The notes under the pieces are model-generated. The model was not told the DNA's origin, ran no database searches, and was given only the letters and a program-made list of their open reading frames with translations. This document shows, in pieces, positions 1 to 64,000 of a DNA stretch of 64,000 bases. The stretch's first letter is position 1. Every line of letters starts with the position of its first letter. The position numbers were made by a program, and so were the translations under genes. Source of the DNA: Thiomonas delicata (GTDB lineage Bacteria; Pseudomonadota; Gammaproteobacteria; Burkholderiales; Burkholderiaceae_C); the NCBI RefSeq assembly GCF_900088825.1, contig NZ_LT592170.1, positions 1,620,109-1,684,108 of the forward strand. Reading direction: 5' to 3'.

Positions 1-146
1 GAGGAATTGCCGTTGTCGTAGATGTTGGTGAGGTTCTGGCCGACGCCGTCCGCCCAGTTCTGCGCGGACCCCAGGACGGACGCCTGGCTGGCGGGGGCCA
101 GCATCGAGATGGCTGCGAGTAAAACAGCAAGTAGTGTCCAGCGCAT
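1..146 (-). CDS. exported protein, N-terminal fragment (possibly PagP-like)
   Basis: The reading frame enters from the left window edge and begins at an ATG whose complement lies at 144-146. The visible 48 residues open with a clear signal peptide: one basic residue, a hydrophobic core (LLAVLLAAISMLA) and a plausible cleavage site after PASQA. The mature start contains a W-x6-GQN-x4-IYDNGN stretch, which loosely recalls the start of PagP-type outer-membrane palmitoyltransferases. The barrel itself is outside the window, so this family assignment is only a suggestion. No convincing Shine-Dalgarno sequence precedes the ATG. Confidence 0.5.
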   Translation of the reverse strand, partial: MRWTLLAVLLAAISMLAPASQASVLGSAQNWADGVGQNLTNIYDNGNS

Positions 147-224
147 GATGTGCTTGGGTGGGAGTGGGGACGCGGGGCGCCGATGGTTGGTTTGAACAGG
201 GCATCGGTGGCTTGGCTTGCGCGC

Positions 225-254
225 CCACTCGCATGGGGTATTCCATGCGAGTGG
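225..254. terminator. perfect 12-bp hairpin 3' of the outer-membrane barrel gene
   Basis: CCACTCGCATGG at 225-236 and its exact reverse complement at 243-254 enclose a 6-nt loop. It lies just beyond the stop of the minus-strand barrel gene (298). No T-tract follows on either strand, so it may be a transcript-stabilising hairpin rather than a classical intrinsic terminator. Confidence 0.45.
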
Positions 255-297
255 CCGATTGACGCGGGCGGAGGCGTTCCGAATGCGCCGGACAGAT

Positions 298-777
298 TCA
301 GAACGCGTAGTTGATGCCGAGCATGAGGGTGTCCAGATTCGCCCCGAGCTTGCCGCTTGTGTTGGAGACGAATTGGTATTCGGTGCGAACGCTCATGGCT
401 TTGGTGATGGCATAGGACAAGCCCACGCCAATCAGGGGATCCGTGCCGGTGGCGTTGTGGGCGCCGGTCGGGCTTTCCGTCCAGTGGGCGACGCCCAGGC
501 GGCCGAGAAGGTGCAGATGATCGGCAATCCTGTACCGGCCCAAGACGCTGGCGCTGAGCAAGGTCATCTCATAGCCCATCAGCGATTCGTAGCCGACTTC
601 GAGCCCGACGTTTGGATTGAATCGATACCCTGCGCTGAAACCGAAATCGGAGGATTTTCCATATCCCGACGCGCTGGTGCCCGCGACGTTCGCGCCGAGC
701 GTGAAACCGGGACTGGCGTGCGCAAGCGGTGCCGCAAGCATGCTGGCCAGGGCCAAGGATGAACATAGTTTTTTCAT
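298..777 (-). CDS. small outer-membrane beta-barrel protein
   Basis: A 159-residue protein starting MKKLCSSLALASMLAAPLAHA, a signal peptide cleaved around AHA-SPG. The mature part alternates polar and hydrophobic residues in short strands (GFSAGYRFNPNVGLEVGYE, LHLLGRLGVAHW, MSVRTEYQFVS) and ends in the terminal Phe (INYAF) that the BAM machinery recognises. Length and pattern fit eight-stranded OmpA/OmpX-like barrels. The ATG at 777 is preferred because an upstream extension of the frame would precede the signal peptide. The precise role (adhesion, porin, structural) cannot be read from the sequence. Confidence 0.75.
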   Translation of the reverse strand: MKKLCSSLALASMLAAPLAHASPGFTLGANVAGTSASGYGKSSDFGFSAGYRFNPNVGLEVGYESLMGYEMTLLSASVLGRYRIADHLHLLGRLGVAHWTESPTGAHNATGTDPLIGVGLSYAITKAMSVRTEYQFVSNTSGKLGANLDTLMLGINYAF

Positions 778-1186
778 AAATGGTTCGGGTCGAGTGCGGG
801 CCAAAAATGCCCCGGGACGGCCGATTCGGGCCGGCTTTAAGACAAGCGTTCTTGAACGCCAAGGCTGCGGCGCCATGGCGCGTGGATCGTCGGGCGTGCG
901 GAAACAGGATGGGTTGGCCCGCGTTTTGTCGAGCCCGGCGCGGTGGTTTTGCCTGTCATGCCGGGGGCGAGGATGCCGATGGATGCAGCCGCATGCATAT
1001 CTAGGCAACATAGAGCGAGTCCGCATCCCGAAGTTCGGAAATTCCGCTGTTTGAATCTGTGAAGAATGTGAACGTATAAATCCCTGCATACCGGGGGCCC
1101 GGTTCAATCGGGTTTCGAAAGTTTCGCCCGCGCGCATGCTGGCGCGGCCGTGCGCGTCGAGGCGGCGTTGCCCGTCGTTGACGCGC
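778..1186. other. intergenic, no gene recognised
   Basis: About 400 bases between the barrel gene start and the metR stop. Only shadow frames are present. The segment near 1000-1085 is AT-richer than its surroundings and should hold the barrel gene promoter, but I cannot point to a convincing -35/-10 pair. Confidence 0.4.
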
Positions 1187-2107
1187 CTATGCCGACTGTG
1201 CGGCGCCCTCCAGCGCCTGGGCGCTGCCGCGCACCAGTTCCACGAACTCGCGCACATACGCGCGCTCGGCGAGCTGCGCCGGCACGGCGGCGAACAGTTC
1301 GCCGCGCAGCGGCGGCTCGCCCACCGGACGGCCGACCACATAGCCGCGCTCCAGATAGGGCAGTGCGGCCCAGCGCGGCAGCACGGCGATGCCGCGGCGC
1401 GAGGCGACCAACTGCACGATGGCGGCGGTGAGTTCGGCGGTACGGCGCGCCGGGGGCTGGACCCCCGCCGGCAGCAGAACCTGGTGCATCACGTCCAGCT
1501 TGTCGTCGGGCACGGGGTAGGTGATGAGGGTTTCGCGCGCGAAGTCGGCCGCCACCAGGTGCGGCCGCGAGGCCAGCGGGTGGTCGCGTGCGAGCAGGGC
1601 GACGAAGTCGAAGCCGAACAGCGGCAGCACGGCGAGGTCGGGCGCGGCCACCTTCTCGCCGAGGATGGCCAGGTCGGCCTGGCCGTCGCGCAGCGGCTGC
1701 AGTGGATCGGCGAGGAAGCCGGAGAGCAGGTCCATCTCCACTTCGGGCCAGCGCGGGCGCAGGGCGTCCATGGCCGGCATCAGCCAGTCGAAGCAGCTGT
1801 GGCATTCCACCGCGATGCGCAGGTTGCCGCTTTGTCCCTCGCGCAACTTGGCGATGGCGCGCTCGGTGTCGCGCACCCGGGGCAGCACCTCGGCGGCGAG
1901 ATGCAGCAGGCGCTGCCCGGCGGGGGTGAAGCGCACCGCGGGCTGGGTGCGCTCGAACAGGCGCTGGCCGTAATGTTCCTCCAGCACGGCGATCTGCCGC
2001 GACAGGGCCGATTGGGTGAGATGCACCCGCTGCGCGGCGCGGGTCAGGCTGCCGGTCTCGGCCAGTGCCTGCAGGGTGGACAGATGACGCAGATCGAGAG
2101 GGCTCAT
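1187..2107 (-). CDS. metR: LysR-type regulator of methionine biosynthesis, MetR
   Basis: A 306-residue LysR-type regulator. The N-terminal winged helix-turn-helix (residues about 5-60, with LTRAAQRVHLTQSALSRQIAVLE) is followed by a periplasmic-binding-like effector domain. The stretch ECHSCFDWLMPAMD at the start of the effector domain is a hallmark of MetR, which senses homocysteine and activates metE and related genes. It is divergently transcribed from metE across a 94-bp gap, the classical MetR/metE arrangement. The ATG at 2107 is chosen because upstream in-frame codons run into metE promoter DNA. Confidence 0.93.
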   Translation of the reverse strand: MSPLDLRHLSTLQALAETGSLTRAAQRVHLTQSALSRQIAVLEEHYGQRLFERTQPAVRFTPAGQRLLHLAAEVLPRVRDTERAIAKLREGQSGNLRIAVECHSCFDWLMPAMDALRPRWPEVEMDLLSGFLADPLQPLRDGQADLAILGEKVAAPDLAVLPLFGFDFVALLARDHPLASRPHLVAADFARETLITYPVPDDKLDVMHQVLLPAGVQPPARRTAELTAAIVQLVASRRGIAVLPRWAALPYLERGYVVGRPVGEPPLRGELFAAVPAQLAERAYVREFVELVRGSAQALEGAAQSA

Positions 2108-2201
2108 GATTTCGACGCATGATTTCCATGAAAACAATTCGCTTGAATCATAGCTATGCATGAGCCATGATGCGCGTTGTTGATTCATTCGAGGAATAAG
2201 C
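2108..2201. promoter_or_regulatory. metR-metE divergent control region with MetR-like site
   Basis: At 2129-2141 the sequence TGAAAACAATTCG matches the MetR consensus TGAA-N5-TTCA at all but the last base. A second feature is a perfect palindrome CATAGCTATG at 2149-2158, and TGAATCA at 2144-2150 recurs inverted as TGATTCA at 2181-2187. A good Shine-Dalgarno (GAGGA, 2191-2195) precedes the metE ATG. The site assignment rests on consensus match and context only. Confidence 0.6.
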
Positions 2202-4496
2202 ATGATTCGCACGCATACCCTGGGCTACCCCCGCATCGGCCCGAAACGGGAGTGGAAGTTCGCGCTCGAGGCGTTCTGGGCCGGCAAGAGCAGCGAGGCC
2301 GAACTCGCCGGCAGCTGGCGCGCCCTGCGCCTGCAGCAATGGGACGACCAGCGCCAGGCCGGGCTGGACATGGTGACAGCCGGCGATTTCGCGCCCTACG
2401 ACCACATCGCCGCGATGACCCTGCGCCTGGGCGCGGCCCCGGCCCGTTTCGGCTTCGAGCCGGGGCAGTCGCGCTGGGCGCGGCATTTCGCGCTGGCGCG
2501 CGGCACGTCCAGCCAGCCGGCGCTGGAACTCACCAAGTGGTTCGACACCAACTACCACTACCTCGTGCCCGAACTCGACCCTGCCACTCGCTTCGCGCCC
2601 GACGCGCAGGATCTGCTGGACGAGCTGGCACTGGCGCGCGAGCGGGGCTTGGCCGCCAAGCCTGTGCTGCCCGGCCCGCTGACCTGGCTGTGGCTGAGCA
2701 AGAGCCGCGCCCAGGGATTCGACCGCCTCGCGCTCCTGCCGGCGCTGCTCGACGCCTACGTGCGGATCCTGCGCCCCTTGCATGCCGCGGGCGCCGCATG
2801 GGTGCAGCTGGACGAGCCCATTCTGGCCCTTGACCTGCCCGACGTCTGGAAGGACGCCATGCGCGCCGCCTATGCCCAGCTTGCCGGCACCCTCGGTGCG
2901 CAGCAAGGCACAGCAGGCCTCAAGCTGCTGGTGGCCACTTACTTCGGCCCGCTGGAAGACAACCTCGACCTGGCTTGCGGGCTGCCGGTTGCCGGCTTGC
3001 ACGTGGACCTGGTGCGCGGTCTGGGCGAAGCCGCCTGGGTGGCCGAGCGCTTGGGCGCGGACAAAGTGCTGTCGGCCGGCGTCATCGACGGTCGCAACGT
3101 CTGGCGCGACGACCTCGATGCCGCACTCGCCCTGCTGCGCGGCCTGCGCAGCCGCGGCGGCGAACTGTGGATCGCGCCGTCGTGCTCGCTGCTGCACGTG
3201 CCGGTGGACCTGGACGCCGAGGATGAACTGCCGCAGCCGTTCAAGGGCGGCATGGCCTTCGCCCGGCAGAAACTGGGCGAATTGCAATGGCTGGCGCAAG
3301 CCCTGCGCGAGGGCGATGCGCTCAGTCCCGCCACCGCCACCGCGCTGCAGGCCAGCCGCGCCGCGCGCGCCAACCGCCTGGCCGACGCGCGCATGCGCCG
3401 TGCCGAGCTGCGCGCGCGCATCGCCGCCCTGCCGTGCGACCAGCGCGCCAGCGGTTATGCGGCGCGCGCCGCGCGGCAGCGGGCGCGCTTCGCCTTGCCG
3501 CTGCTGCCCACCACCACCATCGGCTCGTTCCCGCAAACCGCCGACATCCGTGCCGCACGCGCCGCGTTCAAGCGCGGCGAGATCGACCTTGCCGCGTACG
3601 AACGCCGCATGCGCGAGGCCATTTCCCTGGCGGTGCGCAAGCAGGAGGAACTGGGTCTGGACGTGCTGGTGCACGGCGAGGCCGAGCGCAACGACATGGT
3701 CGAATATTTCGGCGAGCAGCTTGAAGGCGTGCTGTTCACCCGATACGGCTGGGTGCAGAGCTACGGCTCGCGTTGCGTCAAGCCGCCGGTGATTTTCGGC
3801 GACGTGCTGCGTCCCAAACCCATGACCGTGCAGTGGAGCGCCTACGCCCAGGGTCTGACGCAAAAGCCGATGAAGGGCATGCTCACCGGCCCCGTCACCC
3901 TGCTGCAATGGGCCTTCGTGCGCGACGACCTGCCGCGCAGCGAAGTGGCCCTGCAACTGGCCCTGGCGGTGCGCGACGAGGTGCAAGACCTGGAGGCCGC
4001 CGGCATCGGCATGATCCAGATCGACGAACCCGCCTTCCGCGAAGGCCTGCCGCTGCGCCAGCGCAACTGGCAGGCCTACCTGGACTGGGCCGGCCGCGCC
4101 TTCCGCCTGTCGGCCAGCGGCGTGCGCGACGACACCCAGATCCACACCCATATGTGCTACTCGGAGTTCAACGACATCATGCCGGCCATCGCCGCGCTGG
4201 ACGCCGACGTCATCTCCATCGAGACCAGCCGCTCCGATATGGAACTGCTGCAAGCCTTCGGCGCGTTCCAGTACCCGAATGAAATCGGCCCCGGCGTGTG
4301 GGACATCCACTCCCCGCGCGTGCCCGACCAGGCCGAGATGGAGCGCCTGCTGCGCAAGGCGTTGGACGTGATTCCCGCCGAGCGCCTGTGGGTGAATCCG
4401 GACTGCGGCCTGAAAACCCGCGGCTGGGCGGAAACCGAGGCCGCGCTGGCCCACCTGGTGTCGGCGGCGAAGGCGGTGCGGGCCGGTACGGTCTAG
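2202..4496 (+). CDS. metE: cobalamin-independent methionine synthase
   Basis: A 764-residue 5-methyltetrahydropteroyltriglutamate-homocysteine methyltransferase, close to the usual length (about 755). It transfers the methyl group of methyl-THF-triglutamate to homocysteine in the cytoplasm. The zinc-binding quartet is complete: H650 and C652 in [11 protein letters not shown]674 in SIETSRSD and C735 in [11 protein letters not shown], each nine positions after the E. coli residues. The N-terminal half contains the expected duplicated barrel (LGYPRIG near the start). The start is supported by GAGGA seven bases upstream. Its stop overlaps by four bases the stop of the convergent TfoX-like gene. 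Confidence 0.97.
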
Positions 4497-4834
4497 GGCC
4501 GGGTCTGCCCGGCTTGGCAGGCCGCCGCACAAGCCAGTTCCACCCAGTTGCGCATGGCCTCCGGGTCTTCGAACACCTCGGGCGGGGCCTCGAAATACGG
4601 CAGGGCCACGGTCTTGCCGCGCGCCACGTAGGTGAAGGGCGCCAGGCCCCGGGCCTCGAACGCGCTGCGGGTGACGGCGTCCGCCTTCAAATAGAGTCGT
4701 CCGTCGGTGAGGATGGCGAACATGCGCGTGTCTTGGTCGATGCCGTGGCCGCCGAACATCGCGCGCAGGCGCAGCCCGTCGACGAAGGCCATGTGCTCGG
4801 TGACGAACTGGGCGAAGGTGTCGTTGCGGCGCAT
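4493..4834 (-). CDS. TfoX N-terminal-domain protein
   Basis: A 113-residue protein with the TfoX-N signature: [22 protein letters not shown], then GRLYLKAD, F-x4-LAPFTYV and a C-terminal [14 protein letters not shown] helix. In gammaproteobacteria TfoX/Sxy drives competence gene expression with CRP, but stand-alone TfoX-N proteins of this size are common and mostly uncharacterised. The C-terminal TfoX domain is missing, so a competence role should not be assumed. The ATG at 4834 begins right before the conserved region. Confidence 0.8.
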
Positions 4835-4998
4835 GATCGGACCTTCAGGCGTGGTGCCGGGCAACGCCATCGAACGGGCCGACCACGAAGGGCGCGGGCG
4901 TTCCGTGACGCGCGAGAACGGGCACGGACGCGGCAAACGGCTTTGCGGTGCGGGGGCGTGTCGGGGCGTGCATGGTTCTCTTTCTCGCCCGGCCGGAT

Positions 4999-5397
4999 TC
5001 ACGCTGCCGGGCGGGCCTCATGGAATTCGGGCAGGCCGTCGGCAAGACGTACCCAGGGCAAGCGGCTGCAGGTGTGGGTGTGGTCCTTGGGCGGGAGCAG
5101 CGTAGGGTCGTCGAGGCTGCAGGTGGTGAGGTCGACCAGGTCAGGCGCGTCGTCATGCGCAAAGGTCAGTTGGGTGCCGCAGCGGGAGCAAAAACCACGC
5201 ACGGCTTTCGCGCTGGAGCGGAACTGCGCTGGCAGGCCCTCCACGAAGCGCAGCGCGGATCGCGCCACGCTGAACCAGGCCACGAACGGCGCTCCTGCAG
5301 CGCGGCGGCACATCGTGCAGTGGCAAATCGTCTGGTGCGTAACCGGGCCCGTGGCTTCGTAACGAATGGCACCGCATAAACAACCACCTTTGAGCAT
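4999..5397 (-). CDS. GFA-family (CENP-V/GFA domain) zinc protein
   Basis: A 132-residue protein of the glutathione-dependent formaldehyde-activating-enzyme fold. Three cysteine pairs that bind zinc are visible: GGCLCGAIRYE, TICHCTMCRR and GFCSRCGTQLTF. The spacing fits the GFA family, whose founding member condenses formaldehyde with glutathione; most stand-alone relatives have no proven reaction. The start at 5397 (MLKGGCLCG) places the first Cys pair at residues 6-8 as usual in the family. A 164-base gap without a gene separates it from the TfoX-like gene downstream. Confidence 0.85.
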   Translation of the reverse strand: MLKGGCLCGAIRYEATGPVTHQTICHCTMCRRAAGAPFVAWFSVARSALRFVEGLPAQFRSSAKAVRGFCSRCGTQLTFAHDDAPDLVDLTTCSLDDPTLLPPKDHTHTCSRLPWVRLADGLPEFHEARPAA

Positions 5398-5775
5398 GAC
5401 CGTTTTCCTTTCTCGGCGATTCGCGCGGCGCGGGCACAAGCCGCCATCAGGCGCTCCGGCAGGGCCTCGCGCGCGCTCGGAGTTCGCCGATAGGCTCGCG
5501 CGCGATCTGGAAATCGGCCGTGTCTTCGCCGGCTCGGCTGCGCCGAGCCTTCCTGCTGCCGAGGCCGAAGCGCGCTTCAGTGTAGGCCATGGGAATCGAG
5601 GCTTGTGCGGTGATGATGCGTCGCGAATCGTCGGGGCGGTAGAGGCCCTGGGCGCCGAAACGCGGCGTCGTCAGCGCCGTGGACGACTGCCCATGCGACG
5701 GCCTGGCGGCCAACTTTCGTATAGTGGCCGTGCATGAAGGCCGCAGCGGCACTTCATCACCAAGGAGGAGACAAC
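5398..5775. other. intergenic, no supported gene
   Basis: About 380 bases between the divergent GFA and Rossmann genes. A minus-strand frame exists here, but it has no recognisable family, no ribosome binding site and arginine-rich shadow-like composition. The only clear element is the strong AAGGAGGAG ribosome binding site at 5762-5770 for the next gene. Confidence 0.4.
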
Positions 5776-6156
5776 ATGATGCAAACACAACGCGTGGCCA
5801 TCGTCGGGCTTGGACGGGTGGGTTCGGTGTTTCTGGATGCGCTGCTCAAGCAGCAGGGCAAGGCCCTGGATATCGTGGCGGTCGCGGAGTCCAGCCCGAC
5901 GCCCGGCCTTGCCATGGCGCAAAGCCGCGGAATTCCGGTGCTGGCGCTGCCCGAAATCCTGCAGCGCTGTGCGGAGATCGACATCGTTTTCGACCTGACC
6001 GGGGTTGCCACGGTGCGCCGCGAGTTGCGCGACGGTTTGGCGGCCACGAACAACCGGCATACGGTCATTGCCCCGGAAAGCGTCGCGCATTTGCTGTGGT
6101 CGCTGCTGGCGCCGGGCGTCGACCTTCCGCAAGTGCATGCGCAGTCAGGGTACTGA
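5776..6156 (+). CDS. small stand-alone Rossmann-fold NAD(P)-binding protein
   Basis: A 126-residue protein beginning MQTQRVAIVGLGRVGSVFLDALL, a beta-alpha-beta dinucleotide-binding fingerprint (GxGxxG). It continues with a second Rossmann strand (IVAVAES), PVLALPEILQ and IDIVFDLTGV, as in the N-terminal halves of homoserine or aspartate dehydrogenases and Gfo/Idh oxidoreductases. There is no catalytic domain after it, so it looks like a cofactor-binding or regulatory module rather than a full enzyme. The start is fixed by AAGGAGGAG with five bases of spacing. Function unknown. Confidence 0.75.
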   Translation: MMQTQRVAIVGLGRVGSVFLDALLKQQGKALDIVAVAESSPTPGLAMAQSRGIPVLALPEILQRCAEIDIVFDLTGVATVRRELRDGLAATNNRHTVIAPESVAHLLWSLLAPGVDLPQVHAQSGY

Positions 6157-6172
6157 GCACGGCGGCGTCTGG

Positions 6173-6207
6173 CGGCGGATCTTGGGCCGGATCAGCCGGA
6201 TCCGCCG
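6173..6207. terminator. hairpin between convergent genes
   Basis: CGGCGGATC at 6173-6181 pairs exactly with GATCCGCCG at 6199-6207 around a 17-nt loop that can itself fold. It lies between the stops of the plus-strand Rossmann gene and minus-strand galE. Only a short CTTTCC follows, so termination is plausible but not certain. Confidence 0.4.
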
Positions 6208-6219
6208 CTTTCCTCGGCC

Positions 6220-7239
6220 CTATTCGCCGTAACCCTGCGGATTGCTTTGTTGCCAGCGCCAGGCGTCGGCGCAGATCGTGTCCAGCCCGCGCTTGGCCTT
6301 CCATCCGAGCAGATTTTCCGCTGCGGTGGGATCGGCCCAGCACGCGGCGATGTCGCCAGGGCGGCGGGCCACGATCTCATACGGTAGCTCGCGCCCGATG
6401 CTGCGGCCGAAGGACTGCACCATCTGCAGCACCGAATAGCCCTGGCCGGTGCCGAGGTTGACCGTGAACATGCCCGGATGCTGCAGCAGATGGCGCAAGG
6501 CCGCCACATGGCCCTCGGCAAGGTCCATCACGTGGATGTAGTCGCGCACCCCGGTGCCGTCCGGCGTGGGCCAGTCGCCGCCGAAGATGCGCAGCTTCTC
6601 CAGCCGGCCGACCGCCACCTGCGTGACATAGGGCATCAGATTGTTCGGAATGCCGCGCGGGTCCTCGCCGATGAGTCCGCTTTCGTGCGCCCCCACCGGG
6701 TTGAAGTAGCGCAGCCGGGCGATGCGCCAATGCGGCTCGGCACGGTGCAAGTCGCCCAGGATCTCCTCGATCATCAGTTTGCTGCGGCCATAGGCGTTGG
6801 TGGCGCTCAAGGGGAAGTCCTCCCGGATGGGCACCGAGGCCGGGTCGCCATACACCGTGGCCGACGACGAAAAAATCATGTTGCCCACTTGCGCGCGCTG
6901 CATGGCCTGCAGCAGCGTGACCGTTCCGCCCACGTTGTTGTCGTAATAGGCCAGCGGCTTCTCGACCGACTCGCCCACCGCTTTCAGCCCGGCAAAATGA
7001 ATCACCGCCTGCACCCGGTGCTGCGCGAACGCGGCATCCAGCGCGGCAGTGTCACGAACGTCCGCGCGGATGAAGGCGGGTTTGACGCCCGTGATGCGCT
7101 CCACCCGTGCCAAGGACTCGGCGCTGCTGTTGCACAGGTTGTCGTACACCACAGGCGCGTAGCCGGCCTGGATGAGGGCCACGCAGGTGTGCGAGCCGAT
7201 GTAGCCGGCGCCGCCGGTGACGAGGATGGTCGGTGTCAA
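6220..7239 (-). CDS. galE: UDP-glucose 4-epimerase
   Basis: A 339-residue short-chain dehydrogenase/reductase of the extended type. It opens with ILVTGGAGYIGSHTCVAL (NAD-binding GxxGxxG), then FSSSATVYGDP and NAYGRSKLMIEEIL, whose Tyr and Lys (YxxxK) are the catalytic pair. RYFNPVGAHESG and YIHVMDLAEGH are typical of GalE. The enzyme interconverts UDP-glucose and UDP-galactose (or the N-acetyl forms), supplying galactose for LPS and other glycans. Length equals the family norm. LPS glycosyltransferase genes lie about 12 kb downstream, not in the same operon. Confidence 0.95.
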   Translation of the reverse strand: MTPTILVTGGAGYIGSHTCVALIQAGYAPVVYDNLCNSSAESLARVERITGVKPAFIRADVRDTAALDAAFAQHRVQAVIHFAGLKAVGESVEKPLAYYDNNVGGTVTLLQAMQRAQVGNMIFSSSATVYGDPASVPIREDFPLSATNAYGRSKLMIEEILGDLHRAEPHWRIARLRYFNPVGAHESGLIGEDPRGIPNNLMPYVTQVAVGRLEKLRIFGGDWPTPDGTGVRDYIHVMDLAEGHVAALRHLLQHPGMFTVNLGTGQGYSVLQMVQSFGRSIGRELPYEIVARRPGDIAACWADPTAAENLLGWKAKRGLDTICADAWRWQQSNPQGYGE

Positions 7240-7399
7240 GACGAGGCTCCAGGATCAAGGGTCATGAGTGTGCGGCCAGCATAAGGCAAGAGCCATGGGG
7301 CCGTCGCGTGGAGAACACCTGCGCTGACCCCGGCTTTCAGGGATGTCGAAACGGCGCGGCTTCGGGAAGCCGCAAGCCGAGGCAGCCTGGGTCCATCCC

Positions 7400-7888
7400 T
7401 CACAGCGGCTTCATCCCCTTCATCAGGGCGGCGGCTTGTTCCTCGTCGATGAGGCTGATGGTCATCGGGTCGCCGCCGAACGGAAACCCCCACGAGCGCC
7501 CGGGGCTGTATCCCACCAGCAGGTAGTAGATCTGCCCGGCCTGCGCATCCAGCGTGGCCACGCGCTTGCCTTGCGGAAAGGGCTTGAAACGGAATTCGTG
7601 ATGGCCACCGGCAATGTCCAGCTTGACGTATGTCTGGCGGGGCAAGCTGGCGATCTGCTCGCCGTTGTCGGTGATGTCCTGATTGCTCGACATCAGCGTC
7701 GGGCCGCTGTCGTTGATGATGTACAGCACGGCCTGCCCCGGCCCAAGCGATTGCGAGGCCACGGGGGCGGGCGTGCTCGCCGAGCTCGCGGGGGCGAAAG
7801 CCGTTTGCTGCGCGCTCGCCGGCCAAGCCGAGCAGACGAAGGCAAGGGCGCAAAAGCCAGATCCGGCCAAGAATCGAAGTCGGTTCAT
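7400..7888 (-). CDS. exported DUF2846-like protein
   Basis: A 162-residue protein with a signal peptide (MNRLRFLAGSGFCALAFVCS, cleavage after PASA). The mature domain runs GQAVLYIINDS, IASLPRQTYVKLDIAGGHHEFRF and GQIYYLLVGY, the pattern of DUF2846 proteins, which are small periplasmic beta-sandwich proteins, often lipoproteins. Here no lipobox cysteine is present, so it should be a soluble periplasmic protein. The ATG at 7888 starts directly at the signal peptide; a longer frame exists but would precede it. Role unknown. Confidence 0.7.
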   Translation of the reverse strand: MNRLRFLAGSGFCALAFVCSAWPASAQQTAFAPASSASTPAPVASQSLGPGQAVLYIINDSGPTLMSSNQDITDNGEQIASLPRQTYVKLDIAGGHHEFRFKPFPQGKRVATLDAQAGQIYYLLVGYSPGRSWGFPFGGDPMTISLIDEEQAAALMKGMKPL

Positions 7889-8045
7889 CGCGGCGTAGAA
7901 GGCTGCCAGAAGCCGCAATTTAACGCAGTCATCGTTCGCATCGGCCGTTGCGGCAGCGGCGACGGCAAAACAAACAGCGCCGACTGGACGCCGTGCTCCG
8001 CCATGGGCTTTTGCGTTCGAGCGCCTCGCCAGCGCCCCGCAAAGC

Positions 8046-8071
8046 AAAAAGCCCAGCGGTTAGGCTGGGCT
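8046..8071 (-). terminator. intrinsic terminator of tRNA-Lys(CTT)
   Basis: On the minus strand AGCCCAGC (8071-8064) pairs with GCTGGGCT (8057-8050) around a 6-nt loop, followed by a run of T (complement of 8046-8050). It begins about 17 bases after the tRNA CCA end. Confidence 0.85.
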
Positions 8072-8087
8072 AAGTGCTTGAATCCGT

Positions 8088-8163
8088 TGGTGGGGGCACA
8101 GGGACTCGAACCCAGGACCTACTGATTAAGAGTCAGCTGCTCTACCAACTGAGCTATACCCCC
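8088..8163 (-). tRNA. tRNA-Lys (anticodon CTT), CCA encoded
   Basis: The minus strand folds as a full cloverleaf. The acceptor stem is GGGGGTA with TGCCCCC, the D-loop is AGCTCAGTTGGTAGAGC, and the anticodon arm is GCTGA-CTCTTAA-TCAGT with anticodon CTT. The T-arm is CCTGG-GTTCGAG-TCC-like and a genomic CCA follows. It decodes AAG. A second tRNA-Lys (TTT) lies upstream on the same strand at 13688-13763; the two formed a tandem pair before transposon insertion. Confidence 0.97.
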
Positions 8164-8166
8164 GCG

Positions 8167-8183
8167 AAGCCGGCAATCATAGC
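8167..8183 (-). promoter_or_regulatory. tRNA-Lys(CTT) promoter segment
   Basis: The 17-nt string aagccggcaatcatagc (plus strand) recurs exactly at 13765-13781, directly upstream of the other tRNA-Lys. Read on the minus strand it gives TATGAT, a good -10 hexamer, followed by a GC-rich discriminator (TGCCGGC) right before the mature tRNA, as expected for stringently controlled stable-RNA promoters. No clear TTGACA-like -35 is visible. Confidence 0.6.
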
Positions 8184-8288
8184 GTAGTTCGCAGGCGTAT
8201 GGCATCGATCGGGCCGACGGGGGTGAGGAGGGCAAGCCGTTCGGCCGAAGCGGCGTGTGTGCCCGCGACGGCGCCATGCGGGCATGGC

Positions 8289-8296
8289 AAGAAAAA
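8289..8296. repeat. 8-bp target-site duplication, left copy
   Basis: AAGAAAAA is repeated exactly at 13639-13646. An 8-bp duplication is what IS1595-family elements generate. The original sequence was the T-tract of the terminator of tRNA-Lys(TTT). Confidence 0.85.
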
Positions 8297-8322
8297 CGCG
8301 TTGTTATACTTGACGTACCCAA
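8297..8322 (+). repeat. left terminal inverted repeat of the IS1595-family transposon
   Basis: Starts CGCGTTGTTATAC and ends TTGACGTACCCAA. It matches the reverse complement of 13613-13638 at 23 of 26 positions, with the inner 13 bases identical. Confidence 0.88.
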
Positions 8323-8682
8323 CATGATCGCCGATACTTCGCATACCCAAGCGAGGAAATCATGAGCGAATCAATCCTTTCCCAACCGTTCTTCCACAAC
8401 GAAGAAGCCGCTTACGAGTTCGTCGAATCGCGTCTGTGGCCGAACGGTGCCGTCTGTCCGCACTGCGGTGAAATTGGCCGCGCGAATAAGCTGCAAGGAA
8501 AGTCCACCCGCATCGGAACTTGGAAGTGCTACGGCTGCCGCAAGCCCTTTACGGTGAAGGTTGGCACCATCTTTGAGGCAAGCCACATCAAGATGCACCT
8601 GTGGCTGCAAGCCATCTTCCTCATTGCCTCTAGCAAGAAGGGCTGAACCGCCCCGGGTTTCGTGGAGGCTAGTTGGTTTAAG

Positions 8683-9588
8683 TCATGCCGGAATGGCGTG
8701 TTGACTGGCTTGTTGGCGCCAGTAGTTTGCCTCAGCTTCTGCCGGAGGGATACCCCCAATCGGTTTGAGCAGTCGGGTGTGGTTGAACCAGTGCACCCAT
8801 TGCAGGGTGGCCAGTTCGACGGCTTCCCTGGTTTTCCAGGGTCCGCGGCGGTGAATCAATTCGGCCTTATACAGCCCGTTGATGGTCTCGGCCAGGGCGT
8901 TGTCATAGGAGTCTCCTTTGCTGCCCACGGAGGGCTGGATGCCTGCCTGCGCCAAGCGTTCGGTGTACTTGACGCTGACGTATTGCACGCCTCTGTCCGA
9001 ATGGTGGACCAAGGCATGGGCAGCGGGCCGACGCGCGTACAAAGCCTGCTCCAGCGCGTCCATCACGAAATCGGTCTGCATGGATGTGCTCACGCGCCAG
9101 CCCACGATGCGTCGGGCAAACACGTCGATGACGAACGCCACGTACAGCCAGCCCTGCCAGGTGCTCACATAGGTGAAGTCCGACACCCAGAGCTGGTTGG
9201 GTCGCTCGGCTTTGAACACCCGGTTGACGTGGTCCTGCGGACACGGCGTGCAAGTGTCGGGGACCGTGGTTCGCACCTTCTTGCTCCGCCGCGCACCCTG
9301 CAGCCCCAGGCGTTTCATCAGCCGCTCGACCGTGCAGCGCGCCACCCGGTTGCCCTCGCGGTTCATCTGCAACCAAACCTTGTCAGCTCCATACACCTGC
9401 CAGTTGGCGTGCCACACACGCTGGATGTCGGCAGCCAGCGCATCGTCGCGCTGAGCACGGGCGCTGCGCAACTCGGGGTTGCGATGACGCGCGGCATGGC
9501 GCCAGTAACACGACGGGGCCATCTGCAGCACTTTGCAGATGGGCTCGACCCCGTGCATGGGGCGGTGCTGGTCGATGAATCGCTTCAA
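8683..9588 (-). CDS. IS3-family transposase OrfB (copy 1)
   Basis: A 301-residue rve-type integrase-core protein, initiated at TTG or, more likely, made as an OrfAB fusion by -1 frameshifting on a T6 run (complement of 9622-9627). The DDE residues appear in [20 protein letters not shown] and [18 protein letters not shown], and an HTH_21-like [14 protein letters not shown] segment lies near the N-terminus. The translation is identical to copy 2. The element looks intact and therefore potentially active. Confidence 0.93.
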
Positions 9589-9908
9589 CTCTTCAAACGG
9601 CGGTCGAGCTCCGCCTGGGCGAAAAAAGCACTCGCCGCTTTGAGGATGTCATTGGCCCGGCGCAATTCCTTGTTCTCGCGCTCGAGTTGTTTGAGGCGTT
9701 CACGCTCGCTGCTCGTCAGGCCGTCGCGCTGGCCTGTATCGACTTCCTCGCGCTTGACCCACTCCAGCAGCGTCTGTGGCACGCAGCCAATCTTGGGGGC
9801 CATGGATTCGACTGCGGCCCACAGCGAGGGGTACTCGCCTCGGTGCTCCTGCACCATGCGTACCGCGCGCTCGCGCACTTCGGGGGAAAACTTGTTCGTC
9901 TTGTTCAT
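9585..9908 (-). CDS. IS3-family OrfA (copy 1)
   Basis: A 107-residue DNA-binding subunit. The N-terminal helix-turn-helix ([18 protein letters not shown], then [14 protein letters not shown]) is followed by a leucine-zipper-like segment ([20 protein letters not shown]) used for multimerisation. The T6 frameshift window lies near its 3' end, where OrfA protein continues as [10 protein letters not shown] while the -1 frame leads into OrfB. Confidence 0.93.
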
Positions 9909-10638
9909 GGCTCCATCTTCTCAAAGGTTGGAGCCTCCTCAAAACCCGGGGCGGTTCAGGCATCAGCAGCAACCAGCTTCACCGTACCTTGGGCATCACT
10001 CTCAAGTCAGCATGGTTCATGTCGCACCGCATCCGCGAGGCGATGCGCGAGAACGGTTTCGACGTGTTCGGGTTGGAAGGCGGAGATGTGGAAGTGGATG
10101 AAACCTTCATCGGGCACGACAAAACGATCAAGCCCAAGGGCGAGAAGCGTGGCCGGGGCTATCACCACAAGAACAAAGTGCTGTCCCTCGTAGATCGCAA
10201 GTCCGGGAAGGCTCGTTCCATGGTGATCGACGATGTGAAGGCTTCGACGATCATGCCGATCCTTCAAGCGAACATCTCCCGTGAGGCGCGCATCCTGACC
10301 GACGAAGCAGGGCAGTACGTCCACGTCGGAAAGGTCTTCGATGGCGGCCACGCGTTCACGCGCCACGGCGCTGGTGAATACGTATCGTCGGACGACGCTA
10401 CCGTGCACACTAACACCATCGAAGGATTCTTCTCGGTGTTCAAACGCGGCATGAAGGGTGTGTACCAACATTGCGGGCACAACCATCTGCATCGCTATCT
10501 TGCAGAGTATGATCATCGTTACAACCATCGCAAGGCGCTAGGGTTCAATGACTTCGAGCGCGCCGAAGCGGTCCTCAAAGGCGTGAGTTGAACCGCCCCG
10601 GGTTTTGAGGAGGCTCCAACCTTTGAGAAGATGGAGCC

Positions 10639-10962
10639 ATGAACAAGACGAACAAGTTTTCCCCCGAAGTGCGCGAGCGCGCGGTACGCATGGTGCAGGA
10701 GCACCGAGGCGAGTACCCCTCGCTGTGGGCCGCAGTCGAATCCATGGCCCCCAAGATTGGCTGCGTGCCACAGACGCTGCTGGAGTGGGTCAAGCGCGAG
10801 GAAGTCGATACAGGCCAGCGCGACGGCCTGACGAGCAGCGAGCGTGAACGCCTCAAACAACTCGAGCGCGAGAACAAGGAATTGCGCCGGGCCAATGACA
10901 TCCTCAAAGCGGCGAGTGCTTTTTTCGCCCAGGCGGAGCTCGACCGCCGTTTGAAGAGTTGA
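10639..10962 (+). CDS. IS3-family OrfA (copy 2)
   Basis: Same 107-residue helix-turn-helix and leucine-zipper protein as copy 1. A run of six T at 10920-10925 precedes the stop. In the -1 frame the sequence stays open ([19 protein letters not shown]) and joins OrfB without interruption, the classic IS3 programmed frameshift layout. Confidence 0.93.
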
Positions 10963-11864
10963 AGCGATTCATCGACCAGCACCGCCCCATGCACGGGGTC
11001 GAGCCCATCTGCAAAGTGCTGCAGATGGCCCCGTCGTGTTACTGGCGCCATGCCGCGCGTCATCGCAACCCCGAGTTGCGCAGCGCCCGTGCTCAGCGCG
11101 ACGATGCGCTGGCTGCCGACATCCAGCGTGTGTGGCACGCCAACTGGCAGGTGTATGGAGCTGACAAGGTTTGGTTGCAGATGAACCGCGAGGGCAACCG
11201 GGTGGCGCGCTGCACGGTCGAGCGGCTGATGAAACGCCTGGGGCTGCAGGGTGCGCGGCGGAGCAAGAAGGTGCGAACCACGGTCCCCGACACTTGCACG
11301 CCGTGTCCGCAGGACCACGTCAACCGGGTGTTCAAAGCCGAGCGACCCAACCAGCTCTGGGTGTCGGACTTCACCTATGTGAGCACCTGGCAGGGCTGGC
11401 TGTACGTGGCGTTCGTCATCGACGTGTTTGCCCGACGCATCGTGGGCTGGCGCGTGAGCACATCCATGCAGACCGATTTCGTGATGGACGCGCTGGAGCA
11501 GGCTTTGTACGCGCGTCGGCCCGCTGCCCATGCCTTGGTCCACCATTCGGACAGAGGCGTGCAATACGTCAGCGTCAAGTACACCGAACGCTTGGCGCAG
11601 GCAGGCATCCAGCCCTCCGTGGGCAGCAAAGGAGACTCCTATGACAACGCCCTGGCCGAGACCATCAACGGGCTGTATAAGGCCGAATTGATTCACCGCC
11701 GCGGACCCTGGAAAACCAGGGAAGCCGTCGAACTGGCCACCCTGCAATGGGTGCACTGGTTCAACCACACCCGACTGCTCAAACCGATTGGGGGTATCCC
11801 TCCGGCAGAAGCTGAGGCAAACTACTGGCGCCAACAAGCCAGTCAACACGCCATTCCGGCATGA
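10959..11864 (+). CDS. IS3-family transposase OrfB (copy 2)
   Basis: Same 301-residue DDE transposase as copy 1. The only nearby initiation codon is a TTG overlapping the OrfA stop (TTGA), so the functional product is most likely the OrfAB fusion starting at 10639. All catalytic residues are present. Confidence 0.93.
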
Positions 11865-11967
11865 CTTAAACCAACTAGCCTCCACGAAACCCGGGGCGGT
11901 TCAAGTGGCAAGCGCCTCACGTATCAAAGAACTCACTGAGGAGTTCGCGCACCGCAAGCGAGAGCGT

Positions 11968-12153
11968 ATGACCAAGCCGAAAACGAAGGCGGACGATACG
12001 GAGCAATCGAGGCGCTTCCTAGAAGCCGCCAAAGAGCTTGAAGCCGACGAATCTGGCGCCAAGTTTGATAGGGCTGTTCAGCCGTTGGTCCTCGCCAACG
12101 CAAAGAGACCGCCACCCGAATCCGGAGTGGCGGCCAAGAAGACTAAGGGCTAG
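11968..12153 (+). CDS. 61-aa transposon passenger protein, unknown function
   Basis: Starts MTKPKTKADDTEQSRRFLEAAKELEADES 28 bases after the transposase stop. The protein is hydrophilic, with a helical EQSRRFLEAAKEL segment and a basic, proline-rich tail (NAKRPPPESGVAAKKTKG). I recall similar short proteins next to transposases of this family, but I cannot name a function. It is probably cotranscribed with the transposase; copy 2 of the IS3 element now separates it from that promoter. AGCGAGAG upstream is a weak ribosome binding site. Confidence 0.65.
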   Translation: MTKPKTKADDTEQSRRFLEAAKELEADESGAKFDRAVQPLVLANAKRPPPESGVAAKKTKG

Positions 12154-12191
12154 ACTTTCTGCCCTATGGACGAGCGGCTGCTCTGAAGGGT

Positions 12192-12341
12192 TTATCCCTT
12201 ATCGACCCGGACTAGGAGCGGGAATGCCCGCTTCCCAATTTGGGACGCATAGAGCTTCTGGCCGTTCTTGAGGGTGATCCAGGCTCGGAACACCACGGTG
12301 TAGCCCTCAGGAATCGGGAATCCGAAGTTCAGTTGCTTCAT
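12192..12341 (-). CDS. 49-aa passenger protein on the opposite strand
   Basis: A short gene, MKQLNFGFPIPEGYTVVFR and on to FPLLVRVDKG, transcribed against the other passengers. It is preceded by AAGGAGGTG (complement of 12348-12356), an essentially perfect anti-16S match at good spacing, which makes translation very likely. A second ATG nearer the ribosome binding site (12347) gives only a 12-codon frame. The sequence reads like a small beta-rich domain (YTVVFRAWITLKNG-KLYA). No function is known to me. The palindrome GCCGTCATGACGGC at 12360-12373 sits just upstream and may control it. Confidence 0.68.
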   Translation of the reverse strand: MKQLNFGFPIPEGYTVVFRAWITLKNGQKLYASQIGKRAFPLLVRVDKG

Positions 12342-12359
12342 CCATATCACCTCCTTTCT

Positions 12360-12373
12360 GCCGTCATGACGGC
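12360..12373. promoter_or_regulatory. perfect 14-bp palindrome upstream of the 49-aa gene
   Basis: GCCGTCATGACGGC is exactly self-complementary and lies immediately 5' of the strong ribosome binding site of the minus-strand 49-aa gene. It could be a repressor operator or a leader hairpin. Assignment is by position only. Confidence 0.4.
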
Positions 12374-12418
12374 GGTTAGGTGTTGAAAAGGGTCAGCCGC
12401 TCGGCTGTGCCCGCCTGG

Positions 12419-12473
12419 AGCCTTCGTAGCGTCTATCCGCCAAGATCATGCGCTACGAAGGCTTTCCTTTTTC
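12419..12473 (+). terminator. hairpin with T-rich tail inside the transposon
   Basis: AGCCTTCGTAGCG (12419-12431) pairs perfectly with CGCTACGAAGGCT (12451-12463) over a 19-nt loop, followed by TTCCTTTTT. It would end plus-strand transcription from the transposase and 61-aa gene before the 314-aa gene. Confidence 0.6.
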
Positions 12474-12559
12474 CGCCCCGGTTACGGCAGGCTCATCACC
12501 GGGGCCGAGTCATCTCCTCATCGATTTTCCCTCCTTCAGGCGCATTGTCTCCTATTGGA

Positions 12560-12588
12560 TTGTCTTGTCAAGTCCGTCGTGATAGGAT
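12560..12588 (+). promoter_or_regulatory. candidate promoter of the 314-aa passenger gene
   Basis: TTGTCT (12560-12565) and TAGGAT (12583-12588) are separated by 17 bases. Each matches its sigma-70 hexamer at four of six positions. It lies 31 bases before the ATG and just after the internal terminator, which makes an independent promoter plausible. Confidence 0.35.
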
Positions 12589-12619
12589 TCCCGTAAATGC
12601 ACCAATCCAGGAGGGCAGC

Positions 12620-13564
12620 ATGGCACCCGATTCTGATAGCAAAGACGATGTCGCGAGCAAGATCGCGCGTGATCGTAGTCCGTCCTTCCCCTTCATTTCG
12701 TTGAAGGCCGCAGTTGACCGGTTGGTTGCGCTTGAAGGAAAGTTTGGGCGTCACCCGGCTCCAGCGGAGAAGGTGGGGCTCGCGTGGAGCATGAAGGAAA
12801 AGAGCAGTCAAGCGTTCCAAACACTAGCTGCTCTCAAGGCCTATGGTCTCGTCGAGTACCAGGGCTCAAACAAGGATCGGCAAGCTATGCTGACCGATGA
12901 TGCACGGACGTACCTTCGCGCACAGCAACAAGAGATCAAAGCGGGCGTTCTGAAATCCTGCGCTCTGCGTCCTAAGGCGCTTGCTACCTACTGGAAGCAA
13001 TGGGGGGCTGATCGTCCAATTGACGAAGTTTGCTTGGATCAACTCGTCATCAAGGACGGCTTTACGCAGTCTGCTGCCGCCACTTTCTTGCGCGTTTATG
13101 ACGACACTATCGACTTCGCGGGCTTGAGTGGAGGAGATGGAGAGACTAGGATTGGTGACAAGGATGATGCGCTCGTGGCTGAGACCAACCGAGAAGATTC
13201 TTCCGATCGGCAGGTGAAGATCGGAGACTTCGTGTGCTGGGAACTGAATGGCGTCATCCAATTCGCGGCAAAGCGAGTCGTTGGCTTGTCGCCCGATGGT
13301 ATGTTTGCATTCGTAGAGGGCAGTTCGACCGGACTGTCCATCAAGGAGTTAATAGTGGTTTCTGCCCCGCCCAACGCGCCCTCAGGAGCGCACCCGAGCC
13401 CTCCCTCGCCGCCCCCTGGCGCCGGGCTAAAGCAGGATACTTTCAGCCTAGACGAGGGTACCGTCGTACTTCAATGGCCCTCTTCTCTGAGCCAAGAGAG
13501 CTATGACGACTTCAAAGATTGGATCGACCTTCAATTGCGAAAGATCAAGCGATCGATCCAATAA
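12620..13564 (+). CDS. 314-aa passenger protein with winged-helix-like N-terminus
   Basis: The largest passenger. Residues about 20-105 (FPFISLKAAVDRLVALEGKF, VGLAWSMKEKSSQAFQTLAALKAYGLVEYQG, MLTDDARTYL) read as a winged helix with the spacing of a DNA-binding or replication-associated domain. A middle helical part is followed by IGDFVCWELNGVIQFAAKRVVGLSPDG, a small beta-barrel-like segment. After a Pro-rich linker (APPNAPSGAHPSPPSPPPGAG) comes the tail VVLQWPSSLSQESYDDFKDWIDLQLRKIKR, a motif I know from many phage- and island-borne hypothetical proteins. Start chosen by AGGAGGG at 12609-12615. Function unknown; a transposon-encoded regulator or accessory protein is a guess. Confidence 0.78.
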   Translation: MAPDSDSKDDVASKIARDRSPSFPFISLKAAVDRLVALEGKFGRHPAPAEKVGLAWSMKEKSSQAFQTLAALKAYGLVEYQGSNKDRQAMLTDDARTYLRAQQQEIKAGVLKSCALRPKALATYWKQWGADRPIDEVCLDQLVIKDGFTQSAAATFLRVYDDTIDFAGLSGGDGETRIGDKDDALVAETNREDSSDRQVKIGDFVCWELNGVIQFAAKRVVGLSPDGMFAFVEGSSTGLSIKELIVVSAPPNAPSGAHPSPPSPPPGAGLKQDTFSLDEGTVVLQWPSSLSQESYDDFKDWIDLQLRKIKRSIQ

Positions 13565-13581
13565 GGAATGAAGATCAAGGA

Positions 13582-13606
13582 GGGCCGCTAGCAGCGGCCC
13601 TTTTTT
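13582..13606 (+). terminator. intrinsic terminator of the 314-aa passenger gene
   Basis: GGGCCGCT (13582-13589) pairs with AGCGGCCC (13593-13600) over a 3-nt loop, followed by six T. It starts 17 bases after the stop codon. Confidence 0.9.
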
Positions 13607-13612
13607 CATCCA

Positions 13613-13638
13613 TTGGGTACGTCAAATACAACACCGCG
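13613..13638 (-). repeat. right terminal inverted repeat of the IS1595-family transposon
   Basis: Read inward on the minus strand it starts CGCGGTGTTGTAT and ends TTGACGTACCCAA, matching the left end (8297-8322) at 23 of 26 bases. Confidence 0.88.
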
Positions 13639-13646
13639 AAGAAAAA
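13639..13646. repeat. 8-bp target-site duplication, right copy
   Basis: AAGAAAAA, identical to 8289-8296. It overlaps the A-tract (T-tract on the minus strand) of the tRNA-Lys(TTT) terminator. Confidence 0.85.
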
Positions 13647-13683
13647 AGCCTGTGTTTGCCAACGCGGCAAACACAGGCTTTTT
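13642..13683 (-). terminator. intrinsic terminator of tRNA-Lys(TTT)
   Basis: GCCTGTGTTTGCC (13648-13660) pairs with its exact complement at 13666-13678 over a 5-nt loop, with A and T runs on the two sides, so it can act in both directions. The transposon inserted at the distal end of its T-tract. Confidence 0.92.
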
Positions 13684-13687
13684 GTTC

Positions 13688-13763
13688 TGGTGGGTCGTGC
13701 GTGACTCGAACACGCGACCAACGGATTAAAAGTCCGCTGCTCTACCGACTGAGCTAACGACCC
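13688..13763 (-). tRNA. tRNA-Lys (anticodon TTT), CCA encoded
   Basis: The minus strand folds with acceptor stem GGGTCGT/ACGACCC-type pairing, D-arm AGCTCAGTCGGTAGAGC, anticodon arm GCGGA-CTTTTAA-TCCGT (anticodon TTT), T-loop TTCGAGT and genomic CCA. It decodes AAA and AAG. Removing the transposon would place it about 170 bases upstream of tRNA-Lys(CTT). Confidence 0.97.
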
Positions 13764-13764
13764 A

Positions 13765-13781
13765 AAGCCGGCAATCATAGC
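13765..13781 (-). promoter_or_regulatory. tRNA-Lys(TTT) promoter segment
   Basis: Exact second copy of the 17-nt string found at 8167-8183. It gives TATGAT as -10 on the minus strand followed by TGCCGGC. Its conservation at both tRNA genes supports a shared promoter core. Confidence 0.6.
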
Positions 13782-13850
13782 AAAAGTCGCGGGTCTTGGA
13801 CCCATGTGCGGGGACGTTGAAGAGGCCATCCGGAGGGCGGCGTTTGTCGT

Positions 13851-14636
13851 TCAGCGTCGCGGCATGGCAATGGCTTCGAGCGCGGCGCTGGCGGCGACCA
13901 TGCCGAAGGTGGCGGTGACCATGACGCTTGAGCCGTAGCCTGCGCAATTGAGCCCCTGTGCGGCTTGCGGGTTGTCGCAGCTCGCCTGCAGGGCGGGGCG
14001 CACGGGTTCGGCCGAGCAGACGCAAGGCAGGCGCATCGGGCCGCTGCGCGGGGCGCCGAACTCGCGCCGCAGGCGGTAGCGCACCTTGGCGAGCAGGGGG
14101 TCGTTGCGCACGTCGGCAAGGTCGAGCATCTGCACCTGCTGAGGCCGGCGCTTGCCGCCCGCGGCGCCGGCCATCACGATGGTCTGCCCGGTATGCAGGG
14201 CGTGCGCGGCCAGCGCGGCTTTCGCACGCGCCTGGTCGCAGCAGTCGAGCAGGGCTTGCGCCTCGCCCGGAATCAGGGCGGCGACGTTGTCGGGTTCGAC
14301 GAAGGCCTCGACCTCATGCACGACGCAGGCGGGGTTGATGTCGGCGATTCGCGCCGCCAGGGCGCGCACCTTGGCCATGCCGAGGCTGGAATCCAAGGCC
14401 TGGATCTGCCGGTTGATGTTGGATTCGGCGACATGGTCCAGGTCGATGAGCGTGAGCTGCCCGACGCCGCTGCGCGCCAGCGCTTCGGCTGCCCAGGATC
14501 CGACGCCACCGACGCCGATGACCGCGACATGCGCGGCACGGATGCGCTGGGCCGCCTCGTCGCCGTAAAGCCGCGTCACGCCGCCGAAGCGGCGGTCCGG
14601 GTCGGGCGTGGAGGCGAGGCAGAGCAGGGCTGACAT
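13851..14636 (-). CDS. tcdA: tRNA threonylcarbamoyladenosine dehydratase (TcdA/CsdL family)
   Basis: A 261-residue E1-like protein. It starts with RRFGGVTRLYGDEAAQRIRAAHVAVIGVGGVGSWAAEALARSG, the ATP-binding GxGxxG loop of ThiF/MoeB relatives. LIDLDHVAESNINRQ and LLDCCDQARAK follow, and the CxC-type region near SAEPVR is in the position typical of TcdA. The enzyme cyclises t6A37 to ct6A in tRNAs reading ANN codons, which include lysine tRNAs. The ATG at 14636 is chosen; a GTG at 14675 would add 13 Pro-rich residues. It sits 52 bases after the sulfur permease stop. Confidence 0.9.
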   Translation of the reverse strand: MSALLCLASTPDPDRRFGGVTRLYGDEAAQRIRAAHVAVIGVGGVGSWAAEALARSGVGQLTLIDLDHVAESNINRQIQALDSSLGMAKVRALAARIADINPACVVHEVEAFVEPDNVAALIPGEAQALLDCCDQARAKAALAAHALHTGQTIVMAGAAGGKRRPQQVQMLDLADVRNDPLLAKVRYRLRREFGAPRSGPMRLPCVCSAEPVRPALQASCDNPQAAQGLNCAGYGSSVMVTATFGMVAASAALEAIAMPRR

Positions 14637-14688
14637 GGGGGAGGGACTCGGGTGGGGCGGTTTCGCGGGCGGCACGGGTTCGCACGGC

Positions 14689-15804
14689 TCAGCCGACGCG
14701 GTCCAGGCGCCAGGCCTGGTACTTCACGCCCAGCACGCCGCCGGCGATGATGGACGCCAGCGCGATCCAGCTGGTGATGGACAGGGTGGACACGCCGGTG
14801 ATGCCCTGGCCGATGGTGCAGCCCATGGCGGTGACGCCGCCGATGCCCATGAGCAGTCCGCCGACCAGATGGTTGGCGGTGTCTTCGAGCCCGGCCAGGC
14901 CTTCCCAGCGGAAGCGGCGCGTGGCCAGCGCGTGCAGCGCCGCGCCGGCGACGACGCCGAACACCGAGACGATGCCGATATTGAGCACATTGCTGGCATC
15001 GCTGTACATCAGGAACCACGACAGGGTATAAGCCAGCGGAGCGACGAAGGTGAACGATTCCATGTGGTTGCCCACGCTGCCGATGTAGGCGTGCTGCAGG
15101 GTCAGCGGGCTCTCGGCCAGGTAGCCGAGATGGCCGGACACCCACCACAGCGCCACGACCAGGCCGCCGATGCCGATGCCGCCCAGCAGGTGGCGCGGGC
15201 TGCGCGCCTCGCGCGGCCAGATGGACCATGCCCCCAGGGCCAGCGCGGGGCCGACGCCGAGCGCCAGCAGCCAGGTGGGGCGGCCGATGCCCGTGTGCCG
15301 CGCCAGGATCGACGGCAGATCCTGCGGGCCGGCGAGTACCACCGCGATGCGATCGAGCCCGAAGACGCGCGCTTCGGCGGTGATGCCGCGCAGCGTGGCA
15401 TAGGCGCCTATGGCCAGCATGATGAACACCACCAGGGCCTTGAGGCTGCCGGCGCCCATGCGCACCAGGGTCTTGCTGCCGCAGCCCGAGGCCAGCACCA
15501 TGCCGAAACCGAACATCACCCCGCCGACCAGGGCGGACAGCCACAGCACGCGGTTGGTCGTGTAGATGGTCTGGTCGGTGTTGATGAAGCCGAAGGCGGC
15601 CAGCAGGCTGGTGCCGAGCATGGCGGTGGCGATGGCCAGCGTCCACATGCGCATGCGCGTCCAGTCGCGGAAGTTGACGATGTCGGCCACCGAACCCATG
15701 CTGCAGAACTGGGTGCGGTGCATGACGGCGCCGAAGCACAGGCTCAGCAGGAAGGTCCACCACAGCACGGTGGTGTTGAGTGCGGAAACCGAGATGTCCT
15801 GCAA
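14689..15804 (-). CDS. YeeE/YedE-family sulfur-compound permease
   Basis: A membrane protein of about 371 residues and nine or more hydrophobic helices. Cysteine motifs typical of the family are present: HRTQFCSMGSVADIV near the N-terminus, LASGCGSKTLVRMGAGSLKA and TAMGCTIGQGITG. In TsuA the equivalent cysteines relay thiosulfate across the inner membrane. No ATG lies near the family N-terminus (SALNTTVLWWTFLLSLCFGAVMH); I place the start at TTG 15804. The frame is open further upstream to an ATG at 16041, but that would overlap queC. Import of thiosulfate or a related compound fits a sulfur-using bacterium but is inferred. Confidence 0.85.
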   Translation of the reverse strand: MQDISVSALNTTVLWWTFLLSLCFGAVMHRTQFCSMGSVADIVNFRDWTRMRMWTLAIATAMLGTSLLAAFGFINTDQTIYTTNRVLWLSALVGGVMFGFGMVLASGCGSKTLVRMGAGSLKALVVFIMLAIGAYATLRGITAEARVFGLDRIAVVLAGPQDLPSILARHTGIGRPTWLLALGVGPALALGAWSIWPREARSPRHLLGGIGIGGLVVALWWVSGHLGYLAESPLTLQHAYIGSVGNHMESFTFVAPLAYTLSWFLMYSDASNVLNIGIVSVFGVVAGAALHALATRRFRWEGLAGLEDTANHLVGGLLMGIGGVTAMGCTIGQGITGVSTLSITSWIALASIIAGGVLGVKYQAWRLDRVG

Positions 15805-16006
15805 GGTGGTGGGCGACGGGTGAGGGGTGAAAGCCGGAGCGGCCTGGCGATGGCCGTGCCGGACATGCCAAGGGTAGGAATTGTCACACGTGAGCCGCGG
15901 CTTTGGAGGAGCCGAGCCGGGCGCAGGGATTTCCCGCTGCGGCTGCTCGCCCAGCAGGCCACGCGAGGATGCCGCCTGCGCGGTTGCCGATCTGCCGCGC
16001 GGCGGT

Positions 16007-16714
16007 TCAGTCCGCGGTCTTGTACTGCGTGGGGTCGACAACCCCAGCCTCGGCGAAGCCCGCGGCGCGAATGCGGCAGGAGTCGCAGCGGCCGCAGGCC
16101 CGCCCTCGCGCGTCGGCCTGGTAGCAGCTCACCGTGAGGGCATAGTCCACGCCCAGGCGCAGGCCTTCGCGGATGATCTGCGCCTTGCTCAGATGGATGA
16201 TGGGGGCATGCACGCGCATGGGCTGGCCTTCGACGCCGGCCTTGGTGGCGAGATTGGCCAGGCGTTCGAAGGCCGCGACGAATTCGGGGCGGCAGTCAGG
16301 GTAGCCGGAATAGTCCACCGCGTTCGCGCCGTAGAACAAGTCGCGCGCGCCGAGCGCCTCGGCCCACGACAGCGCCAGCGCCAGCATCACGGTGTTGCGC
16401 GCCGGAACGTAGGTGACGGGGATGCCGTTTTGCGGGCCCGTGACCGGCACATCCAGCGTGGTGTCCGTGAGGGCCGAACCACCGAAGCGGGCCAGGTCGA
16501 GCTGGATGACTTCGTGCCGGACCGCCCCCAGCGCGGCGGCGACGCGCCGCGCCGCGTCCAATTCGGCGCTGTGGCGCTGGCCATAGTGCAAGGAGAGGGC
16601 GTGGCAGGCATAGCCCTGCTCCCGCGCCTGGGCCAGCACGGTGGCCGAATCCAGCCCGCCTGACAGGAGCACGACGGCCTTGGGCGCCATCCCCTGCGCT
16701 GTCGGGACGCCCAT
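16007..16714 (-). CDS. queC: 7-cyano-7-deazaguanine synthase
   Basis: A 235-residue ATP-pyrophosphatase-type enzyme that makes preQ0 in queuosine synthesis. The PP-loop [15 protein letters not shown] lies near residue 15, and the zinc site is [17 protein letters not shown] near the C-terminus. [15 protein letters not shown] is diagnostic of QueC. Its ATG (16714) overlaps the TGA of cpoB (ATGA), which implies translational coupling; a second ATG at 16690 would remove eight residues. queC directly behind the tol-pal genes is common in this lineage. Confidence 0.95.
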
Positions 16715-17529
16715 CAGCGCAGCTTGGCCAGCCTGTCCTTGGCGGCTTGCGCCGCCTCGGATTGCGGATAGTTGTTGACGAGTTTCTTCAGCGTTACGCG
16801 GGCCAGGCGCACATCGCGCAATTCGACCTGACAATTGGCCAGGCCCAGCAGCGCTTCGGGAATCCGGCTGCTGTTGGGGTAGCCGCTGATCAGCCCGTTG
16901 AACGCCACGACGGCTTCCTTGTATTGCTTTTGGGCATAGAAGGAGTTCGCCAGCCAGTATTGCGCCTCGGGCGCATAGGGGCTGGCCGGGTATTGCGCCA
17001 GGAAGGCCTTGAACTGGGTGCTGGCGCCGGTGAAATCGGAATTGCGGAAAGCCGCCAGTGCCTGCTCGTAAGCCGCCTTCTCGGCCGGCTGCACCGTGTA
17101 GCTCTTGCCGCCGATCTGCACCGTCACCGGTTCCAGCGGCGCCATGCGCTGGGTGAGGTCCTTCTGGCTGTTCTGCAGCTTGGCGATGGTGTCGCTGAGC
17201 TGGCGGGTGGTGGTGTCCTGCTGGCCGCGCAACTGTGCGATTTCAGTCTTGAGCTGCTCGATCTGGTTGGCCAGGTCGAGCAGCGAGCTGCGCACCTGCT
17301 GAATTTGCTGCGCCTGTTGGGTCAGCTGATTCTGGTTGGCCTGCTGGTTCTGCGCCACCTGGCTGCGAAGATCCAGAATGGCTCGGCGCGCCTCGTTGTC
17401 GGCGAACAAGTCGGCATGCGCCTGGGGAAGCCAGCCCAGGTTCAGCCCGAGCAGCATGGCCAGGGCTGCTCGGCGCAGCCCGGCCATGCCCGCTGCGCGG
17501 GGTGCGTCGGAGGATGGCCGCTGCATCAT
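16714..17529 (-). CDS. cpoB: cell division coordinator CpoB (YbgF)
   Basis: A 271-residue periplasmic protein. A signal peptide ([22 protein letters not shown]) is followed by a long Gln-rich coiled coil (about residues 50-120), then three TPR repeats ([64 protein letters not shown]). CpoB binds TolA and PBP1B/LpoB and couples septal peptidoglycan synthesis to outer-membrane constriction. It lies three bases downstream of pal. The double Met at the start leaves a one-codon uncertainty. Confidence 0.93.
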
Positions 17530-17532
17530 TGC

Positions 17533-18078
17533 TTACTTCTGGTAGACGATGTCCACGCGGCGGTTTTCCGCGTAGTCGGCTTCGGTGGTGCCCAGCGCCT
17601 TGGGTTTTTCCTTGCCGAAGCTGATGGCTTCCATCTGGCTGGGCTTGACGCCCAGCAGTTCCATGCCCTTCATCACCGCGTCGGCGCGCTTCTGGCCCAG
17701 CGCCAGGTTGTATTCGCGGCTACCACGCGCATCGGTGTTGCCTTGCAACTGGACATGGGCGGCGGGATGGCTCACCAGGTACTGGGCGTTGTTTTCCAGG
17801 ACGGGGCGGTATTTGCTCTCGACAACATAGCTGTTGAAGGCAAAGTACACGCTCTTGGGGACGTCAGGTCCCGGGCCCGCATTGTTTTCGGCGGGGGCCT
17901 GCACGGCCGCCACCTGGCTTTGACCCGCGCCCTGGGCGTTGGCACCGGCGTTGCCGGTGACGGGAGCCGCGGTCTGCGACTCGACCGGAGCCTTGTTCGT
18001 CTTGACGCCCGAGGCGCAGCCGCCCAGGGTCAGTGCCGCGGCAAGTGCCGTAAGCAAAAGGGCAGAGCGTTGATTCAT
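17533..18078 (-). CDS. pal: peptidoglycan-associated lipoprotein Pal
   Basis: A 181-residue outer-membrane lipoprotein. Its signal ends in the lipobox LGGC with Cys at residue 21, followed by a flexible Ala/Gln-rich linker and an OmpA-like domain (VYFAFNSYVVE, VQLQGNTDARGSREYNLALGQKRADAV, ISFGKEKP, NRRVDIVYQ). The Asp and Arg of TDARG and NRRVD bind meso-diaminopimelate. Pal anchors the outer membrane to peptidoglycan and binds TolB. The 147-base gap to tolB is longer than usual and could contain its own promoter. Confidence 0.97.
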   Translation of the reverse strand: MNQRSALLLTALAAALTLGGCASGVKTNKAPVESQTAAPVTGNAGANAQGAGQSQVAAVQAPAENNAGPGPDVPKSVYFAFNSYVVESKYRPVLENNAQYLVSHPAAHVQLQGNTDARGSREYNLALGQKRADAVMKGMELLGVKPSQMEAISFGKEKPKALGTTEADYAENRRVDIVYQK

Positions 18079-18225
18079 CGTTGTTCTCCAAATGGTCAGG
18101 GTTTGCGTGTAGGTTGAAAACGGGTGAGGCTGAAAACAGAGCTTACAAAAACACGAACGATTGTGGCGGTGAAATATGAAACGGTGTTGTAGAACGGACT
18201 CGGCGACGCATCGCGGCGAGAACGC

Positions 18226-19554
18226 TCAGTTGCCCGGTGTCCAGGGCCCCCAGGACGGCTCGCGCACCTGCAGGCCCGCGGCTGCCAGCGTGGTGCGCAC
18301 GCTGCCATCGAGCGAAGCGGTCTTGAGCACTTCGGCGCCGCTCTCGTGGGCCGAATAGAGCAGGATCTGGCCGTTAGGGGCAAAGCTCGGGTGTCCGTCG
18401 TCGCTGCCGTTGCCCAGCGCACGGGTGTTTCCGGAGGACAGGTCCAGCAACCAGAGCTGGTAGTTGTTGCCCTGCTGGGAAATGTAGGCCAGGTTCTTGC
18501 CGTCCGCGCTGATGGCGGGGCTGACGTTGTAGCCGCCGTCGAAGGTCAGCCGGCGCACGCCGCTGCCGTCGACGCCGACCGCATAGATCTGCGGCGAGCC
18601 GTCGCGGTCGCTGACGAAGTAGATGCTCTTGCCGTCGGGCGAGAACACCGGTTCGGTGTCGATGGACCCGCTGTGCATGAGCTGGCGTGGCCGGCCGCCG
18701 GTGCGCGGCAGCAGGTAGATTTGCGAGCGGCCCGTGAGCGTGAGCACCACGGCCAAGGTGCGACCATCGGGCGAGAATGCGGGCGCACTGTTGGTGCCGC
18801 GGAAGTTCGCAACGGCGCGGCGTGCGCCGTTGCGGATGTCCTGGATGAACACGACCGGCTTGCCGGTTTCGAACGACACGTAAGCGAGGCTGCCGCCGTC
18901 TGGCGACCACACCGGGGACAACAAGGGTTCGCGGCTGCGCAGCGCGGCCCTGGAGTTTTCGCCGTCGCTGTCCGCCACGACCAGCGAGAAGCTGTGCGGC
19001 CCCGCTTTGCTGATGTAGGCGATACGCGTGGCGAATACGCCACGCTGGCCGGTGAGCTTCTGATAGATGAAGTCGCTGATGCGGTGGGCGGCCAGGCGTA
19101 AGTCGCCGGTGACGACCTGGTAGATCTCGCCGCCCATGTCGGTCTGCTTCACGGCGTCCCAGAGGCGGAACCGGATCATCCAGCGGTTGGGTCCTTCGGG
19201 GGTGACGCTGCCGCCGGCAACCGCCTCCAGCGCCTGGGTGCGCCAGGCCGCGTAGTTCGGCGGGCCTTGCTCGGTGAGCACCGCGCCGCCCAGATTGGAG
19301 GTGCGGAACTGCCCGCTGCGGGTGAGGTCGGCGCGCACGATGTCGGCGATGGGCTGCGGGCAGCGGTCCTGTCCCTTGAACGGAGCGATGGCCACCGGAA
19401 TCTGCGTGGCACCGATACCAGACACGTCGACCTTGAACTGGGCGCGTGCCAAAGTTGGGAAGCCGGCAGCGACAACTGCACCGATGTTTTCCAGCATAAA
19501 CGGGCTACCTGAAATGGTGACTGCCGTTTCGAGAAGAAAGCGTCTACGTTTCAT
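18226..19554 (-). CDS. tolB: Tol-Pal translocation protein TolB
   Basis: A 442-residue periplasmic protein. The N-terminal domain (FKVDVSGIGATQIPVAIAPFKG) is followed by a six-bladed beta-propeller with repeated SPVWSPDGGSLAYVSFE, SAPAFSPDGRTLAVVLT, EPVFSPDGKSIYFVSDRDG and SPAISADGKNLAYIS. It cycles between Pal and TolA. The N-terminus is odd: KRRRFLLE resembles a Tat n-region, and the segment before the LARAQ cleavage site is long (about 38 residues) with internal Glu and Pro. The first 100 bases are AT-richer than the rest. tolA, normally just upstream, is 11 kb away. Confidence 0.95.
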   Translation of the reverse strand: MKRRRFLLETAVTISGSPFMLENIGAVVAAGFPTLARAQFKVDVSGIGATQIPVAIAPFKGQDRCPQPIADIVRADLTRSGQFRTSNLGGAVLTEQGPPNYAAWRTQALEAVAGGSVTPEGPNRWMIRFRLWDAVKQTDMGGEIYQVVTGDLRLAAHRISDFIYQKLTGQRGVFATRIAYISKAGPHSFSLVVADSDGENSRAALRSREPLLSPVWSPDGGSLAYVSFETGKPVVFIQDIRNGARRAVANFRGTNSAPAFSPDGRTLAVVLTLTGRSQIYLLPRTGGRPRQLMHSGSIDTEPVFSPDGKSIYFVSDRDGSPQIYAVGVDGSGVRRLTFDGGYNVSPAISADGKNLAYISQQGNNYQLWLLDLSSGNTRALGNGSDDGHPSFAPNGQILLYSAHESGAEVLKTASLDGSVRTTLAAAGLQVREPSWGPWTPGN

Positions 19555-19744
19555 GGGCGTCGGGTAGGGAAGCGCGTGCTCAGCAAGGCTTGATTGTCGC
19601 ATCGGGCGCAAAAAATGACGAATTCATTCTATGCGCGACCTCACGGCGACGCGGTAATGGATTGCAACATTTTCCGGCATGTGTAAGTTGCTTCCATTGA
19701 GTGGAACGCTTGGGATTTCGCCAGCCTGGCTGCAGGCGCGGCAA

Positions 19745-20644
19745 CTAGGGCGAAAGAATTCGTACCTTGACCTTCGATGCATGTATACGCGGAGTGTGCA
19801 GGCCAATTTCCGCTTTGAACTCTGCATTTGTTGCGCGCATACGGGCCATAAAGCGCCTGCGGTTTGCAAGTTCGTCGGACCGGCTTGCTTGCCGATGCCA
19901 CAGATGCAAGACTTCGGTCGCCCAAAAGCCATCGATGCGCGCATATCCTGCACGATGAAGGCGCAAAACCAAATCGGCGTCTTCATGCCCCCACCCATCG
20001 TAAGCCTCATCGAAACCGTCGACTCGTTCGAAAGCTTCGTACCATAAACCGAAATTGCAACTGCGTATGCCTTTCCAGTGGAATCGCGTTTTCCGTACCC
20101 GTAGCGTCGCAGGCCAACGCAAGAAGAGACCGAGTAGTTTGTTGCAATGGCCTTGAAATCGTTGGCGAAGCCAGAAAATTGGATTTTTCCTCGGGTCAGG
20201 CAAACTCTGCCGTATCGCCGTGAAGGTCAGTTTTTCGTTCAGTAAAACTCGACTTCCATTTACAAAGCAATTTTCACGCGCCAAAGTACGGTGACGCTGT
20301 ATAAAATCAGAAAGAGGGACGCAGTCGCCATCCAGAAAGATCAAATAAGTGCCCTTGGCGAGGCGCGCGCCCATGTTGCGAGCGGCAGCCGCGGTGAAAC
20401 CTACGTCTGGATGCCAAGCATGGCATAGCGGGAAGGGCCATTTTTTTTCCTTGGTTGTCATTGCGTGAACATGCTCTTGATGTGAGCCGTCGTCGGCGAT
20501 CACGACTTCAAAATCCATGTCGGTCTGCTGACAAAGGGCATCGAGAACAGTCAGGAGCGCATCGCTGCGATTGTAGGTCAGAATAATCAGGCTGATCAGC
20601 ATTTTCCCGGTTTGACTGGGGTGTGCGACCACCGGCCGGTTCAT
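19745..20644 (-). CDS. family 2 glycosyltransferase (LPS/O-antigen)
   Basis: A 299-residue GT-A enzyme. LISLIILTYNRSDALLTVLDAL forms the first strand and VVIADDGS binds the nucleotide. TYLIFLDGDCVPL carries the metal-binding DxD, and GFDEAYDGWGHEDADLVLRLHRAGY is the C-terminal acceptor/catalytic motif of galactosyltransferase-like GT2 enzymes (Glyco_transf_7C type). Its ATG overlaps the preceding gene's TGA (ATGA). Codon use is AT-richer than the chromosome around it. The sugar transferred cannot be deduced. Confidence 0.88.
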   Translation of the reverse strand: MNRPVVAHPSQTGKMLISLIILTYNRSDALLTVLDALCQQTDMDFEVVIADDGSHQEHVHAMTTKEKKWPFPLCHAWHPDVGFTAAAARNMGARLAKGTYLIFLDGDCVPLSDFIQRHRTLARENCFVNGSRVLLNEKLTFTAIRQSLPDPRKNPIFWLRQRFQGHCNKLLGLFLRWPATLRVRKTRFHWKGIRSCNFGLWYEAFERVDGFDEAYDGWGHEDADLVLRLHRAGYARIDGFWATEVLHLWHRQASRSDELANRRRFMARMRATNAEFKAEIGLHTPRIHASKVKVRILSP

Positions 20645-21414
20645 CCCTGTTTCTCCTGAGAGCGTTTTTTGTTGATGAGCCACAATTTGAGGTATCTGTA
20701 ATACGCGCCGTGTGCATTCGACATGGCCAAAACATATCCCAAGCGCCCGTCTAGAAAACCGAGCTTCAATACATAACAACGGATAAACGTCCACCAACCA
20801 TGCACCAAGGCGGTTAAGACGCCGCTGCTGCGATTGTCGCGCAGCATCATCTGCGCGCCGGAGGTCGAGTATACATTCAGCTTGACAAGCACTTGTTCGA
20901 GATCATGAAAACTCTCATGATAAAGATGATGGTGCAAGCGGCCTATGGTGCCTTGGACTTGAACGGATTCATGGACGAGAGCATCGCTGAATCTAGCTTT
21001 GCCGCGCCGAAATAGCCGAACGATGACATCTGGGTACCATCCGCCGTGCCGCATGTATTGGCCGCAGTAACTGGAAAGGCGCGGCACCGCATAGGCGTCA
21101 AACCGATTATTTTCGGCGATAGCCATCTGAATTTCGCGAGCCAAGGCTGGTGACACGCGTTCATCCGCATCGATGGATAGAATCCATGGCTGTGTGGCTA
21201 AAGCTAGAGCGCGATTTTTCTGAACGCCAAAACCAGGCCAATCTTCCGTGATATGCACCCGAGCCCCAGCATCGCGCGCACGGGCGACTGTGTCGTCCGT
21301 GCTGCCACTGTCCACCACGATGATTTCCCGGCACCAGCGCAACGAATCAATACATTCGGAAATGTTTTTGGATTCGTTGAGTGTGATAATGATCGCTGAA
21401 ATCGGTGAATCCAT
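20641..21414 (-). CDS. LPS core glycosyltransferase, WaaE/KdtX-like
   Basis: A 257-residue GT2 enzyme starting ISAIIITLNESKNISECIDSLRW, with IIVVDSGSTDDT, WILSIDADERVSPAL (DxD-type metal site) and the WaaE-typical HGGWYPDVIVRLFRRGKARFSD-VHE and HHHLYHESFHDLEQVLVKLN segments. WaaE adds a beta-glucose to heptose of the LPS inner core on the cytoplasmic face. It sits in the middle of a three-gene cluster, 12 bases after the ligase gene and coupled by ATGA to the next transferase. Confidence 0.88.
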   Translation of the reverse strand: MDSPISAIIITLNESKNISECIDSLRWCREIIVVDSGSTDDTVARARDAGARVHITEDWPGFGVQKNRALALATQPWILSIDADERVSPALAREIQMAIAENNRFDAYAVPRLSSYCGQYMRHGGWYPDVIVRLFRRGKARFSDALVHESVQVQGTIGRLHHHLYHESFHDLEQVLVKLNVYSTSGAQMMLRDNRSSGVLTALVHGWWTFIRCYVLKLGFLDGRLGYVLAMSNAHGAYYRYLKLWLINKKRSQEKQG

Positions 21415-21426
21415 GTTGTTCGGTTG

Positions 21427-22638
21427 TTATCTGGGCGCTGACTTGTCACCAGCAATGCTGCCAAGGATGATGCCGGAAAGCACGACAAAAAATCGACCCT
21501 CCCCAGCATCAAGCAGTTGTGAATTAAAAAGGCAGCCTATCCCGATTGTGAGAACGAGGCCTTCCAAGGCGGCCTTGTTCTCACCCGTCAACGATATTGT
21601 CGATTGCCATAAAGAAAATCCGAAAATAAACAGCATGGCTAGGCCTACCAGCCCAAGCTGCACCGCCGTGAGGAAATACTCATTATGCGGATTCGATGTG
21701 CGTATATCGCTCGTACCAGCCACCGATTTTGCATATTCCTCTGGAAAGCTACCCGTGCCTGTCCCAAAAACAGGATGTTTCGAGATGATTTGAAGGCTAT
21801 GGTAATAAAACTGCAAACGCAATCCAGTGGAGGTTTCGGTGGCTCCGTTTCCAATTTTATATTTTTCAAAATTCTGTACGGTTCTGGTGATTCTTTCGTG
21901 GCTTGTCGGCGATAGGAAAAATGCTGCGGATCCAAGAAATGATACAGCGATCAATCCAATGCCAGCACCTTTGATGCCAAACTTCTGAAAGAATAGTAGA
22001 ATGACCAACGCGAGAATGATGACATAGCCAGTTCTTCCATTATTGATCATGAGCACGGACAGTCCGTAAAGCAAAGCTAATGCGGCCCAGAACCATCGTT
22101 TGTGGGCATCATGGATCGCTCGCCAAGCGAGAAGATACGCTGCGAAAGCTAAGTAAGTTCCAAAGCTAATGCGATTTTGAAATGCAGTATAAGCTTGATT
22201 TGGATCTGGAAATTGTTGGATAAGGCCAAGAAATCGTGCGTAAGAAACTGTGGCGGCCAGACCCGCGGCGATAAGGAAAGCATGCATGGCAAGGCGCCGC
22301 CACTTATCTGTATCAAGCACAGCAACTAATAGAGGGAGGATCAGTAGTTTGGCGTATTTCCCCAAAAAATTGTTGATTTGTGCAGCCGGTGCCACGCTGT
22401 ATATCGCGCCCACGATGTATAGCGCAAAGAAAATCAAGGCTATCCACGCTGGCGGGGAAGATTTGATGCGCTGCCACTGCTGGGCCCATTGGCCATGTAA
22501 GAAGGGGGTGGTGAGCAGAAGAACGAGCCCCACCGAGCCCCAGGCGGTGGGCAAGGGTAAACTGAACGCGGCGAAGATGGCGATCGGCCCGACGAAGTCT
22601 CTTGGCGTTTTCAGTGTCAGATGTTTTGTATCGATCAT
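21427..22638 (-). CDS. waaL: O-antigen ligase / polymerase (Wzy_C domain)
   Basis: A 403-residue inner-membrane protein with about ten to twelve hydrophobic helices. The large periplasmic loop contains LRLQFYYHSLQIISKHPVFGTGTGSF and SNPHNEYFLTAVQLGLVG; the latter includes the H-[NS]-x-[YF] histidine typical of WaaL and Wzy proteins. WaaL joins undecaprenyl-linked O-antigen to lipid A-core; a polymerase role is possible, but proximity to waaE-like and msbA genes favours ligase. The gene is clearly AT-richer than flanking genes. It is divergent from msbA with a 45-base gap. Confidence 0.82.
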   Translation of the reverse strand: MIDTKHLTLKTPRDFVGPIAIFAAFSLPLPTAWGSVGLVLLLTTPFLHGQWAQQWQRIKSSPPAWIALIFFALYIVGAIYSVAPAAQINNFLGKYAKLLILPLLVAVLDTDKWRRLAMHAFLIAAGLAATVSYARFLGLIQQFPDPNQAYTAFQNRISFGTYLAFAAYLLAWRAIHDAHKRWFWAALALLYGLSVLMINNGRTGYVIILALVILLFFQKFGIKGAGIGLIAVSFLGSAAFFLSPTSHERITRTVQNFEKYKIGNGATETSTGLRLQFYYHSLQIISKHPVFGTGTGSFPEEYAKSVAGTSDIRTSNPHNEYFLTAVQLGLVGLAMLFIFGFSLWQSTISLTGENKAALEGLVLTIGIGCLFNSQLLDAGEGRFFVVLSGIILGSIAGDKSAPR

Positions 22639-22683
22639 TCAAAAACCCTGGGGAAGCATTTGCTCGTGTCATCCACCGCGCCA

Positions 22684-24432
22684 ATGCGGCTTCTGCGAAA
22701 ACTATTCTCGGCCGACTCCCGCAACCGCGCCGCAGCCCTACTCATCGTGCTGTGCGCCGCGATCGTCGCGGCGACCGAGCCTGCGCTTCCGGCGTTGATG
22801 AAGCATGTGCTGGATGTTGGCTTCACATCGCGCCGCGATTTCCCCCTGTGGGCGGTCCCGGCGGTCTTGCTTGGGTTGTTCACGGTGCGCGGATTGGCGT
22901 GGCTGACCTCGCAGTTTCTCACACAGTGGATGACGCAGAACGTGCTGGCACGGGTGCGCACGCTGGTGTACGGCCAGATTGTGCATGCCCAGCTCGCGCA
23001 ACTGCAGCGCGAAAGCGCCAGCAGCCTGATCGGCGCGGCGGTGTACGAGGCGCAACTGGCGCTGGGCATGATCTTCCCCGGCTTGCTCACCTTGGTGCGC
23101 GACAGCCTCACGCTGCTGGCGTTGTTCGGCTATCTGATGTGGCTGAACTGGAGCCTCACGTTGCTGACCCTGGCCATCCTGCTGCCGCTGCTGTTCACCA
23201 TGCGTCTGATCAGCCGCCGCGCCAAGCGCCTGAACGCGCAGATGCAGAAGGCGGCGGAGGTCACCTCGTATGCGCTGGAAGAGGGCATGCTGGCGGCGCC
23301 GGTGATCCGCGTGCACAACGCGCAGAGCGGGTTTGCCGCGCGCTTCGAGGCCATCAACCAAGGTCTGCGCCGTACCACGGTGAAGACCTTGGTGTCCGGC
23401 TCGTCGACCACGCCGGTGTCGCAGTGGCTGTCGGCGCTGGCGGTGTCGGTGGTGATGGTCTATGCGCTGCACCAGAGCGATGTGTCGGGCCAGCACAGCG
23501 TGGGCGGCTTCGTCTCCTTCATCACCGCGATGCTGATGACCCTGTCGCCTCTGCGGCGGGTATCCGACATCGTGCAGCCCATGGTGCGCGCGCTGAGTTC
23601 GCTGGAGCGGCTGCGCGGCATCATCGACACGCCGCAGGAGGCCGACACGGGCTCGTTCGAGCTGGCACGCGCCAGCGGCGAGCTGCGCTTCGAGGACGTG
23701 ACGGTGCGCATCGGCGCCATCGATCGCCCGGTGCTCGACCGCGTCAGCCTGCACGTGCATGCGGGCGAGAGTCTCGCGCTGGTGGGACCGTCCGGTGCCG
23801 GCAAGACCACATTGATGCGTCTGGTGCCGCGTCTGCTGGAACCCAGTTCCGGCCGCCTGCTCCTGGATGGCGTGCCGTTGCGCGACTGGAAGCTGCACGC
23901 GCTGCGCCAGCAGATCGCCCTCGTCAGTCAGGACGTGGTGCTGCTGAACGACAGCGTGGCGGCGAACGTGAGTTTCGGCGAGCCGGTGGACGAGGCGCGC
24001 GCCTGGAGCGCGCTGGAAGCCGCCGCGCTGGCCGACTTCGTGCGCGGCCTTCCGGGCGGGCTGCATGCCGAGATCGGCCATAACGGCTCGCAGCTCTCCG
24101 GCGGGCAGCGCCAGCGTCTGTCCATCGCCCGCGCGTTATACCGCGACGCGCCGCTGCTCATTCTGGACGAGGCCACCAGCGCGCTCGACGCCGAAAGCGA
24201 GCGCCTGGTGCAGCAAGCCGTGGACCGCCTGATGCAGGGCCGCACGACCATCGTCATCGCCCATCGCCTGGCCACCATCGCTCACTGCGACCGCATCGCG
24301 GTGCTGGACCAAGGCCGGCTGGTGGAACTGGGAACGCAGTCCGAACTGCTGACGCGCGGCGGCTTGTATGCCCAATTGCATCGCATGCAGTTCGCCGGAC
24401 AGGGAACGCAGGAATGGGTGGGCGGAAACTGA
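22684..24432 (+). CDS. msbA: lipid A-core flippase, MsbA-type ABC transporter
   Basis: A 582-residue half-transporter with an N-terminal six-helix ABC membrane domain (about residues 10-310) and a C-terminal ATPase. Walker A is VGPSGAGKTT, the signature LSGGQRQRLSIARAL, Walker B LLILDEATSALD and the switch His IAHRLATI. MsbA flips core-lipid A to the periplasmic leaflet of the inner membrane. The start at 22684 (MRLLRKLFSAD) fits family length; an earlier ATG at 22621 overlaps the divergent waaL. The gene is GC-rich, unlike its neighbour, so the compositional boundary lies near 22.4-22.6 kb. Confidence 0.9.
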   Translation: MRLLRKLFSADSRNRAAALLIVLCAAIVAATEPALPALMKHVLDVGFTSRRDFPLWAVPAVLLGLFTVRGLAWLTSQFLTQWMTQNVLARVRTLVYGQIVHAQLAQLQRESASSLIGAAVYEAQLALGMIFPGLLTLVRDSLTLLALFGYLMWLNWSLTLLTLAILLPLLFTMRLISRRAKRLNAQMQKAAEVTSYALEEGMLAAPVIRVHNAQSGFAARFEAINQGLRRTTVKTLVSGSSTTPVSQWLSALAVSVVMVYALHQSDVSGQHSVGGFVSFITAMLMTLSPLRRVSDIVQPMVRALSSLERLRGIIDTPQEADTGSFELARASGELRFEDVTVRIGAIDRPVLDRVSLHVHAGESLALVGPSGAGKTTLMRLVPRLLEPSSGRLLLDGVPLRDWKLHALRQQIALVSQDVVLLNDSVAANVSFGEPVDEARAWSALEAAALADFVRGLPGGLHAEIGHNGSQLSGGQRQRLSIARALYRDAPLLILDEATSALDAESERLVQQAVDRLMQGRTTIVIAHRLATIAHCDRIAVLDQGRLVELGTQSELLTRGGLYAQLHRMQFAGQGTQEWVGGN

Positions 24433-24439
24433 CGGCACT

Positions 24440-25597
24440 TCAGGTCGACGGTGCGTCCCCCGGGGCTGGGTTTCGCGGCATGCGGCCCATCCACCGTTCG
24501 CACTGCTGCCTGACCACTTCCGGCAGGTGGCCTTCGCGGGCGAAGGTTTCGCGGATCCATTGCGCGTCGTTGCCGCGACCGGTCACGTCGGTCAGCAGTT
24601 CGCGCAGCGCCGGGTCGGATCGGAGGGCGATGGCGTGGTCTTCCAGTTTCACCAGGGTGCGCACGAGGTCCTCGCGCAGGGTGCGGTGTTCGCGCGTGGC
24701 GGGGTCGACGAAGGTGCCGTCGAAGCCGAAGCGGCAGGCCTGGAAGCGGTTGAAGGTGTAGACGAGGTAGTCGTCTTCCTGCGGCGCGAACGGGCGCTCG
24801 GTCTGGATCCAGCGGCCCAGGGTCTGGATGTAGGCGGCGATGCGCGCGGCCTTCGGAATGGTCAGCGGCGTGTCCATGACGCGGACCTCGATGGTGCCGT
24901 ATTCCGGCTTGGGGCGGATGTCCCAGTAGAAATCCTTCATGCTCTTGACCACGCCGGTGGCGGTCATCTTGCCGAAATAGGTCTCGAAATCGGCCCAGTC
25001 GAGCACGAAGGGCGCCCGGCCCGACAGCGGAAAGGCGAACACCGAATTCAGCCGCGCCGAGTGGAAGCCGGTGTCCTCGCCCTGCACATAGGGCGACGAG
25101 GCCGAGAGCGCGATGAAATGCGGGATGTAGCGCGAGATGCAATGCAGGGTGTAGAGGGCTTCGTCGCTGCTGGCGCAGCCCAGGTGCACATGCTGGCCGA
25201 ACACGGTGAATTGCTTGCTCAGATAACCGTAGAGTTCGGAGAGCTGCAGAAAGCGCGGCTTATCGAAAATGCGCTGCTGCGCCCAGTGCTGGAACGGATG
25301 GGTGCCGCCGCCGGCCAGGCCCACGTCGAGCTTGTTCGCCGCTTCCACCAAGGCGGCCTGGATTTCGCCGAGTTGCGCCAACGCGTCGTCGTAGCCGGTG
25401 CAGATGCCGGTGGACAGCTCGATCATGCTCTCGGTCATCTCCGGCGTGACCAGCCCGGGCAGCTTGCGGCCTTCCAGCAGGCGCAGCAGGTCGGGCGCGC
25501 TCGGCATGAGGTCGTAGTTGTGGCGGCTGACGATCTGCAGTTCCAGCTCGATGCCGAGGCTCAGCGCGGCAGACTCCTTGAACGTCCCCAGGTTCAT
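24440..25597 (-). CDS. YbdK-type carboxylate-amine ligase (GCS2 family)
   Basis: A 385-residue glutamate-cysteine-ligase-like protein. [11 protein letters not shown] near the N-terminus provides the first metal-binding acidic residues. [43 protein letters not shown] and [22 protein letters not shown] are the conserved blocks of the GCS2 family. YbdK of E. coli has weak gamma-glutamyl-cysteine ligase activity and its physiological substrate is uncertain. It is convergent with msbA (7-base gap) and ten bases downstream of the antiporter gene, so these two minus-strand genes are probably cotranscribed. Confidence 0.87.
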
Positions 25598-25607
25598 CGC
25601 GCTGTCC

Positions 25608-26822
25608 TCATGGGTTTTTCCGCTTGGATGGAATGTCGCCCGCGCGCCCCAGCGCCCAGCGCGCCAGCAAGGTGCCGCCCAGTTCCAGCATGGCGATGGC
25701 GGCGAACGCACCGGCAATCAGCGCCTGCGGAAACCCGGCCACCTGGTGAGCCAGGTCGAGCAGCAGCACGAAGCTCACGCCGGCCACCGGATTCAGCGCC
25801 AGGCCCAGCGCGGCCGACTGTTTCCAGCTCAACCCCGAGGGCCGGCCCAGGGCTAGCGGCACCGCCAGCTTGGCCAGCGCCCGCGCCAGGGACAGCGCCA
25901 GCCCCAAGGTCAGGCCCCGGGCCAGCAGGGGCCAGTCCAGGCTCAGGCCCAGGACCAGGAACAACAGCACCACCAGCACCCCGCCGGCCGTGCCGAAGTG
26001 GCGCGGCCAGACCCGGGGGCGCTGGCTGCGCACGCGCAACAGCAGGCCGGCCAGCAAGGGCGTGAGCAGGGTGGACCAATGCAGCATGCGGGTGACCGAC
26101 AGCACCAGCAGGATCAGGCCCACCAGCAGCAGCGCGGCGCCTTCATCGGTGAAGTCGAAATGGCGCTCCACCCAGTTCACGGACCAGGCCAGCACCGCGG
26201 CGGCAAGCACGGCCCCGCCGATGGCATAGATCTGCTGCAGCACAGCGTTCCACCAGGCGGCGCTGTGCTGCGCGCCGAGCCAGCCGACGAACACGCCCAG
26301 GGCCAGGATGGACCACATCGCGCCCAGCGCCGACAGCAGCAACAGCCGTTCGGTGACCTGGCCGCGCGCGTTGAACTCCCCGCTGATCCGCAGCGCCACG
26401 GCGGGAGCCGTGCAGGCCAGCGCGGCGGCGGTGGCCAGGCCGTGCAGGCCACCCAGGCCGAAAGCGGTCAGAACCGCCCACATCGCCAGCAGGGCCAGCC
26501 CCCATTCGCCCAGGCTGATGGGCATCAACCAGGGGTTGGCGCGCAGCCAGCGCAGGTTGACGCGGTGGCCGATCTCGAACAGCAGCATGGCCAGGGCCGC
26601 GTCCACGATGGCGCGCACGCTGGGCTGCAGGTCCAGCGCCTGCAGCCGGCTGCCGCCGGCGGCGATGACCAGCCCCGCCACCGTGTAGCCGATCAGCCGC
26701 GGCCAATGCAGGAAACGGAACACCGATTCCCCCATGAGCGTGGCCAGCACCAGCGCCAGGCCTACCCACAGCACGCCGTCGGCATGCAGGGCCAGCAAAG
26801 GGAGCGGGTGGAGATCAGGCAT
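25608..26822 (-). CDS. KefB/CPA2-type cation:proton antiporter membrane protein
   Basis: A 404-residue protein made of about twelve hydrophobic helices. [13 protein letters not shown] near residue 45, [18 protein letters not shown] and [17 protein letters not shown] correspond to the Na+/H+ exchanger core of the CPA2 family. No TrkA-N domain follows, so it resembles the antiporter module alone. The usual paired Asp of the ion site is not obvious in the ACTAPAVAL segment, where many relatives have an acidic residue, so transport specificity is unclear. Start [12 protein letters not shown] at 26822 precedes the first helix. Confidence 0.75.
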
Positions 26823-27194
26823 GGCGACGAGATGTGGCGCGAGATGTGAGGCGTGGCGCGGGGTGGGGGAGGAAGGCATGCGGCAACGCCCGGGTTCGCC
26901 CGGTGTTTCGAGTGCCCCAGGGGCGGCATACCGCCCCGCCCCCCATGGGGGTCAAGAAAACTCGGGAGCGGCCCGGCGTTTTCTTGAGCGCCCTTTGGGG
27001 GCCGCAAGCAGCGAAATTATAGGAAGCGATCGGGTCTGGTTCCAAGCGGGTTCAATTGAAATAAATCAAGATAAAACAATGGCTTGAGCGATAGCGAGCG
27101 CTCACGATCATGGGGGCGCTGCACGGTGGCGGACCGGATTCTCGCGCCCGTGTTGCGTGTGTTTGCGCCGGGGCCGTCTACCTACAATGCAAGC
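26823..27194. promoter_or_regulatory. divergent antiporter/dnaE upstream region with inverted repeats
   Basis: About 370 bases without a gene. It contains a perfect 10-bp inverted repeat TCAAGAAAAC (26952-26961) / GTTTTCTTGA (26978-26987) around a 16-nt GC-rich loop, preceded by CCCCATGGGG-type palindromic G/C blocks. An AT-rich stretch (27005-27080), likely to contain the dnaE promoter, follows. I cannot choose a specific promoter with confidence. Confidence 0.45.
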
Positions 27195-30677
<3,483 letters not shown>

Positions 30678-30699
30678 CGGAGCTTCCTGGGCTCGGAGG

Positions 30700-30721
30700 C
30701 TCGGGACTGGCAGGTCCCGAG
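30700..30721. terminator. hairpin between convergent dnaE and tolA
   Basis: CTCGGGAC (30700-30707) pairs perfectly with GTCCCGAG (30714-30721) over a 6-nt loop. It lies 23 bases after the dnaE stop and 51 before the tolA stop. No T-run follows, so its strength as terminator is doubtful. Confidence 0.4.
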
Positions 30722-30771
30722 GCCCTTCGCCGCGCGCGCTGGCGTGCGCAGGCACGCCAGCTGGTCGCGGC

Positions 30772-31791
30772 TCAGCCCGCGTCCCTTGGTCCGGCCTTGA
30801 TCTCCATCGGCGTGTACCACTTGCCGTTTTCATCGGGCGGGAACCGGCCCACGCGCTGGATGGCGCGCAGCACGGCCTGATCCCAGCTCGGCACGCCGCT
30901 GGAGCGCTCGATTTTCGAGCCCAGCACCTCGCCCGAATTGGGGTCCAGCGTCACGGTGATGATCACCTTCGGGTCGCCCTGGATCTGGTCGATCTGCCCG
31001 TAGATCACGTTTTTCCGCACCAGGGTGGCCAGACGCGCGGCATACGCCCCCGAGGGGCCCGACGTCACCGCGGCGTGGCCCGTGCTGGTGGAGGGGCCGG
31101 TACCGGCCTGGGCCATGAGGTTCTTCATGTAGTCGGAACGCGCCTGCTGCTGCAGCTTGGCGAGTTGCTGCTCGCGCAGCAGTTCCTGCTTGCGCTTGAG
31201 CTCGGCCGCTTTTTGCGCGGCCTCTTCCCGGGCTTGCTGCTGCGCCAATTGCTCGGCCTTGAGCTCCTGCCGCTTCAGCGCCTCCTGCTTGCGCTTCTCG
31301 GCGGCGAGGCGTTGCTGCTGAAGTTGCTGCTCCTGAGCGAGTTTTTGCTGCTGCAAGGCCAGCTTTTCAGCCGCGCGCTTCTCGGCTTGCTTCTGCGCCT
31401 GCTGCTCGGCCAGCAACGCGGCCTGGCGTTTCTGTTCCTGCTCCTTGAGCTTGCGCGCTTTCTCCAGCGCGATCGCGGCGTTGTCGGGCGTGGGCTGGAC
31501 CTTGGCGGCAGGCGGTGGTGGAGGCGGCGCCGGCTGCGCCTGGGGTTGCGGCTTGGGGGCCGGGGGCTGCGGTTGGGGCTGGACTTGAGGAGGGCGTGGC
31601 GCCGCCAGGTGCGCCGTGGGCGTCCACAGCTCGGCCTCGACGGCCTCGGGCGTGTGGCTTTTCCAGTGCACGCCCAGCGCGATGAGGACGATGAGCAGCA
31701 GGTGAATGAGCGCCGCGAACAGCAGGGCGCGGCCCACGCCGCGCTCGGGCGGCGGCCGCAGCGTGTCTGCCGAGGGGTTGTAGGTATTCAT
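30772..31791 (-). CDS. tolA: cell envelope protein TolA
   Basis: A 339-residue protein. Residues about 25-45 (LLFAALIHLLLIVLIALGV) form the single inner-membrane helix. A Pro/Gln-rich linker leads into a long Lys/Gln/Ala-rich helix (about 130-245), and the C-terminal TolA domain (YAARLATLVRKNVIYGQI, VIITVTLDPNSGEVLGSKIERSSG, WDQAVLRAIQRVGRFP) binds TolB and Pal. It transmits proton-motive energy from TolQR to the outer membrane. The start at 31791 excludes a Cys-rich upstream extension. tolB does not follow it; the next gene downstream is the convergent dnaE. Confidence 0.95.
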   Translation of the reverse strand: MNTYNPSADTLRPPPERGVGRALLFAALIHLLLIVLIALGVHWKSHTPEAVEAELWTPTAHLAAPRPPQVQPQPQPPAPKPQPQAQPAPPPPPPAAKVQPTPDNAAIALEKARKLKEQEQKRQAALLAEQQAQKQAEKRAAEKLALQQQKLAQEQQLQQQRLAAEKRKQEALKRQELKAEQLAQQQAREEAAQKAAELKRKQELLREQQLAKLQQQARSDYMKNLMAQAGTGPSTSTGHAAVTSGPSGAYAARLATLVRKNVIYGQIDQIQGDPKVIITVTLDPNSGEVLGSKIERSSGVPSWDQAVLRAIQRVGRFPPDENGKWYTPMEIKAGPRDAG

Positions 31792-31930
31792 GCCGGCATC
31801 GGGAGTGGTTGGGGTCGCATGTGCAGCGCATGCAAGGCACGCAACCCGGAACCAACGCAGATGGAACCCGTCTGGATGACAGCGCAGCCCGTGGCGCGGC
31901 AGGCATGCAGGGCGGCGGCCGAGGCTGGCG

Positions 31931-32401
<471 letters not shown>

Positions 32402-33136
32402 TCAATGCGCTCCCATCGGCCGGGTCGAGGGGCCGGCCGACGGCGCGGCGGCGCCCTGGCCCGGATGCGGCGCCACCTGGCGCTGCAGGATGTTGGAGAA
32501 CTCCTCCGTGAACGAATCGAAGCGGATCGACAGGCGGTCGATGTCGCGGGCGAAGAAGTTGTAGGCGATGACCGCGGGAATGGCGGCGAACAGGCCGATG
32601 GCGGTGGCCACCAAGGCCTCGGCGATGCCGGGCGCCACCGTGGCCAGCGTGACCTGCTGCAGGTTGGACAAGCCGACGAAGGCGTGCATGATGCCCCAGA
32701 CCGTGCCGAACAGGCCCACGTAGGGCGACACCGAAGCCACCGAGGCGAGGAAGGAGAGATTGGCCTCGATCGCGTCCATCTCGCGCTGGAAAGCGGCGCG
32801 CATGGCGCGACGCGAGCCGTCGACGAGGGTGGTGGAGTCGAGGTGGCGTTCGCGCAGTTTGAGGAATTCGCGCATGCCCGAGGCGAAGATGCGTTGCAGC
32901 GGGCTGCCTTGGCGCGCGCTGTTGATGGCGGCCTGGTACAGGTCGTTGAGGCTGGTGCCGGACCAGAACTCCTGCTCGAAATCGTTGGTCTTCAGCCGTG
33001 CGCTCTTGATGGCGAAGTATTTGCGGAAGATGACGGTCCAGCTCGCCAGGGACACCGCCATCAGCAGCGCCAGCACGAATTGCACGACGGTGCTGGCACC
33101 CAGTACGAGGGAGACGATGGAAAAGTTTTGGTCCAT
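32402..33136 (-). CDS. tolQ: TolQ, ExbB-family proton-channel component
   Basis: A 244-residue MotA/TolQ/ExbB protein with three transmembrane helices: residues about 12-40 (LGASTVVQFVLALLMAVSLASWTVIF), FLASVASVSPYVGLFGTVWGIMHAF, and VAPGIAEALVATAIGLFAAIPAVIAYNFF. It forms the pentameric channel around TolR. It is 81 bases downstream of ybgC and directly abuts tolR. Confidence 0.96.
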   Translation of the reverse strand: MDQNFSIVSLVLGASTVVQFVLALLMAVSLASWTVIFRKYFAIKSARLKTNDFEQEFWSGTSLNDLYQAAINSARQGSPLQRIFASGMREFLKLRERHLDSTTLVDGSRRAMRAAFQREMDAIEANLSFLASVASVSPYVGLFGTVWGIMHAFVGLSNLQQVTLATVAPGIAEALVATAIGLFAAIPAVIAYNFFARDIDRLSIRFDSFTEEFSNILQRQVAPHPGQGAAAPSAGPSTRPMGAH

Positions 33137-33217
33137 GCAAGGTCCAGGCTGAGAGTGGTGGGAGGAGCCCGCTGCGTTTTCGATGCAGGCCGCGGGCGAC
33201 CGGTTCCAGGGAAAGTT

Positions 33218-33700
33218 CTATTTTGCACTGCCGCCGGCGGGGCTGGCGCAACCGCGGGCGACGGCCTCCAGCACGGCGGCCGGCAGGCGCACGGGCCTGA
33301 AGCTGCCGGCCTGCACGCAGGCCACGCGCACTTGCGCGCTGGCCAGCAGGGCGCCGGACGCGGCGGGGTCGGCCGGGGGGCGGCGCCGGACTTCCTGCAG
33401 CAAGTCCAAGCTCGCTCCGCCGGTTTGCGTGATGGCGACGCTGACCTCCAGCAGATCGTCCAGCCGGGCGGGGGCGGCATAACGCACCTGGGCGCTGCTG
33501 ACCACGAACAGCACCTGATCGCGCGCGGCCATGGCCTGCTGGTCCAGCCCCAGGCTGCGCAGCCATTCGCTGCGGGCGCGCTCGCAGAACTTGAGGTAGT
33601 TGGCGTAATACACCACGCCGCCGGCGTCGGTGTCTTCCCAGTACACGCGCACGGGCCAGAGGAAGGCGGGCGCGGGAGGCGAGGCGGTTTTCGTAAGCAT
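33218..33700 (-). CDS. ybgC: YbgC-family acyl-CoA thioesterase
   Basis: A 160-residue hot-dog-fold 4HBT thioesterase. FLWPVRVYWEDTDAGGVVYYANYLKFCERARSEWL contains the catalytic Asp of the DTDAGGVVYYANYL motif. YbgC heads most tol-pal operons and binds acyl-carrier protein and phospholipid enzymes. It is the first gene of the ybgC-tolQ-tolR-tolA unit, divergent from ribE. Confidence 0.94.
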   Translation of the reverse strand: MLTKTASPPAPAFLWPVRVYWEDTDAGGVVYYANYLKFCERARSEWLRSLGLDQQAMAARDQVLFVVSSAQVRYAAPARLDDLLEVSVAITQTGGASLDLLQEVRRRPPADPAASGALLASAQVRVACVQAGSFRPVRLPAAVLEAVARGCASPAGGSAK

Positions 33701-33852
33701 TGCGCGAGTCTAGGGCCTGTTCACGCTATTTCTGCGCCCGCGCCGGCGCGCATGGCGCCAAACCGGGTGGGGACATGCAGGCGGCGATGCCCCCGCAGGC
33801 GCGCTCTGCGGCTATGCTCGTCCGCTTCCCTATCCACAACGCTCGGCGCACC

Positions 33853-34482
33853 ATGTTCACAGGACTCATCACGGCCGTGGGCCGTATCTCGCATGTGCAG
33901 ACCCTCCAGCCGGACGCCGGCGCCGGCCTGCGCGTCACGGTGCAGGCGCCGGCCGACTGGTTGCGCGGCGCCGGACTGGGCGACAGCATCTGCGTCAGCG
34001 GCGCCTGCATGACCGTGGTCGAGCTCGGCGCGGAGTCGTTCGCCTTCGACGTCTCGGCCGAAAGCCTGGCGCGTACCGCCGGGCTGGACGCGCCTGCAAC
34101 GCTGGTGAACCTGGAGCAGTCGCTGACCCTGTCCACCAAGCTCGGCGGGCACCTGGTGACGGGCCATGTCGACGGCGTCGGGCGGGTGGAAGCGTTCGAG
34201 CCGGTGGGCGAGTCCTGGCATCTGGCCGTGCGCGTGCCGGCGGAGCTGGCGCGCTTCTTCGCCTACAAGGGGTCGATCGCGGTCAACGGCGTGAGCCTGA
34301 CCGTCAACCGCGTGGACGATGCCTCGGACGCCTCCGCCACGGTCCACATCAACCTCATCCCCCACACCCTGCAGCACACCAATCTGCATACTCTGCAGGC
34401 CGGCCGCGCCGTGAACCTGGAGGTCGACCTGATCGCGCGCTATGTGGCGCGCATGTTGCCGGGTGCGCGCGACGCGACATGA
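33853..34482 (+). CDS. ribE: riboflavin synthase alpha chain
   Basis: A 209-residue protein with two homologous lumazine-binding barrels: MFTGLITAVGRISHV begins the first, and the second begins near LTLSTKLGGHLVTGHVDGVGRVEAFE. SICVSGACMTVV and SIAVNGVSLTVN are the paired substrate-binding motifs. It dismutates two 6,7-dimethyl-8-ribityllumazine molecules to riboflavin. The start at 33853 begins the canonical MFTGL. I see no FMN riboswitch fold upstream. Confidence 0.97.
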   Translation: MFTGLITAVGRISHVQTLQPDAGAGLRVTVQAPADWLRGAGLGDSICVSGACMTVVELGAESFAFDVSAESLARTAGLDAPATLVNLEQSLTLSTKLGGHLVTGHVDGVGRVEAFEPVGESWHLAVRVPAELARFFAYKGSIAVNGVSLTVNRVDDASDASATVHINLIPHTLQHTNLHTLQAGRAVNLEVDLIARYVARMLPGARDAT

Positions 34483-34533
34483 CGCATGGGGCGGCGCGCT
34501 GACACCGACCGGTTTCGACCCGAGGCAGGGCGC

Positions 34534-36390
34534 ATGCGGCTTGTCTCCTCGCCATGGCCGGCGGTTCGCGTGAAGGGCGGCCGGCCGACTGGCAAGGCGG
34601 GCGCTGGCGCCTGGCGCCGGGCACTGGCCTTGTGCATGTGCGGCCTCGGCCTCGGCGCCGGGGTCTGGGCGCGGCCCGCCGCCGCGGCGCCAGCGGCGGC
34701 AACATCCGCGCCGGCGCCGCTGGCGCGCTACAGCGTGCGCATCGACGCGCCCGACAAGCTGCGCGCCATGCTCGCGCAAAACCTCGACATCGAACGCTGG
34801 CGCTTTTTCCCCGATCTCACACCGGAGCAGCTTCGCGGCTTGGTGGACAAGGTACCCAAGCAGGCCGAAGACCTGCTCGCGGCGCGGGGCTATTTCTCGC
34901 CGCAGGTGCAGGCCGCGCTCGACGCGGCCGTGACGCCCCCCCTGGTGACGGTGCGGGTGACGCCGGGCCAGCCCACGCTGGTGCGCAGTCTCGATCTGCA
35001 GGTCACTGGCCCGAATGGCCAGCCGGACGCCCGGCTCGCGGCGGCCTTGCGCAAGAGTTGGTCCCTGCCGGATGGCGCGGTGTTCGTCAGCGCGGCCTGG
35101 GAAACGGCCAAGAGCAACGCGCTGCTGGCCCTGCTCACGCGGCGCTATCCGGCCGCGCGCATCGCCGAAAGCCGGGCGCTGGTGGATCCGCAGCAGCACG
35201 CCGCCGCACTGTCGCTGCATCTGGACACCGGGCAGGGCTACACCTTCGGCGCCCTTCGCATCGAAGGGCTCAAGCGTTATCCCGCGACCATCGTGCAGCA
35301 CCTGTCGCCCATCCACCCGGGCGACCCCTACGCGCAGGACAAGCTGCTGGACTACCAGGCCAGGTTGCAGGCCAGCAGCTACTTCCGCACCGCCACGGTG
35401 GCCGCGCCGCTGGCCGAGGCGCAGGGTACGCAGATCCCGGTGCTGGTGCAGGTGGACGAATACAAGCCGCAGAAGCTGGGTCTGGGCCTGGGCTACAGCA
35501 GCAACACCGGCGCGCGCGTGCAGACCGATTACGAAAACCTCAACATCCTCGGCCGCGCCTGGCGCCTGAACACCGCGCTCAAGCTCGAGACCCTGCAGCA
35601 GAGCCTCAGTTCCGGGCTGACTTTTCCGCGCACTGAAAACGGCGCGCGCTACGGCCTGAGCGCCGACGCGCAGCATGCCAACATCCAGGGCCTGACCACG
35701 CGCAGCCTCATCCTCGGCGGGCAACGCCAGCGCCTGGACGGGCCGATCGAAACTGTGCTTTCGCTGCAGTACATCACCGAACGGCAGGACGTGGCCGGCT
35801 TCGGCAGCACCACGGCGCAGGCGCTCATGCCCAATTACAGCTGGACCCGGCGCAGGCTGGACAACCCGCTCGATCCCACCAGCGGCACCCTGGTCAACGC
35901 CCAGATCGGCGGCGCCAGCAAGGCGCTGCTGTCCGACCAGAACTTCATCCGCCTGGTGTTGCGCGGCGTGGACTTCATTCCGCTCGGTGCGAGCAACCAG
36001 CTCATCCTGCGCGGCGAGGTCGGCAGCGTGCTCAGCCCTTCGGCCAACGGCATTCCGCAGCAGGAGCTGTTCCGCGCCGGCGGCGTCGGTTCGGTGCGCG
36101 GCTACGCCTACCAGAGCCTGGGCGTGAACCAGGGCGACGCCATCGTCGGCGGGCGCGCCTTGCTCACGGCCAGCGTCGAGGCGGTGCACTGGATCACGCC
36201 CAAATGGGGCGCCTCGGTGTTCTACGACACCGGCAACGCGGCCGACAGCTTCGGCGCGCTCAAGCCCGTGGCCGGCTATGGCGTGGGCGCGCGCTGGCGC
36301 AGCCCGGCGGGGATCATCAGCGTCGATCTGGCCTACGGCCAGGCCACGCAATCCTTGCGCCTGGAATTCAACGCCGGGGTGAATTTCTAG
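34534..36390 (+). CDS. tamA: TamA, Omp85-family outer-membrane translocation protein
   Basis: About 618 residues. After a signal region (ALALCMCGLGLGAGVWARPAAA) come POTRA domains (about 60-280) and a 16-strand Omp85 barrel. LGLGLGYSSNTGARVQTDYENLNILGRAWRL starts the barrel, and the loop-6 motif VRGYAYQSLG (the VRGY fingerprint) is followed by a terminal Phe (FNAGVNF). TamA works with TamB, whose gene starts at the next base. The start is uncertain: 34534 has a GAGGCAGGG-like site; an ATG at 34486, three bases after ribE, is the alternative. Confidence 0.9.
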   Translation: MRLVSSPWPAVRVKGGRPTGKAGAGAWRRALALCMCGLGLGAGVWARPAAAAPAAATSAPAPLARYSVRIDAPDKLRAMLAQNLDIERWRFFPDLTPEQLRGLVDKVPKQAEDLLAARGYFSPQVQAALDAAVTPPLVTVRVTPGQPTLVRSLDLQVTGPNGQPDARLAAALRKSWSLPDGAVFVSAAWETAKSNALLALLTRRYPAARIAESRALVDPQQHAAALSLHLDTGQGYTFGALRIEGLKRYPATIVQHLSPIHPGDPYAQDKLLDYQARLQASSYFRTATVAAPLAEAQGTQIPVLVQVDEYKPQKLGLGLGYSSNTGARVQTDYENLNILGRAWRLNTALKLETLQQSLSSGLTFPRTENGARYGLSADAQHANIQGLTTRSLILGGQRQRLDGPIETVLSLQYITERQDVAGFGSTTAQALMPNYSWTRRRLDNPLDPTSGTLVNAQIGGASKALLSDQNFIRLVLRGVDFIPLGASNQLILRGEVGSVLSPSANGIPQQELFRAGGVGSVRGYAYQSLGVNQGDAIVGGRALLTASVEAVHWITPKWGASVFYDTGNAADSFGALKPVAGYGVGARWRSPAGIISVDLAYGQATQSLRLEFNAGVNF

Positions 36391-39300
36391 ATGGCCGATT
36401 CCGACGCACCCAAGCCCCCCGCGGGCGGCGAAACGGCCCGTCCCCCCACGTCTTCGCATGCCACGCCGTCGCCAAAGGTCTCGCTCCTGCGCAAGCTCGG
36501 GCGGGCGCTGGCCTGGTTCCTGGCGCTGCTGGTGCTGCTCGCCGCCTTGCTGGCTGCCGGGCTGGCATGGCTGACCAGCGGGCCGGGTTTGCGCTGGCTC
36601 GCCAGCCATCCCCTGGAATTCGGCGCCACGCATCTGGAAGTCGAGGACGTACGCGGCAGTCTGTGGGGCGAGCTGCGCATGGGCCGGCTGCAGGTGCAGA
36701 GCCCGCGCGTGGACCTCGACGTGCGCGATCTGCACCTGCGCTGGAACCCGCGGGCCCTGCTCGCCAAGCCCAGGCTGCTGGACGTGCAGGCCCTGTCCAT
36801 CGGCCAACTGGACGTCACCCTGCTGCCCAGCCCGTCCAGCGGGCCTCCCGCCTTGCCGCAGAGCCTTGCGCTGCCGCTGGGGGTGCGGATCGACGCACTC
36901 CACATCGGCGCCTTGCGCATGGGCGCCCCCGGCGCCCTGCGAAGCCTGGGCGGACTCGACGCCAGCGTGCAGGCCGGCGCGCAAAACCTGCGCCTGCGGG
37001 TGCAGGCCACCACGCCCTGGGGCGACGGCCAGGCCCGGGTCGATCTGGGCACGACGCGGCCTTTTGCCTTGCGCGGCCATGTGCAGGCCGCATTGCGCCT
37101 GCGCGGCGAGACCCTGTTGCTGACCATGCAGCCCTCCGGCAGCCTGCAGCACCTTCGACTGCGCGGCCAGGCCAGTGCCGTGCAAGCCCAGGCCGGCTTC
37201 GAGGCGCGGCTGGCGCCGTTTTCGAGCCAGCCGCTGCGGGAGGCGCATATCAGCGCCAACCATGTGGATCCGGCGCGCATCGTCAAGGGCGCGCCCAGCG
37301 CCTTGCTCGACCTGCGGCTCGCGTTGCAGCCCTCCAATGCCCAGGACGTACGCGGCAGTCTCAGCCTGCGCAACGCCCAGCCCGGCGCGGTGAACGCCGG
37401 GCGCCTGCCGCTGGAGAGCCTGCGGGCGGTGCTGCGTCTGCAGCCCGGGCGCCTGCGCATCGACGATCTGCACGCCGGTCTCGCCGGGGGCGGGGAATTG
37501 GTCGGCGGCGCGCAATGGGACGCGCCGCCTGCGCCGGGCCGCTCGCATGCCGCCGGCGCGGCACCATCGTCGCCGGCCACGGCGGGCGGGCGTTTCAGCC
37601 TCGAACTCCAGGCGCGAAATCTCGACCTGCGGCGCATCGATTCCACCTTGCTCGCCACCCGCCTGCACGGCCCGCTGCAACTGCACGGCAGCCTGCAACG
37701 CCAGGAACTGCAGGCGCGCCTGGAGCAGCCCGGCTGGGTGGTCGCGCTGCGCGCCAGTCGGGACGGGGGCCGCATCGACATTGCGCAAGCACGCCTGCAG
37801 GCGCAGGGCGGCCGGCTGGACGCCAGCGGTACGCTGGACACGCGCGCCCCGCAGCGCTTCGACCTCAAGGCCGCGCTCGACCACTTCGACCCCAGCCGTT
37901 TCGGCGCCTATCCGGCGGCCACCCTCAACCTCGACGTGCAGGCTCAGGGCGATGTGCAGACGCGCAGCGCGCGGGTGAAGTTGAATGTGCGGCCCAGCCG
38001 CTGGCGCGGCCATGTGTTTTCGGGACAGGCGCGTGGGCAGGTGTCGCCGGCCGGTGTGCGCGGCCTGCAGGCGGCCTTGCTGCTGGGCGACAACAAACTC
38101 GACGCCCAGGGCGATTTCGGCCATGCCGGCGACAGCCTGCAGTGGCGGATTGACGCCCCCGCGCTGCGCGAGATCGACCCCGCTTTCGCCGGGCGGCTGC
38201 AGGGCCGCGGAACCTTGTCGGGCACGTTCGCCGCGCCGGCCGGCAGTTTCGACCTGCACGCGGCCAAGCTCGAAGCACCCGGCCGCGTGCGGGCCGACGC
38301 GCTGGATGCCAGCGGCCGCCTGCAGGCCGGTGCCCAAGGGCGGTTGGACTTGCAACTCAAGGGACACGGCATCACCGCCGGCACCTTCGCCTTGCAACAG
38401 GCCGAGGTCCAGGCCCAGGGGCGGCTGGACGCGCAACGCATCAGCCTGCGTTTGCGCAACGCCGAACTCGACCTGCGCGCGGCGCTGCAAGGCGGCTACA
38501 CGGCGGCCAAGGGCTGGCAGGGCACGGTCGAGCAGCTCAGCAACGGCGGGCGTTACGCCGTGCAATTACTGGGGCCGGCGCAGTTGCTGTTGGAGAAGAA
38601 TCATGTCGAGGTGCGGCACGCAAGGCTGCGCAGCGGGGGCGGCGACCTGAACCTCAATCATGCCGTGTGGAACGCCGGCACCCTCGACACCGCGGGCGAC
38701 GCGCGCGGCATCGACCCCGCCTATTGGCTCAAGCTGCTGGGCGTGGACATGCACGGCGTGCGCTCCAGCCTGCGCTTCGACGCCGGCTGGGCGATCCAAG
38801 CCGGCAGCACCCTGTCCGGCCACCTGCAGGTGGCGCGCAGCGCGGGCGACCTCAGCCTGCCCACCGACCCGCGCTTGAGCCTGGGTTTGTCGAACCTGCG
38901 CTTGCAACTGCGGGCGCGGGCCGACGCCGTCTCCGCCACCTTCGACGCCGCAGGAAGTCTGCTCGGCAGCGTGCATGGCGAGATGCAGACCCGCGTCGAG
39001 CGGCGCGGCAGCGCCTGGGGCATTGCCGGCACCGCGCCGCTGGTCGGCGCGGTGCGCGCCGAGCTGCCCGGCATCGCCTGGGCCGCGCCGCTGCTCGGGC
39101 CCACCGCCAAGCTGGGCGGCGGCCTGGCGTTGGACATGAAGGCCGCCGGCAGCGTGGCCAGCCCCGAACTCAGCGGCCAGCTCACCGGCCGCGGCCTGGC
39201 GCTGGCCCTGCCCGACGAGGGCCTGGACCTGCGCGGCGGTGTGCTCGACGCCAGCTTCACCGGCGACAGTCTGCGACTGACGCGCTTCGCGGCCGAGGGC

Positions 39301-40308
39301 GGCCAGGGGCAATTGACGGCCAGTGGCAGCGCGAAGCTGGTGGGCGGCAAGCCGCAGGCGCAGCTCCAATTCACCGCGCAGCAGTTGCAGGTGCTCAACC
39401 GTCCGGACCGCCAGGCCGTGGTGAGCGGTACCGGCACCCTGAGCCTGCAAGGCCGTGCGATCAGCCTCGACGGCAAGCTCAAGGTGGACAGCGCCAACGT
39501 CGCGCTGCCGCGCGGCAGCGCGCCCAAGCTGGCCAGGGACGTCGTGGTCGTCGGGCGACAGGCGCAGACCCCTACCGCATCGCCCATGGCGCGCTACGCG
39601 GTGTCCGCTGCGGTGCAGGTGGATCTGGGGCGCGAGGTGCACATCACCGGCTATGGGCTGGATGCCGATCTTGGCGGCCGGCTCACGCTGCACGCCGCCA
39701 CGGGCAGCCCGCTTGCCGCCGCGGGCAGCATCGAGGTGCGTCAGGGCACCTACACCGCCTATGGCCAGACGCTGACGCTGGTGCAGGGCGGGACGGTGAA
39801 CTTCTCCGGCCCGATCGACAACCCAGGGCTGAATTTCGCCGCGCAGCGCAAGGATCTTCCGGTGCTGGTAGGCGTGCAGGTCACCGGCACGCTGCGCACG
39901 CCGGTGGTGACGCTGACCTCGACGCCGCCGATGCCTGACAGCGAAATCCTTTCCTGGCTGGTACTCGGCCAGGACCTCAACGCCGCCAACCCCGACAAGC
40001 TGGCCCTGCTGCAAACCGCGGCCGGCGCCTTGCTGGCTTCGGGACAGGGCGCTCCGGTCACCAGCCGCATCGCGAACAGCCTGGGCCTGAGCCAGCTCTC
40101 CTTCAGCGGCCAGGGCGGACTGCAGAACAGCATCGTCACCCTGGGCAAGCGCATCACCTCCAAACTCTCGGTGAGCGTGGAGCGGGGCCTGGGCACCACC
40201 GGCAACCTGTTCAACATCCGCTACGACTTCACCCGCCGCCTGTCGCTGCGCCTGCAGTCGGGCTCGGACAGCGCGGTCGACATGTTCTACACCTTCCGTT
40301 TCGATTGA
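36391..40308 (+). CDS. tamB: TamB, translocation/lipid-transport protein
   Basis: A 1305-residue AsmA-like/bridge protein. One N-terminal transmembrane helix (residues about 38-62, ALAWFLALLVLLAALLAAGLAWL) is followed by repeating beta-taco structure (RIDALHIGALRMGAP, LHLRWNPRALL and many similar). The conserved C-terminal DUF490 domain is recognised by VTLTSTPPMPDSEILSWLVLGQD and the terminal ISVERGLGTTGNLFNIRYDFTRRLSLRLQSG. Ends in FRFD. With TamA it spans the periplasm and moves phospholipids or assists autotransporters. It starts directly after the tamA stop. Confidence 0.95.
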   Translation: MADSDAPKPPAGGETARPPTSSHATPSPKVSLLRKLGRALAWFLALLVLLAALLAAGLAWLTSGPGLRWLASHPLEFGATHLEVEDVRGSLWGELRMGRLQVQSPRVDLDVRDLHLRWNPRALLAKPRLLDVQALSIGQLDVTLLPSPSSGPPALPQSLALPLGVRIDALHIGALRMGAPGALRSLGGLDASVQAGAQNLRLRVQATTPWGDGQARVDLGTTRPFALRGHVQAALRLRGETLLLTMQPSGSLQHLRLRGQASAVQAQAGFEARLAPFSSQPLREAHISANHVDPARIVKGAPSALLDLRLALQPSNAQDVRGSLSLRNAQPGAVNAGRLPLESLRAVLRLQPGRLRIDDLHAGLAGGGELVGGAQWDAPPAPGRSHAAGAAPSSPATAGGRFSLELQARNLDLRRIDSTLLATRLHGPLQLHGSLQRQELQARLEQPGWVVALRASRDGGRIDIAQARLQAQGGRLDASGTLDTRAPQRFDLKAALDHFDPSRFGAYPAATLNLDVQAQGDVQTRSARVKLNVRPSRWRGHVFSGQARGQVSPAGVRGLQAALLLGDNKLDAQGDFGHAGDSLQWRIDAPALREIDPAFAGRLQGRGTLSGTFAAPAGSFDLHAAKLEAPGRVRADALDASGRLQAGAQGRLDLQLKGHGITAGTFALQQAEVQAQGRLDAQRISLRLRNAELDLRAALQGGYTAAKGWQGTVEQLSNGGRYAVQLLGPAQLLLEKNHVEVRHARLRSGGGDLNLNHAVWNAGTLDTAGDARGIDPAYWLKLLGVDMHGVRSSLRFDAGWAIQAGSTLSGHLQVARSAGDLSLPTDPRLSLGLSNLRLQLRARADAVSATFDAAGSLLGSVHGEMQTRVERRGSAWGIAGTAPLVGAVRAELPGIAWAAPLLGPTAKLGGGLALDMKAAGSVASPELSGQLTGRGLALALPDEGLDLRGGVLDASFTGDSLRLTRFAAEGGQGQLTASGSAKLVGGKPQAQLQFTAQQLQVLNRPDRQAVVSGTGTLSLQGRAISLDGKLKVDSANVALPRGSAPKLARDVVVVGRQAQTPTASPMARYAVSAAVQVDLGREVHITGYGLDADLGGRLTLHAATGSPLAAAGSIEVRQGTYTAYGQTLTLVQGGTVNFSGPIDNPGLNFAAQRKDLPVLVGVQVTGTLRTPVVTLTSTPPMPDSEILSWLVLGQDLNAANPDKLALLQTAAGALLASGQGAPVTSRIANSLGLSQLSFSGQGGLQNSIVTLGKRITSKLSVSVERGLGTTGNLFNIRYDFTRRLSLRLQSGSDSAVDMFYTFRFD

Positions 40309-40414
40309 AGCCTGCTCGCGGCGCGGCGCGCCGGCCTCGCTGCGCCGCGGTGGCCGCGCTCCTACAATGCCGTTTTGATTTCAGCGCGCCCTCGCTTGGG
40401 GCGCAGCAAGCCGC

Positions 40415-41563
40415 ATGCCGCTATCCCCCATTGCCGAGATCGTCGCCGAGATGCAGGCCGGCCGCATGGTCATTCTCGTCGACGAGGAAGACCGCGAGAA
40501 CGAGGGCGACCTGGTGCTGGCCGCCCAGCATGTGACGCCCGAGGCCATCAACTTCATGGCCACGCATGCGCGCGGGCTCATTTGCCTGACGCTCACGCGC
40601 GCGCGCTGCGAGCGCATCGGGCTCAAGCCCATGGTGCAGCACAACGGGTCGTCGCACGGCACGGCCTTCACCGTGTCGATCGAGGCGGCCGAAGGCGTGA
40701 CCACCGGCATTTCCGCCGCCGACCGCGCCCGCACGGTCGCCGCGGCCGTGGCGCGCGATGCCAAACCCGCCGACATCGTGCAGCCGGGCCACGTGTTTCC
40801 GCTCATGGCCCAGGACGGCGGCGTGCTCATGCGCGCCGGCCATACCGAGGCGGGCTGCGATCTGGCGCAGATGGCGGGGCTGGAGCCGGCAGCGGTGATT
40901 TGCGAAATCATGAACGACGACGGCACCATGGCCCGCCTGCCCGACCTGGAGCGCTTCGCCGCGCGCCACGGTTTGAAGATCGGCACCATTGCCGATCTCA
41001 TCGAGCATCGCAGCCGCACCGAAAGCCTGATCGAGCGGGTGGACGCGCGCCCGATGCAGACGGCCTTCGGCCCGGTGCAGGCCATGCTCTACCGCGACCG
41101 CGCGGGCAGCGGCGCGCATCTGGCCCTGGTGCACGGCGCGCCTGCGCAGGCGCGCGAGCCGGTGCTGGTGCGGGTGCACGAGCCGCTGTCGGCGCTGGAT
41201 CTGCTCGACGCGCAGGCCACCACGCATTCCTGGAACCTGCAGCAGGCGCTGGCGCGTATCGTCCAGGCCGAGGCCGGCGTGGCCGTGCTGCTCAACGCCG
41301 GTGAAAGCGGCGCCGGGCTCATGCGGCACTTCGCGGCGCTGCATCAGCCGGCCGCGCCGCGCGGCGCGGCCGCCGCGTTGCGCACCTACGGCATCGGCGC
41401 GCAGATCCTGCGCGACCTGGGCGTGCGCCGCATGCGCCTGCTCGGCGCGCCGCGCAAGATGCCCAGCATGACCGGCTACGGGCTCGAGGTCGAGGGTTTC
41501 GAGCCGCCGCCGGCACACACCGGGCCGATCAGCGCAACCGGCACGTCTTCACGCTTTCTGTAG
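40415..41563 (+). CDS. ribBA: 3,4-dihydroxy-2-butanone-4-phosphate synthase with degenerate GTP cyclohydrolase II-like domain
   Basis: A 382-residue protein. The N-terminal DHBP synthase (about 1-205) is complete: VILVDEEDRENEGDLVLAAQ, THARGLICLTLT, HNGSSHGTAFTVSI and GHVFPLMAQDGGVLMRAGHTEAGCDLA. The C-terminal half aligns with GTP cyclohydrolase II but lacks the zinc Cys motif (normally HSECLTGD-x-FGS-x-RCDCG); here it reads VRVHEPLSALDLLDAQATTHSWN. So it should make DHBP but not open GTP. This matches RibBX-like proteins of betaproteobacteria; a separate RibA must exist elsewhere. Confidence 0.93.
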   Translation: MPLSPIAEIVAEMQAGRMVILVDEEDRENEGDLVLAAQHVTPEAINFMATHARGLICLTLTRARCERIGLKPMVQHNGSSHGTAFTVSIEAAEGVTTGISAADRARTVAAAVARDAKPADIVQPGHVFPLMAQDGGVLMRAGHTEAGCDLAQMAGLEPAAVICEIMNDDGTMARLPDLERFAARHGLKIGTIADLIEHRSRTESLIERVDARPMQTAFGPVQAMLYRDRAGSGAHLALVHGAPAQAREPVLVRVHEPLSALDLLDAQATTHSWNLQQALARIVQAEAGVAVLLNAGESGAGLMRHFAALHQPAAPRGAAAALRTYGIGAQILRDLGVRRMRLLGAPRKMPSMTGYGLEVEGFEPPPAHTGPISATGTSSRFL

Positions 41564-41605
41564 CAGGGCGCTCGCGCCCCGGCCGCCCAACCCATCAAGC
41601 CATCC

Positions 41606-42073
41606 ATGCAACAAGCCCGACACCGCGACAACACCGCCATGCTCAATGGCGCGGACCTGCGCATCGCCATCGTGCAGGCGCGCTTCAACGTGCATCTCAC
41701 CGACCGCATGGCCGAGGCCTGTCTGGACGAATTGCGCACCCTGGGCGTGCCGTCCGACGCCGTGCATCACGTCACCGTGCCGGGCGCGCTGGAAGTGCCG
41801 CAGGCGCTTTCCGCGCTGGCCGAGAGCGGCAGCTTCGACGCGCTCATCGCCCTGGGCTGCGTGATCCGTGGCGACACCTACCACTTCGAGCTGGTGTGCA
41901 ACACTTCCGCCGCCGGCGTGCAGCAGGTGGCGCTGGATTTCGGCCTGCCGGTGGCCAACGGCATCATCACCGTGGATACCGAAGAGCAGGCGATCTCCCG
42001 TACCGACAAGGGCGCCGAATGCGCCCGCGTCGCGGTGGAGATGGCCAATCTGCTGGCGGAGATCGGGGCATGA
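41606..42073 (+). CDS. ribH: 6,7-dimethyl-8-ribityllumazine synthase
   Basis: A 155-residue lumazine synthase. [41 protein letters not shown] and [18 protein letters not shown] (with the catalytic His) are the conserved blocks. It condenses DHBP with the pyrimidine intermediate to form the substrate of RibE. It is 42 bases after ribBA and 70 before nusB. Confidence 0.97.
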
Positions 42074-42143
42074 GCGCCCCGCACGGCCGTTCCGAAGGGG
42101 CGCTCAGTCCCGCGGGGACCGCGCGCAGCGCGAGGGTGGTGCA

Positions 42144-42821
42144 ATGATCCAGGCCAACCCGAAGAGCGCGCGGCGCAAGTCGCGCGAACTGGCGCTGCAA
42201 GGCGTGTTCGAGTGGCTGGTGTCGGGCAGCGACGCCGGCGCCATCGAGGCTTTCCTGCACGAGCGCTATCCCACCATCAAGCTCGACACCGAGCACTTCC
42301 AGGCCGTGCTGCACGGCTGCATCCGCGATGCCGGCGCGCTCGACGCCGACATCCAGCCTTACCTGGATCGTCCCACGCGCGAGCTTTCCCCGGTGGAGCA
42401 CGCGCTGTTGCTGCTCGGCACCTACGAGCTCAAGGCCATGCTGGAAGTGCCCTACAAGGTCATCATCAACGAGGCCGTGGACCTGGCCAAGGTCTATGGC
42501 GGCACCGACGGTTTCAAGTACGTCAACGGCGTGCTCGACCGTCTGGCCGTGGTGCTGCGGCCCGACGAAACCGGCGACCGTCAGACGCCGCAACACTACC
42601 AGCCCGGCCTTGGCGGCATGCCGCCCAACCCCGCCGCCAAGATTCCCGTGAGCTTCAAGCCGCGCTCCACGCCGCGCCCGGGCGCCGAACGCGCCCCGCG
42701 CCGCACGGCCCCAAACCGCACCGCGGGCGCGGGCAGCGCGGCTCCCGAGGTCCCCGGCAAGGCCGAGGATGTCTGGGCCCGGCGCAAGCCCGCCGCGCGC
42801 CGCAAGCCGGATGAATCGTGA
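42144..42821 (+). CDS. nusB: transcription antitermination factor NusB with long basic tail
   Basis: A 225-residue protein. The NusB fold occupies residues about 5-150 (RRKSRELALQGVFEWL, SPVEHALLLLGTYEL, VPYKVIINEAVDLAKVYGGTDGFKYVNGVLDRLA). It binds boxA RNA with NusE during rRNA antitermination. After it comes an unusual tail of about 70 residues rich in Pro, Arg, Ala and Lys (FKPRSTPRPGAERAPRRTAP). Typical NusB has 140-175 residues. It lies in the ribH-nusB pair common across bacteria. Confidence 0.93.
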   Translation: MIQANPKSARRKSRELALQGVFEWLVSGSDAGAIEAFLHERYPTIKLDTEHFQAVLHGCIRDAGALDADIQPYLDRPTRELSPVEHALLLLGTYELKAMLEVPYKVIINEAVDLAKVYGGTDGFKYVNGVLDRLAVVLRPDETGDRQTPQHYQPGLGGMPPNPAAKIPVSFKPRSTPRPGAERAPRRTAPNRTAGAGSAAPEVPGKAEDVWARRKPAARRKPDES

Positions 42822-42838
42822 CCGGTGAGGGAGCAACC

Positions 42839-44065
42839 ATGAAACTCGCACGCCGCATTCAGGAGGTCGCGCCGTTCTACGTCATGGACGTGGTGCGTGC
42901 CGCCCGCGAGCAGGAAGCGCAGTGGCAGCGGCAGGGCCGCAACATGATCCACCTCAGCGTGGGCGAACCCGACTTCAGCGCGCCAGAACCAGTGGTGCAG
43001 GCGGGCATCGCCGCGTTGCGCGAAGGCCGCAGCGGCTACACCCTGGCGCCCGGTCTGCCCGCGCTGCGCGAGGCCATCGCCGCGCATTACCAGGCCAAGC
43101 ACGGCGTGCCTGTGGATCCGCGCCGGGTGTTCATCACCGCCGGTGCCTCGGGTGCGCTCACGCTCGCCTGCCTGCTGCTGGTGGAGCCGGGCGACGAGGT
43201 GTTGATGCCCGACCCCACCTACCCCTGCAACAAGAATTTCGTCGCCGCAGCCGGCGGCATTCCGCGCCTGCTGCCCACCACCGCGGCCACGCGCTTCCAG
43301 CCCACCGCGGCGCAGATCGACGCAGCTTGGGGGCCCGCCACGCGCGGCGTGCTGCTGGCCTCACCGTCCAACCCCACCGGCACGTCCATCGCGCCCGACG
43401 AGCTTGCCCGCATCGCCGCGGTGGTGCGCAAGCGGGGCGGCTTTCTGCTGGTCGACGAGATCTACCTCGAACTGGGGTTCGATCCCGCCTACGGCCGCAC
43501 GGCGCTGGCGCTGGACGACACCGTCATCAGCATCAACAGCTTCTCCAAGTATTTCCAGATGACGGGTTGGCGCCTGGGCTGGATGGTCGTGCCCGAAGAC
43601 CTGGTCGAGCCGCTCACCCGCCTGGCCGGCAATCTCTACATCTGCCCCAGTTCCCCGGCGCAGCACGCGGCGCTGGCCTGTTTCGCTCCGGAAACCCTGG
43701 CCGAAGCCGAACGCCGCCGCGCCGAATTCGCGCGCCGGCGCGACGTCATCGTGCCGGCCCTCGAGGTGCTGGGGCTGGACGTTCCGGTGCTGCCCGACGG
43801 CGCGTTCTACGTCTGGGTCGACTGCTCGCGCTACAGCCGCGACAGCTGGGATTTCTGTTTCGACGTCATGCGCGAAACCGGCGTGGTGCTGGTGCCCGGC
43901 AAGGACTTCGCCACCATCCAGCCCGAGCGCTGGTTTCGCCTGAGCTATGCCAACAGCGTTGAGAATCTGCGCGAAGCCGCCGACCGGCTCGGCGCGTACC
44001 TGCGGCCCCGGGAGCGGCAGGCAGACCCGGCGCGCCGGGCGATGGCCGATGAGCCGCTGGCCTGA
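42839..44065 (+). CDS. class I/II PLP-dependent aminotransferase
   Basis: A 408-residue fold-type I aminotransferase. MIHLSVGEPDFSAPEPV, GYTLAPGLPALREAIA, ASPSNPTGT, LLVDEIYLELGF (PLP-ring Asp) and SINSFSKYFQMTGWRLGW (Schiff-base Lys) are seen. It resembles aspartate/alanine-type transaminases of subgroup I; the substrate cannot be named. Start at 42839 is backed by GAGGGAG at 42827-42833; it begins 17 bases after nusB and is probably in the same operon. Confidence 0.9.
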   Translation: MKLARRIQEVAPFYVMDVVRAAREQEAQWQRQGRNMIHLSVGEPDFSAPEPVVQAGIAALREGRSGYTLAPGLPALREAIAAHYQAKHGVPVDPRRVFITAGASGALTLACLLLVEPGDEVLMPDPTYPCNKNFVAAAGGIPRLLPTTAATRFQPTAAQIDAAWGPATRGVLLASPSNPTGTSIAPDELARIAAVVRKRGGFLLVDEIYLELGFDPAYGRTALALDDTVISINSFSKYFQMTGWRLGWMVVPEDLVEPLTRLAGNLYICPSSPAQHAALACFAPETLAEAERRRAEFARRRDVIVPALEVLGLDVPVLPDGAFYVWVDCSRYSRDSWDFCFDVMRETGVVLVPGKDFATIQPERWFRLSYANSVENLREAADRLGAYLRPRERQADPARRAMADEPLA

Positions 44066-44098
44066 GCCTCGCGGCGTGGCGGCAGGCGTGGGCAGGCC

Positions 44099-45238
44099 TT
44101 ACTCGGGTCCGGCCACCCTGGCCCGCACGCGCCAGTCGGGACCGAAGGCCTGCATCTCCACGCGCTCCAGGCGCAAGGCCTGATCGACCGCGCTCAACGG
44201 GCCGAACGGCGCGATGCCCGCGCCCTGGCCGAGCAGCCTGGGGGCGAGGTAAAGCAGCAGCTCGTCGACCAGCCCCGCCGTGAACAGCGAGGCATTCAGC
44301 CGCGCGCCGGCCTCCACGTGCAGTTCGCCCACATTGCGCGCCGCCAAGGCGTGCATCAGCGCCGCAAGATCGGTCTTGCCCGGTTTGGCCGCATCCACCG
44401 GCAGGCCGATGATCTGCACGCCCAGCTCGCGCAGCAGCCGCGCGCGCGGCTCGGCCTCGTCGGCAGGCAAGGCGTGCGCCACCCACACCTTGTCGGGCTC
44501 GGTTTGCAGCAGACTGGCCGTGCGTGGCAACTCCAGGCGGCTGTCCACCACCACGCGTATCGGTTGGCGCGGGGTGGCGACGTGGCGCACGGTGAGCTGC
44601 GGGTCGTCGTCGCGCACGGTGCCGATGCCGGTGAGCACGGCGCAGGCGCGTGCGCGCCAGTGGTGGCCGTCGGCACGCGCCTCGGGACCGGTGATCCACT
44701 GGCTCTGCCCGTTGGGCAGTGCGGTGATGCCGTCGAGCGAGGCGGCGGCCTTCAGCCGCACCCAGGGTCTGCCGCGCTCGTGGCGCGAGAAAAAACCGAT
44801 GTTGAGCTCGCGCGCCTCGCGCTCCAGCAGGCCGCAGGCGGTGTCGATTCCGGCGGCAGCCAGCCGCGCCAGCCCGCCGCCGTTCACGCGCGGGTTGGGA
44901 TCGCGTGCGGCGGCCACCACGCGGCCCACTCCGGCCGCCACCAGCGCATCGGCACACGGAGGCGTGCGGCCGAAGTGGGCGCAGGGCTCCAGCGTGACGT
45001 AGACGGTGGCGCCGCGCAGCGCCTCGCCGCGGGCGCGGGCATCGTCGAGGGCGACGATTTCCGCATGGCGCTGCCCGGCGGCCTCGGTCGCGCCTTCGCC
45101 GATCACGCGCCCGCCCTGCGCGACGACGCAGCCCACGCGCGGGTTGGGGCTGGTGCGGTACATCGCGCCCTCCGCGAGCTGGAGGGCGCGGCGCATGAAG
45201 GGCGCATCGGCGGCATTGAAACCGGGTTCGGCGGACAT
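44099..45238 (-). CDS. ribD: bifunctional riboflavin deaminase-reductase
   Basis: A 379-residue protein. The N-terminal deaminase has HAEIVALDDAR and LEPCAHFGRTPPCADAL (zinc His and two Cys). The C-terminal reductase includes VRLKAAASLDGITALPNGQSQWITG, AVLTGIGTVRDDDPQLTVR and LHVEAGARLNASLFTAGLVDELLLYLAP. It performs the deamination and NADPH reduction steps between RibA and RibH. It follows nrdR on the minus strand (65-base gap), convergent with the aminotransferase. Confidence 0.96.
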   Translation of the reverse strand: MSAEPGFNAADAPFMRRALQLAEGAMYRTSPNPRVGCVVAQGGRVIGEGATEAAGQRHAEIVALDDARARGEALRGATVYVTLEPCAHFGRTPPCADALVAAGVGRVVAAARDPNPRVNGGGLARLAAAGIDTACGLLEREARELNIGFFSRHERGRPWVRLKAAASLDGITALPNGQSQWITGPEARADGHHWRARACAVLTGIGTVRDDDPQLTVRHVATPRQPIRVVVDSRLELPRTASLLQTEPDKVWVAHALPADEAEPRARLLRELGVQIIGLPVDAAKPGKTDLAALMHALAARNVGELHVEAGARLNASLFTAGLVDELLLYLAPRLLGQGAGIAPFGPLSAVDQALRLERVEMQAFGPDWRVRARVAGPE

Positions 45239-45303
45239 GGCGTCTGGAGGCTGGGGTTGAGGCGGCGCAGTCGCGCCGCAAGGATCATTTCGGGGCCGTC
45301 GAT

Positions 45304-45792
45304 TCAGGATTTTTTCCCGCGTGGCGCGCGGATCGTCTTGCCGCCGCGCGCCATTTCCTCCAGGATCTGCACGAACTGCGCCGGGTCCTTGAAGCTGCGG
45401 TAGACCGAGGCGAAGCGCACGTAGGCCACGTCGTCCAGGCGTTTGAGCTCGTCCATCACCCATTCGCCGATCTGGGCCGACTCCAGCTCGCGCGAGCCGG
45501 TCTGCAGCAGCCGTTCCTCGATGCGGCCAATGGCGGCGTCCACCGCATCCGCGCTCACCGGGCGCTTGCGCAGCGCCAGCGCCAGCGAGGCGGCCAGCTT
45601 GTCGCGTGAATAGTCGACCCGGCGGCCGTCTTTTTTCACCACGCCCGGAAAACTCACCTCGGCGCGTTCGTACGTGGTGAAGCGCTTGTCGCACCCCGCG
45701 CAGCGCCGCCTGCGCCGCAGGGCCTGCCCGTCTTCCACCTCGCGCGTTTCCACCACCTGGGTGTCGGGGTGCTGGCAGAAAGGGCATTTCAT
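45304..45792 (-). CDS. nrdR: NrdR transcriptional repressor of ribonucleotide reductase genes
   Basis: A 162-residue protein with an N-terminal zinc ribbon ([43 protein letters not shown]: four Cys) and an ATP-cone domain ([29 protein letters not shown]). It senses ATP/dATP and binds NrdR boxes before nrd operons. No nrd gene lies in the window. It is the probable first gene of an nrdR-ribD unit. Confidence 0.97.
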
Positions 45793-45926
45793 GGCGTGTC
45801 CGCAGGAGGAGGTCAGCCGGCATTATTGCGGCCAGGAGAGGGATCGGCAAACGCAAGCACAACGGGGTGGGGCACGAAGTTTCTGCATGCGGCGGTCCAT
45901 TTGAACCGTTCATCGGCCAATCCATA

Positions 45927-45960
45927 CCTTTTGTCTTAAAAGATACAAAAGGAAATTAAT
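45927..45960 (+). promoter_or_regulatory. fimT operon promoter region with inverted repeat
   Basis: CCTTTTGT (45927-45934) is repeated inverted as ACAAAAGG (45945-45952) around a 10-nt AT-rich centre. Overlapping it, TTGTCT (45931-45936) and ATTAAT (45955-45960) could form a sigma-70 promoter with 18-bp spacing. The inverted repeat would then overlap the -35 and spacer, an operator-like position. Confidence 0.5.
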
Positions 45961-45979
45961 GATTGGCTAGGCTGCAGAC

Positions 45980-46501
45980 ATGAAAACTTTGCGTGGCATG
46001 ACCTTGGTCGAGCTTCTGGTCGCGGTGACTCTGGTGACCATTCTGCTGGTCGTTGGCATACCGTCTTATCAAGGTATCTCGACGGCCAACCGCATGGCTG
46101 GCGAGATGAACGCGCTTATCAGCGATTTGCAATATGCGCGAAGCGAGGCCGTCAAGCAGGGACAGACGGTAACCATCTGCGTTTCAAGCACGGGAAACAA
46201 CTGCAGCAATTCAGCCAACTGGGCCAGTGGTTGGATTGTCTTTTCTGATGCTGACGGCAGTCAGACCGTGAATTCGGGAGAACCGGTTTTGCGTGTGCAG
46301 CCAGCGCTTGGTTCCTTTGATTCACTGCAGAGCAATTCCTCGCCAACGATCAGAGCTGTGACATTCAACCGGAATGGATTCAGTAGCAATGCCGGCAGCA
46401 TCACACTGAACGACGGGGCAAGTTCGACGGATCGGCGCAAGTGTGCTGTGGTTTCCAGCGTCGGCTATGTGCAACTTCAAACTGGGGCAAGCTGCCCATG
46501 A
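45980..46501 (+). CDS. fimT: minor pilin FimT/FimU (GspH-like)
   Basis: A 173-residue prepilin. The leader MKTLRG is cut before MTLVELLVAVTLVTILLVVG, with Glu at position 5 of the mature protein. The GspH/FimT region (MNALISDLQYARSEAVKQGQTVTICVS) follows, with a Cys pair near the end (CAVV and a terminal CP). It belongs to the priming complex at the pilus tip. First gene of the operon; its stop overlaps pilV (ATGA). The operon as far as pilY1 is less GC-rich than its surroundings. Confidence 0.92.
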   Translation: MKTLRGMTLVELLVAVTLVTILLVVGIPSYQGISTANRMAGEMNALISDLQYARSEAVKQGQTVTICVSSTGNNCSNSANWASGWIVFSDADGSQTVNSGEPVLRVQPALGSFDSLQSNSSPTIRAVTFNRNGFSSNAGSITLNDGASSTDRRKCAVVSSVGYVQLQTGASCP

Positions 46502-47028
46502 AAACGTGCCATTTGCAGCCAGGCTTCAGCCTTATCGAGGTTTTGATCGCGCTCGTGGTCATCGCCATCGGTCTCTTGGGGATCGCTGGAATGCAGGCGC
46601 TCGCGATCAGCAATACCAGCACGGCAAGGCAGCGCAGTTTGGCCGCGATTCAGGCGGCCAGCATGGGATCAATGATGCGCGCCAACAGGGGCTACTGGGA
46701 GGCCGCATCGTCAATCGATGTGACGGCTACGGGGACGTCCTCAGGAACATCCTGGGCCACTACCTCATTGAGCGGCTCGTTGAGTGGTCAAGGGACTGAC
46801 TGCTCGGCATTCGCTTGCACCCCGGTTGAAATGGCCGCATACGACTTGCAAAGTTGGGGCTGGTACATCGCGCAGCAGCTGCCGAAGGGAGTAGGGCGGG
46901 TGCAATGTGCAGCAGGCGCACCTGTGAGCTGTCAGGTGAGTGTGTCGTGGGCTGAAAAAGCGGTTGCGCTGAATGCCGCGGCAGGCTCGTCGGCGATTCA
47001 AACTTATACCCTTGCGGTGCAGCCATGA
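46498..47028 (+). CDS. pilV: minor pilin PilV
   Basis: A 176-residue prepilin: MKTCHLQPG leader, then FSLIEVLIALVVIAIGLLGIAGMQ with Glu5, the PilV hallmark including GLLGIAGMQ. It contains several Cys and ends SAIQTYTLAVQP. It joins FimT, PilW and PilX in the tip complex. Coupled to fimT and to pilW through four-base overlaps. Confidence 0.93.
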   Translation: MKTCHLQPGFSLIEVLIALVVIAIGLLGIAGMQALAISNTSTARQRSLAAIQAASMGSMMRANRGYWEAASSIDVTATGTSSGTSWATTSLSGSLSGQGTDCSAFACTPVEMAAYDLQSWGWYIAQQLPKGVGRVQCAAGAPVSCQVSVSWAEKAVALNAAAGSSAIQTYTLAVQP

Positions 47029-47840
47029 AGCTAGATTGCAGTGGCCCTGTGATTCGCGCTTATCGGTCGCAGCAGGCGAGTCAGCAACACGGCCTAGGAC
47101 TCGTTGAAATCCTGGTTGCCATGGCTATTGCGTTATTTCTGCTTGGCGGGCTTTTCACCATTTTCGAAACGACTCGGCAAACTTATAGCGCACAACAGGG
47201 GCTAGCCGGCCTGCAGGACAACGAGCGCCTGGCCATGACCCTGGTCAGCAGTGTCATCGAAAGCGCCGGGTACTACCCGACACCACAGCCTCCGACCGTG
47301 ATTCCCAACGCTGGAACCGCACTTCCCGCACAGAACGCGGCTTCCGCGCCGTTACCAGTGAATTTCGCGCCGGGACAAGCAATATTCGGAGGAACCGTCA
47401 ACGGTCAAGATGCTGTCATCGTGCGCTACGTCGCGGCGCCTGGCAGCAGTGTCATGAGTTGCTTGGGTGATACCAACCCGTCCGCGGCCACGTCCAACGT
47501 GACTTATCTCAATACCTATTCGATGAATGGCAACAACCTGCAATGCTCAACCAGCACCGCCGGCAACGGCGCCGCGAGTCAGACGCAAACCTTGGTCGGT
47601 AGCAATCTCGCGGGGACGCTCGAGGCCGACGGGGTGACGCAGATGCGTTTGCTGTATGGCCTCGACACCAATGGCGGGGGTTCGGCCAATCAGTACGTTA
47701 CCGCTGCCAGCGTGACGAATTGGATGAATGTCAAAAGCGTGAAATTGACCCTGACTTTCACCAACCCCTTGGCCGGTCAACCAGGGCAGCCTGCGACGGT
47801 TGATTTCACGCGCGTCATCGATATTTTGGGGCAGTTATGA
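47025..47840 (+). CDS. pilW: minor pilin PilW
   Basis: A 271-residue prepilin. The leader ends in QQHG and the mature protein starts LGLVEILVAMAIALFLLGGLF (Glu5), followed by QGLAGLQDNERLAMTLVSSVIESAGYYP, typical of PilW. It is the GspJ-like component of the minor pilin complex. Overlaps pilV and pilX by four bases each. Confidence 0.92.
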   Translation: MKLDCSGPVIRAYRSQQASQQHGLGLVEILVAMAIALFLLGGLFTIFETTRQTYSAQQGLAGLQDNERLAMTLVSSVIESAGYYPTPQPPTVIPNAGTALPAQNAASAPLPVNFAPGQAIFGGTVNGQDAVIVRYVAAPGSSVMSCLGDTNPSAATSNVTYLNTYSMNGNNLQCSTSTAGNGAASQTQTLVGSNLAGTLEADGVTQMRLLYGLDTNGGGSANQYVTAASVTNWMNVKSVKLTLTFTNPLAGQPGQPATVDFTRVIDILGQL

Positions 47841-48409
47841 AAAAACCACGAAGGATGCGCGTCTTGACCAGGGGCTTGGCGTTACGACAACGAATGGACG
47901 GATTCGTGTTGATTGCCAGCCTGCTGATCCTTGTCGTTCTCACCATCATCGCCGTGGCCATGTTTCGCAGCTTCGGGTTGCAAGAGCTGATGGCTAGAAA
48001 TCTACGGGAAAAAACGCGCGCACTTGAGGCGGCCAATAGTGCCCTGAGCTATGCGGAGTGGTGGCTGAATCAAAACAACGCGGGGACAGGGTCGAATTGC
48101 AGTGGAGCGCCTTCGCCGACAGGAGCCGCGAGGGTGTGCACCAATCAGCTGAACAATCCTAGCTTGCTCTCGAACTGGACCGTGGGATCTACCTATACCT
48201 TGCCATCGGCGACCGTGTCCAGCAGCGGAGGTGTGGGCACTTATTACGCAAGCCCCAAGTTTTACATCCAGTACCTCGGGCTTGATGCGACGAAAAACTC
48301 CACAATCTATCTCATCACGGCAATGGGGTATGGCGGAAATGAGAATGCCGTGGCCGTGGTGCAAAGCACCTATGCGTTTACAGCCATCAAGGATTTGACG
48401 GGCCCTTGA
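47837..48409 (+). CDS. pilX: minor pilin PilX
   Basis: A 190-residue protein starting with a basic leader (MKKPRRMRVLTRGLALRQRMDG) and then FVLIASLLILVVLTIIAVAMFRSFGLQELMARNLREK. The mature position 5 is Ala, not Glu, as in PilX/GspK-type components that cap the complex. EAANSALSYAEWWLNQNN follows the family pattern. Positioned between pilW and pilY1. Confidence 0.92.
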   Translation: MKKPRRMRVLTRGLALRQRMDGFVLIASLLILVVLTIIAVAMFRSFGLQELMARNLREKTRALEAANSALSYAEWWLNQNNAGTGSNCSGAPSPTGAARVCTNQLNNPSLLSNWTVGSTYTLPSATVSSSGGVGTYYASPKFYIQYLGLDATKNSTIYLITAMGYGGNENAVAVVQSTYAFTAIKDLTGP

Positions 48410-48477
48410 TGTCCAGGGCTTTCGCGATCGGCCTCATGTAGGTGAAACACAGACACAACATTGCAGGGGAATCCATC

Positions 48478-51400
48478 ATGGCTCGATCCAATTTCATTCG
48501 ACTCCGTGGCTATGCCCGACTGTCCTTGCTTGCCGTCGGATCCCTCATCATGACAGCTGCTGCATGGGCTGATGGAACGTCCGTCAGTTTTCAACCGGTC
48601 TCGCAGTGTTTTCGCGATGCCGGCGCGTCCGGCTGGACATATGGCGCAGCAGCGAGTCCCGGGACATCCTATACGGGTCAAAACTCTTCATTGACGGCAG
48701 CAACGGGTATCGATGCAGCGGGCCAAGGATGGTTGCGGCTGACCAACAATCAGAACAACCAAAAAGGTTCAGCTTATTACAACCTCCCTATCAATGTGAG
48801 CAGTCTCGGTATTCAGGTCGAATTCACTTATACGGCTTGGGGTGGCACTGGCGCAGACGGCATTAGCATGTATTTGTTTGATGGCGCCACCACCAAGTTT
48901 GTTCAAGGTGACTTTGGCGGTGCGCTTGGCTACTGCGCAGGTTACGGTAACTCACCCGGAGGTTTGAGCAATGCTGTGCTTGGCGTAGGGATCGATGATT
49001 ATGGTAATTTTGAGAATGGGTATGATCGCTGTCAGAATTATGGCGAGCCGCAGGGGCATAGCACAGGTTATTACACAGCTTTAGGCATGCGAGGTCCTGG
49101 AAATGGCAGTGCGGGGTACAAGTGGCTCGCGGACGTTAATCAGAAAAATGTACCAGGATCAATTGGAACGTTCTCAACGTTCTACACGCCTGCTGCCACG
49201 GTGCGTCCAACGGATGCGCAGTTCTACCGCCGCGTAAGGCTGAATATCTCACCAGCCGACCCCAAAAATCCACAGAACGGTTATAAGGTCACCTTGTATT
49301 GGGCAACAACGCCGAATGGCGCCTTTACGCAAATGATGAGCGCGCCCTATCCACAAGGCAATACACCTCCCCAGACCGGCAACGGGGCCCCGCAATTCAC
49401 CATTCCTTCGTCTTGGACGCCATTGCCTCCGACCGTCAAATTTGGTTTTGCCGGCTCTACCGGGGGCGCGACGAATTATCACGAGGTGCGCGATGTTTAT
49501 TTCACGGAGGGTTTGCCTGATTTGAGCGTGAGTCAAACCGCACCTAGTGCGGTCGCGGCAGGTAGCAATATAACCTATGTCGTGACGGTAACGAATATTG
49601 GCTCAACACCGGCGAGTAACGTAACGTTCTCGGATGTATTGCCGAATGCCTTGACCAATGTGCGTTGGTCTTGTACAGCAAGCGCCGGATCAAGTTGTCC
49701 TGCTCCAGCGAGCGCAGGGACAATCTCCGGTCAAAACTTTAGTGTGGGCGGCATCGATTTGGCTCTGGTGGGGAACGTGACGTTTACGATCCAGGGGCAA
49801 GTGCCAGTTGGCACCTCGAGTTCATTGATTAACTCGGCGAGTGTGGTCGAGCCTTCTGGATTTAATGATGCCTATTTAAACAATAACAATTCTGTTCTGA
49901 CAACATCCATCGACTCGAACCCCAGCACTGCAAATTTAAATCTTTCGCAAGTGCCGCAAACGCTTAATTCGATTGGCGTGAACGCAGTCAAAGGTGCTGT
50001 TGTGCAAACCTCAACCCAGATTTACCTTGGCCAGTATCATCCAGCAAACTGGTGGGGTCAGTTGCTGGCTTATCCCTTGGGGGCCAACACAAGCGGCCAA
50101 TTGGCTGCCGGCGCAATCCCGAACTGGGACGCGTCCTGCATTTTGACCGGTCCTCCATGCCCGATCGCGGTCAGTTCGCCACCGACCGGTGCACAGACCA
50201 GCCGCACGATGCTGACATGGAATGGAACCCAGGGGGTGGCGTTTGCCTATACCAGCCTGTCGAGCGCGCAGCAAACGGCACTGAACAATGATCCTGTGCT
50301 GAGTGGCACGACATCGACGGGGACTGACGTCGTGAACTATCTGCGCGGAACCCGTAGCAAAGAACAAAGCGCCGGAGGGCCGTTCCGCACCCGCACCGGC
50401 GTGCTGGGGGATATTGTCGATTCAAGTCCCGTGTGGGTTGGCCCTCCCAGCCTGAGTTATCCAACAGCATGGGGTGATGCAATTTACGCTGGGTTAACAC
50501 CCGCGGAAAATGCAGCAAGCGATACTTATGGCTCCTACAAAACGAACAATGCCATGCGCCAGCATGTTGTGTATGCGGGGAGTAACGATGGCTTCGTCCA
50601 TGGATTCGGGGCTGGGAATTTTACGTCCAGCGGCACCTTCAACGCTGCGACGAACAAGGGCCAAGAGTTGCTTGCTTATATGCCAAGTACTGTTCTCAGC
50701 CAGATTGCCAGCAATTCGTCTGGAGCCTCGATCGGTAGTAATTTTAATTTCACAGATCCGGGCTATACGCACCGTTACTTCGTGGATGCGACACCAGGAG
50801 CTGGGGATCTTTACTACAATGGGGCTTGGCATACTTGGTTGGTAGGAGGGCTAGGCGGCGGTGGTCAAGGTTTGTATGCTCTAGATATCACAAACCCAGC
50901 CAATTTCACGCAGAGCAATGCTTCCTCGCTGGTTGTCAAGGAAATCAATCTGAGTAATATAGCCTGCGCCAACAACTCGAATTGCAAGAACGATTTAGGA
51001 TACACATACGGAACACCCATTATCCGACGCATGCACAGTGGTGACTGGGCAGTCATTTTTGGTAACGGCTACAACAGCAGCACAGGAACTGCGGCAATTT
51101 TCATTGCCACAATCAAGAGTGGCGGTGCAGGAACAAATGCGGGTGGTCAGACATGGACCATTTATGAATTGGATACTGGTGCAGGCCCGATCTCCGATCC
51201 CACGGGGCAGCATCGAGCCAATGGTATCAATTACATCTCATCCGCGGATATGGACGGGGATCACATCATCGATTACCTCTATGCGGGTGATTTGTATGGA
51301 AATTTGTGGCGTTTCGATGTGACGAGCTGTAATCCGCCCGGAATCGCAAGCGCCGGATGCGCAGGTGCCTGGGCGGTTTCAAAATTTGGCGGCAGCTCCT

Positions 51401-52227
51401 CGACGGCCCTATTTTCGGCTGTAAATGCCACGGGGAGTCCGCAACCTATCACGACGCAAGTCCAGATCTTATCCGTACCTTCGCCTGTGGGGCAACCGCG
51501 CATCGAAGTCATGTTCGGTACTGGCAAGAATATTGAGACAGCTGATCAGTTGCCTAATAATTCGCCCACTGGTGTACAGAGTATCTACGGCATCTGGGAC
51601 TGGGACATGGCCAACTGGAACGCACTATCTCAAGCCCAGTACGCCTCGTTGACTGGTATGCAAAGCATTGGCCGAAGCGTGATGCAGCAACAGACGGTCT
51701 TGGGTTCGTATAATGCAAGTGGCCAGGCTTTCGCAGGGGTGGGCACGGGATTTCGTACGCTGAGCACGGATGCGGTGTGCTGGAAAAATACGTCATCTTG
51801 TCCTTCTAATAATAATAAGTATGGTTTTTACCTTGACTTGCCGGGAGCTGGAGAAGGTGTTATTTATAACCCGACGCTTGCGTTTGGAACCTTTGTTGTC
51901 AACAGCACGATTCCTTCCCCGAATTCTCAAGGACTGAGTTGCTATGCGCCGTCGCCGCCCGGCGGCTGGACCATGGCAATCAATCCATTGAACGGGGGCG
52001 CTTTGCCCAATTCCTTCTTTGCTGACAGTACGGGCAATTTCGTCACGATCGGCGGGCAGATCGTGAGTGGCGTCTACCTCAACGCGGTTGGATCCCCAAG
52101 TTTCGTCACCTTTGGAAGCAAACCCTACATGATCAACCAGGACAACAGCGGGAATCCGAACGTCCAACAGGTGAATCCTGCGCCCAATGGTGCAGGCCAA
52201 CGCCGGACATGGACTGAACTACGCTAA
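48478..52227 (+). CDS. pilY1: PilY1-type pilus tip protein with lectin-like and DUF11-like N-terminus
   Basis: A 1249-residue secreted protein with a signal peptide to about residue 31 (TAAAWA). Residues about 33-345 look like an L-type-lectin beta sandwich (GWLRLTNNQNNQKGSAYYN, GIQVEFTYTAWGGTGADGISMYLFDG, VLGVGIDDYGNFENG). Residues 346-477 fit a DUF11 repeat (LSVSQTAPSAVAAGSNITYVV). The C-terminal PilY1 propeller (about 487-1249) contains the calcium loop D924-x-D926-x-D928-x3-D932 before YLYAGDLYGNLWRFD. Usual PilY1 proteins have a von Willebrand A domain at the N-terminus; none is seen. ATG 48478 has AGGGGA upstream; a GTG at 48442 is an alternative. Confidence 0.92.
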   Translation: MARSNFIRLRGYARLSLLAVGSLIMTAAAWADGTSVSFQPVSQCFRDAGASGWTYGAAASPGTSYTGQNSSLTAATGIDAAGQGWLRLTNNQNNQKGSAYYNLPINVSSLGIQVEFTYTAWGGTGADGISMYLFDGATTKFVQGDFGGALGYCAGYGNSPGGLSNAVLGVGIDDYGNFENGYDRCQNYGEPQGHSTGYYTALGMRGPGNGSAGYKWLADVNQKNVPGSIGTFSTFYTPAATVRPTDAQFYRRVRLNISPADPKNPQNGYKVTLYWATTPNGAFTQMMSAPYPQGNTPPQTGNGAPQFTIPSSWTPLPPTVKFGFAGSTGGATNYHEVRDVYFTEGLPDLSVSQTAPSAVAAGSNITYVVTVTNIGSTPASNVTFSDVLPNALTNVRWSCTASAGSSCPAPASAGTISGQNFSVGGIDLALVGNVTFTIQGQVPVGTSSSLINSASVVEPSGFNDAYLNNNNSVLTTSIDSNPSTANLNLSQVPQTLNSIGVNAVKGAVVQTSTQIYLGQYHPANWWGQLLAYPLGANTSGQLAAGAIPNWDASCILTGPPCPIAVSSPPTGAQTSRTMLTWNGTQGVAFAYTSLSSAQQTALNNDPVLSGTTSTGTDVVNYLRGTRSKEQSAGGPFRTRTGVLGDIVDSSPVWVGPPSLSYPTAWGDAIYAGLTPAENAASDTYGSYKTNNAMRQHVVYAGSNDGFVHGFGAGNFTSSGTFNAATNKGQELLAYMPSTVLSQIASNSSGASIGSNFNFTDPGYTHRYFVDATPGAGDLYYNGAWHTWLVGGLGGGGQGLYALDITNPANFTQSNASSLVVKEINLSNIACANNSNCKNDLGYTYGTPIIRRMHSGDWAVIFGNGYNSSTGTAAIFIATIKSGGAGTNAGGQTWTIYELDTGAGPISDPTGQHRANGINYISSADMDGDHIIDYLYAGDLYGNLWRFDVTSCNPPGIASAGCAGAWAVSKFGGSSSTALFSAVNATGSPQPITTQVQILSVPSPVGQPRIEVMFGTGKNIETADQLPNNSPTGVQSIYGIWDWDMANWNALSQAQYASLTGMQSIGRSVMQQQTVLGSYNASGQAFAGVGTGFRTLSTDAVCWKNTSSCPSNNNKYGFYLDLPGAGEGVIYNPTLAFGTFVVNSTIPSPNSQGLSCYAPSPPGGWTMAINPLNGGALPNSFFADSTGNFVTIGGQIVSGVYLNAVGSPSFVTFGSKPYMINQDNSGNPNVQQVNPAPNGAGQRRTWTELR

Positions 52228-52233
52228 AAGCAC

Positions 52234-52671
52234 ATGATGGGCAATCAAGATCGATACAAGGGGTTCACGCTCATCGAACTGATGATCGTGGTCGTCATCG
52301 TGGCGGTGTTGGCCGCCATCGCCTTGCCGGCCTACAATGACGCGGTGCGCAAGTCGCGTCGCACCGCGGCCAAGACGGCGGTGCTGGACATGGCCAGCCG
52401 CGAGGAGAAGTTCTACACGACCAACAACGCGTACACGTCCACCGCCAGCGACATGGGCTATGCCGCGTTGCCGGCGGCGATTCCCGATGCGTCGACTAAT
52501 TACTACCAACTCAGCGTGGCGACGGACAACACCACCAACCCGCCGACCTTCACGGCCACGGCCACCGCGCAGGGGGATCAGACCAAGGACGGCTGCGGCA
52601 ATTTCGCGGTGAATTCTCTTGGTGTGAAATCCGTCAGCGGCGGGACGTTGACCGTGGCCGATTGCTGGTAA
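52234..52671 (+). CDS. pilE: minor type IV pilin PilE
   Basis: A 145-residue prepilin: MMGNQDRYKG leader, then FTLIELMIVVVIVAVLAAIALPAYNDAVRKSRRTAAKTAVLDMASREEKF, the ComP/PilE pattern. Two Cys (DGCGNF and VADCW) form the C-terminal disulfide loop. It closes the operon, six bases after pilY1, as in Pseudomonas. It is visibly more GC-rich than pilY1. The double Met leaves a one-codon start ambiguity. Confidence 0.93.
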   Translation: MMGNQDRYKGFTLIELMIVVVIVAVLAAIALPAYNDAVRKSRRTAAKTAVLDMASREEKFYTTNNAYTSTASDMGYAALPAAIPDASTNYYQLSVATDNTTNPPTFTATATAQGDQTKDGCGNFAVNSLGVKSVSGGTLTVADCW

Positions 52672-52748
52672 CGAGGGGTGCGTCCGGCGGCATGTTGGCC
52701 TGGCTTTGATCTGCCGCGCGGGCATCGCCGGCGATTACACTGCCGGCC

Positions 52749-53390
52749 ATGCAAACCCAAGGTTCTGAGAACAAGATCGTCATCCTGATTTCGGGCCAGG
52801 GCTCGAATATGCAGGCCATCGTGCATGCCTGCGAGCGCGAGCATTGGCCGGCGCGCGTCGCCGCGGTGGTGAGCAACCGGCCCGATGCGGCGGGGCTCGC
52901 CTACGCCGCGGGCCACGGCATCGCCACCGCGGTGGTCGACCATACCGCCTATTCCTGCCGCGAGGACTTCGACGCGGCGCTGGCGGCCCGCATCGATCAA
53001 TACAGTCCCGGCGCCATCGTCCTCGCCGGTTTCATGCGCGTGCTCACGCCCGCCTTTGTGCAACGCTATGCCGGGCGCCTGATCAATATCCATCCCTCGC
53101 TGCTGCCTGCTTTTCCGGGGCTGCGCACGCACCAGCGCGCGCTCGACGCCGGCGTGAAATGGCATGGCGCCACGGCGCATCTGGTGACGAACGATCTCGA
53201 TCACGGTCCCATCGTCGCCCAGGCCGTGGTGCCGGTGCACGATGACGACACCGAGGCCATGCTCGCCGAGCGCGTGCTGGAGCAGGAGCATCGCATCTAT
53301 CCGGCCGCCGTGCGCGCCCTGGTCGAGGGGCGCCTGCAAGTGCGTGGCTTGCGTGTGTTCGTGCGGCCCATGCAGGAGGTGTCGGCATGA
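52749..53390 (+). CDS. purN: phosphoribosylglycinamide formyltransferase
   Basis: A 213-residue GAR transformylase. VILISGQGSNMQAIV binds GAR phosphate, and the catalytic Asn-His-Asp set is in INIHPSLLPAFPGLRTHQRALDAGVKWHGATAHLVTNDLDHGPI. It uses 10-formyl-THF in purine synthesis. Its TGA overlaps the next ATG. Confidence 0.96.
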   Translation: MQTQGSENKIVILISGQGSNMQAIVHACEREHWPARVAAVVSNRPDAAGLAYAAGHGIATAVVDHTAYSCREDFDAALAARIDQYSPGAIVLAGFMRVLTPAFVQRYAGRLINIHPSLLPAFPGLRTHQRALDAGVKWHGATAHLVTNDLDHGPIVAQAVVPVHDDDTEAMLAERVLEQEHRIYPAAVRALVEGRLQVRGLRVFVRPMQEVSA

Positions 53391-54715
53391 AGCCGCGCGC
53401 CTTGGTCACGACGGCGCGCGAGCTGTTGCGCCAGGTCCTGCGCTTCGAACTGCCCGCCGATGTCGTCGTTTCGCGCTATTTCCGCGCTCACCCTCAACTC
53501 GGTCAGCGTGATCGGCACATCCTGGCCGAGAGCATTTATCAGGTCGTGCGCCATCTGCGCCTGTACCGCCATCTGGCCGAAACCGCCGGCGGCGCGCTGG
53601 ACCTGCATCTGCTGGCCCTGGGCTGGCAGGCCGACGCGCAGCAATTGCGCGAGGCATTTCCTGCGGAATTGCTGGACTGGCGCGAAAAGGTGTTGGCTTC
53701 GGACTTGTCGGGTCTGCCGGTCGGACTGCGCTACAGCTTGCCCGATTGGATGGCGCAGGCGCTGCAATCCCGCGGCGATCTCGGTGGCGGTGAGTTCGAG
53801 GCGCTGGCGGCAAGCCTGCTGCAATCCGCGCCGCTGGATTTGCGCGTGAATCTGCTCAAGACCACGCGCGACGCCGCGCGTGCCGAGTTGCTGGGCTTGG
53901 GCATCGAGGCCCAGCCCATGCAATATTCGCCGTGGGGTTTGCGTGTCGAGGGCAAGCCGGCGCTGAACCGATCCGAAGCGTTCATCGACGGCGCCATCGA
54001 GGTGCAGGACGAGGGCAGCCAACTGCTCGCCCTGCTGCTCGAACCCAGGCGCGGCGAGATGGTGGCCGACTTCTGCGCCGGCGCTGGCGGCAAGACGCTG
54101 GCGCTCGGCGCGATGATGCGCAACACCGGGCGCCTCTACGCCTTCGACGTGGCCGAGCACCGCCTGAGCAAGCTGCGCCCCCGGCTGGCGCGCAGCGGCT
54201 TGTCCAACGTCTATCCGGTCGTCATCAGCCATGAGCGTGACGATCGCGTGCAGCGCCTGGCCGGCAAGCTCGACCGCGTTCTGGTGGATGCCCCCTGTAC
54301 CGGCACCGGCACGCTGCGCCGCAATCCCGACCTGAAGTGGCGACTGGGTGAGGCCGACGTGCCCAAGCTGGCGGCGCAGCAAGCGTCCATCCTGAAGGCT
54401 GCGGCTGGCCTGCTCAAACCCGGCGGGCGGCTGGTGTACGCCACCTGCAGCATGTTTCCTGCGGAGAACCGGCAGGTGGTCGAGCAGTTCCTGCGCGAGC
54501 GGCCGGATTTTGCCTTGCAAAGCGCGGGCGAGATTCTGGCTCACCAGCAAATCACGATCGCCCAGGGGTCCGACGGCCACATGCTGGAGCTGTTTCCCCA
54601 CCGGCACAACACGGACGGGTTTTTTGCCGCCGTGATGCAAAGGTCCGCCGAAGCGCGTGCCGCGCGTCCAAGCGCCGCAATGCCTTCGAAAAAGTCGGAT
54701 ATCGGGGCTCCTTAA
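53387..54715 (+). CDS. RsmB-family 16S rRNA m5C methyltransferase
   Basis: A 442-residue SAM-dependent RNA methyltransferase. The N-terminal part resembles a NusB-like helical domain (RHILAESIYQVVRHLRLYRHL). The catalytic part has VADFCAGAGGKTLALGAMM (SAM site), VLVDAPCTGTGTLRRNPDLKWRL and LVYATCSMFPAENRQVV, giving the two catalytic Cys of m5C enzymes. RsmB modifies C967 of 16S rRNA, but related paralogs exist, so the exact target is not certain. Coupled to purN by ATGA. Confidence 0.88.
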   Translation: MKPRALVTTARELLRQVLRFELPADVVVSRYFRAHPQLGQRDRHILAESIYQVVRHLRLYRHLAETAGGALDLHLLALGWQADAQQLREAFPAELLDWREKVLASDLSGLPVGLRYSLPDWMAQALQSRGDLGGGEFEALAASLLQSAPLDLRVNLLKTTRDAARAELLGLGIEAQPMQYSPWGLRVEGKPALNRSEAFIDGAIEVQDEGSQLLALLLEPRRGEMVADFCAGAGGKTLALGAMMRNTGRLYAFDVAEHRLSKLRPRLARSGLSNVYPVVISHERDDRVQRLAGKLDRVLVDAPCTGTGTLRRNPDLKWRLGEADVPKLAAQQASILKAAAGLLKPGGRLVYATCSMFPAENRQVVEQFLRERPDFALQSAGEILAHQQITIAQGSDGHMLELFPHRHNTDGFFAAVMQRSAEARAARPSAAMPSKKSDIGAP

Positions 54716-54819
54716 AATGGGCTTGGTACTTTGGCGAGTCTTGCAACCCTGCAGACCACACAAGCGATGCTCGTGACCCCCCTGGGTTGGCGTTTTGAGT
54801 TGGACGGATTGAAAAAAAC

Positions 54820-56034
54820 ATGTTGGATGGTTTCCTGAGCTGGGCTGGGCATGGCTTGCTGCATGCCGGGGCCTGGCGGATCGTGCTTTACACCCTGGTG
54901 ACGACCCATATCACCATCGTTGCCGTGACAGTGTTCTTGCACCGCTCCCAAGCCCACCGCAGCCTCGATTTGCATCCGGCGGTGATGCATTTTTTCCGGT
55001 TCTGGCTCTGGCTCACCACGGGCATGGTGACCAAGGAATGGGTGGCCATCCACCGCAAGCACCATGCCAAGTGCGAAACCGTGGACGATCCGCACAGCCC
55101 CGTGACCAAGGGCATCTCCAACGTGCTGCTGCGCGGCTCCGAGCTGTACCGTGCCGAGTCGAAAAACCAGGAAACCCTGGCCAAGTTCGGCCACGGCACG
55201 CCGGACGACTGGCTGGAGCGCCATGTGTATTCGCGCCTGGCCTGGCAGGGCGTGGGGCTGGTGCTCATCGCCGACGTGCTGATGTTCGGCGCGATCGGCG
55301 CCACGGTGTGGGCGGTGCAGATGTTGTGGATCCCGGTCTGGGCGGCGGGGGTCATCAACGGCCTGGGCCACTGGTGGGGCTACCGCAACTACGCCAGTCG
55401 AGACACCAGTCACAACGTTCTTCCCTGGGGCCTGATCATCGGCGGCGAGGAATTGCACAACAACCACCACACCTATCCAACTTCGGCCAAGCTGTCGCTC
55501 AAGTGGTGGGAGTTCGACATCGGCTGGGCCTATATCCGCCTGCTGTCCTGGGTCGGCTTGGCCAAGCCCCGCAAGCTTCCGCCCAAGGCCAGGATCGGCG
55601 CGGTGCGCCCGAACGTGGACTTGGCCCTGCTGCAGACCGTGATTGCCAACCGCTACGACCTCATGGCCCGCTATGCGCGTGAACTCAAGCGCGCCCTGCA
55701 TGCCGAATTGCAGCGCACGGAGGCGAGCGCCAGGGCGCAAAGCGCGGCGCGCAGCGGTCAGCGCGCGGTGTTGCGCGCCGCGCGCCACCTGATCGCGCGT
55801 GAACGCGAAACCCTGGATGCGAGGTCGCGTGCCGTGGTGGATGCCGCGGCGCAGACCAGTCCCGCCATCGACAAACTGCTGCGCATGCGCGAAGACCTCA
55901 AGGCCGTCTGGGAGCAGTCGTCGGCTTCGGCCGAGCAGCTGCGCCAGCATCTGCAGGACTGGTGTCACCGCGCGGAGCAGAGCGGCATCGCGGCCTTGCA
56001 GGGACTCTCGCTGCGTTTACGCAGCTACGCCTGA
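54820..56034 (+). CDS. acyl-CoA desaturase-type fatty acid desaturase
   Basis: A 404-residue membrane di-iron enzyme. The three histidine boxes are HRSQAH (residues about 43-48), HRKHH (about 80-84) and HNNHH (about 214-218), as in stearoyl-CoA or acyl-lipid delta-9 desaturases. Hydrophobic helices flank them. The last about 120 residues form a soluble, charged helical tail (ARYARELKRALHAELQRTEASARAQ to the C-terminus), which is longer than the catalytic family needs. It should introduce a double bond in membrane acyl chains. Confidence 0.9.
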   Translation: MLDGFLSWAGHGLLHAGAWRIVLYTLVTTHITIVAVTVFLHRSQAHRSLDLHPAVMHFFRFWLWLTTGMVTKEWVAIHRKHHAKCETVDDPHSPVTKGISNVLLRGSELYRAESKNQETLAKFGHGTPDDWLERHVYSRLAWQGVGLVLIADVLMFGAIGATVWAVQMLWIPVWAAGVINGLGHWWGYRNYASRDTSHNVLPWGLIIGGEELHNNHHTYPTSAKLSLKWWEFDIGWAYIRLLSWVGLAKPRKLPPKARIGAVRPNVDLALLQTVIANRYDLMARYARELKRALHAELQRTEASARAQSAARSGQRAVLRAARHLIARERETLDARSRAVVDAAAQTSPAIDKLLRMREDLKAVWEQSSASAEQLRQHLQDWCHRAEQSGIAALQGLSLRLRSYA

Positions 56035-56124
56035 ATCCCGGGGGCGACGTCGCGGTTCCGGGCCTGCGCAAGCCCTGCGCGCCAGGTTTGCGAGCGGGAG
56101 GGCCAAACCGGTCTTGCACGCCAT

Positions 56125-56160
56125 CGACAAAAAAGCCGCTGCGAAGCGGCTTTTTTGTCG
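56125..56160. terminator. bidirectional intrinsic terminator
   Basis: A perfect 16-bp stem, CGACAAAAAAGCCGCT (56125-56140) and its complement at 56145-56160, with GCGA as loop and A6/T6 tracts on both sides. It serves the desaturase (plus) and bamC (minus). Confidence 0.93.
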
Positions 56161-56173
56161 GCGAAGCTGGAGA

Positions 56174-57334
56174 TCACTGCAGTTGCTGCTGCAGCACCTT
56201 GAGGATGTTCTGAGCCGACTGCGCGCTGTCGGCGCCGGCGTTGATGGCCTGCACGCTGACCTGCGACACGGTGCCGGCGGGCTGCACCAGGATGCGGAAG
56301 TGTTCGGGCTTGACTTGCGTCTTGCCACCGCCGAACAGGCGGCTCAGGAAGCCGCCCTGGTTCTCCTCGGCCTTCATCGCCGCGACGGGGTTGACGTAGC
56401 GGATATCGTAGGTGCCGGTGGCGCGGTTGCGGTCGGTCACGGTGAATCCCGCGGTGTTGATCGCCAGGCCGACCCTGCGCCAGGCTTCGTCGAAACCGTC
56501 CTGCACCTGCAGGGCGCGGCCGCCGTCGATCAGGCTCACGCGTGGCACGTTCGGCGGCGTGGTCACGTCGGTCACCGCGGCCTTGGCCTGCTGCTCGCTC
56601 ATGCCGAGATGCACCATGAGTTTGCGCAGGAACACGGTGTCGAGGGTGGGATCGGGGGTGCCGGGCTGCCAGGTGGTCTGGGTCTTGTCCTGATTGGTGT
56701 AGACCTCGACCATCGTCTGGTGGGTGATGAAGATCTCGGTGCCCTTGCCGTCCGGCGTGCGCTCGAACACGGTGCGGTAGCGGTCGCGCTCCCCGGTGTC
56801 GTAGAGGCTGTCGAACACCTTGCCCAGGTATTTGCGAATGAAGTCCTGCGGCAGCTTGGCGCGGTTCTCGGCCCAGTCGGTTTCCATTTCGCCGGTGGCC
56901 GCATCGGCCTTGGTGAGGTAGAAGCCGTTTTGCTGCCAGAACTCCTTGACCTTGTCCCACAGCTTGGCGGGAGGCGCGTCGATGACCAGCCAGCGCTGGC
57001 CGCCGGCTTGCTCGATATGCATGCCGGGGTACTGGGGCAGCACGGCGTCGTTGGTGGGCTCGGCCGTCTGCACGGTGGCCGACTTCTGATAGGCCAGGGC
57101 GCTGACCGGTCCGGTCTTGGCGTTGTCCGGCATGGTGTAGCGCTGCTCGCGCGTGATTTGCGTGAGGTCGGGCGGAATGTCGAGCGACGGCGCCGCCTTG
57201 GCGCTTTCATAGTCGACGCTCTTGCCACTGACCACGGTGCTCATCGACGAGCAGCCGCCCAGCGCGGCCACGGCCAGTGCGAGAGCGGTCAAACGCAGGA
57301 CGGGAAGTCCGGATAAGGCGGGGATGCGGCGCAT
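56174..57334 (-). CDS. bamC: outer-membrane assembly lipoprotein BamC
   Basis: A 386-residue lipoprotein: signal ending in the lipobox LGGC (Cys near residue 28), an unstructured N-terminal stretch (VDYESAKAAPSLDIPPDLT, the BamD-binding lasso with LDIPPDL), then two helix-grip domains separated by a linker. It is part of the BAM complex that inserts barrels. It is downstream of dapA (10-base gap), the classical dapA-bamC (nlpB) arrangement. Start at 57334 (MRRIPALSG) fits a signal peptide. Confidence 0.93.
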   Translation of the reverse strand: MRRIPALSGLPVLRLTALALAVAALGGCSSMSTVVSGKSVDYESAKAAPSLDIPPDLTQITREQRYTMPDNAKTGPVSALAYQKSATVQTAEPTNDAVLPQYPGMHIEQAGGQRWLVIDAPPAKLWDKVKEFWQQNGFYLTKADAATGEMETDWAENRAKLPQDFIRKYLGKVFDSLYDTGERDRYRTVFERTPDGKGTEIFITHQTMVEVYTNQDKTQTTWQPGTPDPTLDTVFLRKLMVHLGMSEQQAKAAVTDVTTPPNVPRVSLIDGGRALQVQDGFDEAWRRVGLAINTAGFTVTDRNRATGTYDIRYVNPVAAMKAEENQGGFLSRLFGGGKTQVKPEHFRILVQPAGTVSQVSVQAINAGADSAQSAQNILKVLQQQLQ

Positions 57335-57344
57335 GGCTGAATTT

Positions 57345-58238
57345 TTAGTGGAGAACGGGGATGCCCAGGGCGGACAGCGCGGCACGCAAGGCCTGCTGAT
57401 GCTCAGCGTTGGACAGCGGCGTGAGCGGCAAACGAATGCCTCCCGCGATCTTGCCCATGGCCTGCAGCGCCCACTTCACGGGAATGGGGTTGGGCTCGGC
57501 GAACAGCAGGCGGTTGATGTCCATGAGCTTGAAGTGCAGTTGCGCCGCCTCCTTGGCATGGCCGGCGATGGCCGCCGTGCACAGCGCGTGCATCTGGCGC
57601 GGGGCGACGTTGGCGGTGACGCTGACGTTGCCATGCCCGCCGAGCAGCATCAGCGCGACGGCGGTGGGATCGTCGCCCGAGTACACGGCGAAACCCTCGG
57701 GCGCGGCGCGCAGGATCTGCGCGGCGCGGTCGATGTTGCCGGAGGCTTCCTTGATGCCGACGATGTTGGGAATTTCGGCCAGACGCAGCACGGTTTCGGC
57801 CTGCAGATCGGCCACGGTGCGGCCGGGCACGTTGTACAGCACCATCGGAATGTCCACCGCCTCGGCGATGGCGCGGAAGTGGCGGTACATGCCTTCCTGC
57901 GTCGGCTTGTTGTAGTAGGGCACGACCTGCAGCGTGCAATTGGCGCCGACCTCCTTGCAGAAGTGCGACAGCTCGATGGCCTCGGCCGTGGAGTTGGCGC
58001 CTGCGCCGGCCATGACGGGCACGCGGCCCTTGGCCTGCTCGACCGCGGCGCGGATGATGTCGCGATGCTCCTGCACATTCACGGTGGGGGATTCGCCCGA
58101 GGTGCCGACCACGCCGATGCAGTCGGTTCCTTCGCTGATGTGCCATTCAATGAGGCTGCGCAGGCTGTCGAAATCGACGCTGCCATCCTCAAACATGGGC
58201 GTGACCAGGGCCACGATGCTGCCGGTAATGGGATTCAT
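57345..58238 (-). CDS. dapA: 4-hydroxy-tetrahydrodipicolinate synthase
   Basis: A 297-residue class I aldolase. [31 protein letters not shown] (pyruvate site), the catalytic Tyr135 in LYNVPGRT and Schiff-base Lys163 in VGIKEASGN are all present, two residues after E. coli Y133/K161. It condenses pyruvate and aspartate semialdehyde for lysine and diaminopimelate. A start three codons earlier (58247) is possible. Confidence 0.97.
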
Positions 58239-58256
58239 GCCGCGCATTTGTGAAAA

Positions 58257-58853
58257 TCAAAGATTGTACTTGGCAGGGTGGGACCCGGCCCCGGCGGCAG
58301 GCGCGGGCGGGTGCTCGCGCACGGCGCAGATGCGCTGCACGAAGGCGGGTTTGGGGGCGGCCACGAAGCCATCCTCGTAGGCCACCACGCGCAGGTGCGG
58401 CCGCGCGGCGTCGAGCAGTTCGCCGGGGCGCAGCAGGAAGTCGGGGTTGCTGGGTTTGCCGACGGAGCCATTGCCCAGGGCGAAGGTCTCGTAGATCAGC
58501 ACCCCGCCTTCGGCCACCGCCTGCACGATGTGCGGCAGCAGCGGGCGCCACAGGTAATTGGTGACGACCACCGCGCCGAAGCGGTTCTCGCCCAGCGGCC
58601 AGGCGCCGGCTTCGAGGTCGGCCACGGTGACCTGCGCCATGGCGCGCAGCGGTTCCACCGCCTGCGCGTCGCGGTCCACCGCATGCATGGCGAACCCCCG
58701 CGCCGCAAGCGCCCGCACATGGCGCCCGCCGCCGCAGGCCAGGTCCAGCACCCGCGCGCCAGGCTCGATCAGCGGCACGAAACGCATGACCCAGGGCGAC
58801 GGCGCGAGCAGGGTGTGCGGACCGGACGTTGCGGCAGCGGGGTCGGGTGTCAT
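58257..58853 (-). CDS. SAM-dependent methyltransferase (type 11/TehB-like)
   Basis: A 198-residue class I methyltransferase. ARVLDLACGGGRHVRALAARGFAMHAVDRD is the SAM motif I and II, followed by VTVADLEAGAWPL and FGAVVVTNYLWRPLLPHI (motif IV-like), then GGVLIYETFALGN. The fold resembles TehB and related small-molecule methyltransferases; the substrate is unknown. It sits 18 bases upstream of dapA on the same strand, so it may head the methyltransferase-dapA-bamC unit. Start chosen at MTPDPAAA; an ATG seven codons earlier exists. Confidence 0.8.
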   Translation of the reverse strand: MTPDPAAATSGPHTLLAPSPWVMRFVPLIEPGARVLDLACGGGRHVRALAARGFAMHAVDRDAQAVEPLRAMAQVTVADLEAGAWPLGENRFGAVVVTNYLWRPLLPHIVQAVAEGGVLIYETFALGNGSVGKPSNPDFLLRPGELLDAARPHLRVVAYEDGFVAAPKPAFVQRICAVREHPPAPAAGAGSHPAKYNL

Positions 58854-59179
58854 GGGCGGTGAGATCGGGTGCATCGGGTGTATTCAAGCAGAATCGGGTT
58901 GGTGCGGCGCAGTGCGGCCGGCGCGGGCCGGCTTCTAGAATCCTCCGCGCTCGAACACGCTTGGCGTCGCGCTGTCAAGCCTTATTCGCGCTGCCCGGCC
59001 GATCTGATTCTGCTGCCGCTTTTTTGAGCAGACCCAGACCGACCCGCATGGAATCTGGATTTCCGGGCCTGCGGCAGGGACTCTATCCCCATTCGGTGGG
59101 GATAAGTTTTTCGGCCGACGTTCGGCCATCGCGGTCTTCAGCTTGTCCACAATTCTGCCCATTTATCCACAATACATCC
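58854..59179. promoter_or_regulatory. parE upstream region with DnaA-box-like cluster
   Basis: Within the 326-base divergent gap, TTATCCACA (59163-59171, perfect DnaA box) and TTGTCCACA (59143-59151) lie in the same orientation 20 bases apart, just before the parE ATG. Further up, a perfect inverted repeat TATCCCCA (59084-59091)/TGGGGATA (59097-59104) contains TTATCCCCA on the minus strand (59097-59105), one base from the consensus. This suggests DnaA control of parE, by consensus match only. Confidence 0.6.
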
Positions 59180-61153
59180 ATGGCAACCCGAACCACGACG
59201 GCCTACAGCGAATCGTCCATCCGCGTGCTCAAGGGACTGGAGCCCGTGCAGCAGCGCCCGGGCATGTACACGTCGACCTCCAGTCCGCTGCACATCATGC
59301 AGGAGGTCATCGACAACAGCGCCGACGAGGCCCTGGCAGGACACGCGCGCCGCATCGCGGTGACCCTGCATGCCGACGGCAGCTTGAGCGTGCAGGACGA
59401 TGGCCGCGGCATCCCGATCGGCCTGCATCCCGAGGAGGGCGTGCCGGTGGTCGAACTGGTGTTCACACGGCTGCACGCCGGCGGCAAGTTCGACAAGCTC
59501 GATGCCGGCGCGGCCTACCGGTTCTCGGGAGGGTTGCATGGCGTGGGCGTGAGCGTGACCAATGCGCTGGCCTCGCGCCTGGAGGTCGAGGTGCACCGTG
59601 AAGGCCAGGCCGCGGCCCTCGTGTTCCAGGGAGGCGCCCCGGTGCAGGCGCTGGTGACGCGACCGTTGACGCGCAGCGACTGGAAATGCGGAACCCGGGT
59701 GCGGGTGTGGCCCGACGCCAAGTACTTCGACACCGTGCAACTGCCGCAAGCCGAACTGCTGCATCTGCTGCGCAGCAAGGCCGTGCTGCTGCCGGGACTG
59801 GAGGTGAGTCTGCTGGTGGAGAAGAGCGGCGAGACGCGCACCTGGCGCTACGACCATGGCCTGCGCGGCTACCTGAATGAGGTGCTGGGCGAGGCGCCAG
59901 TGCTGTTCACCTTCGAGGGCGAGGGGCAGGCCAACGGCCAGTCCGAGGGCTTTGCCGTGGGCGAGGGCGCGAGCTGGTGCGTGGCGTTCAGCAGCGAAGG
60001 CAGCGTGCTGCGCGAGTCCTACGTCAACCTCATTCCCACCCCCGCGGGCGGCACGCATGAGGCGGGCCTGCGCGACGGCCTGTTCCAGGCGGTGAAGAGC
60101 TTCATCGAACTGCACGGCCTGCTGCCCAAGGGCGTGAAGCTGCTGCCGGAGGACGTGTTCGCGCGCGCGTCCTTCGTGCTTTCGGCCAAGGTGCTCGACC
60201 CGCAGTTCCAGGGGCAGATGAAGGAGCGGCTCAACAGCCGCGACGCGGTGCGCCTGGTGTCCGGCTTCGTGCGCCCGGCGCTGGAGCTGTGGATGAACCA
60301 GCATGTCGAGCAGGGCAAGCAGCTTGCCGAGCTGGTCATCGCGCAGGCGCAAAGCCGCCAGCGCGCGGCGCAGAAGGTGGAAAAGCGCAAGGGCTCGGGC
60401 ATGGCGGTGCTCCCCGGCAAGCTGACCGATTGCGAAAGCCGCGACACCGCGCGCAACGAGCTGTTCCTGGTCGAGGGCGATTCCGCCGGCGGTTCGGCCA
60501 AGATGGGGCGCGACAAGGAATTCCAGGCCGTGCTGCCCTTGCGCGGCAAGGTGCTCAACGCCTGGGAGGTCGAGCGTGACCGGCTGTTCGCCAACCAGGA
60601 GATCCACGACATCGCCGTGGCCGTCGGCCTGGACCCGCACAGCCGCGGCGACACCCTGGACTTCGCCGCGCTGCGCTACGGCAAGATCTGCATCCTCAGC
60701 GATGCCGACGTGGACGGTTCGCACATCCAGGTGCTGCTGCTGACCTTGTTCTTCCGCCATTTCCCGCAGCTCGTCGAGCGCGGCCATGTGTACGTGGCGC
60801 GTCCGCCGCTGTTTCGCGTCGACGCCCCAGCGCGCGGCAAGAAACCGGCGGCCAAGCTATACGCGCTCGACGAAGGCGAGCTGCAGGCCATCCTCGACCG
60901 CCTGCGCAAGGACGGCGTGAAGGAGGGCGCCTGGAGCGTGTCGCGCTTCAAGGGCCTGGGCGAGATGAGCGCCGAGCAACTGTGGGAGACCACCCTCAAC
61001 CCCGACACCCGGCGCCTGCTGCCGGTGCAATTGGGCCAGGTCAGCGAAGCCGTCACGACCGAACTCTTCACCCATCTCATGGGCAAGGGCGAGGCGCAGG
61101 CCCGGCGCGACCTGATGGAAGCCTACGGCGACCGCGTGGAGGTGGACGTTTGA
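59180..61153 (+). CDS. parE: DNA topoisomerase IV subunit B
   Basis: A 657-residue GHKL-ATPase topoisomerase subunit. QRPGMYT, EVIDNSADEALAG (ATP-binding Asn), VQDDGRGIPIG and FSGGLHGVGVSVTNALA form the ATPase site. The TOPRIM domain has LFLVEGDSAGGSAKMGRD and ILSDADVDGSHI. Length and the lack of the GyrB insert indicate ParE rather than GyrB. It pairs with parC 69 bases downstream to decatenate chromosomes. Confidence 0.95.
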   Translation: MATRTTTAYSESSIRVLKGLEPVQQRPGMYTSTSSPLHIMQEVIDNSADEALAGHARRIAVTLHADGSLSVQDDGRGIPIGLHPEEGVPVVELVFTRLHAGGKFDKLDAGAAYRFSGGLHGVGVSVTNALASRLEVEVHREGQAAALVFQGGAPVQALVTRPLTRSDWKCGTRVRVWPDAKYFDTVQLPQAELLHLLRSKAVLLPGLEVSLLVEKSGETRTWRYDHGLRGYLNEVLGEAPVLFTFEGEGQANGQSEGFAVGEGASWCVAFSSEGSVLRESYVNLIPTPAGGTHEAGLRDGLFQAVKSFIELHGLLPKGVKLLPEDVFARASFVLSAKVLDPQFQGQMKERLNSRDAVRLVSGFVRPALELWMNQHVEQGKQLAELVIAQAQSRQRAAQKVEKRKGSGMAVLPGKLTDCESRDTARNELFLVEGDSAGGSAKMGRDKEFQAVLPLRGKVLNAWEVERDRLFANQEIHDIAVAVGLDPHSRGDTLDFAALRYGKICILSDADVDGSHIQVLLLTLFFRHFPQLVERGHVYVARPPLFRVDAPARGKKPAAKLYALDEGELQAILDRLRKDGVKEGAWSVSRFKGLGEMSAEQLWETTLNPDTRRLLPVQLGQVSEAVTTELFTHLMGKGEAQARRDLMEAYGDRVEVDV

Positions 61154-61222
61154 TCGTCCACGCCGCGTCGCCCACCTCACCGCCACGCTCGACATGCCTG
61201 ACACCGTTTCCGCACCGCATCC

Positions 61223-63613
61223 ATGACCACGCACACACCCGGCCCCAACGATCCCACGCCTGATTTGTTCACCACCCGACCCGACGCGCCGCCCCCGCCT
61301 GCGAACGCGGCCGACGACGACAGCCTGGCGCTGGCCGATTACGCGCGCCAGGCCTATCTCGACTACGCCATTTCGGTGGTCAAGGGGCGCGCCCTGCCGG
61401 ACGTGTGCGACGGCCTCAAGCCGGTGCAGCGCCGCCTGCTGTACGCCATGGACCGCATGAATCTCGCGGCCGGGGCCAAGCCGGTGAAGTCCGCGCGTGT
61501 GGTCGGCGACGTGCTGGGCAAGTACCACCCGCACAGCGACCAGGCCGCCTACGACGCCCTCGTGCGCCTGGCGCAGGACTTCGCGCAGCGCTACCCGCTG
61601 ATCGACGGCCAGGGCAATTTCGGCTCGCGCGACGGCGACGGCGCCGCGGCCATGCGCTACACCGAGGCGCGCCTGACGCCCATCGCCCGGCTGCTGCTGG
61701 ACGAGGTGGACATGGGCACGGTGGACTTCGTGCCCAACTACGACGGCTCCACCATCGAGCCGCGCCTGCTGCCAGCGCGCCTGCCCTTCGTGCTGCTCAA
61801 CGGCGCCAGCGGCATCGCCGTCGGCCTGGCCACCGAGATTCCGGCGCACAACCTGCGCGAGGTGGCGGCGGCCTGCGTGGCCGTGCTGCGCAAGCCGGGC
61901 ATCGCGCTGGACGAGATTCTCGACCTCATGCCGGGCCCGGACTTCGCCACCGCCGGCCAGCTCATCAGCAGCGCGGCCGACATCCGCGAGGCCTACGCCA
62001 GCGGGCGCGGCAGCCTCAAGGTGCGCGCGCGCTGGAGCGTGGAGGAACTGGCGCGCGGCCAGTGGCAGCTGGTGGTCACCGAACTGCCGCCGGGGACCTC
62101 GACCCAGCGCGTGCTGCAGGAGATCGAGGAGCTCACCGACCCCAAGCCCAAGGCCGGCAAGAAGGCCGTCAGCGCCGAGCAGCAGCAACTCAAGCAGACC
62201 GTGCTCGCGGTGCTCGACGGCGTGCGCGACGAGTCCGGGCGCGACGCCGCGGTGCGCCTGGTGCTCGAGCCCAAGAGTTCGCGCGTGCCGGTGGAGGAGA
62301 TGGTGTCGGTGCTGCTGTCCACCACCAGCCTGGAGCAGAGCGTGCCGCTCAACCTGGTGGTGGTCGGCGCCGACGGCAAGCCGCGCCAGAAGCCGCTGCT
62401 GGACATCCTGCGCGAATGGACCGCGTTCCGCCAGGCCACGGTACGGCGCAGAAGCGCGCACCGCCTGCAGCAGGTGCAGGAGCGCCTGCACATTCTCGAG
62501 GGGCGGCGCATCGTGCTGCTCAACATCGACGAGGTCATCCGCATCATCCGCGAAAGCGACGAACCCAAGCCGGCGCTGATCGAGCACTTCGCGCTCAGCG
62601 ACCGCCAGGCCGAGGACATTCTGGAAATCCGCCTGCGCCAGCTCGCGCGCCTGGAGGCGATCAAGATCGAACAGGAGATCGACAAGCTCACCACGGAGCA
62701 GAAGGAACTGCAGACCCTGCTCGGCGACGACAAGGCGCTCACGCGCCGGGTGATCAAGGAGATCGAGCAGGACGCCAAGCAGTTCGGCGACGACCGCCGC
62801 ACGCTCATCCAGGCCGAAAGCCGCGCCACCCTGGAGGTGCGCGTGCCCGACGAGCCGGTGACGGTCATCGTCTCGCAAAAGGGCTGGCTGCGCACGCAGA
62901 AGGGCCACGGTCTGGCCGCCACCAACCTGAGCTTCAAGCCCGGCGACGCGCTCTACGCTACTTTCGAGTGCCGCAGCACGGGCATGTTGTGGGTGCTGGG
63001 CAGCGACGGGCGCGCCTACAGCATTCCCATCGCCGGCCTGCCGGGCGGCCGCGGCGACGGCCAGCCGGTGACGAGTTTCATCGAACTGACCTCGGGCACG
63101 CTGCCCGCCCATTACTGGGCCGGGCCGGCCGACACGCCGCTGCTGCTGGCGTCGTCGGGCGGCTATGGTTTCATCGCCCCGGCCGAGAGCCTGGGCAGCC
63201 GGCAGAAGGGGGGCAAGACTTTCGTCGCGCTGGAGCCCGGCGAAACCCTGCTGGCGCCGCAAGCCCTGCGTGGCGTGGCGGCGGAAGGCGGCGCGACGCC
63301 GATGGCCGACCGCATCGCCGTGCTCGGCAGCAGCGGGCGTCTGCTGGTGTTCGGCACCGACGAGCTGCGCGAACTGCCGCGCGGCGGGCGCGGCGTCATG
63401 CTCATGGCGCTCGATGCGAAGGAAAGCGTGCGTGCGGTGCAGGCGCTGATGCCGAAGGCCGCCTTGGAACTGACCGGAACCGGACGCGGCGGCGCGGCCA
63501 AGACCATGGTTTTCGAGCACCGTGCGCTGCAGGCCTATGCCGGCAAGCGCGCGCGCAGGGGCAAGGACCTGGGCGCGCCGAGCTTCAAGCCCACGGGCTT
63601 GCGCGCCGTCTGA
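61223..63613 (+). CDS. parC: DNA topoisomerase IV subunit A
   Basis: A 796-residue Par[44 protein letters not shown] is the conserved start, AMRYTEARL holds the catalytic Tyr146, and the C-terminal beta-pinwheel begins after about residue 540 ([18 protein letters not shown]). At the quinolone-determining region the sequence is [15 protein letters not shown]: Ser105 where E. coli ParC has Gly78, and Gln107 where it has Ser80. It has an extra Pro-rich N-terminal extension of about 30 residues. Confidence 0.96.
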
Positions 63614-63656
63614 CGGCCGGCGATCAAGCCGGTTGCCGGCGCGGGGGCGTCGGCGC

Positions 63657-64000
63657 CTATTCGAGTTCGACGATGAGCTCGATTTCCACCGCCGCGCCCA
63701 GCGGAATCTGCGCCACGCCGAAGGCGCTGCGGGCGTGCTGGCCCTTGGCGCCGAACACCTTGCCGAACAGCTCGGAGGCGCCGTTGATCACCAGGTGCTG
63801 CTCGGTGAAGGTGGGCAGCGAGTTCACCAGCCCCATGAGCTTGACCACGCGGCGGATGCGGTCGAGGTTGCCGGTGGCGGCGTGCAGCGTGCCCAGTAGG
63901 TCGATGGCGACCAGGCGGGCGGCCTCCTGGCCTTGCGCGGTGGTCAGCTCGCGCCCGAGCTGGCCGGCCCAGACCGCGCCGTCCTTCTTGCTGATGTGGC
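63657..64000 (-). CDS. RidA/YjgF-family protein, 5' end outside window
   Basis: The visible 114 residues end EIELIVELE and include VWAGQLGRELTTAQGQEAARLVAIDLLGTL, NLDRIRRVVKLMGLVNS, and HLVINGASELFGKVFGAKGQHARSAFGVAQIPLGAAVEIE, the conserved YjgF/RidA C-terminal block with its reactive Arg (HARSA). Proteins of this type deaminate reactive enamines or have related roles. The start lies beyond the right window edge. It is convergent with parC (43-base gap). Confidence 0.88.
   Translation of the reverse strand, partial: HISKKDGAVWAGQLGRELTTAQGQEAARLVAIDLLGTLHAATGNLDRIRRVVKLMGLVNSLPTFTEQHLVINGASELFGKVFGAKGQHARSAFGVAQIPLGAAVEIELIVELE

Follow-up and report, generated by a model that had tools for sequence, protein, structure and literature searches.

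The element at positions 8297-13638 of the window, the whole stretch of 64,000 nucleotides from Thiomonas delicata, is most probably a single-copy IS1595-family transporter IS that inserted behind a tRNA-Lys(TTT) gene, was later broken by IS3-family elements, and carries cargo (a structured RNA with the small gene P4, and the gene P5) shared with transposons of the IS1 type. Its features, in window positions, are as follows:

8289-8296, left copy of the 8-bp target duplication AAGAAAAA
8297-13638, the element, bounded by 26-bp inverted repeats and an exact 8-bp duplication
8297-8322, + strand, left terminal inverted repeat, 26 bp
8362-8643, + strand, IS1595 transposase gene, first piece (zinc ribbon, PF12760; P0002)
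8644-9958, - strand, IS3-family insertion, copy 1 (orfA 9585-9908, orfB 8683-9588)
9962-10588, + strand, IS1595 transposase gene, second piece (DDE domain, PF12762; P0003)
10589-11903, + strand, IS3-family insertion, copy 2 (orfA 10639-10962, orfB 10959-11864)
11907-11939, + strand, last codons and stop of the IS1595 transposase gene, read from the sequence
11968-12153, + strand, P6, a small protein of 61 aa
12192-12341, - strand, P4, a cargo gene of 49 aa
12342-12512, - strand, structured RNA immediately 5' of P4, in which the last helix pairs the P4 ribosome-binding site
12620-13564, + strand, P5, a cargo protein of 314 aa with a predicted winged-helix-like N half, beta-rich middle, and beta-beta-helix C end
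about 13582-13606, + strand, terminator-like hairpin and T run after P5, read from the sequence
13613-13638, - strand, right terminal inverted repeat, 26 bp
13639-13646, right copy of the duplication AAGAAAAA, within the T tract of the hairpin that follows tRNA-Lys(TTT)

Much of what the first-pass annotation had proposed was borne out: a transposon of the IS1595 family that has defined ends and carries passengers (by domains, ends, duplication, and three non-IS genes), with these three further genes on both strands and a terminator-like hairpin after the last of them. The proposed boundaries, i.e., terminal repeats complementary at 23 of 26 positions and flanked by an exact 8-bp duplication, held up under repeat comparison, a blind scan, and controls. 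The scan, which looked around the transposase start for an inverted repeat with an 8-bp duplication, found 8297-8322/13613-13638 as the sole pair. The real site scored 19/22 with an exact duplication; none of 300 Markov-1 shuffles reached 15 or more, and 2 of 92 other anchors in the window did so (scores of 17 and 15). A search for the window's own ends in L007 to L010 did not find them (best match, 16/26). The extent of 5.3 kb had been taken as one element with its insertions unnoticed; about half of it consists of two later IS3 copies of 1,315 bp each, and without them the element proper measures 2,706 bp. Elements of the ISNha5 group measure 3.45 to 7.9 kb.

The ISXO2-type transposase named earlier stood as to its domains, but not as a single gene: Pfam identified the zinc ribbon, an IS1595-family feature, on the first piece (47.7 bits; cut-off, 25.4) and DDE_Tnp_IS1595 on the second (107.9 bits; cut-off, 27), which also matched NF033547 (151.8 bits; cut-off, 75), yet the gene lies in three pieces. 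The NCBIfam zinc-domain model NF050000 gave 10.9 bits on the first piece, under its cut-off of 28. The 8-bp target duplication, an IS1595-family trait according to PMC8101967, is present in the window element; the one-piece transposase gene that is likewise a feature of the family is here interrupted twice. The window element is thus a decayed copy of an IS1595-family member. Domain models assigned both interrupting copies to the IS3 family, and the copies carry the ALIL frameshift pseudoknot. The two copies are opposed and 100% complementary to each other, and the same IS has at least 11 identical full-length copies in the genome (40 of 89 first-look candidates scored). Since both sit inside the IS1595 transposase gene, the transposase has been broken twice, and the element would therefore be unable to move by its own enzyme. 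Rescue by another transposase of the genome was considered: it has three more IS1595 transposase genes, all matching at 131.7 bits, but these are part of a plain element of about 1.09 kb whose ends are unrelated, so that no helper is evident, short of proof.

The duplication shows that the element sits within the T tract of the terminator that follows the tRNA-Lys(TTT) gene; in the congener G521, a similar terminator is free of the element. Passenger genes at the same place in relatives that lack the repeats, a finding the first-pass annotation had set against its own reading, were looked for in part: among the 28 genomes searched in the genus, passenger DNA occurs in its own and in 0 of the other 27, and hence there is no sign of a long-standing resident of the site.

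Transporter IS elements of the IS1 and IS1595 families with passenger genes are described in PMC8496243, PMC3129680, and PMC11891212, the last including ISNha5, an IS1595-family element with a transcription-regulator passenger. As described in print, transporter IS elements of the IS1595 family, the kind to which ISNha5 belongs, resemble the window element in their IS1595 transposase with zinc ribbon and DDE_Tnp_IS1595, their 8-bp duplications, and their passenger genes, a regulator-like one included. Particular to the window element are the two IS3 copies that interrupt it and its load of P4, P5, P6, and the RNA. Among nine IS1595 relatives scanned (L019, L053 to L057, L068, G091 [= L081], and G006 [= L082]), seven had inverted repeats with an 8-bp duplication and spanned 1,869 to 3,758 bp (L053 with one mismatch); L055 and L068 yielded no such ends. 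With transporter IS elements already in print and like ends in 7 of 9 relatives of 1.9 to 3.8 kb, this is not a new transposon type, although that had been suggested as a possibility. Cargo differs from element to element, and such variation among transporter IS elements is known. Like ends around a transposase alone, also named earlier as contrary evidence, were nearly found once, in that the 1,869-bp L053 element has only a 46-aa P6-like gene annotated beside its transposase. In the Devosia geojensis element (L019:2969-6191), the inner ends (TTGAC..AC), 8-bp duplication, transposase, and P5-like and P6-like genes resemble those of the window, but its P5 is only 22% identical to window P5, an NYN gene is present, and P4 and the RNA were looked for and not found. 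An eighth element with such ends, L086 (G208; 19-2661, 2,643 bp, 18/22), was found later through the RNA; it shares the IS1595 transposase, P6-like and P5-like genes, the RNA, and the 8-bp duplication, but its RNA comes after P5 in the direction of their common strand, and no P4 was found.

P5 was also found on IS1-type elements whose ends are recognizable and flanked by exact duplications, namely L013, L018 (19/22), L067 (20/22), and L017 (17/22). Among 180 control anchors for IS1 ends, 2 reached 17 and none 19, and 0 of 400 shuffles reached 15. In a P5 tree of 15 rows (excluding L069 to L072 and L010), window P5 grouped with the IS1-borne copy of G894, its nearest relative among those compared (L067; support, 100/100; 47% identity), from which we conclude that related cargo is present in two transposase families. 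The IS1-type L018 of Caenimonas soli has a P5 that is 35% identical, together with P4 and the RNA. Both L067 and L018 differ from the window element in their IS1-type transposase (above the Pfam cut-off; the best NCBIfam model, but below its cut-off) and in their ends, GGTRGTGTCTCAGTTTG. A P5 profile recovered 19 loci including the window; a transposase of the IS1 or IS1595 type, or what remains of one, lies near only 8 of them, and 6 have full ends; L009, L016, L021, and L072 were omitted from the scan for ends and duplications, and L007 was judged by eye only. L086 to L088 are three more P5 loci, two with a transposase and one with ends. P5 also occurs at loci with neither transposase nor ends, several of which stop at contig ends. 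The weak P5 match at L010 (3.9e-5) was not recovered by the profile and was kept out of the counts. P5 was found in 1 of 72,556 plasmid records, weakly (24% identity), and at one locus in viral contigs. A3 was present in 1 of 33 genomes of the order of G894, G894 itself.

The reading frames of P4, P5, and P6 are all intact. P4 and P5 lie inside the element's ends, as passenger genes of a transporter IS (tIS) do, and appear unrelated to transposition. P6 may be accessory because it recurs among relatives: it has counterparts in 5 of the 9 IS1595 relatives tested (none in L057, L068, G091, or G006) and in L086. P5 had no significant match among PDB sequences. Its predicted fold, with a mean pLDDT of 76.9 and values mostly near 90 over residues 21-170, suggests a winged-helix-like protein: among the 50 Foldseek matches listed were many winged-helix regulators (MarR, ArsR, AspA, and others), as well as methyltransferases and ribosomal proteins, none at E ≤ 0.001.

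The RNA upstream of P4 has a fold that is kept by compensatory change. Of the cells in an alignment of 9 loci, 90.6% are paired, and 34 of the 47 pairs show changes on both sides; 0 of 500 shuffles did as well. A model built from three loci found the RNA in 8 further genomes; in 4 of the 6 of these inspected (leaving out G199 and G002, the weakest), it adjoins genes related to this cargo or to this transposase. It is absent from most P5 loci. Over 12342-12512, no Rfam family reached its gathering score, the best below it being PK-repBA (25.2 bits versus 45). A 25-base core pattern, with one mismatch allowed, occurred in 1 of 378 genomes, its own; a 29-base core pattern had 0 matches in viral contigs, and blastn of the leader against plasmids returned none.

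Other arrangements could account for parts of this picture. Two identical inverted IS3 copies might be taken for the moving ends of a composite transposon with the IS1595 sequence as its cargo, but each copy has, as read from the sequence, its own 3-bp duplication (GGC at 8641-8643/9959-9961; AGT at 10586-10588/11904-11906), as independent insertions do, and no 3-bp duplication common to the outer flanks of the pair was seen. Only the middle of the transposase gene lies between them, its frame runs on in the same direction on either side, and the outer 8-bp duplication goes with the ends of the IS1595 element; a composite transposon is thus highly improbable. It is less far-fetched, yet still unlikely, that P5 and P4 work together as a toxin-antitoxin system or another kind of addiction pair. 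The two genes are neighbors in the window, L007, L018, and L088, and the cargo of relatives includes PIN (L054 and L056) and NYN (L019) genes as well as PIN-like, DUF433, and PemK-like genes (G006). Neither P4 nor P5, however, had a significant domain match in Pfam, NCBIfam, PHROGs, or PADLOC; P5 also occurs at L013, L014, L067, and others with no P4 recovered by profile; and the two are divergent rather than an operon.

A more serious contender, though we consider it somewhat doubtful, is that the RNA is a mere terminator of the opposite strand joined to the P4 ribosome-binding-site region, with no regulatory role. The leader as a whole is 68.8% identical between the window and G054, less than P4 coding DNA (80.0%), and on the + strand a T-rich stretch comes after helix 2, so that part of the RNA could be a plain terminator; terminators, too, keep their pairing while their sequence changes. 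Against this, helix 1 and its flank share 33 of 34 bases between the window and G054, whereas P5 coding DNA is 50.6% identical. Moreover, helix 6 pairs the ribosome-binding site of P4, and L087 has helices 1 and 2 without the last part (model positions 6-94).

Under the transporter IS reading, an element of about 2.7 kb, with a DDE transposase at its left end and three small cargo genes, would have landed in the terminator T tract behind tRNA-Lys(TTT); an IS3 element active in the same genome would later have hit the transposase gene twice, presumably leaving the element immobile by its own enzyme. The RNA fold may hold the P4 ribosome-binding site in a helix and so keep P4 translation low until the fold opens, and P5 may be a small regulator that binds DNA. 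With P5 relatives on IS1595 and IS1 transposons, and P4 with the RNA on the IS1-type L018, we infer that cargo has passed between transposase families. Tentatively, and at somewhat less than even likelihood, the RNA, P4, and winged-helix P5 could form a portable module that two transposase families or more, IS1595 and IS1 among them, have acquired. The RNA would then control P4, the module would act as a regulatory switch for transposon or host, and the RNA would represent a new family associated with mobile elements. IS1595 elements with cargo have been described before; here related cargo is found on two transposase families and travels with an RNA. The RNA and the tiny P4 gene recur beside related cargo elsewhere, with no family match in the libraries searched, and the RNA offers a handle on cargo regulation in small transposons without obvious host benefit, its model being searchable in any genome.

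Insertion into terminators was also considered as a general rule and rejected: as read from the folds, none of the other five delimited elements whose sites were folded clearly shows a terminator there. The decayed G054 element seems, by eye, to lie in a terminator T tract, and the targets of the delimited elements are mostly A+T-rich.

The element between the two tRNA-Lys genes is bounded by 26-bp terminal inverted repeats that pair at 23 of 26 positions and flanked on either side by the target duplication AAGAAAAA, so that the boundaries drawn in the first-pass annotation hold. A blind scan around the transposase start returned this end pair only, and controls rule out a chance origin: the ends score 19/22 at their real place, 0 of 300 shuffles reached 15/22, and 2 of 92 other anchors reached that mark, scoring 17 and 15.

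Features of the element and its flanks
8088-8163, tRNA-Lys(CTT)
8297-8322, left terminal inverted repeat, 26 bp
8644-9958, IS3-family copy 1, 1,315 bp
10589-11903, IS3-family copy 2, 1,315 bp, fully complementary to copy 1
11968-12153, + strand, P6, 61 aa
12192-12341, - strand, P4, 49 aa
12342-12512, - strand, structured RNA leader of P4
12620-13564, + strand, P5, 314 aa
13613-13638, right terminal inverted repeat, 26 bp
13688-13763, tRNA-Lys(TTT)

The element has inserted into the T tract of the hairpin that follows tRNA-Lys(TTT); a similar terminator occurs in congener G521, where the element is absent, and of the 28 genomes searched in the genus only that of T. delicata contained the passenger DNA. 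The tRNA-Lys genes are 4.7 kb apart in congener G544 and 3.2 kb in G522, and the sequence beside tRNA-Lys(TTT) in G544 appears to encode the end of a tyrosine integrase; the site therefore looks like an integration hotspot.

Recognition of a passenger-carrying IS1595 element was correct at first pass, but two IS3-family copies, both inserted in the transposase gene, had been overlooked. Both encode OrfA and OrfB (Pfam and NCBIfam; OrfA scores below the NCBIfam cut-off), contain the ALIL frameshift pseudoknot (Rfam), and are bordered by 3-bp duplications (GGC and AGT) read from the sequence. Because the T. delicata genome holds at least 11 identical full-length copies, this IS has spread there in a recent burst. 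The cargo frames are intact, and without both IS3 copies and their duplications the element measures 2,706 bp. It is present once in the genome (its left 347 bases matched once), would have been transposed in the past by its own IS1595 enzyme, and is probably now immobile. A plain ~1.09-kb IS1595 element, its ends close to GGGGTATCCACTTAGCTCCAGTGA, is present three times in the same genome.

Rather than the undescribed transposon type suggested initially, this is a known kind of transposon, represented here by an ordinary, decayed copy. Cargo-carrying transporter IS are described in passages of PMC8496243, PMC3129680, and PMC11891212, the last of which names ISNha5 as one, and 7 of 9 scanned IS1595 relatives lie in elements whose inner ends are similar (mostly TACTTGAC..AC) and which have 8-bp duplications.

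IS1595 relatives with ends and an 8-bp duplication
Devosia (L019), 3,223 bp
Pseudosulfitobacter (L053), 1,869 bp, one mismatch in the duplication
Methylobacterium (L054), 3,413 bp
Roseomonas (L056), 2,604 bp
Mesorhizobium (L057), 2,509 bp
Genome G091, 3,758 bp
Genome G006, 3,027 bp

The end scan found no ends with duplication for the remaining two, L055 and L068. Cargo varies among the relatives (PIN; NYN; PIN-like with DUF433 and PemK-like; P63C). A small P6-like gene occurs in five of the nine (L019, L053 to L056), being in L053 the sole annotated gene beside the transposase (46 aa), and was not found in L057, L068, G091, or G006.

The unusual feature is the cargo of RNA, P4, and P5, which occurs on two transposase families. 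P5 had no significant match in Pfam, NCBIfam, PHROGs, or PADLOC. Its AlphaFold2 model, built on an alignment of 10 (mean pLDDT 76.9, pTM 0.49), has a confident helical N half of winged-helix-like order, followed by a beta region and, at the C terminus, a beta-beta-helix. Among the best 50 of 785 Foldseek matches (E ≤ 10), none reached E ≤ 0.001; many were winged-helix regulators, and methyltransferases and ribosomal proteins also occurred. P5 may bind DNA. A profile search placed P5 relatives in 19 loci, the window counted, 8 of which have a transposase or remnant close by: IS1595 in the window, L007, L019, and L068, and IS1 in L013, L017, L018, and L067 (for the last three, above the Pfam but below the NCBIfam cut-off). 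Several loci lacking a transposase are cut by contig ends. Full ends with exact duplications were found in six P5 loci, the weakest (L017) at 17/22, as scored also by 2 of 180 control anchors. In a 15-row tree with 8 of 12 inner branches open, the nearest relative of the window P5 was the IS1-borne copy of G894 (47% identity, support 100/100), whereas the IS1595-borne Devosia copy was distant and 22% identical. The cargo may have passed between IS1595 and IS1 elements. Locus L007 (G054) is a decayed IS1595 element with a P4-P5 pair; its transposase remnant lies on the opposite strand relative to P5, compared with the window, and one end (~8630-8680) seems by eye to fall within the T tract of a hairpin terminator. 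The IS1-type element of Caenimonas soli (L018) carries a 306-aa gene (3420-4337) without a Pfam match, which we take to resemble a proteasome-type hydrolase.

The 171 nt upstream of P4 can be aligned with counterparts in G054 and Caenimonas. Window and G054 share 33 bases of a 34-base core, with identities of 68.8% over the whole leader, 80.0% over P4 coding DNA, and 50.6% over P5 coding DNA. No Rfam family reached its gathering score over the RNA, the best below it being PK-repBA (25.2 bits of 45). A covariance model built from these three loci gave a strong match, among 27 sources, in its own members only, so many P5 loci are without the RNA; across 399 genomes of the family it matched 10 at E ≤ 0.01, including T. 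delicata and G054. Surroundings (~1.5 kb per side) were inspected for six of the eight further genomes: a P5-like gene lies near the RNA in L086, L087, and L088, an IS1595 transposase in the first two, and a P4-like gene immediately after it in L088 and L090. Since the RNA search used no protein, these neighbors are independent support. None of the three was found within ~1.5 kb in L089 (51.2 bits) or L091 (44.9 bits), where the RNA may serve other host genes. The fold is maintained by compensatory change: in the alignment of nine matches, pairing holds in 90.6% of cells, both sides have changed in 34 of 47 pairs (12 of 13 in helix 2), and covariation is 0.465 versus 0.156 shuffled and at most 0.072 in the slid control, in an alignment fitted to the model, with 3 of 9 rows also having built it and kinship of rows by itself able to exceed shuffles. 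The P4 ribosome-binding site is paired in the last helix, and the fold may control P4 translation.
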